Source: Brevibacterium ihuae
Lineage (GTDB): Bacteria > Actinomycetota > Actinomycetes > Actinomycetales > Brevibacteriaceae
DNA: 64,000 nucleotides
Direction: 5' to 3'
Assembly: GCF_900184225.1 (NCBI RefSeq)
Contig: NZ_FXWZ01000003.1
Span: forward strand, 1,863,684 to 1,927,683
In this document: positions 1 to 64,000 of the stretch, piece by piece
Position numbering within the stretch: the first letter of the stretch is position 1
How the letters are laid out: each line of letters opens with the position of its first letter
Made by a program: the position numbers and the translations under genes
The notes under the pieces: generated by a model
Databases searched by the model: none
Told to the model about the DNA's origin: nothing
The model's input: only the letters and a program-made list of their open reading frames with translations

Positions 1-3000
1 CTCATGCCGGATCCGCGGCCACCCGTGACGATGACGCAGCCGTCGCACACCGGGTTCCACTCCCATTCGACGGTGCGCTTCTCATCCGGGCGATCGATGG
101 TGCCGAGGTGAATCGGACTGAGCGACGGGACGTGATCCGGCAGCGGTGGGCTGACCACCTGAGGGGGCGCCGGGTACGGAGAGGCACGGAGGAACTGCTG
201 CGCGGCTGCGATGAGCCCCGGGACGGTCACACGGGCTCCCGCTCTGGCCGACGACCGCGGAAGATGCACGGTGCCCGACCGCTCATCGGCGATCGACGAC
301 CAGGTGAGGACCGGAGACTTCGCAGGAGCGCGGGGTGCATCGCTGTCCACCAGAGCCGCCCGGAAGAGCTCCGGCGCTCCGCCACGGCTGAGGTATGCGG
401 CCCCGGGATCACCGGGAGGGAGATGTGCGGCCGCCTCCGTGCCGATCACCTCGATCGAGTCGGGGACATCCCTCACCCGGAGTGCGATCCGGAGGTTGAT
501 GTTCGCCCTCATCCGTGCCGTCACCACTCCGGCAGGTCGTTGGGTGGCGAGGATGAAATGGATGCCGAGCGAGCGACCGAGAGCGGTGAACGACTCGATC
601 ATCGCGGTTCCCTCCGGGTTGTCCTCGATGAGGGCCTGGAACTCATCGATGACGACGATGATCCGGGGGAGCGCGGGCGTGCCGCCGGATGCCTCGGAAG
701 AGAGCTCATCGATGTCCGCCGCACCGCGGGCGGCGAGAATCCCCTCTCGGTGGAGGACTTCGGCTCGCAGACTGCGCAGAGCGCGCATCGCCATGCTCGG
801 ATCGAGATTGTGCACGAGTGAATCGACGTGGGCGAGACCGGCGAACGGCGCGAAGGTGGCGCCGCCCTTGAAGTCGATGAGGACGAAACGGACTTCATCG
901 GGAGACAGCGCAAGGGCGAGCGAGGTGACCCAGGTGTGGAGGAGGACGGACTTGCCGCTGCCGGTGGTGCCGGCGACGAGAGCATGGGGGCCGTGCTCGA
1001 CGAGATCGACGTGCAGCGTCCCGACGCCGGTCGAACCGAGAGGGACGCGCACGGTGCCGGGTCGCTGGGTGCGGCGGCCCGGCCACAGATCCGGGCCGAG
1101 ACCGCCCTCGGAGGTTCGAGCACCGACAGGGATATCGACGAGATCGGAGAGTGAGCGGGGGAGCGGGGCGGCTCCTTCCGGAGGCCGTCGAGGTGTCACG
1201 ACCTGGAGGAAGCGCTCGGATCGGAGTCTGCGGAGTACGATCGCTCCACTCGTGGGAACCGGGTGCCGGCCGGGGCGCTGGATCCGGTCGATGAAGAGTT
1301 CGCCGGAGGAATCGGCATCGCGGCAGACGAGCCGCCACCTCGGCCGATTCGATTCCTCGTCTCCGCTCGGCCGTGCAGCGGTGCTGGTCGGTGAACCCGC
1401 CGGGCACCGGATCTCTGCGGTCACGGCGTGCGTCCCGCCGGAGAGCGAGATGACGATCGGAGCTGCTGCTTTCCGCCCCACCGGAGCCGAGGGGACGCCG
1501 TTCCTTCCATCGCCTCGGATGTCCGTGGCGGGACTTGTCGCAGCACACGTGGAGTCGAGATCGGGAACCGCGGTCGCCTCGGTGCGGATCACCGGTCCGA
1601 CCGCTGCGAGTTCGGGCATGATCCGACCCACCTCTGCACCGTGCACCTGGACCGGATGGTCGACTGCGAGAGCATCGGCGATGATGACGCGCACGACATC
1701 GAGCACGACCGGAGAAGTACCGACGATATCGAGATCTGCCGACGAGGGCCCGAAGATCACGACGGAGTCATCGACAGCGGGGTACAGGACTCCCTCGAAC
1801 ACGTGGCCGGCGATGCCGGAACGTCGGAGCAGACGTCCGATTCCCGGTGGGACGTCCGTGGATCCGTCCGGAGGACGCGCATCGAGCGGAACTTCGCGCG
1901 CGAGCTCTGCGCTCGCGCGTGGGCCGTCAGTCCCCGTCAGCGGAACCGATCCGTCGATCGCGAAAGCTCCCCGGAGCCCATCGAACGTCGGGTGTCCGCG
2001 GATCGCGACAGGGCTCAGCGCCGGCCCGTAGCCGAGGACGATGCATCCCCGCGCAGGGGGTGCAATCGAGTGCGCCGACCGCGATTCGTCGATGCAAGCC
2101 GACATCTCGCCGAGGAATCCGACGAGCGATCGCCGATAGTCGGTGACCGCGGTTCGCGACTCCCGGTGATGGCGGCGTCGCTCGATCCACCACCGCAGCA
2201 CCGCGGTCACCGGGCCGGAGAGCGCGAGGATGATGAACCACCACATCCCGGTGACGGCGACGAGGATGATGCCGAGGACGAACGGCAGAAGGCTGAAGAT
2301 CCACGAGGGCTTCTCCGGTGGGCGGACGCGCGGCGGTGCCGGCCAATCGAGGTCGAGCGGTTCGCACGTCACCGTCGGTCCGGGCGGCAGAACGGTGAGA
2401 CGGGTGCACCCGATGGTCATCGCATGTCCCGAGTACCTCGAAAGTGCGACGTACGGCACCCTGTCGTCGGTGGATGAGAGGTCGAGGCCTCGAGGACCGT
2501 GGGTCACCTCCACCGGTGAGCGGCTGAGGAACGGGTCGGCGATCGGCAGTTCCGCTTCGAGCGTTCTGCCGAGCGTCCAGCTGCCGGGCGGTAGGAGCGA
2601 GGCGAATCCGGAGTCCGGACCGGCGGAGACCTCGAGTACTGTCGAGTGCCGCGACTGCGACGTGCCTGCGAGATGCAGCCCGAGGGAAGTGGGCTGCTCG
2701 CCGACGAGAACCGCGGTGCATGAAGAGCACCATGACTGCCAGGTGTCGTCCGGCTGCGGCGAGGTCCCGGCTGTTCCGTAGGGACGGCAGTCGGCAACGG
2801 TGAGATGCCGAGAGGGCCGTGGAGACGGGAGGTGCGACAGGCTCGAAGGTGGGGTGTCGGCCGCGGTCGAGCCGGGCGTGCTGGGGCACGGGTCCGCATC
2901 GAGGAAAGCGCCGAGCACAGTGCTGGCGGGTGCGTCTCCCGGTGCTTCGATCCGGAACGCCCGCACTCCGAACTCTCCGAAGACGAAGGCGAGGAGTGCA

Positions 3001-3005
3001 GGCAT
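1..3005 (-). CDS. FHA-FtsK/SpoIIIE-domain ATPase, partial (C-terminus beyond window)
   Basis: The frame is open from ATG at 3005 to the left edge (about 1000 codons), so the C-terminus is missing. Residues about 130-205 resemble an FHA fold (GSWTLGR, then DPFLSRSPVEV). Residues about 236-272 give one or two membrane helices. A full FtsK-type ATPase follows, with Walker A GTTGSGKS near residue 680 and Walker B IIVVIDEF near 789. A second Walker-A-like GGRGSGM appears at the window edge, so at least two ATPase domains are expected. FHA plus membrane helices plus tandem FtsK domains is the arrangement of EccC-like or stand-alone actinobacterial FtsK/SpoIIIE proteins, not of division FtsK. It lies about 220 bp downstream of the Tad operon on the same strand. 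Substrate and role are unknown. Confidence 0.85.
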   Translation of the reverse strand, partial: MPALLAFVFGEFGVRAFRIEAPGDAPASTVLGAFLDADPCPSTPGSTAADTPPSSLSHLPSPRPSRHLTVADCRPYGTAGTSPQPDDTWQSWCSSCTAVLVGEQPTSLGLHLAGTSQSRHSTVLEVSAGPDSGFASLLPPGSWTLGRTLEAELPIADPFLSRSPVEVTHGPRGLDLSSTDDRVPYVALSRYSGHAMTIGCTRLTVLPPGPTVTCEPLDLDWPAPPRVRPPEKPSWIFSLLPFVLGIILVAVTGMWWFIILALSGPVTAVLRWWIERRRHHRESRTAVTDYRRSLVGFLGEMSACIDESRSAHSIAPPARGCIVLGYGPALSPVAIRGHPTFDGLRGAFAIDGSVPLTGTDGPRASAELAREVPLDARPPDGSTDVPPGIGRLLRRSGIAGHVFEGVLYPAVDDSVVIFGPSSADLDIVGTSPVVLDVVRVIIADALAVDHPVQVHGAEVGRIMPELAAVGPVIRTEATAVPDLDSTCAATSPATDIRGDGRNGVPSAPVGRKAAAPIVISLSGGTHAVTAEIRCPAGSPTSTAARPSGDEESNRPRWRLVCRDADSSGELFIDRIQRPGRHPVPTSGAIVLRRLRSERFLQVVTPRRPPEGAAPLPRSLSDLVDIPVGARTSEGGLGPDLWPGRRTQRPGTVRVPLGSTGVGTLHVDLVEHGPHALVAGTTGSGKSVLLHTWVTSLALALSPDEVRFVLIDFKGGATFAPFAGLAHVDSLVHNLDPSMAMRALRSLRAEVLHREGILAARGAADIDELSSEASGGTPALPRIIVVIDEFQALIEDNPEGTAMIESFTALGRSLGIHFILATQRPAGVVTARMRANINLRIALRVRDVPDSIEVIGTEAAAHLPPGDPGAAYLSRGGAPELFRAALVDSDAPRAPAKSPVLTWSSIADERSGTVHLPRSSARAGARVTVPGLIAAAQQFLRASPYPAPPQVVSPPLPDHVPSLSPIHLGTIDRPDEKRTVEWEWNPVCDGCVIVTGGRGSGM

Positions 3006-3227
3006 GGTGCGACGGTACGCACCCTGTGCCCCGGCCCGGAAAGCAGTCGGAGGGGCTGTGGACCGCGATCGGCCATCCACAGGAGACACCTACCAGACGC
3101 GGCCGTGTTATCCGCAGCGCACTGCCTGTCCGTGGATCAGGGGATCTGATCTCAGGGCATCGCCGGGAGCGCCTTCCGAGACCGCTCGTGCCTCGGGTCC
3201 CGGACGGTTGTCGGAGGTGACCGCCAT

Positions 3228-3755
3228 TCACCCTTCGCGCAGTGCGCCGCGCGCTCGAGCGGTCGCGGACAGATCGATTCCGCGGGGGACGAAGGGGGAG
3301 AGGATCACAGGACGGTACCGAGTGGTCAGGATGATCTCGACGCTGCGACCGTCCGGAGTGCCGCCCTCGAGGTCGACGTCACGGAATCTCTCGGAGATGT
3401 GCGTCCGCCGCAGATACGTTCGGGCTTCACGCTGCACAGCGGCGTCGGTGAAGATGATCGCCGGATCGGAGCCGTAATCGGGTTCGAAGGAGTCGGCGGC
3501 GGCGAGCGCTGCGGAGTCGGCGAGGGCATAGAGCTTGCGGTGCGCGAGGTAGATGTCGGTGATCGCCGCGGTGAGGAGGACGAGGAGGAGCGCGATCGTC
3601 GCGAAGCCGATGGCCAGCGGCATCATGGAACCGCGGTCGTCGAGCATCATGCGGCGGACCGATGGAACCGGTCGCTGGTTCGACGGAGAGCTCCGACGCC
3701 GTTTCCCGCAGCCTCCGCCTTCCACGCGCTGCAACTCGGGGCGCATCCGAATCAT
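3228..3755 (-). CDS. TadG-like pilus assembly / pseudopilin-family protein
   Basis: A 175-residue protein. After a basic N-terminus it shows DDRGSMMPLAIGFATI, one hydrophobic helix, then YALADSAALAAADSF. This is the layout of TadE/TadG minor pilins, with the Asp-Arg-Gly-Ser processing-like motif just before the helix, so it is probably anchored in the membrane with an exposed C-terminus. ATG at 3755 overlaps the upstream TGA as ATGA, which favours translational coupling. ATG at 3650 (MMLDDRG) is a credible shorter start. It is the last gene of the tad operon. Family placement is good; exact TadG equivalence is an inference, since the protein lacks the large VWA part of some TadG proteins. Confidence 0.75.
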   Translation of the reverse strand: MIRMRPELQRVEGGGCGKRRRSSPSNQRPVPSVRRMMLDDRGSMMPLAIGFATIALLLVLLTAAITDIYLAHRKLYALADSAALAAADSFEPDYGSDPAIIFTDAAVQREARTYLRRTHISERFRDVDLEGGTPDGRSVEIILTTRYRPVILSPFVPRGIDLSATARARGALREG

Positions 3756-4228
3756 CGCTCGGCACCGTCCGTCGAGTAGGGGGACACGATGTCGGAATGT
3801 GAGGCGCGCACGGTGATGTGCGGAGCCGATTCGCGCCCGAACAGAGCCGGCATACCGATCACCGGGATCCGTGCCTCGACGTGCGCGATCACTGTCGACC
3901 CGGCCTCGTCGCACGGCCCCCGGCACTCGAACCGGATCGTCCAGCGCGCGTCGTCCACCCCGAAGTCCTCGAAATGCAGACGTGCCATCTCCTGCGCCCG
4001 GGATTCGGCGGAGGCGGGGTATCGCGCGGCGGTGCGGGAGGCATTGATCGCCGATGCGTGCGTGGCGTAGGAGCCCGCCTGCACCTCGCTGAGGGAGAGC
4101 ACGAGGTAGACGAGCGGGATGAGGAGGACGACCGAGGCGAAGATGAACTCGATGGGGGCCGAACCGCGATCGGCGGCGAGCTGCTCGGAACAGCCCGGCC
4201 GTGCAGAGGTCCTCGAGAAGCACCCCAT
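3752..4228 (-). CDS. tadE: TadE-family minor pilin
   Basis: A 158-residue protein. Residues about 18-50 read LAADRGSAPIEFIFASVV and continue as a transmembrane helix. RGSAPIEF is the classic TadE signature, in which Glu follows the cleavage region. The C-terminal half carries two Cys (FECRGPCDE) that could form a disulfide outside the cell. ATG at 4228 overlaps the upstream stop as TGATG, so this start is preferred over an in-frame ATG at 4273 that lies inside the previous gene. The downstream gene overlaps by 4 bp. It probably acts as a minor subunit or assembly factor of the Flp/Tad pilus. Confidence 0.8.
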   Translation of the reverse strand: MGCFSRTSARPGCSEQLAADRGSAPIEFIFASVVLLIPLVYLVLSLSEVQAGSYATHASAINASRTAARYPASAESRAQEMARLHFEDFGVDDARWTIRFECRGPCDEAGSTVIAHVEARIPVIGMPALFGRESAPHITVRASHSDIVSPYSTDGAER

Positions 4229-4746
4229 CACCCGTCCACATCCTCGACGAGAGCGCGGCCGGACAGCTCCCACGACCCCTGCGGTCCCAGCAGTCCGAGC
4301 ACCGGGATCGGAGTGGTGACGGTGACCACGACGATGCGGGTTCCCCCGGCCTCGGATTCGACGACCTCGATGTCCTGCGCGTACGCCTCGCCGATTCCCG
4401 CGGACACGAGAGCCCGGGTGAGCTCGGCTCCGTCCGAAGGCTGCTGATCCGCCAACCCCGCCTGCCGTGCCCCTGCGACCGCGGAATCAGTCACGGTGTT
4501 GCGCACGTGCAGAGCGAGTCCGAGTTGGAGCACCGATGCGAAGATCAGACTGAGGAGAGCGCTGACCATGACGAACTCCGCGATCGCGGAGCCGACATCG
4601 GCGCGAGTGTGCGCTCCGGGCAGGTCGATCGGGAGGGCGGCCGGCGCAGGCGGATGTGTGCGAGAGCCCCGGCCCGTTGCGCCGAGAGCGCTCCGACGCA
4701 GCGGGATCTCCTGATGCGGTGTCGGGGATGTAGTGACGGAGGACAT
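4228..4746 (-). CDS. TadE-like pilus protein
   Basis: A 172-residue protein. A proline-rich leader of about 50 residues precedes ADVGSAIAEFVMVSALL, a TadE-type signal in which GSAIAEF stands for the usual GSAAVEF, followed by one membrane helix. The remainder contains a predicted extracellular domain (TRIVVVTVTTPIPVLGLLG) typical of TadE-like minor pilins. It sits between the short pilin gene (gap 3 bp) and tadE (1-bp overlap), so all are co-translated. Two TadE-family genes plus one TadG-like gene in series is common in actinobacterial Tad loci. Confidence 0.75.
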   Translation of the reverse strand: MSSVTTSPTPHQEIPLRRSALGATGRGSRTHPPAPAALPIDLPGAHTRADVGSAIAEFVMVSALLSLIFASVLQLGLALHVRNTVTDSAVAGARQAGLADQQPSDGAELTRALVSAGIGEAYAQDIEVVESEAGGTRIVVVTVTTPIPVLGLLGPQGSWELSGRALVEDVDG

Positions 4747-4749
4747 GGA

Positions 4750-4983
4750 TCAGCCCGCGCTGCGGACCTTGTTCATCGCATCCTCGAACATCGAGGTGAA
4801 GGCCTCGCCGGCGAGTGCCCACAGGGCGACGACGAGGGCGGCGGTCATCATCGTGATGAGGACCCACCCCGGCACGTCGCCGCGATCGTTCCGGGTGACA
4901 CGGTGCGAGGTCTGCACGCGAGGATCGGGGGCGATAAGCGCGGTCATGACGAGGTACAGCCGGAGGAGGAAGCGGGAATTCAT
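4750..4983 (-). CDS. short pilin-like membrane protein (Flp/DUF4244-like)
   Basis: A 77-residue protein. The position between tadC and the TadE genes is where actinobacterial Tad loci usually carry the Flp-like or DUF4244 small pilin. Residues about 30-37 read TRNDRGDV, followed by a hydrophobic segment (WVLITMMTAALVVALWALAG) and a short amphipathic tail ending in KVRSAG. The usual Flp motif with Gly-Xaa(4)-Glu-Tyr is not evident: after DRGDV comes PGWVLIT rather than TTEYA. It is therefore a divergent pilin candidate. AAAGG lies upstream of the ATG. About 145 bp without a gene separate it from tadC. Confidence 0.6.
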   Translation of the reverse strand: MNSRFLLRLYLVMTALIAPDPRVQTSHRVTRNDRGDVPGWVLITMMTAALVVALWALAGEAFTSMFEDAMNKVRSAG

Positions 4984-5129
4984 GATGATGCCTTTCTGCG
5001 GGAGCTGCTGACAGGGGAGTGGATTCGCGGGGCGGGAGGAGGGCAGTTGATCGGGGTCGACCGGACGGTTCCCGGGCGAGCGTCCGACCGGTGGTCCGCG
5101 GTATCGATGGAGGTCATGGGCGGTTCACC

Positions 5130-6074
5130 TCAGCCTGTGAGATCGAGGACGGCGAGCGAGGGGAACACCGCGAAGATCACGGTGATCGGGAGCACGAAGA
5201 GGACGACGGGGACGAGCATTCCGACCTCCTTCTGACCGCTGAGCTCCATGAGATGCCGCCGACCGTCCTCCCGGACATCGGCCGCCTGGGCGCGCAGCAC
5301 CTCCGCGAGCGGAGTGCCGCGGGATATCGCGACGGCGATGCCGTCGACGAACTGGACGATGCTCGGGATCGCCGTTCGGCGGCCGAGGTTGTCGAGGGCG
5401 TCGACGAGCGGCGTTCCGGAACGGGCCTCGGCGAGGGTGAGGCGGAGCTCTTCGCTGAGCTCGCCCGTCGTGCTCCGGCACGATCGTTCGAGAGCGTCGA
5501 CGGTGCCTTCGCCGGCGGTGATCGAGAGGGCGAGGAGTTCGGCGATCGTCGGGAACTCGGCGAGGATCCGGACTTCGCGCTGACGGACCCGGCGGGTGAG
5601 GAGCCAGTCGTTGAGAAGATGCCCGGCGACCCCGCCGATGGCGATGATGAGGACGAAGGCGACCGGGTTGAATCCGCGGCCCACACTGACGAGTGCGGCC
5701 AGGCATGATCCGATGACGATGCCTCCGGCGATGATGAGGAGCTGCTGGGCGCGGAACTTCTCGATCGTCTCTCCGCGCCCCAGACGCGCGAGCCGCGAGG
5801 TCACACTCGCATCGGTCGTCAGCCGCGAGGCCAGCCACCGGCCTCCCCGGCGGACGGTCGACCGGATGAGACCGCGGATCCCCGAATCGCTCGGCACGGG
5901 TGGACCGTAGAGCTCGGCGACCCGGGGCCGGTCGCGCAGGTACGGCCCGACGCGGTCGTCGAGAGTGGGCCTGCGGAACACCGGAAGGCTGAGCACGAAG
6001 AAGGCGATCGACAGCCCGAGGACGAGGCCGCTGCCGATGATCGCCGCCGGGTTGAATGGGGTGAGGTGCTCCAT
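5130..6074 (-). CDS. tadC: TadC, type II secretion F-family inner-membrane protein
   Basis: A 314-residue membrane protein with an N-terminal helix (residues about 12-32), two more around 110-160, a cytoplasmic T2SSF domain (AEFPTIAELLALSITAGE, then DALDNLGRRT) and two C-terminal helices. This is the GspF/TadC architecture: a platform protein that couples the TadA ATPase to pilus polymerisation. It is preceded by tadB on the same strand with a 3-bp gap. Length and order (tadA-tadB-tadC) match actinobacterial Tad loci. Confidence 0.9.
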   Translation of the reverse strand: MEHLTPFNPAAIIGSGLVLGLSIAFFVLSLPVFRRPTLDDRVGPYLRDRPRVAELYGPPVPSDSGIRGLIRSTVRRGGRWLASRLTTDASVTSRLARLGRGETIEKFRAQQLLIIAGGIVIGSCLAALVSVGRGFNPVAFVLIIAIGGVAGHLLNDWLLTRRVRQREVRILAEFPTIAELLALSITAGEGTVDALERSCRSTTGELSEELRLTLAEARSGTPLVDALDNLGRRTAIPSIVQFVDGIAVAISRGTPLAEVLRAQAADVREDGRRHLMELSGQKEVGMLVPVVLFVLPITVIFAVFPSLAVLDLTG

Positions 6075-6077
6075 GGC

Positions 6078-6950
6078 TCACCTCAGAACCCGCGGCTCGA
6101 CGGGCAGCCGACCGATCCGCTTCATCAGACCGTAGGCGGCCGTCGACACGACCAGGCCGACGAGCAGGAGGACCGTCCCGGCGGCCGTGTTGTAGGCCTC
6201 GGCGGTCTGCGGACGCGTGGCGAGGAGAGCGAGCACCACCCACGGTGCGGTGACGGCGAGGCGTGCACCGGTGACCGTCCAGCTCTGCCGGGCCTGGAGT
6301 TCGGCGCGGGTCCGCGAATCGTCGCGGATGAACTGGCTCAGCGTCTTGAGCATCATCCCGAGGTCCGTGCCGCCGACCTCGCGGGTGACCGCCAGTGCGG
6401 CGACGATCTTGTCTGCGACGGGGTCGGCCGCTGCGATCTTGAACCGCTCGAGCGAGAGGGAGAAGGAGCCGGTGGCCCGGTACTCCTGGGCGAACACGGT
6501 GAAGAGAGGGCGGAGCTGCTCCGGTCCGCGCGCACTGAGCCCGCTGATCGCCTCCGGCAGCGAGAGCCCGGCACGGATGCCGGAGTGGAGATGGTCGATC
6601 GACTCCGGCCACAGGGTGCGCCGTTCGACCTGCCGGGATCTCGCGCGGTGCCGCACGAACGCGATCGGGGCGAGTGCTGCGAACAGTGCGAAGCAGCCGC
6701 TGATGCTCGTCGCACCGGTGAAGAGCATCGCGATGAGGAACGCGGCTCCCGCCGCTGCAGCGCTGATGACGGCGAGATGAGCAGGCGACGTCCGGGGGAA
6801 CCCGGCCATGGTGAGGGCTTCGTCGAGTTCGACGATGAACCGCGGGCGGGGTCGTGTGCGACGCGGGGTCTCCCACATCGACCACCAGATGAGGAAAGCG
6901 CCGCACCCGAGCCCGAGGCCGCACAGAGCGCCCGCCAGCGATGTGCTCAT
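6078..6950 (-). CDS. tadB: TadB, type II secretion F-family inner-membrane protein
   Basis: A 290-residue protein with an N-terminal helix (GALCGLGLGCGAFLIWW), paired helices near residues 60-100, a cytoplasmic T2SSF domain (SGIRAGLSLPEAISGLSARG, then REVGGTDLGMMLKTLSQF) and two C-terminal helices. It is the partner of TadC in the pilus platform. The chosen ATG at 6950 overlaps the tadA stop as ATGA; a longer in-frame extension upstream lies wholly inside tadA and is rejected. It is expressed from the tadA promoter. Confidence 0.9.
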   Translation of the reverse strand: MSTSLAGALCGLGLGCGAFLIWWSMWETPRRTRPRPRFIVELDEALTMAGFPRTSPAHLAVISAAAAGAAFLIAMLFTGATSISGCFALFAALAPIAFVRHRARSRQVERRTLWPESIDHLHSGIRAGLSLPEAISGLSARGPEQLRPLFTVFAQEYRATGSFSLSLERFKIAAADPVADKIVAALAVTREVGGTDLGMMLKTLSQFIRDDSRTRAELQARQSWTVTGARLAVTAPWVVLALLATRPQTAEAYNTAAGTVLLLVGLVVSTAAYGLMKRIGRLPVEPRVLR

Positions 6951-8173
6951 GCGGCCTCCAGGATCGCGTGGATGTCCTTGCCGATCGCGGCGAAGCGCTC
7001 GCCGAGGTGGGTGAATCCCGCGCCGCGGGTGAGAGTGCCGTCCGGGCCGGTCTGGAACACGGTCTCGAGCTCGACGATGCCGCCTTCGAGACCACCGGGG
7101 ATCGCGGCGATCTCCTCGACCCGTCGCTGTCCGTCGCGATCGAGCCGGAGGTGCACGATGAGGTCGATGCTGCCGGCGACGGTCGGAGTGACGAAGGTCG
7201 ACCCGATGTTCGGCCCGGCGAGGAGCGGGAGGGTGCACAGCTTGGTGACGGCCGAGCGCGCTGAGTTCGCATGGATCGACCCGAGGCCCGGCAGGCCGCT
7301 GTTCATCGCGACGAGGAGGTCGAAGCACTCGGCCTCGCGGACCTCGCCGACGATGAGTCGGCTCGGCCGCATGCGCAGCGCCTCCTTGACGAGCTGCCGG
7401 AGTGTGATCTCACCGGTGCCTTCGAGCGAGGGCTGGCGGCACTGCATCGCCACCCAGTCACGCGCAGGTACGGTGAGCTCGAACACCTCTTCGCAGGTGA
7501 TGACGCGCTCGCGTGCAGGGATCGACCCGGTGAGGGCGTTGAGCATGGTCGTCTTGCCGGCCTGGGTCGCTCCGGAGACCACGATGTTCGCACCGGCGAT
7601 GACGGCTGCATCGAGGAAGATTGCGGCCTTCTCCGGCAGGGTGCCGTTGGCAACGAGGTCGCGCAGGCTCCGGGTGCGGGTGATGAACTTGCGGATGTTG
7701 ACCGCCGGATGGGCGCGGGTGATGTCCGGGAGAACGACGTGGAGGCGCGAGCCGTCGGGCAGGGTCGCGTCGACGAACGGGCTCGACAGGTCCACGCGCC
7801 TGCCCGAGGTGCGGAGCATCCGCTCGATGAGGTCGGAGACCTCGTCGGCGGTGAGCAGGGTGGGGGTGAGCTCGCTGATGCCGCGGCGACTGATGAAGAC
7901 GCCCTGGGGTGCATTGATCCAGATCTCCTCGACCTCGGGGTCGTCGAGGTACTTCTGCAGTGCGCCGAAGCCCGACACCTCGTCGAGGATCCGCCGGCCG
8001 GTCGCCTCCGGGTCCGCCAGCAGGGGGAGTGAGCCGGCGAGGGTGCGCTCGTCGTAGTCGTGGATCACCTGGAGGACGAGCTCCCGGGCCTGGGCGGGTT
8101 CCGTGCGCGGATCGATCCCGCGGGTCCGGATGAGTTCTCGGACCTCGGCGGCGATGAGCTCGGCTGCGTCCAT
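6947..8173 (-). CDS. tadA: TadA, CpaF-family pilus assembly ATPase
   Basis: A 408-residue cytoplasmic secretion ATPase. It has Walker A GATQAGKTTML, an Asp-box-like region (TCEEVFEL), Walker-B-like LIVGEVREAECFDLL and a His-box-like GLGSIHANSARSA, the usual GspE/CpaF set. It powers Flp pilus extension with TadB and TadC. ATG at 8173 has AGGA about 7 nt upstream and gives the normal N-terminus (MDAAELIAAEV). A 34-residue longer start at 8275 lacks such support. It is the first gene of the operon. No tadZ/ssd gene precedes it: the upstream 500 bp is noncoding and the next gene is divergent. Confidence 0.92.
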   Translation of the reverse strand: MDAAELIAAEVRELIRTRGIDPRTEPAQARELVLQVIHDYDERTLAGSLPLLADPEATGRRILDEVSGFGALQKYLDDPEVEEIWINAPQGVFISRRGISELTPTLLTADEVSDLIERMLRTSGRRVDLSSPFVDATLPDGSRLHVVLPDITRAHPAVNIRKFITRTRSLRDLVANGTLPEKAAIFLDAAVIAGANIVVSGATQAGKTTMLNALTGSIPARERVITCEEVFELTVPARDWVAMQCRQPSLEGTGEITLRQLVKEALRMRPSRLIVGEVREAECFDLLVAMNSGLPGLGSIHANSARSAVTKLCTLPLLAGPNIGSTFVTPTVAGSIDLIVHLRLDRDGQRRVEEIAAIPGGLEGGIVELETVFQTGPDGTLTRGAGFTHLGERFAAIGKDIHAILEAA

Positions 8174-8327
8174 GGTGGGTCCTGTGGGGATCGGGCGCTG
8201 AAGCGGTCGTCGGGTGGGGGATGCGGTCCCGGATGGGTGGCCCGGGCGGGTGGTGCGGAGGGGTACAGCACCCAAAGTAGACGAATCGAATCTGTCTGAA
8301 CAGATCCGCGCGTCATTTTGTGGATAA

Positions 8328-8350
8328 CTCGCGAGTAAGTATTTCGCGAG
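8328..8350. promoter_or_regulatory. inverted repeat, possible operator upstream of tadA
   Basis: CTCGCGA at 8328-8334 and TCGCGAG at 8344-8350 are perfect 7-bp inverted arms around a 9-bp AT-rich spacer. Position 155-177 bp upstream of the tadA start suits a regulator site; the factor is not identifiable. A perfect TTATCCACA (minus strand, 8319-8327) abuts it. Confidence 0.35.
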
Positions 8351-8479
8351 ATCAGGACGGGTGCGCGGAACCGGATCGGCGCCGTTCCGCGCGCGCCTCA
8401 GGGTGGATCGACCGGGATCTGGTTTGCCGGCTCGTCACGCTGCCCGGCTGCGGCCGCAAGTCAACAACTCAGGAGTAGA

Positions 8480-8500
8480 GAGTCCCGAATAATGGGACTC
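8480..8500. promoter_or_regulatory. palindromic operator candidate for the IclR regulator
   Basis: GAGTCCC (8480-8486) and GGGACTC (8494-8500) are perfect inverted arms around GAATAAT. The site lies about 175 bp upstream of the first gene of a cluster that ends with an IclR-family gene, so autogenous control by that regulator is the simplest guess. Not tested. Confidence 0.4.
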
Positions 8501-8672
8501 GCATCCAGTGTTCTCTCAGTTTTCGTCTCGCAAGGCGGAACAGAGGCGCGTGCTGTTGAGAAAGTTCGCACAGTCGACCTAGCGTTCATTCCACTACTCC
8601 GATCTTCGATGCTCCTACAGTGTGAGAGCGGGCGGCGAAGGTCGACGATGCAGAGAGGCATGGTGATCGTCT

Positions 8673-9683
8673 GTGGCAGAGTCGCCCGCGACCCCGGCTC
8701 AGCAGTCCGTGACGCGCACGGCCGCCCCTGCCGTGCCTCCCTCCCGGGTCGACATCCTCGACACCACGCTGCGCGATGGCCTGCAGATCGAGAAGACGAT
8801 CGTCCCCACCGAGGTCAAGATCGCCCTCGGGCAGCAGCTCGCCGCCGCGGGCCTCACCCAGCTCGAGATCGGTGCCTTCGTCAACCCGAAGAAGGTGCCG
8901 CAGATGAGCGACACCGCTGAGGTGCTCGCCGGCCTCCAGCCGCTCGAGGACACCGGGGTCGACCTCTTCACGCTCGTCTTCAACCGGAAGGGCGCCGAGC
9001 GCGCGGCCGACGCCGGAGCGAAGAACGTCAAGCTCGTCATCTCCGCCTCCGAGGGGCACTCGCAGGCGAACTCCGACTCCTCGATCGCCCAGGCCGCCGA
9101 CCGCCTGCTCGACGCGATCGACGCGCTCAAGTCCCACGGCATCCGCTACGACATCGCCACCGCGGTGAGCTTCTTCTGTCCCTTCGACAGGATCACCGAC
9201 GTCGACCGGCTCCTGCCGATCCTCCGGACCTTCGTCGACGCCGGCGCCCACGGCATCGGACTGGCCGACACCGTGGGCAACTCGAACCCCGGCCTCGTGA
9301 GCCGCACGACGGCCGCGGTGCTCGCCGAGTTCCCCGGCCATCCGGTGAATCTCCACCTCCACGACACGTACAACTTCGGGATGGCCAACGTGTTCGCCGC
9401 GCTCCAGCTCGGCGTCAGCCACTTCGACGCCGCGATGGGCGGACTGGGCGGCTGCCCGTTCGCCCCGGGCGCGGCCGGCAACATCGGCACCGACGACCTC
9501 GTCCACCTCCTCCACCGGGAGGGCGTGTCCACCGGGGTCGACGTCGACCGCCTGGCCGCCGTGCGCGCCCCGCTCACCGAGGCCGTCGGGCACCCGCTCA
9601 CCTCGAGCCTGTCCTCGATCCCGGCCACCCCCTCGGAGCTGCTCGCACCCCTGCCCGCCCGGACCGCAGGCGGTGCGGCATGA
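8673..9683 (+). CDS. hydroxymethylglutaryl-CoA lyase family protein
   Basis: A 336-residue DRE-TIM metallolyase. It shows LDTTLRDGLQIE near residue 29, the metal-binding HLHDTYNFGMAN, and the catalytic-loop signature GGLGGCPFAPGA with its conserved Cys. Together these point to HMG-CoA lyase, which splits 3-hydroxy-3-methylglutaryl-CoA into acetoacetate and acetyl-CoA. The start is GTG at 8673; GAGAGG is about 15 nt upstream, a rather long spacing. It overlaps the next gene by 4 bp (ATGA). The usual neighbours of leucine degradation (isovaleryl-CoA dehydrogenase, methylcrotonyl-CoA carboxylase) are absent; a CoA-transferase and an importer follow instead. A related acyl-CoA such as citramalyl-CoA is a possible substrate. 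Confidence 0.82.
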   Translation: MAESPATPAQQSVTRTAAPAVPPSRVDILDTTLRDGLQIEKTIVPTEVKIALGQQLAAAGLTQLEIGAFVNPKKVPQMSDTAEVLAGLQPLEDTGVDLFTLVFNRKGAERAADAGAKNVKLVISASEGHSQANSDSSIAQAADRLLDAIDALKSHGIRYDIATAVSFFCPFDRITDVDRLLPILRTFVDAGAHGIGLADTVGNSNPGLVSRTTAAVLAEFPGHPVNLHLHDTYNFGMANVFAALQLGVSHFDAAMGGLGGCPFAPGAAGNIGTDDLVHLLHREGVSTGVDVDRLAAVRAPLTEAVGHPLTSSLSSIPATPSELLAPLPARTAGGAA

Positions 9684-10810
9684 ATCTCTCCCTCGAGGGG
9701 ATCCGCGTCGTCGAGATCACCCACATGGTCATGGGGCCGAGCTGCGGCATGATCCTCGGCGACCTCGGGGCCGAGGTCATCAAGGTCGAGCCCCGCGGCG
9801 CCGGCGACAAGACCCGCTACCTGCCCGGTTCCGGGTCGGGGCTGTTCCCCACGTTCAACCGGAACAAGAAGAGCTTCCAGGCCGACCTCGACGATCCGGC
9901 CGACCTCGAGGTCGTGCGCGAGCTGCTGAGCACCGCGGACGTCCTCGTGGAGAACTTCCGGACCGGCAAGATGGCCGCGTACGGGCTCGACCACGCCACG
10001 CTCAAGCAGACCAACCCCGGGCTCGTGTCCTGCTCGCTCAAGGGATTCCAGCCCGGCCCCTACGGGGACCGTCCCGCCCTCGACGAGGTCGTCCAGATGC
10101 TCGGCGGCCTGGGCTACATGACCGGTCCTCCCGGACGCCCGCTGCGGGCCGGCGCCTCGGTCAACGACATCATGGGCGGCATGTTCGGCGTCATCGGGAT
10201 CCTCAACGCCCTCATGGTCCGCGCGCGTACCGGCGAAGGCGCCGAGGTGACGAGCTCGCTGTTCGAGAACAACGCCTTCCTCGTCGGCAGCCACATGGTG
10301 CAGAGCGAGATCACCGGCCAGGAGGTGCAGCCGATGCCCAACCGCGAGGCCGCCTGGGCGGTGTACGACATCTTCCGCTCCGCCGAGGACCAGATGATCT
10401 TCGTCGCCGCAGTGAGCGACACCCAGTGGGCGGTCCTGTGCGAGGTGTTCGGCCTCACCGAGCTGTCCGCCGACCCCGCCCTCGCGGTCAACGCCGAGCG
10501 CGTCGCCCAGCGCGACCGCATCCACACAGTTCTCCAGAACGCCCTGTCCGCTCTGCCGCTGTCCCGCATCGAACAGATGTGCGACGCCGCCGGACTGCCC
10601 TACGCCAAGGTCAACGCACCCAGTGACCTCGCGGAGGACCCGCACCTGCTCCAGACCGGAGCCCTGGTGCCGACCCGGATCCCCGGCGGCAGGGAGGTGC
10701 TCGTGCCCCGACTGCCCCTGGCGATCGACGGCGAGCTCCTGCCCAAGCGCACGGACGTGCCCGCCCCCGGCGAGCACACCGCGGAGATCCTCGCCTCGCT
10801 CGGCAGGTGA
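9680..10810 (+). CDS. CaiB/BaiF (type III) CoA-transferase
   Basis: A 376-residue protein. The N-terminus carries GDLGAEVIKVE and then LPGSGSGLFPTFNRNKKS and DVLVENFRTGKMAAYGL, the standard family III CoA-transferase pattern. The catalytic Asp is expected in the PALDEVVQMLGGL segment. The enzyme would move CoA from a donor such as succinyl-CoA to a dicarboxylate or tricarboxylate. It is translationally coupled to the lyase upstream and precedes a Tct importer, so the likely role is to activate the imported acid before cleavage. The exact acid is an inference. Confidence 0.85.
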   Translation: MNLSLEGIRVVEITHMVMGPSCGMILGDLGAEVIKVEPRGAGDKTRYLPGSGSGLFPTFNRNKKSFQADLDDPADLEVVRELLSTADVLVENFRTGKMAAYGLDHATLKQTNPGLVSCSLKGFQPGPYGDRPALDEVVQMLGGLGYMTGPPGRPLRAGASVNDIMGGMFGVIGILNALMVRARTGEGAEVTSSLFENNAFLVGSHMVQSEITGQEVQPMPNREAAWAVYDIFRSAEDQMIFVAAVSDTQWAVLCEVFGLTELSADPALAVNAERVAQRDRIHTVLQNALSALPLSRIEQMCDAAGLPYAKVNAPSDLAEDPHLLQTGALVPTRIPGGREVLVPRLPLAIDGELLPKRTDVPAPGEHTAEILASLGR

Positions 10811-10863
10811 GGGCGCCGGCTCCACCCATCACGCACCACCCGTACACGGACGAAGGAACCATC

Positions 10864-11877
10864 ATGAAGTCGACGAAGATGTCTCGCCTCACCATCGGCG
10901 CCGCGGCGCTGTCCAGCCTCGCCCTCGCGCTCGCCGGCTGCCAGTCCGGCGATTCGGGCGGCTCCGGCGGAGGGGGCGGCAACTACCCCTCGAAGCCGAT
11001 CAACGTCAACGCTCCCGCCGAGCCCGGCTCCGGCTGGGACACCACCGCGCGCGCCATGGTGCAGACGCTCGAGGAGGACGGGATCGTCGACGTGCCGCTG
11101 CCGGTGCAGAACAAGCCCGGCGGCACCGGCTGCTCGTGGCTCACCGAGATGATCAACAACCACGCCGGCGCGGACGACCAGATCGCGATCTCCTCCCTGG
11201 CCAACCAGACGATGAACAACCGCGGCCTGTGCGAGTACGGGCCGGACGATGCCACGATGATCGCCACCCTCTACGTCGAGAACTTCATCGTCGTCGCCCC
11301 GCAGGACGGCGAGATCACCGACATCGACGGCCTCATCAGCGCCCTCGAATCCGATCCGCAGGCCGTGCCGATCGCCGCCGCCGGTGACGACCGCCTGCCC
11401 TTCGCACTCCTCGCCGACGCCGCCGGGATCGCCCCGGCCGACCTCAACTTCGTCGACTACGAGGGCGGCGGCGAGCAGACCACCGCGCTGCTCAACGGGG
11501 ACGCCAAGGTCGCGATCGCCGGCCTGAGCGAGTTCCGCGCCACCCTCGAGTCCGGCGACCTCGCCGGTGTCGTCTCCTTCGCACCCGAGCCGCTCGCCGC
11601 CCCGTTCGACTCCGTGCCGACCGCCGTCGACTCCGGATACGACGTCACGCTCGCCAACTGGCGCGGCGTGTACGGCCCGGCCGACATGCCCGAGGAAGCC
11701 GTGACCTACTGGGAGGAGACGCTCCAGGAGATGGTCGAGTCGCCGTCCTGGCAGGAGACCGTCGAGAAGAACCAGTGGTCGCCGGAGTTCCTCACCGGTG
11801 AGGAGATGGAGACCTACATCTCCGAGGCGGATGAGACCGTCGCCGAGGGCGTCGAGAAGACCGAGATCGGAAGCTGA
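10864..11877 (+). CDS. tctC: TctC-type solute-binding lipoprotein
   Basis: A 337-residue lipoprotein. The lipobox LAGC places the lipidated Cys at residue 26, followed by a Gly/Ser linker. The mature part has the TctC/Bug signature AEPGSGWDTTARAM near residue 50 and the NKPGGTG loop. It captures a carboxylate outside the cell and hands it to the TctA/TctB membrane pair that follow. AAGGA lies just upstream of the ATG. Ligand specificity cannot be read, but context with a lyase and CoA-transferase suggests a branched or hydroxylated dicarboxylate. Confidence 0.87.
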   Translation: MKSTKMSRLTIGAAALSSLALALAGCQSGDSGGSGGGGGNYPSKPINVNAPAEPGSGWDTTARAMVQTLEEDGIVDVPLPVQNKPGGTGCSWLTEMINNHAGADDQIAISSLANQTMNNRGLCEYGPDDATMIATLYVENFIVVAPQDGEITDIDGLISALESDPQAVPIAAAGDDRLPFALLADAAGIAPADLNFVDYEGGGEQTTALLNGDAKVAIAGLSEFRATLESGDLAGVVSFAPEPLAAPFDSVPTAVDSGYDVTLANWRGVYGPADMPEEAVTYWEETLQEMVESPSWQETVEKNQWSPEFLTGEEMETYISEADETVAEGVEKTEIGS

Positions 11878-11879
11878 GC

Positions 11880-12434
11880 ATGACAGCAGCACCCGGGTCG
11901 TCCCCGCGCCCGACCGCGAGGAAGGTCGACCGCTCCGACCTCGGCGCGGGGATCGTCGTCGCGCTCGTCGGGATCGCGTTCTTCCTCGAGACCCTGCGGA
12001 TCAAGCGCACCGGCGACGTCGTCGGACCGGAGACCCTGCCGGCGATCGTCGGCATCGGTCTGCTGATCCTCGGCGTGCTCCTCGCGGTGTCCGCCTTCCG
12101 GAAGCACCGGGCCACGCCCGAGGAGCTCATGGAGCGGACGCTCGCCGACACCGCGGACCCGGAGTCCGCGGACGGCGACGCGCCGGCCGCGCCGCCGGCG
12201 CCGGTGTCGACCCGGGTGCTGCTCAACTTCGCCGTCTTCTTCGGCTACCTCTTCATCTTCATCCCGGTCGGGTTCCTGCTCTCCACGGCGGTGTTCCTGT
12301 TCGCGATGACGACCCTGTACAACCGACGCAAGTGGATCCGGAACCTCGTGTTCTCCGTGGTCTTCTCCGCAGTGATCTACTTCGCCTTCAAGAACGGACT
12401 CGGCGTGTACCTCCCGCCGGGGATCCTGGGCTAG
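11880..12434 (+). CDS. tctB: TctB-type small membrane subunit
   Basis: A 184-residue protein with four predicted helices (residues about 20-40, 50-66, 110-135, 145-175) and an acidic/Ala-rich linker near residues 85-105. This matches the small subunit of tripartite tricarboxylate transporters. ATG at 11880 follows the tctC stop directly (TGAGCATG). It ends with TAG, a normal stop here. Confidence 0.82.
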   Translation: MTAAPGSSPRPTARKVDRSDLGAGIVVALVGIAFFLETLRIKRTGDVVGPETLPAIVGIGLLILGVLLAVSAFRKHRATPEELMERTLADTADPESADGDAPAAPPAPVSTRVLLNFAVFFGYLFIFIPVGFLLSTAVFLFAMTTLYNRRKWIRNLVFSVVFSAVIYFAFKNGLGVYLPPGILG

Positions 12435-12446
12435 GGGAGGACCGAC

Positions 12447-13961
12447 ATGGAAACGCTCCAGAACCTCGGCGGCGGCTTCGCCGAGGCCATCCAGCCCATG
12501 AGCCTGCTCTTCGCGCTGCTCGGCGTGCTGCTCGGCACCGTCGTCGGCGTGCTCCCCGGGATCGGCCCGATCAGCGCGATCGCGATCCTCATCCCGGTGT
12601 CGTTCGGGATGGAGCCGGTCCACGGCCTCATCATGCTGTGCGGCATCTACTACGGCTCGATGTACGGCGGCTCGATCACCGCCACCCTCATCAAGACCCC
12701 CGGCGAAGTGGCGAGCGCCGTCACCGCGATCGACGGCTACGAGATGGCTCGCCGCGGACGTGCGCGTGCCGCACTCGCGACCGCCGCCATCGGCTCGTTC
12801 ATCGCCGGCACCCTGGCGATCATCGGCCTGTCGTTCCTGTCGCCGGTCCTCGTCCAGGCCGCCCGGATCTTCGGCGCCAGCGAGTACTTCCTCCTCATGC
12901 TCATGGCGCTGCTCCTCGCCTCGTCGATGTCGACGGGCTCGCGGATCAAGTCGCTCGTGTCGATCCTCATCGGCCTGGGCGTCGGGCTCATCGGCCTCGA
13001 CTTCCAGACCGGGCTGCCGCGCCAGACCTTCGGGCTCGACGTGCTCCGCGACGGGATCGACTTCACGATCTTCGCGATGGCGCTGTTCGCGATCCCCGAG
13101 GCGATCCGGCAGCTGTCGATCGCCTTCGCCCCGGGCACCGACGAGATCCAGAAGATCGAGTCCGGCCCGTGGATGACGAAGGACGACTGGCGCCGGTCGG
13201 CCGCACCCTGGGGCCGCGGCTCCGTGCTCGGGTTCATCATCGGCGTGCTGCCCGGCGTCGGCCCGTCGCTCGCGTCGTTCATGTCCTACATCATGGAGAA
13301 GCGGATCTCGAAGACCCCCGAGCGGTTCGGCAAGGGCGCGATCGAGGGCGTCGCCGGCCCCGAGGCGGCGAACAACGCCGGCGTCGGCGGTGCGATGATC
13401 CCGCTGTTCAGCCTCGGCATCCCTGGTTCGGCGACGACTGCGCTGCTGCTCTTCGTATTCACCATGTACGGCCTCCAGCCCGGCCCGCTGCTGTTCGAGC
13501 AGGAGTCGACGCTCATCTGGACGATCATCGCGAGCATGTACATCGGCAACATCGCGCTCGTCGTGCTCAACCTCCCGCTCGTCGGGATCTTCGTCAAGCT
13601 CCTCAAGCTCCCGCCGGAGCTGCTGTTCGGCGCGATCCTCGTCCTCGTGTGCGTGGGCACCTACGCGATCAAGTTCAGCCTCACCGGCATGCTCATGCTC
13701 GGGGTGTTCGGCGCCATCGGGTACCTCATGGAGAAGTTCGGGTTCCCTCTCGCCCCGGCGATCCTCGCGCTCGTCCTCGTGCCGCTGCTCGAGGACAACT
13801 TCCGCCGCCTGCTCCAGATCTCCGGCGGCAGCCTCATGCCCTTCGTCACCCGCCCGGTGTCGCTCGCGCTCGTCATCGCGATCGTGCTCGGCATCGTCGG
13901 TCCGATCATCCTCCGCGCTGTGCTGCGCCGCCGCGCCGCCCGCTCCGCGGTGTCGGTGTGA
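12447..13961 (+). CDS. tctA: TctA-type large permease subunit
   Basis: A 504-residue polytopic membrane protein with the TctA hallmarks GVLPGIGPISAIAIL near residue 30, YYGSMYGGSITATLIKTPGE, and the repeated GVLPGVGPSLASF near residue 270. It is the transport channel of the TTT system, driven by an ion gradient. It sits 12 bp after tctB and has GGAGG about 7 nt before the ATG. The full length is normal for the family. Confidence 0.9.
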   Translation: METLQNLGGGFAEAIQPMSLLFALLGVLLGTVVGVLPGIGPISAIAILIPVSFGMEPVHGLIMLCGIYYGSMYGGSITATLIKTPGEVASAVTAIDGYEMARRGRARAALATAAIGSFIAGTLAIIGLSFLSPVLVQAARIFGASEYFLLMLMALLLASSMSTGSRIKSLVSILIGLGVGLIGLDFQTGLPRQTFGLDVLRDGIDFTIFAMALFAIPEAIRQLSIAFAPGTDEIQKIESGPWMTKDDWRRSAAPWGRGSVLGFIIGVLPGVGPSLASFMSYIMEKRISKTPERFGKGAIEGVAGPEAANNAGVGGAMIPLFSLGIPGSATTALLLFVFTMYGLQPGPLLFEQESTLIWTIIASMYIGNIALVVLNLPLVGIFVKLLKLPPELLFGAILVLVCVGTYAIKFSLTGMLMLGVFGAIGYLMEKFGFPLAPAILALVLVPLLEDNFRRLLQISGGSLMPFVTRPVSLALVIAIVLGIVGPIILRAVLRRRAARSAVSV

Positions 13962-13980
13962 GAGGCGGGGGACGCCGCAG

Positions 13981-14640
13981 ATGAGCGCGGTCGGGGTGAT
14001 CGACAAGTGCGCGGCGATCCTCGGGCTCATCGCGGGCAATGCGCTGTCCGGCGCCGAGGTGTGCGCGCGGCTGGGCATGTCCCGCTCGACCGGCTACCGG
14101 CTGCTCCAGGCGCTCGAGGAGCACCGGTTCATCGAGCGAGGGTCGTCGGGCGACTACGTGCTCGGCCCGTTCCCGGCGAACCGGCCCACCGCGGACGTGC
14201 TCGAGGTGCTCACCTCGATCCGCAACCTCACCGGGGAATCGGTGCAGCTGTGGATGCGGCACGGGAACGTCCGGGCGTGCGTGATCTCCGTCGAATCCCG
14301 CAACGAGCTGCGGATCTCCAAGAACGCCGGGTCGGCGCTGCCGCTCGCCGAAGGCGGGTCCGCCGCGCTCGCCCTGCTCGGCCCCCTCGACGGCACCGAG
14401 CTCTACCTCACCCGGCAGGCGCGACGGGCCGGCACCGGATCCGCGAGCGTCGCGTTCGCCGCCGGGGACGACGCGCTCGCGGTCTGCGTGTCCTTCCCAC
14501 TGGCGCGCATGCCCGCCGACATCGAGAGCGACATCGGGATGCACCTGCGGCAGGCCGCCACCGTGCTCGCCCACAGCCTCACCGGCAGCGAATCGCTCGA
14601 GGTGCTGCGGGCGGTCGCCCAGGCCGCGACCGTGCAGTAG
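13981..14640 (+). CDS. IclR-family transcriptional regulator
   Basis: A 219-residue protein. The N-terminal winged helix reads LSGAEVCARLGMSRSTGYRL, followed by the IclR effector domain with SVESRNELRISKNAGSALPL and a C-terminal AFAAGDDALAVCVSFPL segment, all typical though the protein is slightly short for the family. As last gene of the lyase/transferase/Tct operon it most likely senses the imported acid or its CoA ester and controls the cluster, perhaps at the 8480-8500 palindrome. Confidence 0.85.
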   Translation: MSAVGVIDKCAAILGLIAGNALSGAEVCARLGMSRSTGYRLLQALEEHRFIERGSSGDYVLGPFPANRPTADVLEVLTSIRNLTGESVQLWMRHGNVRACVISVESRNELRISKNAGSALPLAEGGSAALALLGPLDGTELYLTRQARRAGTGSASVAFAAGDDALAVCVSFPLARMPADIESDIGMHLRQAATVLAHSLTGSESLEVLRAVAQAATVQ

Positions 14641-14651
14641 CGGCCTGCGGC

Positions 14652-14657
14652 TAGACT
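14652..14657 (+). promoter_or_regulatory. -10 element TAGACT, probably giving a leaderless mRNA
   Basis: TAGACT ends 6 nt before the ATG of the ankyrin gene (14664). With usual -10 to +1 spacing the transcript would begin at the ATG itself. No Shine-Dalgarno sequence fits in between. No -35 box is obvious. Confidence 0.45.
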
Positions 14658-14663
14658 CCCGGC

Positions 14664-15719
14664 ATGGCGAAGAAGCAGACACTCCCGCGGGACGTGGTCA
14701 CCGCCGTGCTCGCGACCGCCGATCCCGAGGAGCAGCTCGCGCTCCTCGCCGGATACAGCGCGGACGCCGCCATCGGGTATTCCAAGGACACGCTCCTCGG
14801 GACCCGGGGCTGTTCCGCGGAGCTCGCCCGGAGGCTCGTCGCACTGGGTGCGACCGTGAATGCGCGCAACCGGCACCAGGCCACGCCGCTGCATTCCCGG
14901 GCCGGCGGCTGGGACGACTCCGCGGCCGTGCTCCTCGAGCTCGGAGCCGACGTCCATGCCGTCGACGCCGCGGGCGCCACCCCGCTGCACGCGGCCGCTC
15001 AGCGCTCCCAGCCGGAAGCCGTCCGGCTCCTGCTGGCGCACGGGGCGCAGGTGGACCCCCGGGACTCGCGCGGCCGGACTCCGCTCGAGGTCGCCCTCCG
15101 CTTGGCCCGGAACACCGACCTGCCGGGGACCGTCGTGGTCGCCGAACTTCTCCTCGCGGCCGGGGCCGCGCGCACTCCGGAGATGCCCGCGGCGGTGACG
15201 AAGCTCGGGCAGGCCTTCGAGTTCCATCGCACGGATTCCGAGTTCTTCCGTTCGGTCGAACCGGCACTCCACCGTCTGTGCGCGATGTTCGGCGTGGAAC
15301 CACCGGTGCGCCGCGTCCTGCACGACGGCACCGCGCCGATCGTCATTCCGATTGACGTCACGATGGGGGAGCGGTTCCGGTACCTGTGGGACCGCCTGGT
15401 GCCCGGATCCGGGGCCGCCGCCACGCTGCAGGGAGAGCTCGTGCGGATCGTCGGGCGCCTCGGACACGAGATCCTCGGCAACGGCGCGGCCAACTGGGAC
15501 GCCGATTTCACCGCGATGGTCGACGCGGTCCCGCGGATCCTCGCCACCGGTGCGCCGCCGCCTGCGGCCGAGGTGGACCGGGTCCTCGCGGCCGCCGGTC
15601 CTCTCCGAGCGGGACGCGCCGACGGCGGCGTCATCGGCCTGCTCGAGAGCGCGGCCGTCCACTGGATCGAGGCGAACCCGGAGCCGATTCCCACCGGTCG
15701 CGCCTTCTGCGCACGCTGA
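14664..15719 (+). CDS. ankyrin-repeat protein
   Basis: A 351-residue protein. Residues about 55-160 hold at least three ankyrin repeats: ARRLVALGATVNARNRHQAT, VLLELGADVHAVDAAGATPL and LLLAHGAQVDPRDSRGRTPL. The C-terminal 170 residues (from about 190) are not repeats and I do not recognise them; they contain FEFHRTDSEFF and a helical region with a GRLGHEILG segment. No signal peptide or membrane helix is seen, so it is cytoplasmic. Ankyrins mediate protein binding; the partner is unknown. It stands between the IclR gene and prfB with its own likely leaderless promoter. Confidence 0.75.
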   Translation: MAKKQTLPRDVVTAVLATADPEEQLALLAGYSADAAIGYSKDTLLGTRGCSAELARRLVALGATVNARNRHQATPLHSRAGGWDDSAAVLLELGADVHAVDAAGATPLHAAAQRSQPEAVRLLLAHGAQVDPRDSRGRTPLEVALRLARNTDLPGTVVVAELLLAAGAARTPEMPAAVTKLGQAFEFHRTDSEFFRSVEPALHRLCAMFGVEPPVRRVLHDGTAPIVIPIDVTMGERFRYLWDRLVPGSGAAATLQGELVRIVGRLGHEILGNGAANWDADFTAMVDAVPRILATGAPPPAAEVDRVLAAAGPLRAGRADGGVIGLLESAAVHWIEANPEPIPTGRAFCAR

Positions 15720-15755
15720 GGCGGCACGGTGCGCATGCACTAGGCTGGAGGGACT

Positions 15756-16886
15756 ATGGCCACTGACTTTCCTTCCGAGATCGCTGCCCTGCAGCAGACC
15801 TTCGCCTCGATCCGCGAGGTGTCCGACGTCGACCAGCTGCGGTCCGAGGTGAATGAGCTGACCGAAGCCGCCGCCGCTCCCGATCTGTGGGACGACCCGG
15901 AGGCCGCCCAGCAGGTCACCTCGAAGCTCTCGCACAAGCAGGCGACCCTGGAGAAGCTCGAGCGCTTCGACTCCCGCATCGAGGACGTCGAGCTCCTCGT
16001 GTCCATGGCCGAGGACGAGGACGACGCGGAGACCCTCGCGGAGGCCGAGGCGGAGATCGCGAAGCTGCGCCGCGAGCTCGGCGCCCTCGAGATCTCCACG
16101 CTCCTGTCCGGGGAGTACGACGAGCGCGCCGCGGTCATCACCGTGCGCTCCGGAGCCGGCGGCGACGACGCCACGGACTTCGCCCAGACGCTCGCCCGGA
16201 TGTACGTCCGCTGGGCCGAGTCGAAGGAGTACGGCGTCCAGGAACTCGACACCTCCTACGCCGAGGGCGCGGGAGTGAAGTCCGCGACGATCCAGGTCAA
16301 CGCGCCGTACGCCTACGGCACGCTGTCCGTCGAGGCCGGCACCCATCGCCTCGTGCGGATCAGCCCCTTCGACAACCAGGGCCGCCGCCAGACCTCGTTC
16401 GCCGCGGTCGAGGTGGTCCCGCTCATCGAGTCGAGCGATCACGTCGACATCGACGAGAACGACCTCCGCATCGACGTCTACCGGTCCTCCGGCCCCGGCG
16501 GGCAGTCGGTCAACACCACCGACTCCGCGGTCCGCATCACCCACGTCCCAACGGGGACCGTGGTGAGCATGCAGAACGAGAAGTCCCAGATCCAGAACCG
16601 GGCCGCCGCGATGCGCGTCCTCCAGTCCCGTCTGCTCCAGCTCAAGAAGGAGCAGGAGGCGGCCGAGCGCAAGGACCTCGCCGGCGACATCAAGGCGAGC
16701 TGGGGCGACCAGATGCGCTCGTACGTCACCCACCCGTACCAGATGGTCAAGGACCTCCGGACCGGCTACGAGGTCAACAACCCGCAGGCGGTGTTCGACG
16801 GCGACCTCGACGGCTTCCTCGAAGCCGGCATCCGGTGGCGCAAGGAGGAGCAGAAGGCCGCCGAGGCGGAGGCCGCCTCTCCCTGA
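15756..16886 (+). CDS. prfB: peptide chain release factor 2
   Basis: A 376-residue class I release factor that recognises UGA and UAA. The stop-codon tripeptide Ser-Pro-Phe is seen in [13 protein letters not shown], and the catalytic GGQ in [18 protein letters not shown]. The frame is continuous from ATG at 15756 with no programmed frameshift. GGAGGG precedes the start. Length is normal. A very strong hairpin 38 bp downstream ends transcription. Confidence 0.97.
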
Positions 16887-16924
16887 TCGGTGTCGTCCCG
16901 CACCGGCAACGGTGCAGGCGGCAG

Positions 16925-16970
16925 ACGACGGTGCCCCGGATCGATGGGATTCGATCCGGGGCACCGTCGT
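16925..16970. terminator. bidirectional hairpin terminator between prfB and the PRC-barrel gene
   Basis: A perfect 20-bp stem (16925-16944 against 16951-16970) with loop TGGGAT separates two converging genes. There is no T-run on either side, so it is either a stem-only terminator or Rho-assisted; its position and perfect symmetry fit transcript ends from both directions. Confidence 0.8.
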
Positions 16971-16998
16971 GTTCGCCCGCCGCAGCGGTAGGGCTCCG

Positions 16999-18681
16999 TC
17001 AGACGCTGGACCCGGAACTCGTGGGCCGATCGTCGCCGGTGCCGTCCGTGGGGGTGTCGTCGCCCTCGGTGGTGTTCGCCGCGGGCACACTGTCCTCGGT
17101 GGTGGTCACGGTAGCCTCGGTCGCGTCCACGGTGTCGGCGGTGCGCGTGTCCTCGGCCACCGGGGCGCCGTCGGCGGTGATGCGGTCGGCCGGGGCACCG
17201 GTCTCGGTGCGCGTATCGACCTCATCGACCGGCTCTCCGCTCGACTCCGCGGGCGCGGCATCGGCAGACGCATCCCGCTCAGTTTTGTCCTCCGGTGTTC
17301 CCGGGGTGTGTCGCTCGACCGGGGCGGTGTCGTCCCCGTCGATCGTCCCCTCGTCGAGCTCCGAGCGATCCTCTTCGCGCTCCGCGTGGGGCGTCGTCGA
17401 GTCGGTGATCTGCTGCTCGTCGGCGTGGGCGGGTGCGTGGGCCGCGTCCGCGTCGTCACCGACGGTGTCCGAGGCGCCCTTGACCCCCGAGCTGCTCACG
17501 TCGAGGCGCTCGTGGTCCTGCGGTGCGTCCGGGCCGCCGGGCTCCGTCGCCGCCGCCTGCGCGCCGGGGGAGTCGGCGTCGGCATCCGCCGGCGCTTCGT
17601 CGGTGTCGGCTGCAGCTGCCGCTGCTGCCGGAGCCGAGGCGTCCGCGCCGGGATCGGCGGTCGTATCGGTGGAATCCGGTGCTGCGGCCGCCGACTCGTC
17701 GGCAGTCTCATCGTCGGCAGCACCCTCTCCAACGGTCTCGTCGGTGGGGGAGTCGTCCGTGGTGTCCGGCCGGTCGTCTCCGGTCGCGTCCTCCGTCGTC
17801 GCACCCTCGGCGGCAGTGCCTTCGGCAGGTGCGTCTGCGGAATCCGCGGTCGCTGCTTCGGCGGCGTTCTCATCGGCCGTCTCCGGCGTTGCCGAGGAAC
17901 CCTCGGCCGCTGAGGCCTCGGTGGAGGCGTCGACTGCTGCTGTGGATTCCCCGGCGGGCTCCGTGGCCTCCGTGTCGGTGTCGGCGGCCGTCTCCTCCGG
18001 TGCCGAGGCCTCCGGGGTGTCGGCCACAGCCGCGCTCTCGGCAGACTCGTCCTCGACGGAGTCCTCCTTCACCACTCTGTCCTCGGGGCTCGTGTCCTCG
18101 TCTGCCGCATCGCTCTCGGCAGCTGTCTTCTCCTCGTCGACAGGGGCGTCGTCCGCGGCAGCCGCCTCGGCGGTCGTCGTCTCTTCGGGAGCAGCGGCGT
18201 CATCCGCCGCGCTCGCCTCGGCGTCGGCGGCTTCCTCGGCGGCTGCGGTCTCCTCCGGCTCCTCCACCTCGGGCTCCGGCTCGGGCTCGGGCTCCGGGGG
18301 TGTGGGCGGGGTGTAGTCGAGGTTGTAGTGCGCGTAGACGCGGATGGCCTGCTCGTCGCTGAGCGGATCGGCGTCGATCGCCGGGGCCGAGGAGATCGTG
18401 CTCTTCCGGAAGGGCACCCACACGCCCGACTCGCTCACCGTGGCGGTGGCGAGCGGCATGAGGGAGTTCGAGCCGAACAGCCCGGTGTTCACCGCAACGA
18501 TGTGCGCGGTGCCCGTGATGTCGTGATGGATGTGGGACACCCTGCCGGCCTTCCGGCTCGACACGTCGAAGACCACCGCATCGGTCAGCGGGTCGCGGAC
18601 GAAGGTGTGCGCTTCCGACGCGCCGGAGCCGTTCTCGTCGTGGGCGGCGTCATCCTGTGTGGTGCCGGTGTCCTTGCTCAT
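16999..18681 (-). CDS. PRC-barrel protein with very long acidic low-complexity tail
   Basis: A 560-residue protein. Residues about 30-125 form a PRC-barrel-like domain (NTGLFGSNSLMPL, then VWVPFRKSTISSAPAIDADPL). From about residue 140 to the end it is almost only Ala, Glu, Asp, Thr, Ser, Val and Pro, beginning with an alternating Pro-Glu run. No membrane segment or signal peptide is seen. ATG at 18681 has GAGGAG about 8 nt upstream and is preferred over 18717. It is a paralogue of the next gene on this strand and shares the barrel layout. Such tails are often disordered and may act in hydration, charge or stress protection; the function is unknown. Confidence 0.7.
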   Translation of the reverse strand: MSKDTGTTQDDAAHDENGSGASEAHTFVRDPLTDAVVFDVSSRKAGRVSHIHHDITGTAHIVAVNTGLFGSNSLMPLATATVSESGVWVPFRKSTISSAPAIDADPLSDEQAIRVYAHYNLDYTPPTPPEPEPEPEPEVEEPEETAAAEEAADAEASAADDAAAPEETTTAEAAAADDAPVDEEKTAAESDAADEDTSPEDRVVKEDSVEDESAESAAVADTPEASAPEETAADTDTEATEPAGESTAAVDASTEASAAEGSSATPETADENAAEAATADSADAPAEGTAAEGATTEDATGDDRPDTTDDSPTDETVGEGAADDETADESAAAAPDSTDTTADPGADASAPAAAAAAADTDEAPADADADSPGAQAAATEPGGPDAPQDHERLDVSSSGVKGASDTVGDDADAAHAPAHADEQQITDSTTPHAEREEDRSELDEGTIDGDDTAPVERHTPGTPEDKTERDASADAAPAESSGEPVDEVDTRTETGAPADRITADGAPVAEDTRTADTVDATEATVTTTEDSVPAANTTEGDDTPTDGTGDDRPTSSGSSV

Positions 18682-18802
18682 TCGGGCGCTCCTCGCGTCG
18701 GCATCGTTCCCTGTCATGTGGTGTGTCCCACTCTACGGCGGCGGGCCCGACTTGGGAACGCCGACCCCGCCCTGCGGGCGGTGCCCGAGCACGACGAAGG
18801 GC

Positions 18803-18824
18803 CGGTCCCGCAGCTGCGGGACCG
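18803..18824 (-). terminator. hairpin terminator downstream of the DUF2382 gene
   Basis: A perfect self-complementary stretch centred on GCAGCTGC with flanking GGTCCC and GGGACC lies 45 bp past the stop of the minus-strand gene ending at 18869. It is GC-rich with no clear U-tract. Confidence 0.5.
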
Positions 18825-18868
18825 ACCCCTCGAGCGATCAGCGGATCAGGTCGCGAGGACCTGGGCGA

Positions 18869-19816
18869 TCAGTGGCGGGCGTCGCGTCCGTCCACGTCAC
18901 CGCGTCCGTCCACACCACGGGTGTCGGTTTCGACGTCGATCTGCTCCTTGTGGACCTCACCGGACACGGTCTCGGAGTCGGTCACGGTGCGCTTGCCGAC
19001 GTTGACCTTCTCGGTCGCGACGGTCTCCTTGTCGACGACCGGGCGCTCCTCGCGGAGGGTGACGGTCTCGTCGGCTCCGCCCTTCGGATCGATCTTCCCG
19101 GTCCGCGCCTCGGCGGAGTTCGGGTCGATCTTCTCGCGCTCGACCACGAGCTCCTCGCGCTGGACGGGGACCTCGACCTGCTGGTTCTCGGTCACGACGC
19201 GCTTGCGCAGGCGGGCCTTGCCGGCCTCGCGCTGCTCGGTGCCGACCTTGAGGCGCTCCTCGTGGGCGACGACCTGCTCGCCCTCGACTCCGCGGCGGTC
19301 GCCGTCACGCACGTCGCGGCCACCGGCGTTGACGTCGCGGTCGGCGGCAACGCGGCCGTCGACGTCACGGCGATCGGCGTCGCGGTCGACGGTGCCGGCC
19401 GCACCTGCGGTGCCGGCGGCAGCGGTGCGGTCGGAGTCGACCCGTCCGTCGCGGTCGCCGTGGATGCGGCTGTCGCGGTCGGTGTCGACGCGGCCGTCAT
19501 CGTCGTAGGACAGGCTGTAGTACTCGAAGATGCGACGCTCCTCGGCGGGATCGAGGTGTCCGTCGGCGTCGATGTTCGGCGCGTCCTTGATGAAGTCCTT
19601 GGTGAACGGGACGGTGAAGCCGTCCTCGGTCCGCGTGGCGGCGTTGAGCGGCACGAACGTCTCGTTGGTGCCGAACAGACCGGTCTTCACGGTGGCGAAC
19701 TTCGGCTCGTCGGTCTGGTCGTCGAGGTAGACCTGGCCGATGGAGCCGACCTTGGAGTTGTCCTGGTCGTAGACCGTGGCGTTGTTCAGGCTGTCGAGAT
19801 CGAAACGATCGTTCAT
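18869..19816 (-). CDS. PRC-barrel / DUF2382 stress-type protein
   Basis: A 315-residue protein. Residues about 1-100 are a PRC-barrel (SLNNATVYDQDNSKVGSIGQ, then KTGLFGTNETFVPL and APNIDADGHLDPAEERRIFE). Then comes a linker of Arg-Asp/Val-Asp repeats and a C-terminal DUF2382 domain with VVAHEERLKVGTEQREAGKA, RLRKRVVTE and TVTLREERPVV. DUF2382 proteins are widespread in actinobacteria and linked to general stress or desiccation; the molecular role is unknown. ATG at 19816 has GAGGAA about 10 nt upstream; an ATG 9 nt earlier leaves no room for it. Confidence 0.8.
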   Translation of the reverse strand: MNDRFDLDSLNNATVYDQDNSKVGSIGQVYLDDQTDEPKFATVKTGLFGTNETFVPLNAATRTEDGFTVPFTKDFIKDAPNIDADGHLDPAEERRIFEYYSLSYDDDGRVDTDRDSRIHGDRDGRVDSDRTAAAGTAGAAGTVDRDADRRDVDGRVAADRDVNAGGRDVRDGDRRGVEGEQVVAHEERLKVGTEQREAGKARLRKRVVTENQQVEVPVQREELVVEREKIDPNSAEARTGKIDPKGGADETVTLREERPVVDKETVATEKVNVGKRTVTDSETVSGEVHKEQIDVETDTRGVDGRGDVDGRDARH

Positions 19817-20237
19817 GGATCTCATTCCTCTCTGTCGTGGTGCGTACTTCTTCCGGCCCGCCGTGCAGGCCCTGACCTCTTCACCTTCTCGCTTCCGCGG
19901 CCGCCGCGCCAGCGCAGAGGGACCATCTGCGCGATCTCAAGGCAACTTGGCAGTAGGAGTACAAGGAACCTTGATTCGTTATTCGCTTGCGCTCCATCTG
20001 ATTGGGTGTAATCTTCTCTATCGCGCGCCCCGGGGTGGGTCTCCCGCGACACGGAGGCCCGGGGGAGCGGCCGCCACGACACGCGGGTCCGGGTTCGGTC
20101 AGCACCGCCCCGTGTCCCCGCGTCCCGGGTCGCGGGGACACGCCCCGGCCGTTCGGGCGCCGGGTCCGGCGATCCCGGTCGGATGCTCCGTATAGTCGGA
20201 GTGTTCCCCGTCCTCCAGGCGATTGAGATACTGCTGC
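19817..20237. other. divergent intergenic region DUF2382 gene / ftsE
   Basis: About 420 bp without a gene. A plus-strand promoter-like pair TTGCGC (19987-19992) and TAATCT (20009-20014) with 16-bp spacer lies far from ftsE, and a nearer TATAGT (20191-20196) sits inside a CTCCG/CGGAG inverted repeat. The stretch is less GC-rich around 19930-20020. Confidence 0.4.
20191..20196 (+). promoter_or_regulatory. -10 element candidate for ftsEX
   Basis: TATAGT is flanked by CTCCG and CGGAG arms, 42 bp before the ftsE GTG. No good -35 box is seen at the right distance. Confidence 0.35.
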
Positions 20238-20927
20238 GTGATCACCTTCGAATCGGTGACGAAGACCTATGATTCCAAGGCCGAACCTGCCCTCGACGAC
20301 GTCTCCTTCACCGCCGAGGCCGGGGAGTTCGTCTTCCTCGTCGGCGCCTCGGGCTCGGGCAAGTCGACGGTGATCCGCCTCGTCCTCCGCGAGGAGGTCC
20401 CGACCCGCGGTCGGATCCGCGTGGCGGGGAAGTCGATCGTGCGGATGCCGTCCTGGAAGGTGCCCTACCTGCGGCGCAGCATCGGCACCGTGTTCCAGGA
20501 CTTCCGCCTGCTGCCGAACAAGAACGTCTTCGACAACGTCGCCTTCGCGCTCCAGGTCATCGGCAAGTCCTCGGCGGCGATCTCCACCCTCGTGCCCGAC
20601 GTCCTCGAGACCGTGGGCCTCCAGGGCAAGCACAAGCGGCTGCCCCACGAGCTCTCCGGCGGCGAGCAGCAGCGCGTCGCGATCGCCCGCGCCGTCGTCA
20701 ACAAGCCCGGCATCCTCCTCGCCGACGAGCCCACCGGCAACCTCGACCCGATGACCTCGACCGACATCATGGATGTGCTCGACCGGATCAACCGCAACGG
20801 CACCACCGTCCTCATGGCCACCCACGACGGCGACATCGTCAACCGGATGGGACGGCGCGTCATCGAGCTGCGCGACGGCTCGATCGTGCGCGACGACGAG
20901 CGCGGAACGTACCAGGTGGGCGCATGA
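20238..20927 (+). CDS. ftsE: cell division ATP-binding protein FtsE
   Basis: A 229-residue ABC ATPase with Walker [10 protein letters not shown], signature LSGGEQQR, Walker [13 protein letters not shown] and switch His in MATHDGD. The FtsE-specific pattern [20 protein letters not shown] is present. With FtsX it transmits ATP-driven conformational signals across the membrane to activate a periplasmic peptidoglycan hydrolase at the septum. GTG at 20238 starts the conserved MITFESVTK; an in-frame TTG 15 nt earlier adds RYCC, not seen in the family. It overlaps ftsX by 4 bp. Confidence 0.95.
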
Positions 20928-21838
20928 GGCTCTCGTTCATCTTCTCGGAGGTCCTCGTCGGCCTCAAGCGCAACGTCTCGATGGTCCTCTCCGTCGTCCT
21001 CGTGACCTTCGTGTCGCTCCTGTTCGTCGGTTCGGCGATCCTTCTCCAGATGCAGATCAACGGGATGAAGGACTACTGGTACGACCGCGTCCAGGTGGCC
21101 CTCTTCCTCTGCCCGCCGGACTCCGAGGTGCCGACGTGCGCCGCGGGCGAGGCGACCGAGGAGCAGAAGCAGGCGATCAGCGCCGCGCTCGACGGCGAGG
21201 ACCTCGCGCCCTATGTCGAGGAGGTCCACTTCGAGGACCGGGCGATGGCGCATGCGCTGTTCGAGGAGCAGTTCGCCGGCACCTCGCTCGAGGGCACGAT
21301 CCCCGAGGAGCAGATGCAGGAGTCGTACCGCATCAAGCTCACCGATGCCGAGCAGTACGAGATCATCAACGAGTACTTCTCCGCCACCCCCGGGGTCGAG
21401 GAGGTCGTCGACCAGAACCAGCTCCTCGACCAGCTGTTCTCGCTGATGAACGTCGCCACCGCGGTCGCGCTCGCCATCGCGGTGATCATGCTCCTATGCG
21501 CGGTGCTCCTCATCGCGACGACGATCCGCCTGTCGGCCTATTCCCGCCGCCGCGAGACCGGGATCATGCGCCTCGTCGGGGCCTCCAACGCCTTCATCCA
21601 GATGCCGTTCATCCTCGAGGGCGTCATCGCCGCGGTGATCGGTGCGCTGCTCGCCGCGCTCGTCCTCGGGCTCGTCGTGCAGTTCGGCGTCCAGGGCTGG
21701 CTCCAGGAGCAGGCCGCGAGCTTCGAGCTCATCTCCCTGGGCGACATCCTCCTCGTCGCCCCCGTCCTCGTCGTCATCGGCATCCTCATGGCCGGGGTGT
21801 CCTCCGTCCTCACCCTGCGCCGGTACATGAAGGTCTGA
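20924..21838 (+). CDS. ftsX: cell division protein FtsX
   Basis: A 304-residue protein. It has one N-terminal helix (residues about 22-45), an extracellular domain of about 120 residues, then three C-terminal helices with the FtsX region [20 protein letters not shown] between them. ATGA overlap with ftsE couples translation. The extracellular loop, with [14 protein letters not shown] and its two Cys, is the part that contacts the hydrolase encoded next. Confidence 0.95.
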
Positions 21839-21842
21839 TCGC

Positions 21843-23189
21843 ATGATTCGCACCCGCTCCTGGAGCCGTACGCAGCACGGGCCGATCGCTCGCCTCGGCC
21901 GCCCGGCCGTGCCCGGCGGCGACCCGGTCGACCGCACTCGCCCGGGCGTCCTGCACCGCGCACGGCGGCGCACCGTCCTCGCCGCCACGGCTGCCGCGCT
22001 CACCGTCCTCCTGCCCGTCGCCGGCCTCGCCGCGAACCCGCAGGAGAAGAAGGATGCGGTCGACGAGCGCGTCGACGAGCTCACCCGCGAGTTCCAGGGG
22101 CTCGACGAGGAGCTCGCGCGGGTCATCGCGGAGAAGGAGGCCGCCGAGGAGGCGATGCCCGAGGCCGAGGACGCGCTGACCCGGGCCGAGGACGAGCTCG
22201 CCGAGGCGGAGCGCCACGACGAGGAGCTCGCCGCCCGCATGACCTCGGCGCAGAACGCGCAGGACGATCTGCGGACCGAGATCGACGAGGGCGAGCAGGA
22301 GCTCGAGGAGAGCCAGGGCGCGGTCACCCGGATCGCCCGCCAGGCCTATCAGAACTCAGGCGTGACCTCGGACCTCGCGCTGCTCCTGCAGATGGCGTCG
22401 AGCGAGAACGGCGCCCAGGGCCTGGGACGCGTGGACTCCGCCGTCCGCTCCCAGCAGCGGACCATCACCCGGCTGTCCGAGCAGCGGACGACGAACCGGA
22501 ACAACCAGGACCGGCTTGACGCGATCGCCGTGGAGATCGAGGACCTCAAGGAGGAGGCGGCCGCCGCTGTGCTCACCAAGGCCGCTGCCGAACAGGATGC
22601 CCGGCAGCGCAAGACCGACCTCGATTCGCTCATCGACACCAAGGACCGGGCGTCGCAGACGATCGAGGACAACCGGGCGCGGACCGAGGAGGAGCTCGAG
22701 CGTCAGCGGGAGGAGCAGGAGCGCCTCGCCGAGGAGGTCGAGAAGTGGGAGCGGGAGGCCGCGGAGCGCGGCGAGACGCTGCCTGGCAACGGCGAGCTGC
22801 GCAACCCCGCGCCGGGGTATCCGATCACCTCGCCGTTCGGCTACCGCATCCATCCGATCACCGGTTCGCGTCGCCTCCACACCGGCACCGATTTCGGTAT
22901 CCCGTGCGGGGATCCCGTCCGGGCGTCGGGCGACGGCATCGTCGTGTCCGCCGGCTGGGGCGGGGGCTACGGCAACCGCGTCGTGGTCTCCCACGGCAAG
23001 GTCGACGGGCAGAACATCGCCTCGACCTACAACCACAACACCCGCATCACCGTGCGCGCCGGGGACCGGGTCTCGCAGGGCGACGTCATCGCCCGGGCCG
23101 GCACGACGGGGTCGTCGACCGGCTGCCATCTCCACTTCGAGATCATGCAGAACGGCGCCTACGTCAACCCGATGCCCTTCATCCAGTAG
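21843..23189 (+). CDS. M23 peptidoglycan endopeptidase with coiled coil (FtsEX partner)
   Basis: A 448-residue protein. After about 45 basic residues comes a secretion helix (VLAATAAALTVLLPVAG), then a coiled coil rich in Glu/Ala/Arg (about residues 60-310), then an M23 domain with zinc ligands in HTGTDFG and GCHLHFEI. Coiled coil plus M23 directly behind ftsEX is the EnvC/PcsB-like arrangement, so FtsEX probably controls this hydrolase during division. The start at 21843 gives an unusually long N-terminal extension; the true start may be internal, but no better ATG or GTG is obvious. It ends with TAG. Confidence 0.88.
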   Translation: MIRTRSWSRTQHGPIARLGRPAVPGGDPVDRTRPGVLHRARRRTVLAATAAALTVLLPVAGLAANPQEKKDAVDERVDELTREFQGLDEELARVIAEKEAAEEAMPEAEDALTRAEDELAEAERHDEELAARMTSAQNAQDDLRTEIDEGEQELEESQGAVTRIARQAYQNSGVTSDLALLLQMASSENGAQGLGRVDSAVRSQQRTITRLSEQRTTNRNNQDRLDAIAVEIEDLKEEAAAAVLTKAAAEQDARQRKTDLDSLIDTKDRASQTIEDNRARTEEELERQREEQERLAEEVEKWEREAAERGETLPGNGELRNPAPGYPITSPFGYRIHPITGSRRLHTGTDFGIPCGDPVRASGDGIVVSAGWGGGYGNRVVVSHGKVDGQNIASTYNHNTRITVRAGDRVSQGDVIARAGTTGSSTGCHLHFEIMQNGAYVNPMPFIQ

Positions 23190-23309
23190 GTCCGCCGCCG
23201 CGCACCGGGCCTGTACACTGGTGGATCTGTGCTCGGCACCGGAACGGACCGGCCGTGCACCCAGCGCAGGCGCCGAACCGGCGCACGGAATCAGCCCGGG
23301 AGGAGGGAC

Positions 23310-23825
23310 ATGGCCAAGGGAAGCGGGAAGAAGGCGGCCGCCGCAGCGCCGAAGACCGGCGGCAAGGACTCGATCACGACGATCGCGCGCAACCGCAAGG
23401 CGCGCCACGACTACCACATCGAGGACACCTACGAAGCCGGACTCGTCCTCACCGGCACCGAGGTCAAGTCCCTCCGCGAAGGGCGCGCATCCCTCACCGA
23501 CGGGTTCGGCCTGATCTTCCAGGGCGAGGCGTGGCTCGAGGGCGTCTACATCCCCGAGTACCTCCAGGGCACGTGGACGAACCATGCCGCTCGACGGAGG
23601 CGGAAGATGCTCCTCCACCGGGACGAGATCCTCAAGATCTCCCACAAGCTCAAGGAGTCAGGTCGGACCCTCGTGCCGCTCGAGCTCTACTTCGTCGGGT
23701 CGCGGGTCAAGGTCGAGATCGCGGTGGCGCGCGGCAAGAAGGACTGGGACAAGCGGCAGGCCCTGCGGGAGAAGCAGGATGCGCGCGAAGCACAGCGGGC
23801 GATGTCCCTGCGACGCAATATGTGA
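23310..23825 (+). CDS. smpB: SsrA-binding protein SmpB
   Basis: A 171-residue protein. An N-terminal Ala/Lys/Gly extension of about 25 residues precedes the SmpB core: [36 protein letters not shown] and the C-terminal [20 protein letters not shown] helix. It carries tmRNA into stalled ribosomes. GGAGGAGGG lies just before ATG 23310, which fixes the start. The ftsE-ftsX-M23-smpB-ssrA order is classical in actinobacteria and agrees with the tmRNA 390 bp downstream. Confidence 0.96.
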
Positions 23826-24213
23826 CCAGCTGCACCCTGTGGGAATTGCTGTGGACAACCGCGTGTATCAGGCCTGCGAGATGATGTCCACTTTCGAGCC
23901 GGTTGTCTGTCCTACCTCTCTCACCTGCAACGATGATGGTTCTCCACAGGGAGTGCCATGAGATGTGCAGAACCCGGGATGAACTGTGGACGACGGTGTG
24001 GAAACCGCGCGGATCCGCGGATCGCGGGGCCTCGGCGCTCGGGTTCGATTGCTCGGTTCGAGCGGCTGGGTCTGGGAGCTCCGAGGCCGGGTGCTCGCGG
24101 CGCGGGAATGAAAGTGGACGGCCGGCGGTTGTGAGGAGTAGCATCAGCAGTCCGGCTCGATGGCTGTGCGGGTTCGCTTCCGTGCAGGCGCGGCCGGTGT
24201 GGTAACTGAATAA
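23826..24213. other. noncoding stretch between smpB and ssrA
   Basis: About 390 bp without a supported gene. It contains three TGTGGA-type motifs (near 23850, 23943 reversed, 23987) resembling relaxed DnaA boxes, and an AT-richer GGTAACTGAATAA immediately before the tmRNA 5' end that probably includes its -10 region. Nothing else is recognised. Confidence 0.4.
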
Positions 24214-24586
24214 GGGGATGATCGGTTTCGACGTCGGACATGGCGTCGGGAGAAGCGGGCCGAGAATGCAGAGTCAACTCGTTAATGTCCTCTGCAAAAC
24301 AATAGGTGCTAAATCCAATAACCGCACCGATTTCGCCCTCGCCGCCTGATAGCGCGAGCTGCGAATCCGTCAGCCTAGAGTTGCTTCCGCTCTAGCTCCT
24401 GGCGTCAGCAAGGAAGCCACTGCTGCCGGTACATGTTGGGGGTGCCGGCGGGACTCTTACTCAACTCCGTTCGTTGGATCACGTGTTCGTGCGATGACCA
24501 GGACCTAAGAAGCTGCTTCACGAACTGCGCCCGGAGAAGACCCGGTAAAATGCTGACGGACGCGGGTTCGATTCCCGCCATCTCCA
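24214..24586 (+). ncRNA. ssrA: transfer-messenger RNA
   Basis: The RNA begins GGGGATGATCGGTTTCGAC, the tmRNA 5' consensus. The first seven bases pair with CATCTCC at 24579-24585, with A24586 as discriminator. The tag frame 24308-24349 encodes AKSNNRTDFALAA then TGA, an actinobacterial-type degradation tag. A T-arm-like GGGTTCGATTCCC is near the 3' end. The encoded bases after the discriminator are CGC, so the CCA tail is apparently added after transcription. A 13-bp terminator hairpin follows. The 3' end is the integration site of the adjacent island. Confidence 0.97.
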
Positions 24587-24631
24587 CGCTAGAGCCTCGG
24601 AATCCTTAGTGATTCCGGGGCTCTTCCGCTT
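24569..24631. repeat. attL: left direct repeat of the ssrA-integrated island
   Basis: A 63-bp segment covers the last 18 nt of tmRNA and its terminator. It is repeated at 34077-34139 with three mismatches (24589, 24608, 24610). The island therefore duplicated the ssrA 3' end and terminator, keeping tmRNA functional. Confidence 0.93.
24592..24626 (+). terminator. ssrA terminator
   Basis: A 13-bp stem (24592-24604 with 24611-24623, one T-G wobble), loop CTTAGT, followed by TT. The same hairpin recurs inside attR. Confidence 0.75.
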
Positions 24632-24659
24632 TCTGGCGCGGAATCTAGGCCCTCTCGGT

Positions 24660-24751
24660 GTGGTCAGTAGTGTTCACAATCACTCACAGAGTAGCATGGT
24701 GTTGGTCAATCGGTGGGTCATGGGTGGTCCCATTTGGTCCAAAACCGGTCA
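24660..24751 (+). promoter_or_regulatory. GGTCA repeats, candidate integrase arm-type sites
   Basis: GGTCA occurs at 24662, 24704, 24716 and 24747, with GGTCC at 24726 and 24736, all within about 90 bp just inside attL and before the integrase. Two more GGTCA copies (34025, 34031) lie just inside attR. Short direct repeats beside the core site are expected arm sites for a tyrosine integrase. Function is inferred. Confidence 0.4.
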
Positions 24752-24767
24752 ACTGGAGGGGGAGCCA

Positions 24768-25988
24768 ATGCCGAAGAAGTATTCCGATCTGCCCCGCGGG
24801 ATCGACCGGCTGCACAACGGGCAGTACCGCGCCCGGATCTACACCCAGGGGCGCCGGCACACCATCGGCTCCTTCTTCACCATCGGAGACGCCCGCGCCG
24901 CCCTCAGCATCGCCCGCGGAGAGATCGCCCGCGGCATCTTCATCCCGCCCGCCGAAGCTCGAGCAGAGCGCCGCCGCGCAGCAGATGAGAAGGCCAAGTC
25001 CGCGGTCACTATCGACACCCTCGCCGACGAGTGGTTCACCTTCCTTGAGCGCGCCGGCCGGAGCCGAGGCACGATCTACACCTACCAGTCCCGCTACAAC
25101 AGCCACATTCGCCCCGTGTTCGGAGAAGTCCCGGCCACCGTCGTCACCCCCGCCGAGGTCGAGGACTGGTATTCGGATCTGCTGCGGGAGAAGGGCTCCG
25201 GTGTCGCCCGGAACGTCTACCTCACCCTGTCGGCTCTCTTCACCTACGCGACCGGGAAGGCCAAGGGCCAGTCCGCGACCTTCACCCCATTGATCTCGGA
25301 GAACCCGTGCGGTGTGCCCGGTGCGACGAAGCACCAGCCGAAGCACCACCACGACGACGGGGAGAAGGTCGCCACCCCCGAGCAGGTCGCCGCCCTCGTC
25401 AGCAACATGCCGCCCCGCTACGCGCTGGCGGTGAACCTCGCCGCGTGGTCGGCGCTGCGCCTCGGAGAAGTCATCGCCCTGCGCCGCCGCGACATATCCA
25501 CAGCTGTGGACGGCACTCTCTGGATCCGCATCGTTCGGCAGGTCCAAGCGAGGGGGAGCGGCCTGTATGAGACCCGCCCGAAGTCCGATGCTGGCACCCG
25601 CTCCGTGCCGATCCCGCCGGCCCTCACCGAGACGGTGAACGATCACCTCCGGGAGCACGTCGGGCGAAAACGCGACATGCTGCTCTTCCCGCGCACCCCG
25701 AAGGGCGACGACTGGATCCACCCGAACACCCTGCGCAACGCCTTCAATGCCGCGGTGGAGACATACAACGACAGTGCTGACCCGGACGACCGGCTCGACG
25801 GGTTCACCTTCCACGCGCTCCGGCACACGGCGCTCACGCGCATCGGGCAGGCGGGGGCGACTCTCGAGGAGCTCAAGCGATTCGCCGGCCACACCTCCGC
25901 CGAGGTGGTGGCGAAGTACCAGCACGCGACCCGCGACCGGCTGGCGATGCTCGCGAGCTCCCTGTCGAGCGAAGTGCGGAACTTGTGA
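24768..25988 (+). CDS. tyrosine site-specific integrase
   Basis: A 406-residue protein. It has an N-terminal arm-binding-like part (RLHNGQYRARIYTQGRRHTI), a SAM-like core-binding domain near residues 80-170, and a catalytic domain with Arg in SALRLGEVIALRR, His-x-x-Arg in FHALRHTALTRIG, His in FAGHTSAEV and nucleophile Tyr in VAKYQHATRDR: a complete active site. GGAGGGGGA before ATG 24768 marks the start; longer in-frame starts run back into the attL repeat. It catalyses insertion at the ssrA 3' end, 137 bp away. Confidence 0.93.
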   Translation: MPKKYSDLPRGIDRLHNGQYRARIYTQGRRHTIGSFFTIGDARAALSIARGEIARGIFIPPAEARAERRRAADEKAKSAVTIDTLADEWFTFLERAGRSRGTIYTYQSRYNSHIRPVFGEVPATVVTPAEVEDWYSDLLREKGSGVARNVYLTLSALFTYATGKAKGQSATFTPLISENPCGVPGATKHQPKHHHDDGEKVATPEQVAALVSNMPPRYALAVNLAAWSALRLGEVIALRRRDISTAVDGTLWIRIVRQVQARGSGLYETRPKSDAGTRSVPIPPALTETVNDHLREHVGRKRDMLLFPRTPKGDDWIHPNTLRNAFNAAVETYNDSADPDDRLDGFTFHALRHTALTRIGQAGATLEELKRFAGHTSAEVVAKYQHATRDRLAMLASSLSSEVRNL

Positions 25989-26155
25989 GCGCAAATGGTT
26001 GCAGTGAGCACTCTTGGGGTATAGAGTCCTGCTCGAATCGAATGAGTGTCCGATTCGGGGCGCCAGCTGAGGCAGAGCCGATCAACGGCAACCGAATCAC
26101 CCGCTGCTGTAAGACTCAGGGATTTCCGCACGATTGATCCCGGTGTGGCAGCAAG

Positions 26156-26210
26156 CCCAGCCTGGCGAGATGTCGGGGGGTATACCCAGCCGAGTTTCGC
26201 ACACGGGGGG
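26156..26210 (+). repeat. repeat unit 1: two 25/26-bp repeats, 4-nt spacer
   Basis: Copy A (26156-26180) reads CCCAGCCTG, core GCGAGAT, GTCGGGGGG. After TATA, copy B (26185-26210) reads CCCAGCCGA, core GTTTCGC, ACACGGGGGG. The copies are 29 bp apart. Cores A and B can pair with each other (two G-T wobbles), with inner TCGG/CCGA and GGG/CCC pairs around TATA, so the unit could fold as one long imperfect hairpin. Confidence 0.7.
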
Positions 26211-26293
26211 CTGTGTCAGATGGTTCGCCGTCGACACTGCACTACCGGCCCAGGATCCACGTCTGGAAGGAGAAGCAACCGACACCTGCAACG

Positions 26294-26347
26294 CTCAGCC
26301 TGTCGGCATGACGGGGAGCTGACCCAGCCTGATCTCGCGTCGGGGGG
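26294..26347 (+). repeat. repeat unit 2: two 25-bp repeats, 4-nt spacer
   Basis: Copy C (26294-26318) reads CTCAGCCTG, core TCGGCAT, GACGGGGAG. After CTGA, copy D (26323-26347) reads CCCAGCCTG, core ATCTCGC, GTCGGGGGG. Spacing C to D is again 29 bp and the unit lies 138 bp after unit 1. Core D is the exact reverse complement of core A while both flanks are identical. Confidence 0.7.
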
Positions 26348-26458
26348 ACCGTCCGAGGGTACGCCCCCCGGCGCAGACACCGGCTAGTTAACCGATCCAT
26401 TCCGACCGCGAAGCTACCTTCTGGCGCAGATACCGAATTCTTCACCGACCTCACCTAG

Positions 26459-27398
26459 GGCGTGTCTGACAATGATGTGGTTCGCTGGCTGAGAGCCTGG
26501 GAGCATGTCGAGATTCCAACTGCTCACGGATGCTCAATGGTCTCTGATCGCTGACTTGCTGCCTGCTCCGACCGGCCGCAGGGGCCGGCCCTTCGCTGAT
26601 GCCCGCCAGATGGTCGAGGGCATCATCTACCGCTACCGGTGCGGGATCGCCTGGCGGGATCTGCCCGAGACGTTCGGCAAGTGGCAGACGGTATGGACCT
26701 GGCATCGCCGGATGGCCGACGACGGCACCTGGGACACCGCGCTGGCCCGCTTGGCCGCTCACGCTGACGCGGCCGGCCAGCTCGACTGGTCGCTGTCGGT
26801 GGACTCCACGATCGCGCGTGCTCATCAACACGCAACGAACATCACGCGCCTAAAAAAGGGACTCGTCGAACTACACGAATCCGGACGTCGAGCCGCCTGA
26901 CCACGCGCTGGGCCGGTCCCGGGGTGGGCTGTCGACGAAGACCCATCAGCTCGTCGACGGCCACGGACTGCCGTTGGTCACCGTGTGCACCGCCGGCCAG
27001 GACGGCGACTGCCCGATGCTCATCCCGCTCATGGATCAGCTGCGGGTCCAGCGCCCCGGACTCGGTAGCGCCCGCACCCGGCCGACAGCACTGCTGGGCG
27101 ATAAGGCGTACTCCTCGCGGGCCAATCGTGCCTACCTGCGCAGCCGCCGGATTGAAGCAGTCATCCCCGAGCCGAACGATCAACAGGGCCACCGCAAGCG
27201 CCGCGGCTCCAAGGGCGGCAGGCCGCCGAAGTTCGACGCCGAGAAGTACCGGGGCAGGAACGTCATCGAGCGCGGCTACAGCCGCCTGAAGCAGTGGCGG
27301 GCCCTGGCCACCCGCTACGACAAACTCGCCATCGTCTACCGCGCAGCAGTCGTGCTCAATGCGGCTATTGCGTGGCTACACCATTTATCGGACACGCC
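26459..27398 (+). mobile_element. IS5-family (IS427-like group) insertion sequence
   Basis: A 940-bp element with imperfect inverted ends: GGCGTGTCTGACAA on the left, and on the right the complement of GGCGTGTCCGATAA. It is flanked by a 4-bp CTAG target duplication (26455-26458 and 27399-27402). Two overlapping transposase frames span it. Intact ends and duplication suggest a fairly recent insertion into the island. Confidence 0.9.
26505..26900 (+). CDS. IS5-family transposase, first frame (N-terminal part)
   Basis: 131 residues. LTDAQWSLIADLLP and GIAWRDLPETFGKWQTVWTW are the DUF4096-type N-terminus of these transposases, and SVDSTIARAHQHA supplies the first catalytic Asp. The frame shifts at the A6 run (26852-26857) after NITRLK; beyond this point the residues no longer look like transposase. 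Production of the full enzyme needs a +1 shift or loss of one A by slippage. Confidence 0.88.
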   Translation: MSRFQLLTDAQWSLIADLLPAPTGRRGRPFADARQMVEGIIYRYRCGIAWRDLPETFGKWQTVWTWHRRMADDGTWDTALARLAAHADAAGQLDWSLSVDSTIARAHQHATNITRLKKGLVELHESGRRAA

Positions 27399-27402
27399 CT
27401 AG
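26854..27402 (+). CDS. IS5-family transposase, second frame (C-terminal part)
   Basis: Open from just after TAA 26851-26853. It reads NPDVEPPDHALGRSRGGLST, then LLGDKAYSSRANR with the second Asp, and VIERGYSRLKQWRALATRYD with the Glu, completing a DDE triad. It lies in the +1 frame relative to the first part and has no strong start, so it is made as a frameshift fusion. Its TAG stop (27400-27402) is supplied by the CTAG target duplication outside the IS end. Confidence 0.85.
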   Translation, partial: KRDSSNYTNPDVEPPDHALGRSRGGLSTKTHQLVDGHGLPLVTVCTAGQDGDCPMLIPLMDQLRVQRPGLGSARTRPTALLGDKAYSSRANRAYLRSRRIEAVIPEPNDQQGHRKRRGSKGGRPPKFDAEKYRGRNVIERGYSRLKQWRALATRYDKLAIVYRAAVVLNAAIAWLHHLSDTP

Positions 27403-27407
27403 AAGTC

Positions 27408-27432
27408 ATGCCCCTTCACCGGGGCATTTTTT
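27408..27432 (+). terminator. intrinsic terminator 1 upstream of the excisionase gene
   Basis: Stem ATGCCCC/GGGGCAT, loop TTCACC, then six T. It is a textbook factor-independent terminator just right of the IS. Confidence 0.85.
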
Positions 27433-27460
27433 ATGCCCAAAATCCATAGTCCAACCACCC

Positions 27461-27489
27461 AACCCCGACTCACACAGTCGGGGTTTTTT
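27461..27489 (+). terminator. intrinsic terminator 2 upstream of the excisionase gene
   Basis: Stem AACCCCGACT/AGTCGGGGTT, loop CACAC, with the stem running into a T-run that ends at 27489. It lies 27 bp before the start of the excisionase-like gene and would block read-through from integrase or IS. Confidence 0.88.
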
Positions 27490-27515
27490 CATGCCCAAAT
27501 CCGAAAGGAGCACCC

Positions 27516-27734
27516 ATGCCGACCAAGATCACGCCCGAGCTCACCATCGCTCAGGCAGCAGAAATCACCGGCACCTCAGCACCGACCATCCGCCGGTGGA
27601 TCTCCAACGGGGAGTTGCGAGCCTACCGATACGGAAAGCGCGTCATCCGCATCGCCTACGACGATCTGATGAAGCTCCGCCGCGAGGTCAACCCGACCAC
27701 CTTCACCAAGCAGAACGGCGGTGACTCTGCGTGA
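27516..27734 (+). CDS. excisionase-like MerR-type HTH protein
   Basis: 72 residues. LTIAQAAEITGTSAPTIRRW and SNGELRAYRYGKRVIRIAYD are the signature of the small excisionase/HTH_17 family. It probably binds the attachment arms and biases the integrase to excision, or regulates the module. GAAAGGAG lies before ATG 27516. It ends in a 4-bp overlap with the next gene, starting a run of overlapping genes up to 30654. Confidence 0.8.
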   Translation: MPTKITPELTIAQAAEITGTSAPTIRRWISNGELRAYRYGKRVIRIAYDDLMKLRREVNPTTFTKQNGGDSA

Positions 27735-28027
27735 TCCACACAAAAGAGAATCGCCTCGGCGGGCAAACCGAGGCGATGAAATCCAGCAATGTGGTGGGCG
27801 CAGGATCTGGCTCGATTGTAGCCCAGATGGCACTGGCAGACGAAGATCTCGACCGGGCTCACGCGCTCGTCGTGCTCGTCGAGGACCGGACCGGACGATA
27901 CCGGCGCCGGCTCTACCTCAGCCTCCGTTCCGCTGAGCGGGCAGTAGCGCGAGCCAACGCCCGAGGCGCAGATGCTCGTGCGATCCTCTGCCGCATCACC
28001 CCCGTCGAGGACGGTGAGGCGCAGTGA
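27731..28027 (+). CDS. hypothetical island protein
   Basis: 98 residues, GTG start overlapping the previous stop. The N-terminal third is Gly/Ser/Ala-rich (NVVGAGSGSIVAQMALADED); the rest is a compact basic domain (RRRLYLSLRSAERAVARANA). No family recognised. Coupling to both neighbours supports it as a real gene. Confidence 0.6.
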   Translation: MIHTKENRLGGQTEAMKSSNVVGAGSGSIVAQMALADEDLDRAHALVVLVEDRTGRYRRRLYLSLRSAERAVARANARGADARAILCRITPVEDGEAQ

Positions 28028-28299
28028 GCAGGACATTCGACACCGAAGAAGCCCGCCGACTTTACGACATCGCCTACTCGACCGGCTACCGGCACGGAGA
28101 GCAGCAGGCCCGCCTCACCGACACCAGCTTCATCGAGGCCGTGGCGAGGCAGGTCCGGGCCGGCGAATACCTTGAAGGGCAGATCAGCGCCGTCATCCGT
28201 GGCACCATCGACGGGCTCAATGCCCGCGCCGCCCGCGAGAAGATGACCGCCGAGGCCGAGGCACGCGGTGACTCCCGGAATCGGGGTGAGCGCCGATGA
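28024..28299 (+). CDS. hypothetical island protein
   Basis: 91 residues, GTG start in a 4-bp overlap. It is mostly helical and charged: TEEARRLYDIAYSTGYRHGE, then GLNARAAREKMTAEAEARGD. No family recognised. It is coupled to the ATPase gene downstream by another 4-bp overlap, so a helper role in the same process is possible. Confidence 0.6.
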   Translation: MSRTFDTEEARRLYDIAYSTGYRHGEQQARLTDTSFIEAVARQVRAGEYLEGQISAVIRGTIDGLNARAAREKMTAEAEARGDSRNRGERR

Positions 28300-29585
28300 G
28301 CGAAGTGTTCAACTACTCACCCGAGGAACTGGTGGATCTCCCCAGGCCGCAGCGCCGGGCTCAGATCACTTGGGCATCGGAGATCGAGCCTGAGCCGGTC
28401 GTGTGGGCGTGGGAGGACAACGGCGAGGGACGCATCCCTTCCGGTTCGCTCTCCGTCGCCGCCGGCAGGGAAGGGACCGGGAAGTCCTCGTTCGGGATCT
28501 GGTTGGCCGCTCAGATCGCTGCGGGGGCTCTCCCCGGATCGTTCCACGCACAGCCGCGTCGCGTGTTCTACGTCGCGGTCGAGGATTCGTGGAAGCACAC
28601 CCTCGTCCCTCGGCTCATCGCCGCCGGCGCGGACCGCAGCATGGTCGGCAGGTTCGAAGTCGTCAACGACATCGACGAGCAGGTCGAGATGTCGCTGCCC
28701 GCGGACAACAATCTGCTCGAGGAAGCGATCGTGCAGAACGATGTCGGCCTCGTCGTCATCGACCCGCTCATGTCGGTCATCGGTGCGAGGATCGACACCC
28801 ACCGTGAAAGGGAGGTCCGCACGGCACTGGATCCCCTCGCACGGATCGCGGATCGAACCGGTGCAGTCGTCCTGGGGATCGCGCATTTCAACAAGTCTTC
28901 CAGCGGAGATCCTGCCTCGCTCATCACCGGATCCGGTGCGTTCAAGAACGTGCCGCGCTCGGTGTTCGGGTTCGCTCGTGACGAGGACGATGAGAACGGC
29001 GGGCGGATCCTCTCGCAGGTGAAGAACAGCCTCGGGCGCGACGATCTGCCGAACCTCGCCTACCGGATCGACAGCGCGCTCGTGGAGACTCCGAAGGGGC
29101 CTGCGGTCACCGGACGGTTCACCCTGCTCGGTGAGTCCGACAAATCGGTCTCCGATGTTCTACGAGCCGGGTTCAGCGGCGACGCCGAGGACCGGAACGA
29201 GGCTCAGCAGTTCGTCCTCGACTACCTGCTCGAGCGCACCCCGCCGGAAGCTCCTGCCGGCGACGTACTCAAAGCGGGACGCGCAGCGGGATTCTCCGAT
29301 CAGTCATCGAAGGATGCTCGCCGCCGGTCCAAGAACCCCAGGATCCTCTCCGCGAAGTCCGATTTCGGGGGCGGCTGGGTCTGGCAGGTCAGCACTCAAG
29401 GTGGCACCGAAGGTAGCGAAGGTGTCAGGGATCAGGACTCTGCGACCACCGCCACCTACGCGCCACCTTCACCCGACCCCGCACCCCAGAAGCAGGGGCG
29501 GGACACCACCTGCGCCGCCTGCGGCAACGTCCTCCACCAAGGCTCCTGCGTCCGCTGTCAGGTCGAGGGGAGGCGATCAGCATGA
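28296..29585 (+). CDS. RepA-like AAA ATPase (RecA fold)
   Basis: A 429-residue protein. Walker A AAGREGTGKSS lies near residue 60 and Walker B VGLVVIDPLMSVIG near 150; GSGAFKNVPRSVFGFARDED matches the RepA/DnaB-like group found in plasmids, phages and satellites. A winged-helix-like part follows (GDVLKAGRAAGFSDQSSKDA). The C-terminus carries a small zinc ribbon, CAACGN then CVRCQ. It probably acts in replication or copy control of the excised element. No separate primase or origin is recognised nearby. Confidence 0.82.
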   Translation: MSEVFNYSPEELVDLPRPQRRAQITWASEIEPEPVVWAWEDNGEGRIPSGSLSVAAGREGTGKSSFGIWLAAQIAAGALPGSFHAQPRRVFYVAVEDSWKHTLVPRLIAAGADRSMVGRFEVVNDIDEQVEMSLPADNNLLEEAIVQNDVGLVVIDPLMSVIGARIDTHREREVRTALDPLARIADRTGAVVLGIAHFNKSSSGDPASLITGSGAFKNVPRSVFGFARDEDDENGGRILSQVKNSLGRDDLPNLAYRIDSALVETPKGPAVTGRFTLLGESDKSVSDVLRAGFSGDAEDRNEAQQFVLDYLLERTPPEAPAGDVLKAGRAAGFSDQSSKDARRRSKNPRILSAKSDFGGGWVWQVSTQGGTEGSEGVRDQDSATTATYAPPSPDPAPQKQGRDTTCAACGNVLHQGSCVRCQVEGRRSA

Positions 29586-29779
29586 CCGACCGCTGGACAG
29601 ACGACGAGGGGCACCAGTGGCCGATCACCGGCCACTGGTGCGCCGCCTGCGGCCTCCCCCTCATCCCGACCGACGACTCCACCATCCACCCCGGCTGCGA
29701 GGTGGAGAACGCCCAGGCAGAGCACACTCTCGTCGCCGGCACCGCAACCGACCCCACCACTGAAAGGCCCGCCCCATGA
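29582..29779 (+). CDS. small Cys-rich island protein
   Basis: 65 residues. One CAAC pair and a later HPGC suggest a single metal site (HWCAACGLPL, STIHPGCE). It begins MTD, like the next four genes. Coupled to both neighbours by 4-bp overlaps. Function unknown. Confidence 0.55.
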   Translation: MTDRWTDDEGHQWPITGHWCAACGLPLIPTDDSTIHPGCEVENAQAEHTLVAGTATDPTTERPAP

Positions 29780-30093
29780 CCGACCGCATCATTCCCAGCT
29801 ACGACCAGAACGGCGACCTCGCCGGCGTCCTCAACATCGACGACGTGGAACGCGACCTCGACCGGGTGACCGCAGCCGCCATCGCCAGTCTCGACGATGA
29901 CCGGAAGACCATCATCGACCGCCTGAACGAAGCTCTCGCCGGACAGTCCGAGGCCTTCAAGGTCACCGCCCTCAAGGGCACCATCGCGGACATCCTCGAG
30001 ACGTTCGCCGCGATCGTCGACGTGACCGAAGCCCTCGGCGTCCCGACCCGGCAGAAACTCCGGGAGACCTTCACCGAGGAGGCACAGCGATGA
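29776..30093 (+). CDS. hypothetical helical island protein
   Basis: 105 residues, no signal or membrane helix. Helical segments VERDLDRVTAAAIASLDDDR and ILETFAAIVDVTEALGVPTR. Family not recognised; translationally coupled within the small-gene train. Confidence 0.55.
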   Translation: MTDRIIPSYDQNGDLAGVLNIDDVERDLDRVTAAAIASLDDDRKTIIDRLNEALAGQSEAFKVTALKGTIADILETFAAIVDVTEALGVPTRQKLRETFTEEAQR

Positions 30094-30290
30094 CCGACTT
30101 CGGCACCGACGACGCCCGCCTCGACCAGCGGCTCAGCCTGCTCTGGGACAAGCTCACCCGGAACAGCCGGGAGACCGCGGCCCTCAAACCAGCCGTGCGG
30201 ACCTTCGAGAAGCGCCTCGACCGGCTCGAGGAAGCCGTGGCGCAGCTCCGAACCGAGATGAACACCCTCAACCCCAAGGACCAGCCATGA
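30090..30290 (+). CDS. small coiled-coil island protein
   Basis: 66 residues, nearly all one helix with heptad character (RTFEKRLDRLEEAVAQLRTE). It resembles short phage coiled-coil proteins. It begins MTD and overlaps both neighbours by 4 bp. Confidence 0.55.
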   Translation: MTDFGTDDARLDQRLSLLWDKLTRNSRETAALKPAVRTFEKRLDRLEEAVAQLRTEMNTLNPKDQP

Positions 30291-30517
30291 CCGACTGGAA
30301 AGCCCGGTACGAGACCGAACGTGAACGCGCCGACCAGCTGCAAGCCCGCGTCGATGAACTCCTCGCCGGAGGCAGATACCTCCTCGACCTCGAGGAGAAA
30401 GCCCGCACCAAAGCCGACATCCTCGACTACCTCCTCGCAGACATCACCGCCCGACTCCCCGCCGCGCTCACCCGCTACGGATACGTCGAACTCCACCCCA
30501 GGAAGGACACACCATGA
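30287..30517 (+). CDS. small coiled-coil island protein
   Basis: 76 residues. The N-terminal helix ARYETERERADQLQARVDEL is a clear coiled coil; the rest (KADILDYLLADITARLPAAL) is helical. No family recognised. It begins MTD; 4-bp overlaps on both sides. Confidence 0.55.
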   Translation: MTDWKARYETERERADQLQARVDELLAGGRYLLDLEEKARTKADILDYLLADITARLPAALTRYGYVELHPRKDTP

Positions 30518-30654
30518 CCGATGAAGAAACCGAACTCGTCCGCCGGCTGTTCGGCACACCCGGCACACCGGACCCCGACAACCCACCCGACGAGCCCACC
30601 GAACCCGACGAGCCTACCGACCTGACAGCAATTACCCGCCTGTTCAACAAATGA
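30514..30654 (+). CDS. very small acidic island protein
   Basis: 46 residues, ATG at 30514 inside the ATGA overlap with the previous stop, ending TGA 30652-30654. The middle is a run of Pro, Asp, Glu and Thr (DEPTEPDEPTD), and the ends carry similar RRLFGT and TRLFNK motifs. The coupled start and MTD N-terminus shared with its four upstream neighbours support expression. Confidence 0.5.
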   Translation: MTDEETELVRRLFGTPGTPDPDNPPDEPTEPDEPTDLTAITRLFNK

Positions 30655-30663
30655 GGAGCACCC

Positions 30664-31431
30664 ATGTTCAACACCATCAGCAACAACTACGACGACAACA
30701 CCACCACCGCCGGCCTCGTGCAGAAGGCCCTGACCGCGATCGGCGTCAAGATCCCCGAGTTCGCCAGCCGCCCCGCAATCGGCGCACCCGCCGGCGACCT
30801 CAAGGACCGCGTGTTCAAGTGCTACGCCAACGGCACCGACCCGATCACCGACCCCGGCGTGCGAGACGAACTGCTGCGCGAACTCCTCGCCCAGCGGTTC
30901 AACACCGACCAGCTCCACCGGATCGAACAATCCAAGGCCCGACTGCAGCACTACATCGACCACGCCGACACCATCACCAAGAAGATCCGTGAGAAGTTCA
31001 CCGCGGCCGTCGACACCCTCGAATCCGCACACGAGTCGCTCGGCCCCGTCGACCTCTACGACATCAAGGGCGGAACACTCACCGAGGACGCCGCACAGCG
31101 CCGAAAAGCACAGGAAGCCCTCGCTGTCACCGAAACGATCCTCACCCACTGGGGATCCGTGTTCCCGCTCATCACCCGCCAGAACCCCGGCGTCGCACAC
31201 CGAGAACCGCACCTGCGGTTCATGGCACCCACCCTCGAGCAGACCGAGAACCATCGGCTCGCAGGAGGTAGACGAGCAGACGGCAAGATGCTCACCGTGT
31301 GGGACGCGCTCGGCATGCCCATCACCGTCGAGCTCGCCACCGAACCCAGCGAAGTCAACGCCCGCTACGAAACCATCCACGCTGCGGCGAAGAAGCGAGC
31401 CGCCACCGCACGAAGCCAGATCCGACTCTGA
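30664..31431 (+). CDS. hypothetical island protein
   Basis: 255 residues, 9 bp after the previous gene with GAGGAG before ATG 30664. It is mainly alpha-helical, for example RIEQSKARLQHYIDHADTIT and AVDTLESAHESLGPVDLYDI, without membrane segments. Family not recognised. It is the last gene of the excisionase-ATPase transcription unit: a strong terminator lies 26 bp downstream. Confidence 0.65.
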   Translation: MFNTISNNYDDNTTTAGLVQKALTAIGVKIPEFASRPAIGAPAGDLKDRVFKCYANGTDPITDPGVRDELLRELLAQRFNTDQLHRIEQSKARLQHYIDHADTITKKIREKFTAAVDTLESAHESLGPVDLYDIKGGTLTEDAAQRRKAQEALAVTETILTHWGSVFPLITRQNPGVAHREPHLRFMAPTLEQTENHRLAGGRRADGKMLTVWDALGMPITVELATEPSEVNARYETIHAAAKKRAATARSQIRL

Positions 31432-31456
31432 GCAGAACACCCCAGTGCCGGCAGTA

Positions 31457-31490
31457 CCGCCCCGAACAGGACACCACCTGTTCGGGGCGG
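31457..31490 (+). terminator. terminator of the main island operon
   Basis: A perfect 14-bp stem, CCGCCCCGAACAGG and its complement, with loop ACACCA. It closes the 27516-31431 unit. Confidence 0.8.
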
Positions 31491-31854
31491 TCCCTCGTCC
31501 GACCGGGGTATCCGAACGGGGTATAGGGTGGCACCAAGCACCACGCCCCACCCTCGTCGACCGAGGGGCAGGGGCCACCCCGTCCGGCACCTAGCGAAAT
31601 CTCCCCGCCTCAGACGGCTGTTTGACGCCCCTTTTGACCTGTATGACTCCTTGACACCCAGGGGCGCCCCCGGTCCCCTTCCGGCCCAGGGCGCACGCGC
31701 GGCATAGCGACACACACACGGCCGAAATCCACAGATCAGTCTGCTGTTTCCACGGCTGGGTTTGCATTACCTGGGGGAGGCCTCCCCACCGTGTCCTGAG
31801 GCACCCGAGCTGCAAGGCAGAGCTTCCCTCTCTCGTCGCGGCTAGGATCTCGGC
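31491..31854. other. noncoding region before the HIRAN gene
   Basis: About 360 bp with no supported gene. It opens with two GGGGTAT motifs (31504-31526) and pyrimidine-rich runs, then an AT-richer part near 31720-31770. It ends in the putative promoter of the HIRAN gene. Confidence 0.4.
31843..31848 (+). promoter_or_regulatory. -10 element TAGGAT, probably leaderless
   Basis: TAGGAT ends 6 nt before the ATG of the HIRAN gene (31855), leaving no room for a ribosome-binding site. A leaderless transcript is likely. Confidence 0.45.
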
Positions 31855-32352
31855 ATGGGTGTGATCGAGTGGTTCAAGCGGCATTTCAAGGGCCAGCTGC
31901 CGTTGCCTGTCGTTCGCGTGGAGCGTGGCCGAAGTGATCCTCGGCCGGCTACTCCACCCCGCCCAACTCCGAAGCGTGACCGGCAGCCGGTGCATCCGGC
32001 AGCGGGGTTCACGGTGTCGTTCTCGAGGGTGAGGGCGTTCCCGGATCTGCTGACGAGACGCATGAAGATCGTGGGCATCGGGAACTACCTGACATTCGAG
32101 CAGCGGGAGGATCCGTGTCCGAGGTTCGTCGTCCTGGTCGCGGAGCCCGATAACCCTGTGGATCCGAATGCTGTAACGGTCGGGTCGATGGAGGGCGTGA
32201 AGATCGGCTACATCGCGGCGGGGACTGCGAAGGCGTACCACGAGGTTGTGGCCGCTGCGGGTGCCGTGAAGGTGCCGTGCTCGCAGGAGGGGAGCAAGTG
32301 GTGGATCGAGGTTCCGAGACTGCCGGCCCTGCGGAAGGCAGTTGGCGTCTGA
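31855..32352 (+). CDS. HIRAN-domain protein
   Basis: A 165-residue protein. A basic, proline-rich N-terminus of about 50 residues precedes a HIRAN-like domain (residues about 70-150) with KIVGIGNYLTFEQRED, LVAEPDNPVDPNAVTV and KIGYIAAGTAKAYHEV. HIRAN domains bind single-stranded 3' DNA ends or damaged DNA. It is free-standing here, without helicase or nuclease fusion. The position between the operon terminator and attR is a typical cargo zone, so a DNA-sensing or defence role is possible but unproven. Confidence 0.7.
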   Translation: MGVIEWFKRHFKGQLPLPVVRVERGRSDPRPATPPRPTPKRDRQPVHPAAGFTVSFSRVRAFPDLLTRRMKIVGIGNYLTFEQREDPCPRFVVLVAEPDNPVDPNAVTVGSMEGVKIGYIAAGTAKAYHEVVAAAGAVKVPCSQEGSKWWIEVPRLPALRKAVGV

Positions 32353-32380
32353 GCAGGTCCCGCGAGGATCCCTGTTCCGG

Positions 32381-32386
32381 TACACT
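32381..32386 (+). promoter_or_regulatory. -10 element TACACT, probably leaderless
   Basis: TACACT ends 6 nt before ATG 32393, the same arrangement as at 14652 and 31843. Confidence 0.4.
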
Positions 32387-32392
32387 TAGACC

Positions 32393-32889
32393 ATGAGCAG
32401 GGGTCTGGGGAGAGTCGAGCAGGGTGTCCTCGAGCACCGCGCCGAACACCCGTCCGCGACCACCCGGCATACCGCCGAGCACATCTACGGCGGGCTGGCC
32501 ACTGAGGCCCAGATGCGAGCCGTTCGCCGTGCTGTGGCGCGGGACTGGTCGAGAAGGGTCTGATCGTCCCGTCTGCCCCTGTTTCCGTGCCGTCTGAGTG
32601 TGGTCTGATCCGTGCTGAGATCGACCGGCTCGCCGCCACGGGTGAGGCGTTCGACGCGGACACGGTGCGCAGCCGGTTCGCCGGCGATGACACCGACAGC
32701 ATCACCGTCCGGGAAGCCCTCTACCATCGCCCTCGGCCGATCGCGGCTCACGCCGGTGGGGCCGCTCGCCGGGGTGTGATCTCGCCGGTGGGGGTGGTGT
32801 GGAGTGGTCGCAGCTCAAGGAAGTCGGGCCGGAACCTGCTGTGGCTGGGTGCGCCCAGATTATTGGAAGCCCGTCAACAAATTAGTTGA
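32393..32889 (+). pseudogene. frameshifted HTH-like regulator gene
   Basis: The first frame gives 56 residues, MSRGLGRVEQGVLEHRAEHP to AQMRAVRRAVARDWSRRV, then TGA at 32561. From about 32545 another frame (+2 nt) reads LVEKGLIVPSAPVSVPSECG and stays open to 32889. The natural continuation of RRAVAR is clearly LVEKGLI, so a 2-nt insertion or 1-nt loss split the gene. The N-terminal part resembles small actinobacterial HTH proteins (LGRVEQ, AQMRAVRRAVA). It could still give a short 56-residue product from the leaderless promoter. Confidence 0.5.
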
Positions 32890-32983
32890 CAGGGGGAAAG
32901 TTATTCACAACAATGAGGTTATTGCTCCCCGTCGTCCTAGCGGATTGGCGGGGAATTTTTTCCCAGTTTCCGCAGGAGCCGTG

Positions 32984-33610
32984 ATGAGTCCGACCCCCAG
33001 TGACATGCCTCAGCGCCAGTTGCAACGGATCGGGTTCTACTTCGATTACGAGAACGTGCACAAGACTGGCCATGATCTGTACACCGAGTACGGATCGCCG
33101 CCATACATGACTCCACCGAACCCCAGGAAGCTCGCCGACAGGATCGTCAGGAAGCGAAAGATCCAGCCGTCTGTAGTTGCGGGTGTCGAGGTTTTCCGGG
33201 GCCGGCCGAATCCTGAGCATCAGCCCGAGAAGGCAAGCAGCTTCGAGCTTCTACGTCAGGAGTGGATACAGAGCGGGTGCAGAGTCACGTACCGCGATCT
33301 CAAGTACACGCACTACGACGATGGCTCTTTCGACAGTCGAGAGAAGGGCATCGATGTCGAGCTTGCCATTCGGCTGGTATCTGACGCGCTAGAGCAGAAG
33401 TATGACGCTCAGGTTCTATTCTCGTGTGACACAGACCTGCTTCCCGCGGTTGAACTCTTGTACCGACTCCGCGACGCCCACATCGAGCTTGCATGTTGGT
33501 CAGGTGCGAACCGCCTGCGCTTGAAGGGCCAGAACGGCCTTCCCTGGTGCCACTTCTTGACGGAACAAGACTTCAACGAAACGGTCAGCACCCGTGCTGG
33601 GGACCTGTAG
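32984..33610 (+). CDS. NYN-domain (PIN-like) putative ribonuclease
   Basis: A 208-residue protein. Acidic residues typical of NYN/LabA-like nucleases are seen: IGFYFDYENVH near residue 18, KGIDVELAIRLVSDAL near 120 and LFSCDTDLLPAVELL near 145. These Asp residues bind Mg and cut RNA in the family. AGGAG before ATG 32984 sets the start; longer in-frame starts run into the broken HTH gene. Base composition is less GC-rich than the chromosomal genes. It is the last protein gene before attR; role in RNA decay, defence or regulation is unknown. Confidence 0.75.
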   Translation: MSPTPSDMPQRQLQRIGFYFDYENVHKTGHDLYTEYGSPPYMTPPNPRKLADRIVRKRKIQPSVVAGVEVFRGRPNPEHQPEKASSFELLRQEWIQSGCRVTYRDLKYTHYDDGSFDSREKGIDVELAIRLVSDALEQKYDAQVLFSCDTDLLPAVELLYRLRDAHIELACWSGANRLRLKGQNGLPWCHFLTEQDFNETVSTRAGDL

Positions 33611-33884
33611 ATAACATTCGCCTGGGAAGTTTCCGGGAAGCCCGAAGCACGGACACCCCGAGCGGACCCACGGGCGGGCTTGCAAAGTCCCCTGCCCCAA
33701 AAGGCCCGCCGCCCCCGATCCACGCTCAGCGACATTCGCGGCATCGCCCGTAGACCCTCGGTGTTCTCGAGAGTCTTGGGTGTTGCCCTAGCCTGTCGCC
33801 TGGCCTGGCGTGGCTCCGACCCCCGGCGCGTCGGTTCGGTGGATTGTCCGGGCGTTCACTGGTTATCGGGCGTAGGAACGAGAA

Positions 33885-34013
33885 AGGACCGCCCTGCGAC
33901 AATGCAGGTGCAGTCCTCGTGTCAGACCCGATTGGTAGAATCGGAGCCGCAGTCAGCTGGCACTGATTGCCGCGCTCCGGGGTGTTGGTAGCACCGCCGG
34001 AGCACCACTTTTT
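33885..34013 (+). ncRNA. candidate structured RNA with terminal hairpin and U-run
   Basis: Five stems follow one another. AGGAC/GTCCT (33885, 33913) encloses CCTGC/GCAGG (33893, 33904). Then come CCGATT/AATCGG (33928, 33939), GCAGTCAG/CTGATTGC (33949, 33963; one G-T) and an 11-bp stem with one bulge (33974-33984 with 33992-34003). TTTTT follows at 34009-34013. The last hairpin with its U-run would end the transcript. No protein fits here. No convincing promoter is seen. It matches no RNA family that I recognise. Confidence 0.5.
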
Positions 34014-34076
34014 GGTTCAGTGGTGGTCATGGTCACTACCTGATCCACGTTTCTCCTGGTGAGGAACCGATAAGGG

Positions 34077-34139
34077 CGATTCCCGCCATCTCCACGTTAG
34101 AGCCTCGGAATCCTTTGCGATTCCGGGGCTCTTCCGCTT
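34077..34139. repeat. attR: right direct repeat of the ssrA-integrated island
   Basis: 63 bp matching attL with three substitutions (34097, 34116, 34118). It keeps the last bases of tmRNA and the terminator hairpin (34100-34134). Sequence upstream of the repeat differs from ssrA, which fixes the island boundary. Confidence 0.93.
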
Positions 34140-34247
34140 GTCGCGATTCTGGCCTCGCCTGCCCGGGCCGGAGGGGCGTAGCCGACCCGTGAATCGGGTG
34201 CTGCAGGAACCTGTCCGCATGCGCGGAGGGCATCTGCTCTTGGTGAG

Positions 34248-34598
34248 ATGACACCACGTGACCTGCCGACGTAGGCCTTCGCCTCGGTCGAGGGGCTCTG
34301 GTCGTGGCTGGCGGTGCATCACGACCGGCATCCCGGGCTCTGGGTCCGGTTGGAGAAGGCGCGAAGTCCGAAGCCGTCGATCACGTTCCACGACCTTCTG
34401 GAAGCAGGCATCGCCTTCGGGTGGAGCGAGAGCACGCGGCGCGCTCACGACGGAACTTCGTATCTGCAGAAGTTCACCCCGCGCCGCACGACGGGGACAA
34501 CCTCACCACGGAACCTCGCCATCGCGGACAGGCTTGAGGCCGAGGGGCGCATGACCCCGGCCGGGCGAAGGGCACTCGGCAGATCGGCAACCCCCTGA
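34248..34598 (+). pseudogene. YdeI/OmpD-associated family gene with early stop
   Basis: ATG 34248 gives MTPRDLPT, then TAG at 34272-34274. The same frame continues AFASVEGLWSWLAVHHDRHP, LWVRLEKARSPKPSITFHDL, EAGIAFGWSEST and FTPRRTTGTTSPRNLAIADR to TGA at 34598. These are the family hallmarks (Gly-Leu-Trp, FGW, TPR). An internal GTG at 34314 could restart translation but loses part of the first helix. Close to attR, outside the island. Confidence 0.65.
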
Positions 34599-34802
34599 GC
34601 TCCACCGTGCGGAGGGGTCGAGTGCTGTCGCTTTCGGCCGTTCTGTCGTGCCATCGGGGACTTTGAGCCGGCGAGGCCAGCGATGCTGGTGTGTACTTCG
34701 AAACTATGGCTGGGCTGCTGAGGCATTCCGCGCTCGTCTGATTCAGCCCGCGCTGGGGAGTCGGTAAAATGGAGTCGAATACAACTTTGGGACCATGAAG
34801 GT

Positions 34803-35006
34803 ATGGCGATGAAGTCGCGGTTGAACGAGGACGACGAGTGGGCGTTGGTCGCGCCGGCCGAGGCAAACGCCCATGGCACGCATCAAGTAGCCATTCAATC
34901 GACTCACGTCGTGGCGGAGCGTCAAGGGCATGTCGAGGCCGTTGCCGCATCGTCAGCGCGTGTTCGGAACCGGTATGCGGAAGTCCTCGAGCGACTGGGT
35001 CGTTGA
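34803..35006 (+). CDS. antitoxin-like remnant (ribbon-helix-helix type)
   Basis: 67 residues. MAMKSRLNEDDEWALVAPAE recalls ribbon-helix-helix antitoxins that begin MAM-x-LRL, and the end RVRNRYAEVLERLGR recalls the C-terminus of antitoxins paired with Doc. The middle is poorly conserved. Its stop overlaps the TTG of the Doc-like remnant, the normal layout of such pairs. Probably decaying; expression uncertain. Confidence 0.4.
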   Translation: MAMKSRLNEDDEWALVAPAEANAHGTHQVAIQSTHVVAERQGHVEAVAASSARVRNRYAEVLERLGR

Positions 35007-35336
35007 CCGTCTTCCTGACGGCCGAGGATCGGCTGGCTCTGGTCGACGACCTCACTGGAGGCGAAGGCCCACCCGAACGTGTTTCTCAAAGCGACTGCGC
35101 TGCTGGATCCGGTGGTAAACACCCACGGACTTGCTGACGGCAATGGACCGTTGGGGTGGCTGGCGACAATCGCCCTTCCATACGTGAATCAGGTCTGTAT
35201 CGAGGCGCCCGATGATGTTGCGAACAACCTCGTGGGCGCGGTCGCCAGCCGCAACGCGACCCTGTCCGATATCTCTGACGTGCTGGATTCCTGGGTCCAC
35301 CCCGTAGCCGGTTATCCATGTGTTGACGACGAGTAG
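35003..35336 (+). pseudogene. Doc/Fic-type toxin remnant
   Basis: TTG 35003 starts TVFLTAEDRLALVDDLTGGE, like the Doc N-terminus, but that frame ends at about 35135. A second frame from about 35069 reads HPNVFLKATALLDPVVNTHG, LADGNGPLGWLATIAL and EAPDDVANNLVGAVASRNAT up to TAG 35334-35336. This is the Doc core, with the usual HPFxDGNKR changed to HGLADGNGP, so active-site residues are lost. A deletion or frameshift joins the halves. The toxin is expected to be inactive. Confidence 0.6.
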
Positions 35337-35456
35337 TGGTTCGCCAAGCGCATCGAGTTCGACACCTGCCCCTGAACGCCACCCTGATCGGGGGGGGGGA
35401 AGTGTTGGACATGCTTGACAGCTCTTCCCTCCTGTCGACTTGCCACGGCAATGGAC

Positions 35457-37319
35457 TCAGCGTGCTGGCTGATCAATTCGGTTATCTGTGCCGTTCTGGA
35501 GTTCGACACCCTCGAACTGAGAGGAATCCTCCGTTGCTTCACCTCGATCGAGATCTCGGGGAACTGACTTGCCCATCGCGTTCTCCACCAATACGCATAG
35601 AGCCTCAAGCCGGGCGGCGAAGAAGCCGTCGAAGTCATCGGCGCGCAATGCTTCACTGGGCACCAAGTGCGAAGCGACGAGTCCGTCAACCTGCTTGCTG
35701 GGGATCTGCGCTTTGTGCTCGATCGCTTGTAGGTACTGCGAGGGTGCCGCACCTCCAATAGTGCGATTCGTCACGGCTGAAATCGCTGTCTTATTGACGA
35801 TGCTCTCACGGTGCTCGTCGTCAATGCCGTTCATGTTGCACCACTTCTGCGGGAAGATGTGGTGGATATCAACCGCGAGGCTGGCGTACTGGGCCTTATC
35901 CAGTTGGAGATCTTGCATCCAGTCGCGGGCGCCGTTGTTGAGGATCAGCGCATAGATGCCCTTGTAGGCAGCGGCATTCCGGGTGCGCAAAGAGAGTAGG
36001 CGAGACTCAACGAAAGTAGCGTCGTTGATGGTGTTCGGAGTCTGAGCACCTGCTCGGCCAAGCGCCCAATCCGGCACCTGCTCCAGATCGCGCACGAAAC
36101 GAGTTTCGATGGCGCTGCCGTAAAGCTCGCCGAGTATTCCGCACCAGAACCAACGTACTAACCGCGCTCTGGGTCCGACCAGATCTGCATCTCTGCCCAT
36201 CACAACCTTGAGTACCGCTAGCGGCACCAGTTGCTTCGGGTACGGCAGGAAACGGCTATCAAAGATGTGGAGATCGGCCAAGAAGTTCGACGCCCACGCG
36301 AATGCCTCACGCAGGGGACCGACCCATTCAAGGTAGTCGCTCAATGTGAGCTTCAATACATCTTCTCGCTTGGCGCTAGTAGCCGGACGCCTCGATCCGC
36401 TGCTGGTGAGATTGCGCTTGCGAGTGGCCAGCAACGTCACAGCTTGAAGTAGGTCAGTGCTCTCCAAGTGACTCAGAGCTGGGTACGCAGAGAACGCTTT
36501 CTGCGCGTGCTCCCAATCCTCATTGAGGCGGAAGTCTGTTCCATGCTTATCGAAGTATTCTTTGTCGCCCGCGAACGTTGCGGTAAGGAGTTCGAACACG
36601 TTCAAGGCGAGGCCGCCCGTGTTGACCTTCTCGAACACCGTCGCCACGGCTGCCTTACTTGTCTGATTGTCGAGTTCAATGGCTGGGATGTTATAGGTGT
36701 TCGCGGGTGCAATGACGTCGGCCATGAAACGCGACAACATGTGGATGTCACCCAGTTCTGCGAGCCACAGCGAAGCGTTCATCTGATCGTAGAGGAGTCG
36801 CAAGGGAAATAGCTTGTGTGCTCGTTCCTTTTCCGGCGTCGACACATCGAGGACGATATCCTTGCCGAAGTTCTTGCGCTCCAGGCCATCGCCGGGAACC
36901 GACCGAACCGCTTCCTCCATCCATTCCTCGCCTTGCAGGGCAAGATCCATATCCACGTAATAGCGACGCTGCAACCGCTTCCCACGGGCGTCCATGGTGT
37001 TTACCACACCCTCGCCCGTGAGCGCCTGGGTAAGGGATGTCAGTCGTTGTTGGCCATCGAGAAGAAGTGAATCGATCTGGGCGTCAGCTGGAACATTCGT
37101 GCCCTCAACCGGTCGGGGCTTGAAGCGAATTTGATCGTTCCCCGTCTTGAGAAGCATCACCACTCCGAGCGGATGGCCCCTGAGGATCGTGACAAGCAAT
37201 TGGCGAATGCGTTCGTCTTCCCACTTGTAACTCCGCTGGAAGTCGGGAAGTTGGATCTTCCCGTTCGTGGTCCATTTCAAATAGTCGCTCAGCTCGTACA
37301 GAGGTGTTTGAAAGCCCAT
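35457..37319 (-). CDS. DUF262/DUF1524 protein, GmrSD-like (type IV restriction family)
   Basis: A 620-residue protein. The N-terminal DUF262 domain has LPDFQRSYKWEDERIRQLL and the nucleotide-site motif LLLDGQQRLTSLTQAL near residue 87. The C-terminal DUF1524 HNH-type nuclease has VDIHHIFPQKWCNMNGI near residue 485. This pairing defines GmrSD-like proteins, several of which restrict DNA with modified bases using NTP hydrolysis; others act with DNA-modification defence. It stands alone, without a methylase. The gene is visibly less GC-rich than its surroundings, a sign of transfer. It is outside the ssrA island, divergent from the peptide-import cluster. Confidence 0.85.
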   Translation of the reverse strand: MGFQTPLYELSDYLKWTTNGKIQLPDFQRSYKWEDERIRQLLVTILRGHPLGVVMLLKTGNDQIRFKPRPVEGTNVPADAQIDSLLLDGQQRLTSLTQALTGEGVVNTMDARGKRLQRRYYVDMDLALQGEEWMEEAVRSVPGDGLERKNFGKDIVLDVSTPEKERAHKLFPLRLLYDQMNASLWLAELGDIHMLSRFMADVIAPANTYNIPAIELDNQTSKAAVATVFEKVNTGGLALNVFELLTATFAGDKEYFDKHGTDFRLNEDWEHAQKAFSAYPALSHLESTDLLQAVTLLATRKRNLTSSGSRRPATSAKREDVLKLTLSDYLEWVGPLREAFAWASNFLADLHIFDSRFLPYPKQLVPLAVLKVVMGRDADLVGPRARLVRWFWCGILGELYGSAIETRFVRDLEQVPDWALGRAGAQTPNTINDATFVESRLLSLRTRNAAAYKGIYALILNNGARDWMQDLQLDKAQYASLAVDIHHIFPQKWCNMNGIDDEHRESIVNKTAISAVTNRTIGGAAPSQYLQAIEHKAQIPSKQVDGLVASHLVPSEALRADDFDGFFAARLEALCVLVENAMGKSVPRDLDRGEATEDSSQFEGVELQNGTDNRIDQPAR

Positions 37320-37772
37320 CAGATTCCTTCGCGCCGTAACGATTCTCGTCCAACTTTGGCATAGCAGTACCGATTAGTCTCCCAAGCAGCATCGCGAAGA
37401 CTTCCTGGGGCGGCCGAACGCCCATCGCCCGGAGTGGGCCGGATCGCCGCAACTCCTCAAGAGGTGACAGGCCGGGTCAGGTGCTCGCCGCGTGCTCGGA
37501 GTGCGACGCGGGCCTCTGTGCGTCGTGGTGATCGCCCCTCGGTGATCACTGAACCGATGCGGGCAGAGTGCGCTCCTCCCTCCCGAGCGCACCCCGTCTA
37601 CGAGGCATTCCCGCAGTCGGGACGTATCGCACTTTTCGCACAACAGTGCCAAGACCTGGGCATTCATTCGAATGTCGGACAGGTGGGCCTGACGCGGCCG
37701 GTCGCTTGAAGCGCCGCATCGAGAGCGGTAGCTTCTTCTCTGTCGATGTGAAGTAGCTCATAAGGAGACCCC
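37320..37772. other. noncoding region between GmrSD-like gene and peptide importer
   Basis: About 450 bp. No gene is supported on either strand. It contains a perfect 10-bp palindrome CATTCGAATG (37665-37674) and, closer to the importer, a promoter-like pair (next entry). Confidence 0.4.
37706..37734 (+). promoter_or_regulatory. promoter candidate of the peptide-import operon
   Basis: TTGAAG (37706-37711) and TAGCTT (37729-37734) are 17 bp apart. AAGGAG precedes the ATG at 37773. The CATTCGAATG palindrome 32 bp upstream may be an operator. Confidence 0.4.
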
Positions 37773-39626
37773 ATGGCGTTGTCACGCATCCGATCCCCAC
37801 GTTTTCCCCGGATGGTGACCGCTGTCGCCGCCGCCACCGCTCTCACCCTCGCCCCCGCGGTCGTCCCGGTCGCCCATTCCGCGACCGAGGAGTCGACGGC
37901 AGGGGCGGTGTCCGCGCCGGCGGAGGAGAGCACCCTGCGGATCGCGACCGCCGGTCAGATCGACAGCTTCAACCCCTTCACGACGATCTACCTCACCTCG
38001 ACGGGCATCAACCGCTACGTCTACGAGAACCTCGTCTAGTACGACGCGAAGGACGGCTCGCCCACCGAGGGCCTGGCCGAGTCGTGGGAGACGAGCGAGG
38101 ACGGGAAGACCTGGACCTTCACCCTCCGTGACGGCATGACCTGGTCCGACGACGAGCCGATCACCGCCGAGGACGTCGTCTACACCTACACGCAGATGAT
38201 GGAGGATCCGGAGGGCATGGGAGCGGCCAACGGCAGCCTCGTGCAGAACTTCGACTCCGTCGAGGCCCCGGACGACTCGACCGTCGTCATCACCCTGACC
38301 GAGCCGCAGGCGCCCAACCCCGGCACCGAGATCCCCGTCGTCCCCGAGCACGTGTGGTCGGCGAAGGACGACCCGGCGGGAGACCCCGGGGACACCGACG
38401 TCGTCGGCTCCGGCCCGTTCATCCTCGAGAGCTACGAGCCGAATCAGTCGATCACCCTCAAGGCCAACCCGAACTTCTGGCGCGGGGCTCCTGCGATCGA
38501 CACGATCCAGTACATCTACTACACGAACTCCGACGCCCAGGTGCAGGCGCTGCGCTCCGGCGAGGTCGACTTCATCACCGGGCTCACCCCGGAGCAGGTG
38601 ACCGCGCTCGAGGGCGCCGACGACGTCGAGATCAACGCCGGCACCGGCCGCCGCTACACCTCGATCAGCTTCAACTCCGGGGCCGAGACCCCCGACGGCG
38701 AGGAGTACGGCACCGGCGCGGAGGCGCTCACCGACGTCGAGGTGCGCCGCGCGCTGCGTCAGGGCATCGACATCGACACCCTGCGCGAGCAGGTCATGCA
38801 GGGCTACGCCGACCCGGCGACAAGCTTCGTCCCCTCGGCGTTCCCCAAGTGGCACCTGCCCGACGACGACGAGGCCATCGTCGAGCACGACATCGAGGCC
38901 GCGAAGCAGACCCTCGAGGACGCCGGCTGGGCCGAGGGCGCGGACGGCATCCGCGAGAAGGACGGCGAGAAGCTCTCGCTGCGCCTCCTCGTCGACTCCT
39001 CCTCGCAGCCGGAGCAGGCGATCGGCGAGTTCCTCACGCCGTGGCTCGCCGACCTCGGCGTCGAGCTCAACGTCGAGGCCACCGACTCCGACACGATCTC
39101 GAGCCGCACCCTCGCCGGCGACTACGACATGTACGTCACCGGGTGGAGCATCAACCCGGACCCCGACTACCAGCTCGGCATCAACACGTGTGAGTCGCGC
39201 CCGGACGCCGAGGGCAACGGGCCGTCCTCGCAGGACGGCTACTGCAACCCCGAGTTCGACGAGCTCTACGCCCAGCAGCACACCGAGCTCGACGAGGGGG
39301 CGCGCGAGGAGCTCGTGCGCGAGGCGCTGCGCCTCAACTACTCCGACACCGCGCAGATCGCCCTGTGGTACCCGCAGGCGCTCGAGGCCTACCGCTCCGA
39401 CCGCTTCGACGGATTCACCACCCAGCCCGAAGCGGACGGCATGATCGCCGGGCAGGCCGGCTACTGGGGCTTCTACACCGTCGAACCGGTGAGCGGCGAG
39501 GCCGCAGGCGAGTCCGAGGGCATGAACATCGCCCTGTGGGTCGGCGTCGGCATCGCCGTGCTCGCCGGAGTCGGAGGCGTGATCTACGTGATCACCCGTC
39601 GCAAGAGCGCCGACGACCGCGCCTGA
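37773..39626 (+). pseudogene. peptide-type substrate-binding protein (DppA-like) with in-frame TAG
   Basis: One frame of 618 codons is interrupted at codon 89 by TAG (38037-38039) inside YVYENLV-stop-YDAKDGS, where Gln (CAG) is the usual residue. Before the stop lies a signal peptide (residues 1-36) without lipobox. After it come SBP_bac_5 motifs (SWETSEDGKTWTFTLRDGMT, ANPNFWRGAPAIDTIQY). The C-terminus has a membrane helix and RRKSADDRA tail, which would anchor the protein. The rest of the frame and the downstream operon are intact, so the mutation is recent, a sequencing error, or bypassed by readthrough. Confidence 0.8.
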
Positions 39627-39635
39627 TGCACCGCG

Positions 39636-39698
39636 CCGGCGCCCGATCACCCCGGTGATCGGGCGCCGGACCGCTGTGCGGTGACCGTACCGCACAGC
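39636..39698 (+). promoter_or_regulatory. two tandem hairpins between binding-protein and permease genes
   Basis: Stem 1 pairs 39636-39651 with 39654-39669 (16 bp around CC). Stem 2 is GCTGTGCGGT/ACCGCACAGC (39673-39682, 39689-39698). Such structures often protect or attenuate so that the binding protein is made in excess of the membrane parts. No U-run. Confidence 0.6.
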
Positions 39699-39714
39699 TA
39701 CGAGAGGAGACCTC

Positions 39715-40899
39715 GTGTCCGCACCACCACCGGCCGGCCCGCCCGGCGACGCAGCACCCGGCCGCGAGCCGGACGACACCCGGCCCGGCGCCGAGGTGCC
39801 CGCCGGCACACCGGCCGCCGGCACCGCACCCGCCGCGCTCGCCGCCGACGGCACCGCCGCCTCGGGCACCGTCCGGCCCGACCCCGTGGCCCCCGGCGGT
39901 CAGGACATCGACGAGCCGCCTGCCGGCACCTCGTTCCTGTCCTACCTCGGCCGGAAGCTCGGGGGAGCGGCCATCAGCATGCTCATGGTGATCCTCCTCG
40001 GCTTCTTCGCCTTCCGGATCCTCCCCGGCGACCCGGTGGCGAAGATCGCCCGCGAGCGCCCGATGACCGCGGAGCAGGTCGCCGCGCTGCGCGCCGAGTA
40101 CGGCCTCGACAAGCCGCTGCTCGTGCAGTTCTGGGACTACCTCGTCGGCATCTTCACCGGCGACATGGGCGAGAGCTACGTGTACCAGCAGTCGGTGAGC
40201 TCGCTCATCGCGCAGTACGCCTGGCCCACCCTGCTCCTCACCGGCACCGCCGCGATCCTCGCGATCGTCTTCGGCCTGTGGATCGGCCAGCTCGCCGCGT
40301 GGCGGCGGAACTCCGCGTTCGACAAGATCTCCACCGGCACCTCGCTCGTCCTGTGGTCGGTGCCGACCTTCTGGCTCGCCCTCCTCCTCCTCATGGTGTT
40401 CGGGGGCACGCTCCAGTGGCTGCCCACCGGCGGCATGGTCTCGCCCGGCGTCGAACCCGGCACCTTCGCCTACGTCCTCGACGTCGCCCAGCACCTCATC
40501 CTCCCGGTCATCACCATGGTCGCGGTGGTCTACGCGCAGTACGTCCTCGTCATGCGCGCCTCGCTGCTCGAGGAGATGACCGCGGACTACCTCACCACCG
40601 CCCGCGCCAAGGGGCTCAACGAGGACGGGGTGCGCCGGAAGCACGCCGTGCCCAACGCCCTGCTGCCCACGGTGACGCTCGTGTTCATGCACATCGGCGG
40701 GCTTATCGCCGGCGCGGTCACCGTGGAGACGGTGTTCTCCTGGCCGGGCCTCGGCAAGCTCACCTACGAGGCGATCAGCGGGCCGGACCTGCCGCTGCTG
40801 CAGGGCACCTTCGTCGTGTTCTCCGCCGCGATCATCGTGATGAACCTCATCGCCGATCTCCTCTACCGCCAGCTCGACCCGCGCGTCAGGAGGGCCTGA
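39715..40899 (+). CDS. peptide ABC transporter permease, DppB-like
   Basis: A 394-residue protein, GTG start with GAGGAG upstream. An unusual 80-residue Pro/Ala/Gly-rich N-terminal extension precedes the first helix (AAISMLMVILLGFFAFRILP, then GDPV). Six helices follow, with the permease loop ADYLTTARAKGLNEDGVRRK before the C-terminal ones. It forms the inner-membrane channel with the next gene. The extension is probably cytoplasmic and disordered. Confidence 0.88.
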   Translation: MSAPPPAGPPGDAAPGREPDDTRPGAEVPAGTPAAGTAPAALAADGTAASGTVRPDPVAPGGQDIDEPPAGTSFLSYLGRKLGGAAISMLMVILLGFFAFRILPGDPVAKIARERPMTAEQVAALRAEYGLDKPLLVQFWDYLVGIFTGDMGESYVYQQSVSSLIAQYAWPTLLLTGTAAILAIVFGLWIGQLAAWRRNSAFDKISTGTSLVLWSVPTFWLALLLLMVFGGTLQWLPTGGMVSPGVEPGTFAYVLDVAQHLILPVITMVAVVYAQYVLVMRASLLEEMTADYLTTARAKGLNEDGVRRKHAVPNALLPTVTLVFMHIGGLIAGAVTVETVFSWPGLGKLTYEAISGPDLPLLQGTFVVFSAAIIVMNLIADLLYRQLDPRVRRA

Positions 40900-40900
40900 G

Positions 40901-41809
40901 ATGACCGCCGCCACCGCACCGTCCCCGCGCGCCGTCGCGTTCAACCGCCGGAAGGCCGCCGCCGGGCGCGCCTGGAAGATGTTCCTCCGGGACCCCGCCG
41001 GCGTGTTCGGCGCCGTCGTCCTCGTCATCGTCGCGCTCATCGCGCTCCTCGCCCCGGTCATCGCCGACCGCTCGCTGCTCGACGTCACCCAGCAGCTCGA
41101 CCAGCCGCGCTACGCCCCGCCCTCGGCGGAGCATCCGCTCGGCACCGACAACTTCGGCCGCGAGCTCTGGGTCCGCATGGTGTGGGGCGCGCGCGTCTCG
41201 CTCCTCGTCGGCCTCGCCGCGACCGCGATGTCGATGGTCATCGGCACGATCATGGGCATGGCCGCCGGGCACTTCACCGGCTTCGTCGGCGGGCTCATCA
41301 TGCGGGTCATCGACTTCTTCCTCGTGCTGCCCTCGCTCCTGCTCGCCATCGTCCTGTCCTCCGTGCTCGATCGCGGCGTGTGGACGATCGTGCTCGCGAT
41401 CGGCATCACCTCGTGGGCGGGCACCGCGCGCGTCGTGCGCGCCCAGACGCTGTCCGCGGAATCCCGGCTCTACATCGAGCGGGCCCGCGTGCTCGGCGCC
41501 GGCCACTGGCACATCATCGTCAAGCACCTGCTGCCCGCGGTGCTCCCGCTCGTCATGGCCAACACCACCCTCACCGTCGGCACCGCGATCATCGCCGAGT
41601 CGACGCTCGCCTTCCTCGGACTCGGCGACACCACGCAGCAGTCCTGGGGCACGATCCTCAAGAACGCCATGGACGTGTCCGCCGCGACGAGCGGGTACTG
41701 GTGGTACATCCTCACCCCGGGCATCGCGATCGTCATCGTCGTGCTCGCCTTCACCCTCGTCGGCCGCGCCTTCGAGGCGATCGCCAACCCGACCCTGAGG
41801 AGCCGCTGA
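40901..41809 (+). CDS. peptide ABC transporter permease, DppC-like
   Basis: A 302-residue protein. Helix at residues 35-55, then HPLGTDNFGRELWVRMVWGA, the DppC/OppC signature, and the EAA-like loop SAESRLYIERARVLGAGHWH. Six helices overall. It overlaps the ATPase gene by 1 bp (TGATG). Confidence 0.9.
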   Translation: MTAATAPSPRAVAFNRRKAAAGRAWKMFLRDPAGVFGAVVLVIVALIALLAPVIADRSLLDVTQQLDQPRYAPPSAEHPLGTDNFGRELWVRMVWGARVSLLVGLAATAMSMVIGTIMGMAAGHFTGFVGGLIMRVIDFFLVLPSLLLAIVLSSVLDRGVWTIVLAIGITSWAGTARVVRAQTLSAESRLYIERARVLGAGHWHIIVKHLLPAVLPLVMANTTLTVGTAIIAESTLAFLGLGDTTQQSWGTILKNAMDVSAATSGYWWYILTPGIAIVIVVLAFTLVGRAFEAIANPTLRSR

Positions 41810-43467
41810 TGCAGGAGATCGAATTCGACGACGTCACCATCCGCTACTCCTCGAACACGCGGCGCGGCGAGATCGCTGCGGTGCGCGGGGTCTCTCTCAC
41901 CGTGCCCGCCGGCGGCACCCTGGGGATCGCCGGCGAGTCCGGCTCCGGCAAGTCGACGCTCATCCTCAGCCTGCTCCGGCTGCTGCCGTCGAACGCGACG
42001 CTCACCGGCCGGGTGCTCGTGGGCGGCCGCGACCTCTCCGAGCTCAACTTCGGACAGCTCCGGGCGCTGCGCTGGTCGGACGCCTCGATCGTGTTCCAGG
42101 GAGCGCTCCACTCGCTCAACCCCGTGCGCACCGTCGGCCGGCAGATCCTCGAGGCGCTCGAGCTCCACGTCAAGGACGGCTGGCGCACGAAGGAGGAGCG
42201 CACCGCCCGGATGCACGACCTCCTCGCCCAGGTCGACCTGAGCGCCGACAAGGCGAAGGCCTACCCGCACGAGCTGTCCGGCGGGCAGAAGCAGCGCGTG
42301 ATGATCGCGATGGCGCTCGCCTGCGAACCGCACGTCATCATCGCCGACGAGCCCACGACCGCCCTCGACGTCATCGTCCAGCGCCAGGTCCTCCAGGTCC
42401 TCCAGCGGCTCGTCGCCGAACGCGGCATCACCCTGCTGATGATCTCCCACGACCTGTCCGTGCTCGCCGAGGTGTGCGAGCGGCTCGCGATCATGAAGGA
42501 CGGCGAGATCGTCGAGATCGGCGATTCCGCCGAGGTCTGCCGGAACCCGACCGAGGAGTACACCCGGGAGCTCGCCGAGGCCTTCCCGACGATCGGCGAC
42601 CGCGGCTCCCGCCTGCGGCCGGTGACCCGGAGGCCGGCCCGGATCGCCGGCGCCGCCGACGGCGCGGAGTTCGGCATGACCGACGAGGTCGTGCTCGAGG
42701 CCCGGAACCTCAGCGTCTCGTTCTCCGCGCGGGGCCGGCACGTGGGCGCGGTCCGCGACGTCGACCTCGCGCTGCACCGCGGCGAGATCCTCGCCGTCGT
42801 CGGCCAGTCCGGCTGCGGCAAGACGACGCTCGCCCGGAGCCTGCTCGGGCTCCAGGAGCCCGACCCGGGGTCGGAGATCCGGTTCCGCGGCGCACCGCTG
42901 GGCCGCCGCCCGGCCGAGCTGCGCGCCTTCCGGCGCGAGGTCCAGATGATCCTCCAGGACCCCTCGGGCTCGCTCAATCCCAAGCTCAGCGTCTACGAGT
43001 CCGTCGCCGAGGGCCTGCGCGTCCAGCGGTTCGACGGCGACGAGCGGGCGCGCGTGCTCGAAGTCCTCGCGAACACCGAGATGACGCCGGCGGAGGACTA
43101 TCTCGAGTCGATCCCGCAGGAGCTGTCCGGCGGCCAGCGCCAGCGCGTCGTCATCGCCGGTGCGCTCGCCCTCGAGCCCGAGGTGCTCATCGCCGACGAG
43201 CCGGTGGCGAGCCTCGACGCCTCGGTCCGCGGCGAGATCCTCTCCCTCATCCTCGAACTGCGCCGGAAGCTCGGCCTCACCGCGCTCGTCATCACCCACG
43301 ACCTCGGGCTCGCGTGGAACATCGCCGACACCGTGGCGGTGATGTACGAGGGGCGGATCGTCGAGCACGGCCCGGTCGAGCAGGTGCTGCTCGACCCGCA
43401 GCACGAGTACACCCGGACCCTGCTCGCCGCGGTGCCGAGCTTCCGGCTCGACCGGGTGAGCGGGTGA
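41809..43467 (+). CDS. fused DppD-DppF peptide-import ATPase
   Basis: A 552-residue protein with two complete ABC domains. First half: Walker A GESGSGKST, signature LSGGQKQR, Walker B VIIADEPTTALD. Second half (from about residue 295): Walker A GQSGCGKTT, signature LSGGQRQR, Walker B VLIADEPVASLD, with the peptide-importer tail HGPVEQVLLDPQHEYTRTLL. Fusion of the two ATPases into one chain is common in actinobacteria. ATG 41809 overlaps the permease stop; it ends in a 4-bp overlap with the peptidase gene. Confidence 0.92.
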   Translation: MQEIEFDDVTIRYSSNTRRGEIAAVRGVSLTVPAGGTLGIAGESGSGKSTLILSLLRLLPSNATLTGRVLVGGRDLSELNFGQLRALRWSDASIVFQGALHSLNPVRTVGRQILEALELHVKDGWRTKEERTARMHDLLAQVDLSADKAKAYPHELSGGQKQRVMIAMALACEPHVIIADEPTTALDVIVQRQVLQVLQRLVAERGITLLMISHDLSVLAEVCERLAIMKDGEIVEIGDSAEVCRNPTEEYTRELAEAFPTIGDRGSRLRPVTRRPARIAGAADGAEFGMTDEVVLEARNLSVSFSARGRHVGAVRDVDLALHRGEILAVVGQSGCGKTTLARSLLGLQEPDPGSEIRFRGAPLGRRPAELRAFRREVQMILQDPSGSLNPKLSVYESVAEGLRVQRFDGDERARVLEVLANTEMTPAEDYLESIPQELSGGQRQRVVIAGALALEPEVLIADEPVASLDASVRGEILSLILELRRKLGLTALVITHDLGLAWNIADTVAVMYEGRIVEHGPVEQVLLDPQHEYTRTLLAAVPSFRLDRVSG

Positions 43468-44453
43468 GACGCACCGCCGCCGAGGCGTTCCTCGACACCG
43501 CACCGCTCGCGCCCGGGGACCGGGTGCACCTCATCGCCGCCTCCGGGCCGACCGACGACGCCGGGTACGCCTTCGCGGTGCGGACCCTCGAGTCCTGGGG
43601 GCTCGAGGTCGTGCCCGGTGCCCACGTGCGCGCCGTCCACCCGGACTATCCGTACCTCGCCGGCACCGACGAGCAGCGCGCCGCCGACCTCACCGCCGCG
43701 TGGTGCGACCCCGACGCGAGCGCGGTGATCTGCCTGCGCGGCGGCTACGGGGCGATGCGGCTGCTCGACTCCCTCGACTTCCCGCTCCTCGGGACCCACG
43801 CGCTCCGCCCCGACGGCCGCCCCAAGCTGCTTGCCGGCTCCTCCGACGTCACCGCGCTCCACCAGGCCTGGGCGCACCACCTGCGGGTGCCCACCCTGTT
43901 CTGCCCGATGGTCGGCAATGCGGTGTTCCGCACCTCGACGGCCATCGCGGCCGACGTGCGCTCCTGGCTGTTCGCACCGTGGCGCGGACGCACGGTGTCC
44001 GGCCCCGCGGCGCGCACCCTCGTCCCCACCGCGCCCGGCGCCCCGGTCCGCGCCCGCCTCACCGGCGGCAACCTCAGCCTGCTCGCGGCTTCGCTCGGCG
44101 CCCCGGAGAACCCCGTCCCCGGTACCGAAGCGCGCGGCATCGTCCTCCTCGAGGACGTCGACGAGGAGCTCTACCGACTCGACAACCTCATGCTCCAGCT
44201 CACGCGCAGCGGCTGGCTGTCCGGAGCGCAGGCCGTCGTGCTCGGCTCGTGGGAGGATTGCGGGCCCCTCGACGCCGTCGAGCCGCTCATGCGCGACACG
44301 CTCGCCGACCTCGGCGTGCCCGTCGTGTGGGAGCTCGGGTTCGGCCACGCCCCCGACGCCCTGAGCGTCCCCCTCGGTGTCACCGCCGAGCTCACCGCCC
44401 CGGCGGACGGACCGCCCGTCCTCACCGTCATCGACCCGCAGGAGGATCCGTGA
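43464..44453 (+). CDS. LD-carboxypeptidase (peptidase S66 family)
   Basis: A 329-residue protein. GTG start overlaps the ATPase stop. The S66 nucleophile is Ser127 in LLAGSSDVTALHQA; the Glu of the triad is expected in IVLLEDVDEELYRLDNLMLQ and the His in LGFGHAPDALSVPLG. The family cuts the L,D bond of cytoplasmic murein tetrapeptides (LdcA) or detoxifies peptide-nucleotide antibiotics (MccF). The setting behind a peptide importer favours degradation of imported wall peptides; the MccF alternative is possible. Confidence 0.85.
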   Translation: MRRTAAEAFLDTAPLAPGDRVHLIAASGPTDDAGYAFAVRTLESWGLEVVPGAHVRAVHPDYPYLAGTDEQRAADLTAAWCDPDASAVICLRGGYGAMRLLDSLDFPLLGTHALRPDGRPKLLAGSSDVTALHQAWAHHLRVPTLFCPMVGNAVFRTSTAIAADVRSWLFAPWRGRTVSGPAARTLVPTAPGAPVRARLTGGNLSLLAASLGAPENPVPGTEARGIVLLEDVDEELYRLDNLMLQLTRSGWLSGAQAVVLGSWEDCGPLDAVEPLMRDTLADLGVPVVWELGFGHAPDALSVPLGVTAELTAPADGPPVLTVIDPQEDP

Positions 44454-45322
44454 ACCCGCACCCGCACGACGGCACCGGCGCCGCCCTCGACTTCACCGCG
44501 CTGCCCGGCGTCGAGTTCTCGGCGCTCGCCGTCGACATCGACACCGGCCGCACCCTGTTCTCCCACGGCCCGGACCGTGTGCTGTCCACGGCGAGCATCG
44601 CGAAGATCTTCCTCCTCCACGCCGCCCTGCGGATGGTCGACCGCGGGGAGCTGTCCCTCGACGAGCGCCTGCGCCGCCGGCCCTCGGAGCGGGTCGACGA
44701 ATCGGGGCTGTGGTACCTCCTCCAGCAGGACAGCCTGAGCGTGTTCGACATCGGGATGCTCATCGGCGCGTTCAGCGACAACTTCGCCACCAACGTGCTG
44801 CTCCGCCGGGTCGGCCTCGACCGGGTCGCCGAATCCGTCGCGGAGCTCGGCTACACCGACTCCGCCCTCCACGACTTCCTCCGCTGGCCGCGGCCCGCGG
44901 GTGCCCCGGCGCGCCTGTCGAGCGGCACCGCCGGCGAGATCGCCGACTTCATGGCCCGGCTCGCCCGCGACGAGCTGTTCGATGCGGCGCACTCCGAGGT
45001 GCTCCGGCGGTGGCTCGGAGCGGGCGCCGACACCTCGATGGTCGCCTCGGCCTTCGAGCCGGACCCGCTCGCGCACTACTACTACACCCGCGGCTCGTGG
45101 GTGTGGAACAAGACCGGGACCGATTCCACCGTGCGCTGCGACGCCGGGGTCGCGATGACCCGGGAATCCCGGGTCGCCTATGCGGTGTTCGCCAACTGGG
45201 AGCCGGACACGGACCGGGTGCTCGAGGTCATGCCGCTCATGCGGCGGGCCGGCGAGGCGATCGGCGCGTACCTCCAGCCCGAGATCTACGGCGCGGCCCA
45301 TCCCGCCGGAGAGGACGACTGA
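44450..45322 (+). CDS. class A beta-lactamase-fold serine hydrolase
   Basis: A 290-residue protein with GTG start in a 4-bp overlap. The active-site triad of motifs is complete: S49-x-x-K52 in LSTASIAKIF, SDN at 109-111 in FSDNFATN, and KTG in VWNKTGTDS. No signal peptide is seen, so it should stay in the cytoplasm, unlike secreted penicillinases. That and the neighbours (LD-carboxypeptidase, dipeptidase) suggest a D-amino-acid peptidase or amidohydrolase rather than an antibiotic resistance enzyme. Confidence 0.82.
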   Translation: MNPHPHDGTGAALDFTALPGVEFSALAVDIDTGRTLFSHGPDRVLSTASIAKIFLLHAALRMVDRGELSLDERLRRRPSERVDESGLWYLLQQDSLSVFDIGMLIGAFSDNFATNVLLRRVGLDRVAESVAELGYTDSALHDFLRWPRPAGAPARLSSGTAGEIADFMARLARDELFDAAHSEVLRRWLGAGADTSMVASAFEPDPLAHYYYTRGSWVWNKTGTDSTVRCDAGVAMTRESRVAYAVFANWEPDTDRVLEVMPLMRRAGEAIGAYLQPEIYGAAHPAGEDD

Positions 45323-45323
45323 C

Positions 45324-46349
45324 ATGATCGACGTGTTCGACGGCCACAACGACCTGCCCTGGCATCTCCGCGAGACCCGCGATCGCTCGGTCGCGGACCT
45401 CCGCTCCGCCGCAGTGTCGCCCTTCACCACGCTCGACCAGCTCCATGCGGGCGGGGTGGCCGCCCAGTTCTGGTCCGTCTACGTCCACAGCTCGGTCACC
45501 GGACCGGAGGCCGTGCGCGCCACGCTCGAGCAGATCGACCTCGTCCACCGGATGGTCGAGGCCTACCCCGACGACCTCGTGTGGGCCCCGACCGCCGCCG
45601 CGGTGCGCGCCGCACGCGGGACGGGCCGCGTCGCCTCGCTGCTGGGCGTCGAGGGCGGACAGCAGATCGACGAGTCGCTCGACGTGCTGCGGATGTACGC
45701 CCGGCTGGGCGTGCGGTACATGACGCTCACGTGGTCGACGACCCACAGCTGGGCCGATTCCGCGACCGACGAGGCCCGCCACGGGGGGCTCACCGCATTC
45801 GGCCGGGAGGTCGTGTGGGAGATGAACCGGATCGGGATGATCGTCGACCTCTCCCACGTCGCCCCGAGCGTCATGCACCAGGCCCTCGACATCACCGACC
45901 TGCCGGTGATCTTCAGCCACTCCTGCGTGCACGCGCTCAACCCGCACCCGCGCAACATCCCCGCCGACGTGCTCGACCGGCTGCCCGGCAACGGCGGGGG
46001 GGCGATGGTGACGTTCGTCCCCTCCTTCGTCACCGACGCCCGGCGGCGCTGGGTCGAGGACGGCGAGGTCGGCACCCCGCCCGCGGTCACGCCCGCCGAC
46101 GTCGCCGACCACTGCGACCTCCTGCGCGAGCAGGTCGGCATCGATCACGTGGGCCTGGGCGCGGACCTGTGCGGGACCGATTCGATGCCCACCGGGCTCG
46201 ACGACGCCTCGGCCTATCCCGCGCTGTTCGAGGAGCTCGGGCGGCGCGGCTGGAGCGACGCCGAGCTCCTCAAGCTCGGGTACGAGAACGTCCTCGCCGT
46301 CCTCGACGCCCACGACCCGCGCCACGCCGCGACCACCGGCGACCACTGA
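45324..46349 (+). CDS. membrane-dipeptidase-like peptidase M19
   Basis: A 341-residue zinc dipeptidase without signal peptide. Metal ligands are visible: HxD in FDGHNDLPWH, Glu in SLLGVEGGQQI, His in IVDLSHVAPSVM and VIFSHSCVHALNPHPRN, and Asp in HVGLGADLCGT. M19 enzymes cleave dipeptides, often with a D-residue at the C-terminus. It follows the serine hydrolase by 1 bp and would complete breakdown of imported peptides to amino acids. Confidence 0.9.
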   Translation: MIDVFDGHNDLPWHLRETRDRSVADLRSAAVSPFTTLDQLHAGGVAAQFWSVYVHSSVTGPEAVRATLEQIDLVHRMVEAYPDDLVWAPTAAAVRAARGTGRVASLLGVEGGQQIDESLDVLRMYARLGVRYMTLTWSTTHSWADSATDEARHGGLTAFGREVVWEMNRIGMIVDLSHVAPSVMHQALDITDLPVIFSHSCVHALNPHPRNIPADVLDRLPGNGGGAMVTFVPSFVTDARRRWVEDGEVGTPPAVTPADVADHCDLLREQVGIDHVGLGADLCGTDSMPTGLDDASAYPALFEELGRRGWSDAELLKLGYENVLAVLDAHDPRHAATTGDH

Positions 46350-46371
46350 CCCGGAAGGATCCGAACCGCCC

Positions 46372-47076
46372 ATGCCCCGCGTACTCCTCATCGTCAACGA
46401 CATCGAATCCGGACCCCGCCGGCTCACCCAGTGGCTCATCGACGAGCACCTCGACATCGACGTCCGCGTCGGCGCGGCCGGGTCGGTCCCGGAGCCGGCG
46501 GCGCTCGCGGACTACGACGGGATGATCATGCTCGGCGGCGGGTACATGCCCGACGACACCGCCGGTGCGCCGTGGCTCGGCCCGGAGGCCGACCTCGTCC
46601 GGCACGCGCTCGACCGGGGCATGCCGCAGCTCGGGATCTGCCTCGGCGGCCAGCTCCTCGCCCATGTCGGCGGGGGAGCGGTGGCGGCCGAATCCGGCGC
46701 CCCGGAGAAGGGATCCACACCGATCACCCTCACTGCCGAGGCCGCCGCGGACCCGCTGTTCGGCGGGCTGCGGACCTCGACCGCGTTCATCGAGAGCCAC
46801 GTCGACCGGATCACCGCGCTGCCGCCCGGCGCCGTGCTCCTCGCCCGGAGCGAGCTCTGCGAGATCCAGGCCTTCCGGTTGGGGGAGCGGGCCTGGGGAC
46901 TCCAGTTCCATCCCGAGGCGGGACCGGAGAACGTCCGGAGCTGGGACGCCGCGAAGCTCGCCGCGCTCGGCTTCGACAAGGACGCGCTCATCGCCGGGGC
47001 CGAGGCCGCCCAGCCGGGGACCGAGGTCGACGCGCGGGCGATGATCGCGGGGTTCGCCGCGCTCCTCCGCAGCTGA
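46372..47076 (+). CDS. class I glutamine amidotransferase-like protein
   Basis: A 234-residue protein. The nucleophile is Cys in QLGICLGGQLLAHVGGG, and the catalytic His-x-Glu is in GLQFHPEAGPENV. There is no synthetase domain, so it is either a free glutaminase or gamma-glutamyl hydrolase, or works with a partner elsewhere. GGAAGGA precedes ATG 46372. Last gene of the unit; it may deal with gamma-glutamyl bonds such as gamma-D-Glu in wall peptides (inference). Confidence 0.82.
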   Translation: MPRVLLIVNDIESGPRRLTQWLIDEHLDIDVRVGAAGSVPEPAALADYDGMIMLGGGYMPDDTAGAPWLGPEADLVRHALDRGMPQLGICLGGQLLAHVGGGAVAAESGAPEKGSTPITLTAEAAADPLFGGLRTSTAFIESHVDRITALPPGAVLLARSELCEIQAFRLGERAWGLQFHPEAGPENVRSWDAAKLAALGFDKDALIAGAEAAQPGTEVDARAMIAGFAALLRS

Positions 47077-47122
47077 CGCTCCCGCACCCTCCCCGCTCGC
47101 ACGACCCCGTGCGCACGGCGGG

Positions 47123-48574
47123 TCAGCGCGCGATGCGCTCCCGCCAGGCCGCGAGGATCTCGGGCTCGGTCGGCCGCGAGGCGAGCGAGCCCACGACGTA
47201 GGCGACGGCGGAGGCGAGCAGTCCGAGGTAGATCGCCGGGTTCGCGTAGATGCCGGCGACGACCATGATGACGATCGTGGTGAGCGCGCCGACGATCATC
47301 CCCGCGAGCACGCCGATGATCGTGCCGCGGCGCCAGACGAGGCCGCCGAGGATCGGCACGAACAGACCGCACACGAGGAGGTTGTAGGCGACGGTGAGCG
47401 CCTCGACGACGCTCGGCATGATGCAGGCGAGCACGATCGTCACCGCGCCGAGGCTGAGCAGGTAGAGGCGGGAGTCGCGCACCTCGTCGCCGGTCTCGCG
47501 GACGAGTCCGCCGCGCAGCGCGCTGCCGATCCGGTTGCGGGGAGCACCGCGGGAGGCGAGCACGGGTTCGACGACGTCCTGCCGGAACACCGTCGAGGCG
47601 GCGAGCAGTGCGCCCGACGACGTCGACATCACCGCAGAGAGGGCGGCAGCGAGGACGAGCCCGGCGAGCACCGGCGTCATCGACGAGTCGACGACGGCGA
47701 CGAATACGTCGTCGCTCACCTCGATCCCGGGCACGATGACCTGAGCGGCGGTGCCGACGAGCGCGCCGGCGACGGCGTAGAGCAGGCAGTAGATGCCGGC
47801 GGACAGCCCGCCCCACCGCGCGACCCCCGGGGTGCGGGCGGTGAATACGCGCTGCCAGATGTCCTGGCCGATGAGCAGTCCGAGCGTGTAGATGAGGAAG
47901 TAGGTGAGGATCGCTTCGGGCCCGATCGCCACCGGGTCGAACGCCGTGGGCCCGAGCTCGGCGCTGATCGCTCCGAATCCGCCCGCCTCGGTGATGACGA
48001 GCGGCAGCAGGATGAGGAAGATCCCGATCGTCTGGATGATGAACTGGACGAAGTCGGTGAGGGTGATCGACCACATGCCGCCGAGCATCGAGTAGACGAT
48101 GACCACCGTCCCGCCGAGCAGGATCGCCGGCACCCGGTCGATGCCGAGCAGGGCGTGGAAGATCGTGCCGTAGGCCACCGTCGACGTCGTCGAGATCATG
48201 AGCCCGTAGGCGGTCATGATGAGGCCGGAGACCAGGCGCGAGCCGGAGCCGTAGCGCAGCTCGAGCATCTGGGAGACCGTGTAGATCTCGAGCCGTTGGA
48301 TCTTCGGGGCGAAGAACAACGACAGCAGGACGATGCCGAGCCCGATGCAGAACACGAGCCACATGCCCGACAGGCCGAACTCGTACCCGAGTCCCACTCC
48401 GCCCACCGTGGACGCGCCGCCGAGCACGACGGCGGCCATGGTGCCGGTGAACAGGACGGGGCCGAGCCGGCGGCCGGCGACGAGGTAGTCCTCCTGGTTC
48501 TTGGCGCGCATGCGGCCCCAGAACCCGAAGGCGATCATGGCGGCGAGGTACAGGAGGACGATGGCGACGTCCAT
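47123..48574 (-). CDS. sodium:solute symporter (SSS family)
   Basis: A 483-residue protein with about 13 helices. Family marks: NQEDYLVAGRRLGPVLFTG near residue 30, SMLGGMWSITLTDFVQFIIQ near 185, and AALSAVMSTSSGALLAASTV near 315. It imports an organic solute with sodium. It is the last gene of a three-gene unit with a TPP enzyme and a ureohydrolase (60 bp upstream), so its solute is probably a guanidino acid or related amino acid. Converges with the amidotransferase gene. Confidence 0.9.
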   Translation of the reverse strand: MDVAIVLLYLAAMIAFGFWGRMRAKNQEDYLVAGRRLGPVLFTGTMAAVVLGGASTVGGVGLGYEFGLSGMWLVFCIGLGIVLLSLFFAPKIQRLEIYTVSQMLELRYGSGSRLVSGLIMTAYGLMISTTSTVAYGTIFHALLGIDRVPAILLGGTVVIVYSMLGGMWSITLTDFVQFIIQTIGIFLILLPLVITEAGGFGAISAELGPTAFDPVAIGPEAILTYFLIYTLGLLIGQDIWQRVFTARTPGVARWGGLSAGIYCLLYAVAGALVGTAAQVIVPGIEVSDDVFVAVVDSSMTPVLAGLVLAAALSAVMSTSSGALLAASTVFRQDVVEPVLASRGAPRNRIGSALRGGLVRETGDEVRDSRLYLLSLGAVTIVLACIMPSVVEALTVAYNLLVCGLFVPILGGLVWRRGTIIGVLAGMIVGALTTIVIMVVAGIYANPAIYLGLLASAVAYVVGSLASRPTEPEILAAWRERIAR

Positions 48575-48634
48575 GGGAATCTCCTCAGGGGTGGACAGCG
48601 GTGCGGCGGCGGACCGGATGCGGAGCGCGGTGGC

Positions 48635-50455
48635 TCAGCGGGGAGCGAGAACGTGGATGACTGTCGGACGATCGGCGGTGAGGGCTGCGGAGACCGCCGC
48701 GCGCACGGCGGAGTCGAACTTCGGGGACTCGACGGGCACGTCCACGGTGGTGCCATGGGCGCCCATCGCCCGGCCGAGGGCGGCGAAATCGGGCCGCGCG
48801 AGGCGGACGGCGAACGGCGCCATGTCCCGGGCGGTCATCTGGTCCTCGATCTCCGCGTAGCCGCCGTTGTCGACGACGACGAAGGGGATCGCGAGTCCGA
48901 GTTCGACGGCCGTCATGACCTCCTGCACAGAGAACATCGCCGCACCGTCGCCCAACAGCGCGACGACCGCCCGCTCGGGCGCGGCGATCTTCGCCCCGAG
49001 GGCTGCGGGGATGCCGTAGCCGAGGGTCGCGAAGCCCGGCATGTAGAGGAGCTGATCGGGCCGCCGGGCGCGCAGGGCGTGGACGGTCCCGTCGTAGGTG
49101 ACCTGGGACGAGTCCCCGCCGATGACGACGTCCGGGCCGCCCGCCGCGGCGACGGCGCGGGTGATCCGGGAGCCGATGCCCGCCTCGTCGAACTCGGCGG
49201 CGCACGCCGTGCGCAGGTCCTCCGCCCGGCGCCGCCCGTCGGTGGTGTCCGCAGCGGCACTCGCAACGGACCCCTGCGGGGCTCCGTCGCCGTCCGCACC
49301 GCCGCGGCCCGCGTCGAGGGCGGTGAGGAGCGCGTCGAGGAAGATCCCGGTGTCGGAGTGGACGAGGACGTCGCCGATGAGGTTCTTGTTGAGCTGATCG
49401 GGGTCGATGTCGCAGCGGATGACCTGCTGCCCGTCGGGGCGCGGGGCGCGGACGTCGCGCGCAGACTCGAGCGCCAGGCCGTCGGTGGTGCCGGCGGGGC
49501 CGGGCGCGGCCGATCCCGCGGGGTCGTGCGCCGGCCCGTTCTGCGCTCCCACGGATCCGCCCCAGAGGTCGGAGTCCGCGAGCTCGGTGCCGAGCACGAG
49601 GAGCACGTCGGCGTCCCGGCTCGCCTCCTGCACGGCACCGAACCGGATGTTCGAGCCGAGGGCGAGCGGGTGGGACTCGTCGAGCACGCCCTTGCCGTTG
49701 CACGTCGTCGCCACCGGCGCATCGAGGCGCTCGGCGAGCGCGGTGAGGCGGTCCGCGGCGTGCCGGGAGCCGCCGCCGGCGATGATGAGGGGTCGGCGGG
49801 CGCCCCGGAGCAGACCGGCGGCCCGGTCCACGGTGTCCGCGGTAGCGCGCGGCAGCCGCGGGGCGAGCGGGTGCGGAGCGGTGCCCCACCACGGTCCCTC
49901 GAGGACGTCGAGGGGGACTTCGATGTGGACCGGCCCGGGGCGGCTCGAGGCGAAGAGGGCGAACGCATCGGCGACGGCCTGGGCGGCCCCCTCGGCGGTC
50001 CGGGCTCGGCGGGAGGAGACGAGCGGATGGCTGAGCGCGCCGGAGGAGTCCTTGGTCTCGTGGAGCAGCCCGGCGTCCGCGCCCTCCATGCCGGTGGGCA
50101 CGCCGGGGGAGAGGATGAGCATCGGCCGGGACTCGGCGTAGGCGGTGGCCGCGGCGGTGACGACGTTCGTCAGGCCCGGCCCCGAGGTCGTGATGACGAC
50201 CCCGGGCCGGCCGCTGAGCAGGTGGTAGCCGTCGGCGGCGTAGCCCGCTCCCTGCTCGTGGCGGGGAGTCACAGCGGCGATGCCGAAGTGCGGCAGGTGG
50301 CGGTAGAGCTCGAGGTTGTGCGTGCCCGGGATGCCGAAGATCGTGTCGACCCCGTGGGCCGCGAGCGTGGCGACGACGGCGAGTCCGCCGTTGCGGTTCG
50401 CCGCGGGCAGCGTGTCCGACGGGGTCGCTGCTGCGGCGGTGTGCAGGTCGTTCAC
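48635..50455 (-). CDS. thiamine-diphosphate-dependent enzyme, probable 2-oxo acid decarboxylase
   Basis: A 606-residue protein. The catalytic Glu is in [15 protein letters not shown] and the cofactor motif starts [20 protein letters not shown] and ends with VVVDNGGY. The central domain has an Asp/Gly/Ala-rich insertion. GTG 50455 overlaps the ureohydrolase stop, so both are made together. It resembles acetolactate synthases, but no small subunit or ilv gene is present. In the arginine transaminase route of pseudomonads a TPP enzyme (AruI) decarboxylates 2-ketoarginine and a ureohydrolase later releases urea; that pairing is the best guide. Confidence 0.8.
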
Positions 50456-51474
50456 TCGGCACCCCCGGTGAGGTGCTCGGCGACCGGCCCGGTCGGGCGG
50501 TCGGCCCCGCCGCGGCCGGCGGCCCACAGGGAGAGGATCTCGTAGCCGACCTGCGCCGCGGCGAGCCCGGTGACCTCCGCGTGGTCGTAGGCGGGCGCGA
50601 CCTCGACGATCTCCGCGCCGACGATGTCGAGGCCCTGGAGCCCGCGCAGCGAGTTGAGGAGCTCCCGGCTCGTCATCCCGCCGGCCTCCGGGGTGCCGGT
50701 GCCGGGGGCGGCGGCCGGGTCGAGGACGTCGATGTCGATCGAGAGGTACACCGGGGCGTCGCCGAGCCGGCGCCGGATGTCGGCGACGATGGCCGGCAGC
50801 GGCCGGAACTCGTAGTCGTCGGCGCGGAGGATCCGGAATCCGAGGACACCGTCGTCGGTGAGGTCCTCCTGCCCGTAGAGGGGGCCGCGGATGCCGACGT
50901 GCATGCACCGCTCGAGGTCGAGCAGCCCCTCCTCCGAGGCCCGGCGGAACGGCGTCCCGTGGGTGTAGGGAGCACCCATGTAGGTGTCCCAGGTGTCGAG
51001 GTGCGCGTCGAAGTGGAGCACGGCGATCTTCCCGTGGGTGCGGTGCACCGAGCGGAGATTGGGCAGCGCCAGGGTGTGGTCCCCGCCGAGGGTGAGGAGC
51101 TTCGCACCGTCGGCGCGCAGCGCGTCGGCGGACTCCTCGACGGCGGTGATCGCGGCCTCGATGTCGAAGGGGTTGACGCCGAGGTCCCCGCAGTCGACGA
51201 TCTGCTGTGCGGCGAACGGGTGGATGTCGGTCGCCTGGTTGTAGGGCCGGAGCAGCTTCGATGCCTGACGGATGTGCGCGGGCCCGAACCGGGCCCCGGG
51301 GCGGTAGCTCACCCCGGCGTCGAACGGGACGCCGAGGATCTTGACGTCGACGGGAGCGCCGGGTCGCGCCGCCTCGACCTCGTCGAGGCGCGGCAGCAGG
51401 CCGAAGGTGGGCGGGCCTGCGAAGCGCGGGGTCAGGCTGTAGTCCGCCGGTCCGAGGGGTGTCTGATCGGTCAT
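50452..51474 (-). CDS. ureohydrolase (agmatinase / guanidinobutyrase family)
   Basis: A 340-residue Mn enzyme. Metal motifs: [19 protein letters not shown] and [20 protein letters not shown], the last being the family signature, complete here. It hydrolyses a guanidino compound to urea and an amine. The 30-residue N-terminal extension is usual in actinobacterial members. AGGAGG lies about 6 nt upstream of ATG 51474. Substrate (agmatine, guanidinobutyrate, guanidinopropionate) cannot be fixed by eye; coupling with the TPP enzyme favours guanidinobutyrate. Confidence 0.9.
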
Positions 51475-51552
51475 CGTGGTCCTCCTGCGATGTCGGGCCG
51501 AGGGGATCGCCGTCGGCCCCGATGAAGCGTTGAGGACACCGTACTCCAGATC

Positions 51553-51572
51553 GGGCTACCGGTGAGTAGCCC
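51553..51572. promoter_or_regulatory. palindromic operator candidate upstream of the ureohydrolase gene
   Basis: GGGCTAC (51553-51559) and GTAGCCC (51566-51572) are perfect inverted arms around CGGTGA, 79-98 bp before the ATG. Likely a repressor or activator site; no regulator gene lies nearby. Confidence 0.4.
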
Positions 51573-51657
51573 AGCGCCGGGGCCTGCTCCGGCCCAACGC
51601 TGGGCCGGCACCGGGCCTGCACCGGACCGACACCGAGCTTAAGGGCCCGGCCCCCGG

Positions 51658-52542
51658 TCACCAGGGCTTGTCGGAGTACCCGCCGGAGTCCCTGCGCTCG
51701 TTCGACTCGTCCTGGCGCTGCTGGGACTCCTGCTGGCGCTCGCGGAGTTCCTCGCGCCGCGGGTCGCCGCCGGTCTCGCCGTCGGTCTCCCCGGCCGGCC
51801 CGCCGCCGGAGTCGCCCTCCTCGCCCGTGCCTCCGGTCTCCCCGTCGGAGCCGTCCTCGCCGCCGTTCTCCTCGCTGGACCCGTCCTCGCCGCCCGCGTC
51901 GCCGTCCTGCCCGGAGCCCTCCTCGTCGCCGTCGCCCCCGCCGGGGTTGTTCATCTCGTCCTGGGCGGTGCCGACGCGCTCCTCGGCCTCGTCCATCGCC
52001 TGGTCCTGTCCGCCGCCCTCGGGACGGCATTCCTCCGGGGCCTCGGTGAGGAGCGTGCGCGCGGTCTCGAAGGAGGTGTTCGCGCTCTCGACGTCGTCGG
52101 CGTCGCGGAACGCCTCCGCCTCCTTCTCATGGACGTAGGCGAGGTTGAGGCGCACCGCGCACTCGTCCTTCACCGGCGTGAGCTCGAGGGCGCGCTCGAG
52201 CGCGGGGCGCGCGCGGTCGTAGTTCCGGTCGAATGCCTCGGCGGTGCCGACGGCGAAGGGTCCCTTGTGCCGCTCGAACGGGCTGAGCCGCTCGAATCGC
52301 TGGCCGGACGTCACCGCGGAGCGCTGATCGCCGGACTCCGAGGCCTCCTTGGCCGAGCTGAGCAGGCCGCTGAGGTACAGCGCGCAGGCGCTCAGGGCGA
52401 ACAGCAGGACCCCGGCGATGAGGCTGATGAGCACGGCGGGGCGCATTCGGCGCGCGGGGCGCCGGCGGGGGCCGTCGCCGGTCGGGGTGCGGTCCGCGGT
52501 CCCCGCGGCGGATGCGGGTCGATCCTGGGTTCCGGTGGTCAT
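51658..52542 (-). CDS. membrane-anchored TPR-like protein of the Bat operon
   Basis: A 294-residue protein. A basic N-terminus, one membrane helix (residues about 35-60), then a helical TPR-like region (YDRARPALERALELTPVKDE, CAVRLNLAYVHEKEAEAFRD) and from about residue 185 a Gly/Glu/Asp-rich tail ending in Arg/Gln-rich sequence and GGYSDKPW. This is the BatC-like position and layout after two VWA genes. ATG 52542 overlaps the upstream stop as ATGA. Last gene of the operon. Confidence 0.75.
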   Translation of the reverse strand: MTTGTQDRPASAAGTADRTPTGDGPRRRPARRMRPAVLISLIAGVLLFALSACALYLSGLLSSAKEASESGDQRSAVTSGQRFERLSPFERHKGPFAVGTAEAFDRNYDRARPALERALELTPVKDECAVRLNLAYVHEKEAEAFRDADDVESANTSFETARTLLTEAPEECRPEGGGQDQAMDEAEERVGTAQDEMNNPGGGDGDEEGSGQDGDAGGEDGSSEENGGEDGSDGETGGTGEEGDSGGGPAGETDGETGGDPRREELRERQQESQQRQDESNERRDSGGYSDKPW

Positions 52543-53564
52543 GGCGTCCCCTCGGTGATCGTGGAATGGAGCCGAGCGAGCGCGCGGACGCGCCGCATCG
52601 CGAACGTCGCCTCGACGACGATCCAGGCGAACACCGCGAGCAGCGGGATCCAGAAGTACTCGGTGATGCCGCCGAACCCCTCGGTGTCGACGAGGATCTC
52701 GTCGAACTGCGGAGCGGTGTGGACGGCGGACAGCGGAGTGCCGGTCGTCCGGTGGTGGTAGTCGACGCCGAGGTCGCCCGCGATCGTGCGCAGGTTGTCC
52801 TCGTCGATGACGGAGAGGGCGCGGTCCCCGGTGCTCGGGTCCTCGATGTAGTCCGCCTCCTCGTCCGCGGAGTAGTACGAGCGCGTCTCCTTCATCGGCC
52901 CGCCGGTGGTCGTGCCATAGCCGAACACCGCGCCGCCGTCGATGTGCGGGCCGATCTCGGCCATCGACTGCGGCTCCGACCGCGCCGTCTGCTCCCCGTC
53001 CCCGAAGTAGTAGACGAGGCGCGCATTGGCCGGGTTCTGCTCCTCGGCGTCGGCGAGCCGCTCGAGCAGCAGATCCCGGGCCTCGGTCACCGAGCTGCCG
53101 CCGGAGTACAGGGTGACCTCGGGCCCGATGGTCTCGATCGCAGAGGCGAACGCCGAGTGGTCCGTGGTGAGCGGCACCCGCACCGCCGCGCTCGACCCGA
53201 AGGCGATCATGCTCACCCGGGCTCCGGGCACCTGCTCGAGGAGCTCGGTCATGTCCTCCTTGACCCCGGCGAGGCGCGTCTGCCCGCCGCCCTGGTCCTC
53301 GGCCACCATCGAGGCCGTGGTGTCGACGAGGACGAAGACGTCGGCGGCCGCGGCGGCGGTCTGGCTCACCGTCTGCAGCGGGACCCCGGGCCGGGTGAAC
53401 GCGGTGCCGAGCACGAGGAGCGCGGCGGCGCGGAGGATCCAGCGGCCGCGCCGGGCGGGGGTGAGGACGGCGAGCGCGATGCATCCGCCGACGAGCAGGA
53501 CGAACAGCGCCGCGAGGGCGGCCCACGGGAGGATCGGCTGGAAGATCAGCTGCGTCGCGTTCAC
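52539..53564 (-). CDS. VWA-domain membrane protein, BatB-like
   Basis: A 341-residue protein. Two N-terminal helices, then a von Willebrand A domain with the MIDAS start DVFVLVDTTASMVAEDQ (the usual DxSxS is here DTTAS), later SMIAFGSSAAV, and a C-terminal helix (EYFWIPLLAVFAWIVVEATF). The changed MIDAS Ser-to-Thr is conservative. GTG 53564 overlaps the upstream stop. It probably forms a complex with the next VWA protein and the MoxR ATPase. Confidence 0.8.
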   Translation of the reverse strand: MNATQLIFQPILPWAALAALFVLLVGGCIALAVLTPARRGRWILRAAALLVLGTAFTRPGVPLQTVSQTAAAAADVFVLVDTTASMVAEDQGGGQTRLAGVKEDMTELLEQVPGARVSMIAFGSSAAVRVPLTTDHSAFASAIETIGPEVTLYSGGSSVTEARDLLLERLADAEEQNPANARLVYYFGDGEQTARSEPQSMAEIGPHIDGGAVFGYGTTTGGPMKETRSYYSADEEADYIEDPSTGDRALSVIDEDNLRTIAGDLGVDYHHRTTGTPLSAVHTAPQFDEILVDTEGFGGITEYFWIPLLAVFAWIVVEATFAMRRVRALARLHSTITEGTP

Positions 53565-54538
53565 AGGGAGAACCTCCAGGCGAGGACGAAGCACGCGATG
53601 ATCCCGAGCAGGGTGAGCACGAGCGGCACCACCGGCTGGTCGTGGACGAGGGTGATCGACTTCGCGCTCGTCTTCTGCGCCTCCTGCTGCTGGATGTCCT
53701 CGACGATCCCGCCGACGGCCTGGGCGCTGCCGAGCTGGTGGTGGGCGCCGCCGGTGTCGCGCGCGGTCGTCTGCAGCTCGGAGATCTCGGAACCCGCGAA
53801 CAGCGAGCGGGGTGCGAGTGTGTAGACGCGGACCTTCTCCTCCACCGCGATGTCGGTCGCCTCGTCGAGGGAGAAGATCGGGGTGCCGGCGAGCTGGTTG
53901 TCGGTGGCGAAGATGATCGAGCGGGAGCGCTCCTCGCCGTGCCGGTCGAAGTTGTCCACGCACGAGGTCAGTCCGTCGCCGATGAGTGAGGAGCCGCCGA
54001 TCGCGGTGTCGACCGTGCCGGCGAGGAAGTCGGTGCCCTCGAGGCCGCCGGTCTCGAACCCGCGCTTCGCCTCCGCGAGGAACTCCTCGACCATCTGGTA
54101 GTCGTCGGTGAGCGGGAACACCGACACCGCGGTGGAGTTGAACACCGTCATCCCGATCCGCTCGCCGTCGAAGGAGTCGAGCATCTCGAGGTACGACTCG
54201 AGGATCTGGGCATCGTACGAAGTCATCGACCCCGAGGCGTCGAGGCAGAGCATGACGTCGCGCAGGTGCCGCTCCGGATTGATCGTCTCCGTGCGGGCCG
54301 GCCGCGCGATGCCGACGAGGGCGCTGAGCGCGGTGAACGCCGCGACGAGGAACACGGCGATCGCACCGATGAGGAGGGCCTTCCGGCGCTGGGCGAACGC
54401 GCGCAGCGCGGTGAGGCGGTGGAGGCGGGCGACCGGCACGCGGCCGGCTGCGGCCCTGCCGGGACGGGAGAGCAGCCACACGGTGAGCCCGGCGACGGGC
54501 AGGAGGGCGAGGGCGAGCCACCAGAACTTCAGGACCAT
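53561..54538 (-). CDS. VWA-domain membrane protein, BatA-like
   Basis: A 325-residue protein. Two N-terminal helices, VWA domain with intact MIDAS DVMLCLDASGSMTSYDAQ, then MTVFNSTAVSVFPLTDD and TVDTAIGGSSLIGDGL, and a C-terminal helix (VVPLVLTLLGIIACFVLAWR). The MIDAS motif binds a divalent ion and a protein ligand. ATG 54538 overlaps the preceding gene by 10 bp. Partner of the MoxR/DUF58 genes. Confidence 0.85.
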   Translation of the reverse strand: MVLKFWWLALALLPVAGLTVWLLSRPGRAAAGRVPVARLHRLTALRAFAQRRKALLIGAIAVFLVAAFTALSALVGIARPARTETINPERHLRDVMLCLDASGSMTSYDAQILESYLEMLDSFDGERIGMTVFNSTAVSVFPLTDDYQMVEEFLAEAKRGFETGGLEGTDFLAGTVDTAIGGSSLIGDGLTSCVDNFDRHGEERSRSIIFATDNQLAGTPIFSLDEATDIAVEEKVRVYTLAPRSLFAGSEISELQTTARDTGGAHHQLGSAQAVGGIVEDIQQQEAQKTSAKSITLVHDQPVVPLVLTLLGIIACFVLAWRFSL

Positions 54539-54990
54539 CGTCCCACCAGCTTCCGGGAGGCGGCGAACTCCGCCGGGCAGTCGAGAGCGGCCTCGTCGGA
54601 GAACTCCGCGGCGTAGAGCCGGGAGACCGCGTCGGCGATCGGCTCGATGCGCTGGGCGCGGAGCTCGGCGAGCGTCATGTGCCCGACGTCGATGCCCCAC
54701 GCGGCCCGCGCGAAATCGCGCACGACCGTACCGAGGCGCTGAGCGGTCTCGCGGTCGCCGAGCTCCGAGCGGCGCCAGGCGGTCTCGAGCTCGTCGATCT
54801 TGACGAGGTAGTCCCGCCGGGTGTGCGCGGGCACCCGGGCCAGGCGGTCGGCGCGGGAGCCCGAGGCCCGCCACAGGCGGACGAGCAGCGGCCACCCGAC
54901 GAGGACGATCCCGCCGACGATGCCCGCCGCGGCGGCGACGAGCCACCAGTCGGAGGCGGGCAGGACCGGATGGAGCTCAGCGGCGTTCAC
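54529..54990 (-). CDS. small membrane protein of the MoxR operon (DUF4381-like position)
   Basis: A 153-residue protein. One helix at residues about 14-38 (WWLVAAAAGIVGGIVLVGWP), then a cytoplasmic helical domain with RDFARAAWGIDVGHMTLAEL. The place between DUF58 and VWA genes fits DUF4381-type proteins. It overlaps the DUF58 gene by 14 bp and the VWA gene by 10 bp. Specific role unknown. Confidence 0.72.
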   Translation of the reverse strand: MNAAELHPVLPASDWWLVAAAAGIVGGIVLVGWPLLVRLWRASGSRADRLARVPAHTRRDYLVKIDELETAWRRSELGDRETAQRLGTVVRDFARAAWGIDVGHMTLAELRAQRIEPIADAVSRLYAAEFSDEAALDCPAEFAASRKLVGRWS

Positions 54991-55866
54991 GGCGCTGCCT
55001 CTTCATGAGTCGGCGGAGCTGTCCGAGCGCCTCCTGGGAGTGCGCGACCCGGACATGGGCGATGCCTGCGCGCCGCAGGGTGAGCGCGGTCTCCCGGCGG
55101 CGGGCGGCCTCGGCACGGTGGTACTCGTCCCACAGCGCGGCGCCGGACAGGAGTTCGTCGGGCAGCCCGCCGCGCTCGGCGGCGGTGATCTCGTACGGCG
55201 CCCCGGCCTCGCCCCCGAGGGTCGAGAGGTCGGCGTCGGCGATGGTGAGCCACATGATCTCGTGCTGGGCGGCGAGCCGGCGCAGCAGCGGCAGGTGCTC
55301 CTCGGTGACCGGCGACTCGTCGGCGATGACGAGGACGATCATCCGTCGCCGCAGGTGCTCGGCGACCCACGTGAGCTGGGCGCTGATGCGGGAGCCTGCC
55401 GCGCTCCGGCCGGCGGCCTGGATGCGGCGGAGGAGCTGTTCGAGGTGGGCCTCGGTGCCCTTCATGGGCGAGGAGTGCGTCGTGCGCGCGTCGCCGTGGA
55501 CGAGCATGACGTCGTCCCCGTGGCGGACGGCGAGGTAGCCGGCCATCCCGGCGAGCAGGATCGCGAGCTCGCGCTTGGGCTCGCCGGAGGCGGCGATCGC
55601 ATCGAAGTCCATGCCGGAGTCGACGACGAGCGCGAGCGCGTGGCGGCGGTGCGCGACGTAGCGCTTGACGAGCGGGGTCGAGTGGCGCGCGGTGGCCTTC
55701 CAGTCGATGTCGCGGACCTCGTCGCCGGGCACGTACTCGCGGAGGTCGTCGAAGTCGAGGCTGTGGCCGTGGAACACCGAGGCGTAGTCGCCCTGGAGCA
55801 GACCGCGCGTCTTCCGGTGGGCGTGGATGGTCATCCGCGCCTTGACCTTGGTGAGGAGGGCGGCCA

Positions 55867-55867
<1 letters not shown>
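54977..55867 (-). CDS. DUF58-domain protein
   Basis: A 296-residue protein. The DUF58 core signature is clear: RGLLQGDYASVFHGHSLDFD, then LREYVPGDEVRDIDWKATAR. The later part is VWA-like (ALVVDSGMDFDA, then MIVLVIADESPVTEEHL). These proteins accompany MoxR ATPases in complex assembly or stress responses. ATG 55867 overlaps the moxR stop (TGATG). Confidence 0.9.
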
Positions 55868-56862
<995 letters not shown>

Positions 56863-57436
56863 CGGGTGTCCTCTCAGGTGGGTGGCGGGGCGCGCGGTGC
56901 GCGGGTGCGGCCGGCTGGGGGCCGGTCCCGCCGTGCCGTCCCCGGCTGCGGGACCGGCTCCGGCTCTCCCGGGGGAGTGCTCGGTGGGGACCGGTGATCT
57001 CAGACTAGACCGGGCCGCGGCGCGATCCGGGGGAGTGCTGTGCCAGTCCCGTCACATGCTCCCATCGATCGGACACACCGTCGGAGAAGAAATTTTTCCT
57101 GTGGACGACGGCCCGCTCCCTGGGGACGGGCGGTGGACGGAACGACCTCGCGAACGGGGGTCGGGGCGACCGCCGCGCTCATCGTTCCAGGTGACCGAAC
57201 CACACCGGTGTGATTCCCCGTCTGTGGACGGGTGTGCACGTCCTGTGCACGTCGTGTGCACAGCGCTCGACACCCTCGGAATGACACTGGTGTAACACAC
57301 GATCTAGGGGTACTCTCGATCACGAACACAACATCTAGTGGTTGCGTCGGGATCGCGGAGATCACGGCGAACCCGCGAGGATCCGGGGATCGACCGGGTT
57401 CCGCTCCGCGAATCGATGTCTTCGGAGGACAGCAGA
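56863..57436. other. divergent region moxR / nrdH
   Basis: About 570 bp with no supported gene. Left part: GC-rich moxR upstream sequence. Right part: three GTGCAC motifs in series (57235-57273), CACACCGGTGTG (57199-57210), two TGTGGACG sites resembling relaxed DnaA boxes (near 57100 and 57222), and the two NrdR-like boxes. Confidence 0.5.
57295..57341. promoter_or_regulatory. pair of NrdR-like boxes upstream of nrdHIEF
   Basis: Box A is ACACACGATCTAGGGG (57295-57310) and box B is ACACAACATCTAGTGG (57326-57341). Both resemble the NrdR consensus ACACwATATwTwGTGT and are exactly 31 bp apart, three helical turns, as is usual for NrdR pairs. They should repress the operon when dATP is high. Box B is the better match. 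Confidence 0.7.
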
Positions 57437-57685
57437 ATGATCACCGTGTACACCAAGCCGGCCTGCGTGCAGTGCACCGCCACCTTCCGCTCCCTCGATG
57501 CCAAGGGCGTGGAGTACCGGGCCGTCGACCTCAGCGTCGACCCGAACGCTCTGGACGTGGTCAAGGCCATGGGTTACATGCAGGCACCCGTCGTCGTCAC
57601 CGCCGACGACCACTGGTCGGGCTTCCGCCCGGACAAGATCGCGACCCTCGGCACGGGACAGGGCGCGGCCTCCGCCATCGCATGA
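57437..57685 (+). CDS. nrdH: glutaredoxin-like NrdH
   Basis: An 82-residue redoxin with active site CVQC in [17 protein letters not shown] and the NrdH-type C-terminus [13 protein letters not shown]. It reduces class Ib ribonucleotide reductase using thioredoxin reductase. Start ATG 57437 follows GGAGGA. First gene of nrdHIEF, with nrdI 1 bp after. Confidence 0.95.
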
Positions 57686-57686
57686 G

Positions 57687-58100
57687 ATGCTCGTCGTCTA
57701 CTACTCGAGCGGCTCGGAGTACACGCACCGGTTCGCCGGCAAGCTCCGGCACCCGGTCCTCCGGCTGCCGCTGCTGACGCGGTCGGAGACGCTCCACGTC
57801 GACGAGCCGTTCGTGCTCATCACTCCCACCTACGGCGCCGGCCCCAACCGGGGGTCGGTGCCCAGGCAGATCATCAAGTTCCTCAACGTCAAGGCCAACC
57901 GTGACAATCTCGTCGGGGTCATCGGGGCCGGGAACACGAACTTCGGCGAGAACTACTGCAAGGCGGCCCACATCGTGGCCCGCAAGTGCCAGGTGCCGGT
58001 GCTGTACCGGTTCGAGCTCCTCGGCACCGACGACGATGTCGACTCCGTCGACGAAGGATTGGACTCACTGTGTCAACGACTACGCACGACCGCGATCTAG
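57687..58100 (+). CDS. nrdI: flavodoxin-like NrdI
   Basis: A 137-residue flavodoxin with [18 protein letters not shown] at the FMN phosphate site, [20 protein letters not shown] and [15 protein letters not shown]. It supplies the oxidant that builds the Mn(III)2-Tyr cofactor of NrdF. It overlaps nrdE by 31 bp. Confidence 0.95.
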
Positions 58101-60232
58101 AGGCGATCATCCGCGAGGAGACCGACCTCGACTACCACGCGCTCAATGCGATGCTCAACCTCTACGATGCGGACGGCCGCATCCAGTTCGAGCGCGACAA
58201 GCAGGCCGCACGTCAGTTCTTCCTCCAGTACGTCAACACCAACACCGTCTTCTTCCACGACCTCGAGGAGAAGCTGCGGTACCTCGTCGAGCACGACTAC
58301 TACGAGAAGGAGGTGCTCGACCAGTACTCCTTCGAGTTCATCCAGCGCCTCTCGCAGGCCGCCTACAAGCACAAGTTCCGGTTCCAGACCTTCCTCGGCG
58401 CGTTCAAGTTCTACACCTCGTACACGCTCAAGACCTTCGACGGGAAGCGCTTCCTCGAGCGCTTCGAGGACCGCGTCGTCATGGTCGCGCTGTTCCTCGC
58501 CCGCGGTGACGAGAAGCTCGCCGCCGCGCTCATGGAGGAGATCATCACCGGCCGCTTCCAGCCGGCCACCCCGACCTTCCTCAACGCCGGCAAGAAGCAG
58601 CGCGGCGAGCTCGTGTCGTGCTTCCTCCTGCGCATCGAGGACAACATGGAGTCGATCGGCCGCTCGATCAACTCCGCGCTGCAGTTGTCCAAGCGCGGCG
58701 GCGGCGTCGCGTTCTCGCTGACGAACATCCGCGAGGCCGGTGCGCCGATCAAGAAGATCGAGAACCAGTCCTCCGGCGTCATCCCGGTGATGAAGCTCCT
58801 CGAGGACTCCTTCTCCTACGCGAACCAGCTCGGAGCGCGCCAGGGTGCGGGCGCGGTGTACCTCAACGCCCACCACCCGGACATCTACCGGTTCCTCGAC
58901 ACCAAGCGCGAGAACGCCGACGAGAAGATCCGGATCAAGACCCTGAGCCTCGGCGTCGTCGTCCCGGACATCACCTTCGAGCTCGCGAAGACGAACGAGG
59001 ACATGTACCTCTTCAGCCCGTACGACGTCGAGCAGGTCTACGGAGTGCCGTTCACCGAGATCTCGGTGACGGAGAAGTACCACGAGATGGTCGACGACGC
59101 GCGGATCAAGAAGTCGAAGATCAACGCGCGCGAGTTCTTCCAGACGCTCGCGGAGATCCAGTTCGAGTCCGGCTACCCGTACATCATGTTCGAGGACACG
59201 GTGAACCGGGCCAACCCCATCGACGGTCGCATCACCATGTCGAACCTGTGCTCGGAGATCCTCCAGGTCTCGGAGCCCACGACGTACAACGCGGACCTGA
59301 GCTACGCCGAGGTGGGCAAGGACATCTCGTGCAACCTCGGCTCCCTCAACATCGCGCTGACGATGGATTCCGAGGACTTCGGACGGACCGTGGAGACCGC
59401 GATCCGCGGCCTCACCGCGGTGTCCGAGACCTCGGACATCGACTCGGTGCCGTCGATCGCGCGCGGCAACGAGATGTCGCACGCGATCGGCCTCGGGCAG
59501 ATGAACCTCCACGGCTTCCTCGCCCGCGAGCGGATCCACTACGGCTCCGACGAGGGCCTCGACTTCACGAACATGTACTTCTACGCCGTCGCCTACCACT
59601 GCGTGCGCGCGTCGATGGAGATCGCCAAGGAGCGCGGCCGCACGTTCGCCGGGTTCGAGAAGTCGAAGTACGCCTCCGGCGAGTACTTCGAGAAGTACAT
59701 CGAGCAGGAGTGGGCGCCGCGGACCGCGCGCGTCGCCGAGCTGTTCGCCGAGGCCGGCGTGTCGCTCCCGACACAGCAGGACTGGGCCGAGCTCAAGGCG
59801 CAGGTCGCCGAGCACGGGATGTACAACCAGAACCTCCAGGCCGTGCCGCCCACCGGCTCGATCTCGTACATCAACAACTCGACCTCGTCGATCCACCCCG
59901 TCGCCTCGCGGATCGAGATCCGCAAGGAGGGCAAGATCGGCCGCGTCTACTACCCGGCGCCGTTCATGTCGAACGACAACCTCGACTACTACCAGGACGC
60001 GTACGAGATCGGCTACGAGAAGATCATCGACACCTACGCCGAGGCGACGAAGCACGTCGACCAGGGGCTCTCGCTCACGCTGTTCTTCAAGGACACCGCG
60101 ACGACCCGCGACATCAACAAGGCGCAGATCTACGCGTGGCGCAAGGGGATCAAGACGATCTACTACATCCGGATCCGGCAGCTCGCGCTGCAGGGCACCG
60201 AGGTCGAGGGCTGCGTCTCCTGCATGCTCTGA
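58070..60232 (+). CDS. nrdE: class Ib ribonucleoside-diphosphate reductase, alpha subunit
   Basis: A 720-residue protein. GTG 58070 has GAAGGA about 11 nt upstream. Active-site cysteines are seen in GELVSCFLL and MSNLCSEIL, and the C-terminal redox pair in EGCVSCML. Conserved [19 protein letters not shown] and [20 protein letters not shown] are present. No N-terminal ATP cone, as is normal for NrdE. It reduces NDPs to dNDPs with NrdF, NrdH and NrdI. Confidence 0.97.
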
Positions 60233-60261
60233 GCAGGCCGGACACGCACACACATCTGTGA

Positions 60262-61245
<984 letters not shown>

Positions 61246-61359
61246 GAACCCCGGTCACCGACCTCCGAGCGCCCTCGCTCGCCGCGCACCATCGCGGCAG
61301 CGGGGACGCTGTCGTCATTCACCTGCGGCCGTCCACCGAATACCTGCAGTGCTGCGTCG

Positions 61360-61563
61360 TCACCGCTGCGTGCCCGGCCGGTCCTCAGACGCCCGACCGT
61401 GAGGTCCGGGGGTGTACGGCGGCAGGCCGGGAGGCGACGCCGGCGGGCGATGGGCTCTGCTGCGCCGGACGAGGAGGATGACTCCCACGGTGATCGCAGC
61501 GAGCACGACCAGGATCACGAGCACGCCGATCACGATGGCGATGATGGTGAGGAGTCTGAGCAC
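61360..61563 (-). CDS. small single-helix membrane protein
   Basis: 67 residues. GTG 61563 has GGAGG about 6 nt upstream. One long helix (LTIIAIVIGVLVILVVLAAI and on to LLV), then RRSRAH and a Pro/Gly-rich tail. Function unknown; antisense to the intergenic region after nrdF. Confidence 0.5.
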   Translation of the reverse strand: MLRLLTIIAIVIGVLVILVVLAAITVGVILLVRRSRAHRPPASPPGLPPYTPGPHGRASEDRPGTQR

Positions 61564-61724
61564 GGGAGCCTCCGTTCCGGTGCGAGATCGGTCGTCGGGA
61601 CCAGGGTAGCGCGGAGGCGGAGCCGCGACGTGTCCATCATCGGCCCGCGGCAGGGATCCGATGGGCACCTGGGAGTATGGTGTGAGTCACACCCGTTCGC
61701 TTCCGACCGCTCGCGAGGTGCCCC

Positions 61725-63078
61725 GTGCTCGTCGTCATCGTCCCCATCGCCCTGCTGTTCCTCGTCGCGCTCGTCAAGCCGATCCCGCTCATCGGCGGGG
61801 ACATCCGGGCGGCCCTCGTCATCGCCGGCATCTCCGCGGCCGTCATCGGCGGCGTCGGCCCCGGCGAGTTCGCCCTCGGCGTCGTCGACGGCATCGACAA
61901 GCTCGCCTGGGTCATGGCGCTCAGCCTGTTCGGCTCGATCTACGCCGAGTCCCAGGTGCGGCTCGGCACGATGACTGCGGTGCTCGACACTCTCCGGAGC
62001 CTGTTCGGGCGCTCGCCCAAGGGCCTCATCGCCGCGATCTTCATCACGCTCACCCTCGCCGGCTCCCTGCTCGGCGACGCGATCGCCGCCGCGACCGTCA
62101 TCGGCTTCCTCGTCATCACCGCCCTCGCCGAGCTCAAGGTCAAGCCCGAGCAGATCGCGATGATGATCATGGTCGGCGCCTCGATCGGCTCGATCATGCC
62201 GCCGATCGCCCAGGCCCTGTTCCTCTCCTCCTCACTCGTCGAGACCGATCCGGGGCCCGTCGTCCTCATCGCCTACGCCACCGTCACCGTCGCGCTCGTC
62301 CTCGCCGTCCTCGAATCGTTCCGGTTCGTCCGCGGCCGGTCCCTGACGCCGGAGCTCCGCCCCCACCGAGTCCCTCGGCACGATGCTCCGCCGCACCTGG
62401 CCGGTGTTCGGCCCGCTCCTCGTCCTCATCGTCATCGTGATCCTCAACAGCGGGTTCGGCCTCAACGTCTTCACCGCTGTGCCCGGGCTCGGCGGGGTCG
62501 TCACGACCCTCGAGACGGTGCCGATCGTCAAGGGCCTCGTCCACGTCGTCGTCCTCGCGATCATCGTCGCCACGCTCGTGACGCTGTGCTATCCGCGCGC
62601 TCGACGCGAGGCCGGCAGCATCGTCGCCACCGGGATCGGGAACGTGCGCCAGACCCTCCTCATCCAGCTCTGCGCCGGCTTCATGGTCGGCATGTTCTAC
62701 GCCTCGGGCGCGGTCGACCAGGTGTCTGCGGCCGCCGCGGGACTCGAATTGCAGGCCGTTGCCTTCGGCGGGTTCATCGGACTCGCGGTGCTCGGCATGC
62801 TCACCGGCTCCCAGACCACCGCGCAGACGGTCGTCGTCCCGTTCGCCGCCCCGCTGCTCCTCGCCTCGGCGGCGGACCCCGTCCACGTCGCCCTCGGCGC
62901 CTCGCACATCGCCTCGGGCGCCCAGAACCTGCCGCCGGTGGGGCTCACCGCCTTCGTCGTGTGCGGTCTCGTCGGGGCGACGCTCAGGACGAAGGTCGAT
63001 CCGGTGAAGACCATGCTGCTGGCCCTGCCGAACTCCCTCTACTTCATGCTCGTGGGGCTCGTGTTCTGGCTGCTCTGA
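61725..63078 (+). pseudogene. TRAP/DctM-like large permease gene with frameshift
   Basis: Frame 1 (GTG 61725, GAGG upstream) encodes PIPLIGGDIRAALVIAGIS, SLLGDAIAAATVIGFLVITA and MVGASIGSIMPPIAQALFLS, up to FRFVRGRSLTPELRP. At the C5 run near 62360 the reading must skip one base to continue PTESLGTMLRRTWPVFGPLL, then LTGSQTTAQTVVVPFAAPLL and NLPPVGLTAF, to TGA 63078. Joined, they make a normal-length (about 450 residues) 11-12-helix permease. No TRAP binding protein or small subunit is nearby. A one-base insertion in a C-run may be real or a sequencing error. Confidence 0.7.
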
Positions 63079-63923
63079 GCGGCCACCCGGGCGACTCCCA
63101 CGCCGGCGAGCGCGACGACGACCCCGAGGATCTGGAACGGCGTGAGGGTGTCGCCGAACAGCAGGTAGGTCTGGATCGCCGCGAGCGGGGGAGCGGCGAG
63201 GACGACGATCGCCACGGTCGTCGGTGAGGTGGTGCGCACGAGGTGGAGCATGAGCGCCATCCCGAGGACCGAGATCCCGAGCACCGACCACGCGAGCGCA
63301 CCGATGAGGCGCGCGCTCGGCTCGGGCAGGCTCTCGCCGAGCAGCACGGCCCCGCCCACGGCGACGATCGCCCCGCCGGTCATCTGCCAGGCCAGCGTGG
63401 GCAGCATCGCCGCGCTGCGCACCGCAGGCTGGAGCATCGTGCCGATCGTCAGGGCGGTGATCGACGCGAGCGCCATGACGACGAGACCTGCGGTGACGAC
63501 TCCCGTGCTCGCCCCGGGTCCGAGGACGAGGCCGAGTCCGAGGAGCGACACGACGATCCCGATGACGACGCTCGGGCGCGGCAGGGAGCGGTGGGCGACC
63601 GCGGCGACGATGACGGTGAGGACCGGCTGCCACCCGCCGAACAGCGCCATGATGCCGGCGGGCAGCCCCTCGGCGATCGCGACGTAGACGAGGCACAGGT
63701 AGACGCCGTTGACGAGGCCCCCGATCCCCAGGTGGGCGCCCACGGTCCTGAGGTCCGGCATGCGCGGGCGCACGAGCGCGCATGCGCCGAACAGGAGCGC
63801 CGCGGCGATGGCGAAGCGCAGCGCGAGGAAGGTGTTGGGCTCCGCCGCGCCGTGGATGAACCGCCCGACGACGAACCCGGTCGACCAGATGAAGGCGAAC
63901 GCCGCCGCGACGATGACGCCCAT
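63039..63923 (-). CDS. EamA/DMT-family transporter
   Basis: A 294-residue protein with ten helices in two EamA repeats: IWSTGFVVGRFIHGAAEPNT then FLALRFAIAAALLFGACALV in the first; SITALTIGTMLQPAVRSAAM and YLLFGDTLTPFQILGVVVAL in the second. Such proteins export metabolites or amino acids. Its 3' end overlaps the end of the converging permease gene by 40 bp. Confidence 0.88.
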   Translation of the reverse strand: MGVIVAAAFAFIWSTGFVVGRFIHGAAEPNTFLALRFAIAAALLFGACALVRPRMPDLRTVGAHLGIGGLVNGVYLCLVYVAIAEGLPAGIMALFGGWQPVLTVIVAAVAHRSLPRPSVVIGIVVSLLGLGLVLGPGASTGVVTAGLVVMALASITALTIGTMLQPAVRSAAMLPTLAWQMTGGAIVAVGGAVLLGESLPEPSARLIGALAWSVLGISVLGMALMLHLVRTTSPTTVAIVVLAAPPLAAIQTYLLFGDTLTPFQILGVVVALAGVGVARVAAQSSQNTSPTSMK

Positions 63924-63955
63924 GTGCTCAGCTCCCCGCTCCGCAGGAGCGACGA

Positions 63956-63988
63956 CGCGGGCCCGAGCACTCGGTGCTCGGGCCCGCG
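63956..63988. terminator. strong hairpin terminator at window end
   Basis: A perfect 15-bp stem (63956-63970 with 63974-63988) around TCG, no clear T-run. It lies upstream of the EamA gene, so it likely ends transcription of a gene beyond the window. Confidence 0.7.
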
Positions 63989-64000
63989 GTCGGGATTCGG

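Follow-up and report, generated by a model that had tools for sequence, protein, structure and literature searches.

In the satellites P4 and phiR73, immunity RNAs present short complementary segments in the leader of the replication genes, and no tandem bulged hairpins are described there. To our knowledge, the silencing of excision and replication genes in actinobacterial satellites is largely unexplored. The HK022 put RNA needs no protein partner and works through the beta-prime zinc-binding domain of RNA polymerase. It is ~70 nt in length and consists of two tandem bulged stem-loops, placed ahead of terminators in the leader from which a mobile element expresses its early genes (PMC9378689). 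ANTAR dual hairpins (EutV, AmiR, NasR) are small hairpins that stand in tandem and are recognised two at a time, within a leader that also contains an intrinsic terminator; their stems are 3 bp long, and their loops are hexanucleotides whose first base is A and whose fourth is G (PMC3369931). In the integrative element Tn916, the cis-acting non-coding RNA canT enables passage through terminators, thereby switching on the replication and transfer genes (PMC11658703). Finally, the Vibrio satellite PLE has a non-coding region whose direct repeats, semi-palindromic in sequence, are the iterons of its replication origin (PMC7145576).

Here we describe a locus within a 64,000-nt stretch of an actinobacterial genome (the whole stretch analysed, hereafter the window) in which four repeats, arranged as two tandem pairs, are most likely copies of a single AG-bulged RNA hairpin with a 5-nt loop. 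As in HK022 put, each pair (54–55 nt here) holds two bulged stem-loops and is followed by terminators, so that at the level of layout and predicted folding the put arrangement of two tandem stem-loops in a leader before terminators recurs. The stems are shorter than in put, the linker is 4 nt, there are two pairs of nearly identical hairpins, the host is actinobacterial, and no sequence similarity to put was recognised. Compared with ANTAR targets, the stems are 9 bp and bulged and the loops (GAGAU, UUCGC, GGCAU, CUCGC) have 5 nt; they do not follow the ANTAR loop rule, and membership in that group was rejected. Tn916 canT would do a similar job with another structure: it is 452 nt long with complex predicted folds, no tandem identical hairpins are reported for it (PMC11658703), and its carrier is a Gram-positive conjugative element, not a satellite. 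PLE differs in that its iterons are DNA sites for a RepA_N initiator, with inverted sub-repeats converging on a poly-A tract that is absent here. Across Rfam 15, no family reached its gathering score in the repeat zone (CRISPR-DR23, at 17.2 bits against a cut-off of 45, is a chance-level match). The hairpins thus resemble HK022 put or ANTAR dual hairpins and belong to neither, as judged for put by layout and predicted folding.

A satellite-like island in the tmRNA gene

The repeats lie in an island of ~9.5 kb, placed in the 3′ end of ssrA because the attL repeat, comprising the last ~20 tmRNA bases and the sequence after them, recurs as attR (Table 1). Further island products include a HIRAN protein and an NYN protein. 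By its sequence, the island is a small mobile satellite-like element integrated in the tmRNA gene. Its best integrase relatives come from the same genus (Brevibacterium), Brevibacterium sp. 239c being among them; no close relative of the integrase was found in viral contigs, and no DNA similarity was found in phages or plasmids. A related element of the same genus, L016, carries an HK97-type phage capsid gene (6908-7753) near an integrase and a helicase related to those of the island; L016 is possibly a capsid-encoding phage satellite, and this neighbouring capsid gene suggests phage-satellite ancestry. Between the repeats and xis sits an IS5-family insertion with the target duplication CTAG at 26455-26458 and 27399-27402. 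The end of this insertion element recurs elsewhere in the genome (G000:C3:486468-486516).

Table 1 Features of the island and the int-xis interval (window coordinates)
Feature	Position	Strand	Remarks
tmRNA	24214-24587		ARAGORN
attL	24569-24631	+	tmRNA 3′ end, 63 bp; 95% identical to 34077-34139
Tyrosine integrase gene (int)	24768-25988	+	
Hairpin copy A	26156-26180	+	CCC-AG-CCUGGC-(GAGAU)-GUCGGG-GGG
Hairpin copy B	26185-26210	+	26 bp, diverged; extra G in right arm, loop UUCGC, one A.A stem mismatch
Non-coding block CGGCCCAGGATCCACGTCTGGA	26246-26267	+	20/22 identical to related Brevibacterium element L005; best of 15 shuffles 17
Hairpin copy C	26294-26318	+	Loop GGCAU; C-to-U and G-to-A compensate in outer stem
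Hairpin copy D	26323-26347	+	Loop CUCGC
Weaker inverted repeat copy	26364-26388	-	4/18 mismatches
IS5-family insertion	26459-27398	+	DUF4096 + DDE transposase, two frames; boundaries by eye
Intrinsic terminator T1	27408-27427	+	3′ half and tail match L005 terminator 18/22
Intrinsic terminator T2	27461-27485	+	Stem ends 30 bases before xis start codon
xis	27516-27734	+	72-aa HTH_17 / MerR-like excisionase-type regulator
AAA_25 helicase-type replication protein	28296-29585	+	
attR	34077-34139	+	Right end of ~9.5-kb island; repeat of attL

Four repeats with compensatory changes

The repeats occupy a stretch of ~470 bp between the integrase stop and the IS5-family insertion, which we regard as non-coding because no reading frame is conserved between the repeat zone and a related element; this agrees with the first-pass annotation, which had called the zone non-coding and the repeats not those of a protein. 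That annotation had also described four copies of 25/26 bp in two pairs, with 4-nt spacers (TATA, CTGA), a step of 29 bp and 138 bp between pairs, all of which we recovered exactly. The repeats are real and far beyond chance: allowing up to three mismatches, the flanks matched three times in the stretch, where 2000 dinucleotide-shuffled versions of it gave 0.0005 matches on average, and in the 3.1-Mb genome the exact matches A and D are the sole two, C being among the three-mismatch matches. The description of the flanks as nearly constant holds for A and D, which fit the consensus exactly, and for C (3/18 mismatches); it fails for B (6/18), the outlier, whose right arm has 10 nt. Two features had been overlooked, namely the weaker inverted copy, an arm of which can, by inspection, pair with the right arm of D into a competing hairpin, and the mutual complementarity of the left and right flanks.

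Because the flanks are complementary, each repeat is better pictured not as a swapped 7-bp core within constant flanks but as a hairpin, CCC-[AG bulge]-CCUGNN-(5-nt loop)-NNCGGG-GGG, in which the "core" amounts to two closing pairs plus the 5-nt loop. When each copy was folded alone, the minimum-energy structure of the + strand had 3 pairs, the AG bulge, 6 pairs and a 5-nt loop in 4/4 copies, with one mismatch and an extra bulge in copy B; the - strand folds of the four copies had no common structure. Aligning the cores and arms for covariation, as had been suggested, revealed changes that compensate inside each copy. Across the four paralogous copies of this one genome, which form the covariation sample, 35/36 pairs are standard in a gap-free alignment (preferred to the MAFFT alignment, in which copy B is counted one column short); in four pairs both sides have changed, and one stem pair appears as A-U, G-C, G-U and U-A. 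Shuffles matched the paired fraction in 1/500 cases and the covariation score in 3/500, and sliding the partner by 1–3 columns brought pairing to ~53–61%. Re-dealing the right arms among copies never exceeded the true count of 35 (next best distinct deal, 32), and swapping those of A and D left it unchanged, the two arms being identical. The opposite strand keeps 30/36 pairs, the drop arising because five pairs are of the G-U type. The simplest reading of this pattern is that selection acts on a + strand RNA hairpin, which the compensatory changes and the strand preference favour over DNA sites or core inversion; the hairpins may instead form in single-stranded DNA.

Folding energies were unremarkable for single hairpins (z -0.2 to -1.5), and the 231-nt region folds no better than shuffles (z = 0.0). 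In pair 1, A and B can instead join in one long hairpin of greater stability than the local ones (-26.1 vs -18.4 kcal/mol; z = -2.9 for its 65-nt segment). At the predicted equilibrium A and B prefer this one long hairpin and D lacks its own, the downstream C-rich sequence being predicted to be able to capture D. Since only 14/21 A-B pairs survive in C-D, the local hairpins are taken as the feature common to the copies, and the long hairpin was rejected as a conserved structure; conceivably, the RNA might switch from one of these folds to the other. The first-pass idea of a structured RNA with long-range pairing therefore stands as regards RNA structure, which the within-copy compensation favours, and yields to local hairpins as regards long-range pairing between cores.

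Terminators ahead of xis

T1 and T2 lie >1 kb downstream of the hairpins, from which the IS5-family insertion now separates them (~0.1 kb without it), and have no arm in common with them. The 30 bases from the T2 stem to the xis start are partly T-tract and ribosome-binding site, a distance that leaves almost no room for a promoter before xis; no sigma-70-type promoter was found upstream. Since T1 and T2 precede xis, transcription into the xis and replication genes must cross them, barring an unseen promoter. A terminator-like hairpin is also present just before xis in L005/L014 (two designations of the same locus) and in L016, and in another related element, L015, a strong hairpin without a T-tract precedes the xis position. 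At 27408-27500, nearly the same sequence follows T1 and T2 (TTTTTTATGCCCAAAATCC, TTTTTTCATGCCCAAATCC), as if one terminator had been copied. In T1, back-pairing between the tail and the 3′ arm of the same terminator is possible.

Relatives of the int-xis interval

A covariance model of the hairpin pair, run on 396 genomes of the order, found nothing beyond the window (78 and 76 bits there; next best 27) and no match in the related loci. Junctions resembling those of the pairs turned up at chance level only, both in viral contigs and in 57 genomes of the genus. The int-xis zone of the window is nonetheless homologous and collinear with that of L005 (local score 100; shuffles 48, sd 7.9, maximum 83). 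Recurrence of the repeats in related islands, a check raised in the first-pass annotation, goes no further than a diverged counterpart of copy C, which local alignment places in the homologous zone of L005 (GCTTAGCGTCGGAGTGCGGGTAGC); L005 lacks the hairpin descriptor. A UNCG-hairpin module common to the window and L005 was also considered and dropped, as the shared blocks besides 26246-26267 and T1 were singly no better than shuffles, large parts of the string occur commonly in coding DNA of high GC content, and its 57-nt segment in the window is less stable when folded than shuffled sequence (z = +1.2).

Other relatives carry different material at this position. The second half of the L016 interval is common to L014 and different from that of the window, and the L016 interval as a whole (1870-2579, genome G040) contains 7 TCCACA/TGTGGA DnaA-box cores against 0.54 expected, a count reached by 0/500 shuffles; the density is 9.9 per kb inside the interval and 0.7 outside. 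From this clustering, the interval is probably the replication origin of that element. The L015 interval (1859-2441) has two perfect TTATCCACA boxes. Judging from these sequences, the int-xis interval of this family seems to be modular: the window and L005 have in common a non-coding unit that ends in a terminator, and L005, L015 and L016 have one that is origin-like. At 128-503 of L015 there is a second, distinct element at the tmRNA gene, in another species of the genus.

Candidate role and alternative explanations

Tandem hairpins before terminators, loops that depart from the ANTAR rule and the lack of an Rfam match lead us to propose a cis-acting leader RNA. Our leading reading, tentative and somewhat short of probable, is that an untranslated + strand leader RNA acts in cis to set read-through into xis and the replication genes; we infer both the transcription of the repeat stretch and the control of its read-through. 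Such an RNA would be made between int and xis of an excisable, replicating satellite-type element, its hairpins would fold on the nascent transcript and be bound by RNA polymerase or a protein, and the bound hairpins would decide whether transcription gets past T1 and T2 to reach xis and the replication genes. Terminators before xis in three related elements, together with a covarying hairpin array in one, point to control at transcription elongation, which would resemble HK022 and Tn916. A more specific proposal, which we consider rather unlikely, is that phage satellites of actinobacteria use a class of processive antiterminator RNA that is new, made of duplicated bulged-hairpin pairs that modify RNA polymerase in cis; expression of the excision and replication genes beyond the two terminators would then depend on transcription having started at the right promoter. 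Should RNA polymerase be the sole partner of the RNA, the antiterminator would be protein-free and would come from a new lineage.

An unlikely but serious competitor places function in the DNA: the repeats would be double-stranded iterons, recognised by a dimeric regulator or by an initiator of replication, in an int-xis zone that serves as the origin, and the inverted arms would reflect semi-palindromic sites. The same interval is origin-like in L016 (7 DnaA-box cores) and L015 (both TTATCCACA boxes), the island has a helicase-type replication protein, and PLE replicates from semi-palindromic iterons in its non-coding region (PMC7145576). Against this, the window zone has no DnaA-box core and no clearly AT-rich stretch near the repeats, the 60-nt windows that span them being mostly at least 60% GC; the 2-nt bulge breaks the symmetry, and the five G-U/U-G stem pairs are not palindromic in DNA. 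The first-pass suggestion of sites for a dimeric regulator or initiator thus keeps some standing, but leaves the wobble changes and the compensation within each copy, which DNA sites do not require, without explanation. That compensation also bears on whether the repeats are leftovers without function, produced by two duplications of a hairpin in an island that is decaying and has had its regulatory zone broken by an IS: the adjacent insertion and the lack of relatives with the repeats would fit, yet copies that have diverged so much while keeping 35/36 pairs are unexpected without selection, which makes this account improbable.

The complementarity among cores invites two other explanations. 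As the first-pass annotation had noted, the D core (ATCTCGC) reads exactly as the reverse complement of the A core (GCGAGAT), and the B core pairs with the A core at 7/7 positions, two of them wobbles. In a P4-type antisense immunity system, the loop and core of A (or C) would pair with B or D, either within one transcript or between two, so that the xis-replication leader terminates prematurely. At 7/7 positions A can pair with B as well as with D; C reaches 5/7 with each of them, and A with C only 2/7. Terminators lie downstream, and the satellites P4 and phiR73 are reported to have RNAs complementary to their leaders (PMC7567579). Some of the complementarity is nevertheless a consequence of the hairpins standing in tandem, only ~3 loop-loop pairs fit the exclusive 5-nt loops, and no separate small-RNA promoter was found; we consider such a system quite improbable. 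Inversion of the 7-bp core by a recombinase, put forward on the strength of the exact A/D relation between identical flanks, is very improbable, since a reversed core between flanks of unchanged orientation is not a product of ordinary site-specific recombination, and cores B and C are wholly different sequences. With flanks that pair with each other and a "core" that is mostly loop, the A/D relation is one of loop and closing-pair sequence, inversion is unneeded, and no second orientation was found. Integrase arm-type sites were likewise rejected, as the repeats are ~1.5 kb from attL, beyond the integrase gene and not beside the att core.

Surroundings of the island

Just outside attR, in a low-GC stretch, a 620-aa protein is encoded on the - strand (35457-37319). 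It matches several PADLOC candidate defence families and SspE-like proteins (best 3.6e-20).
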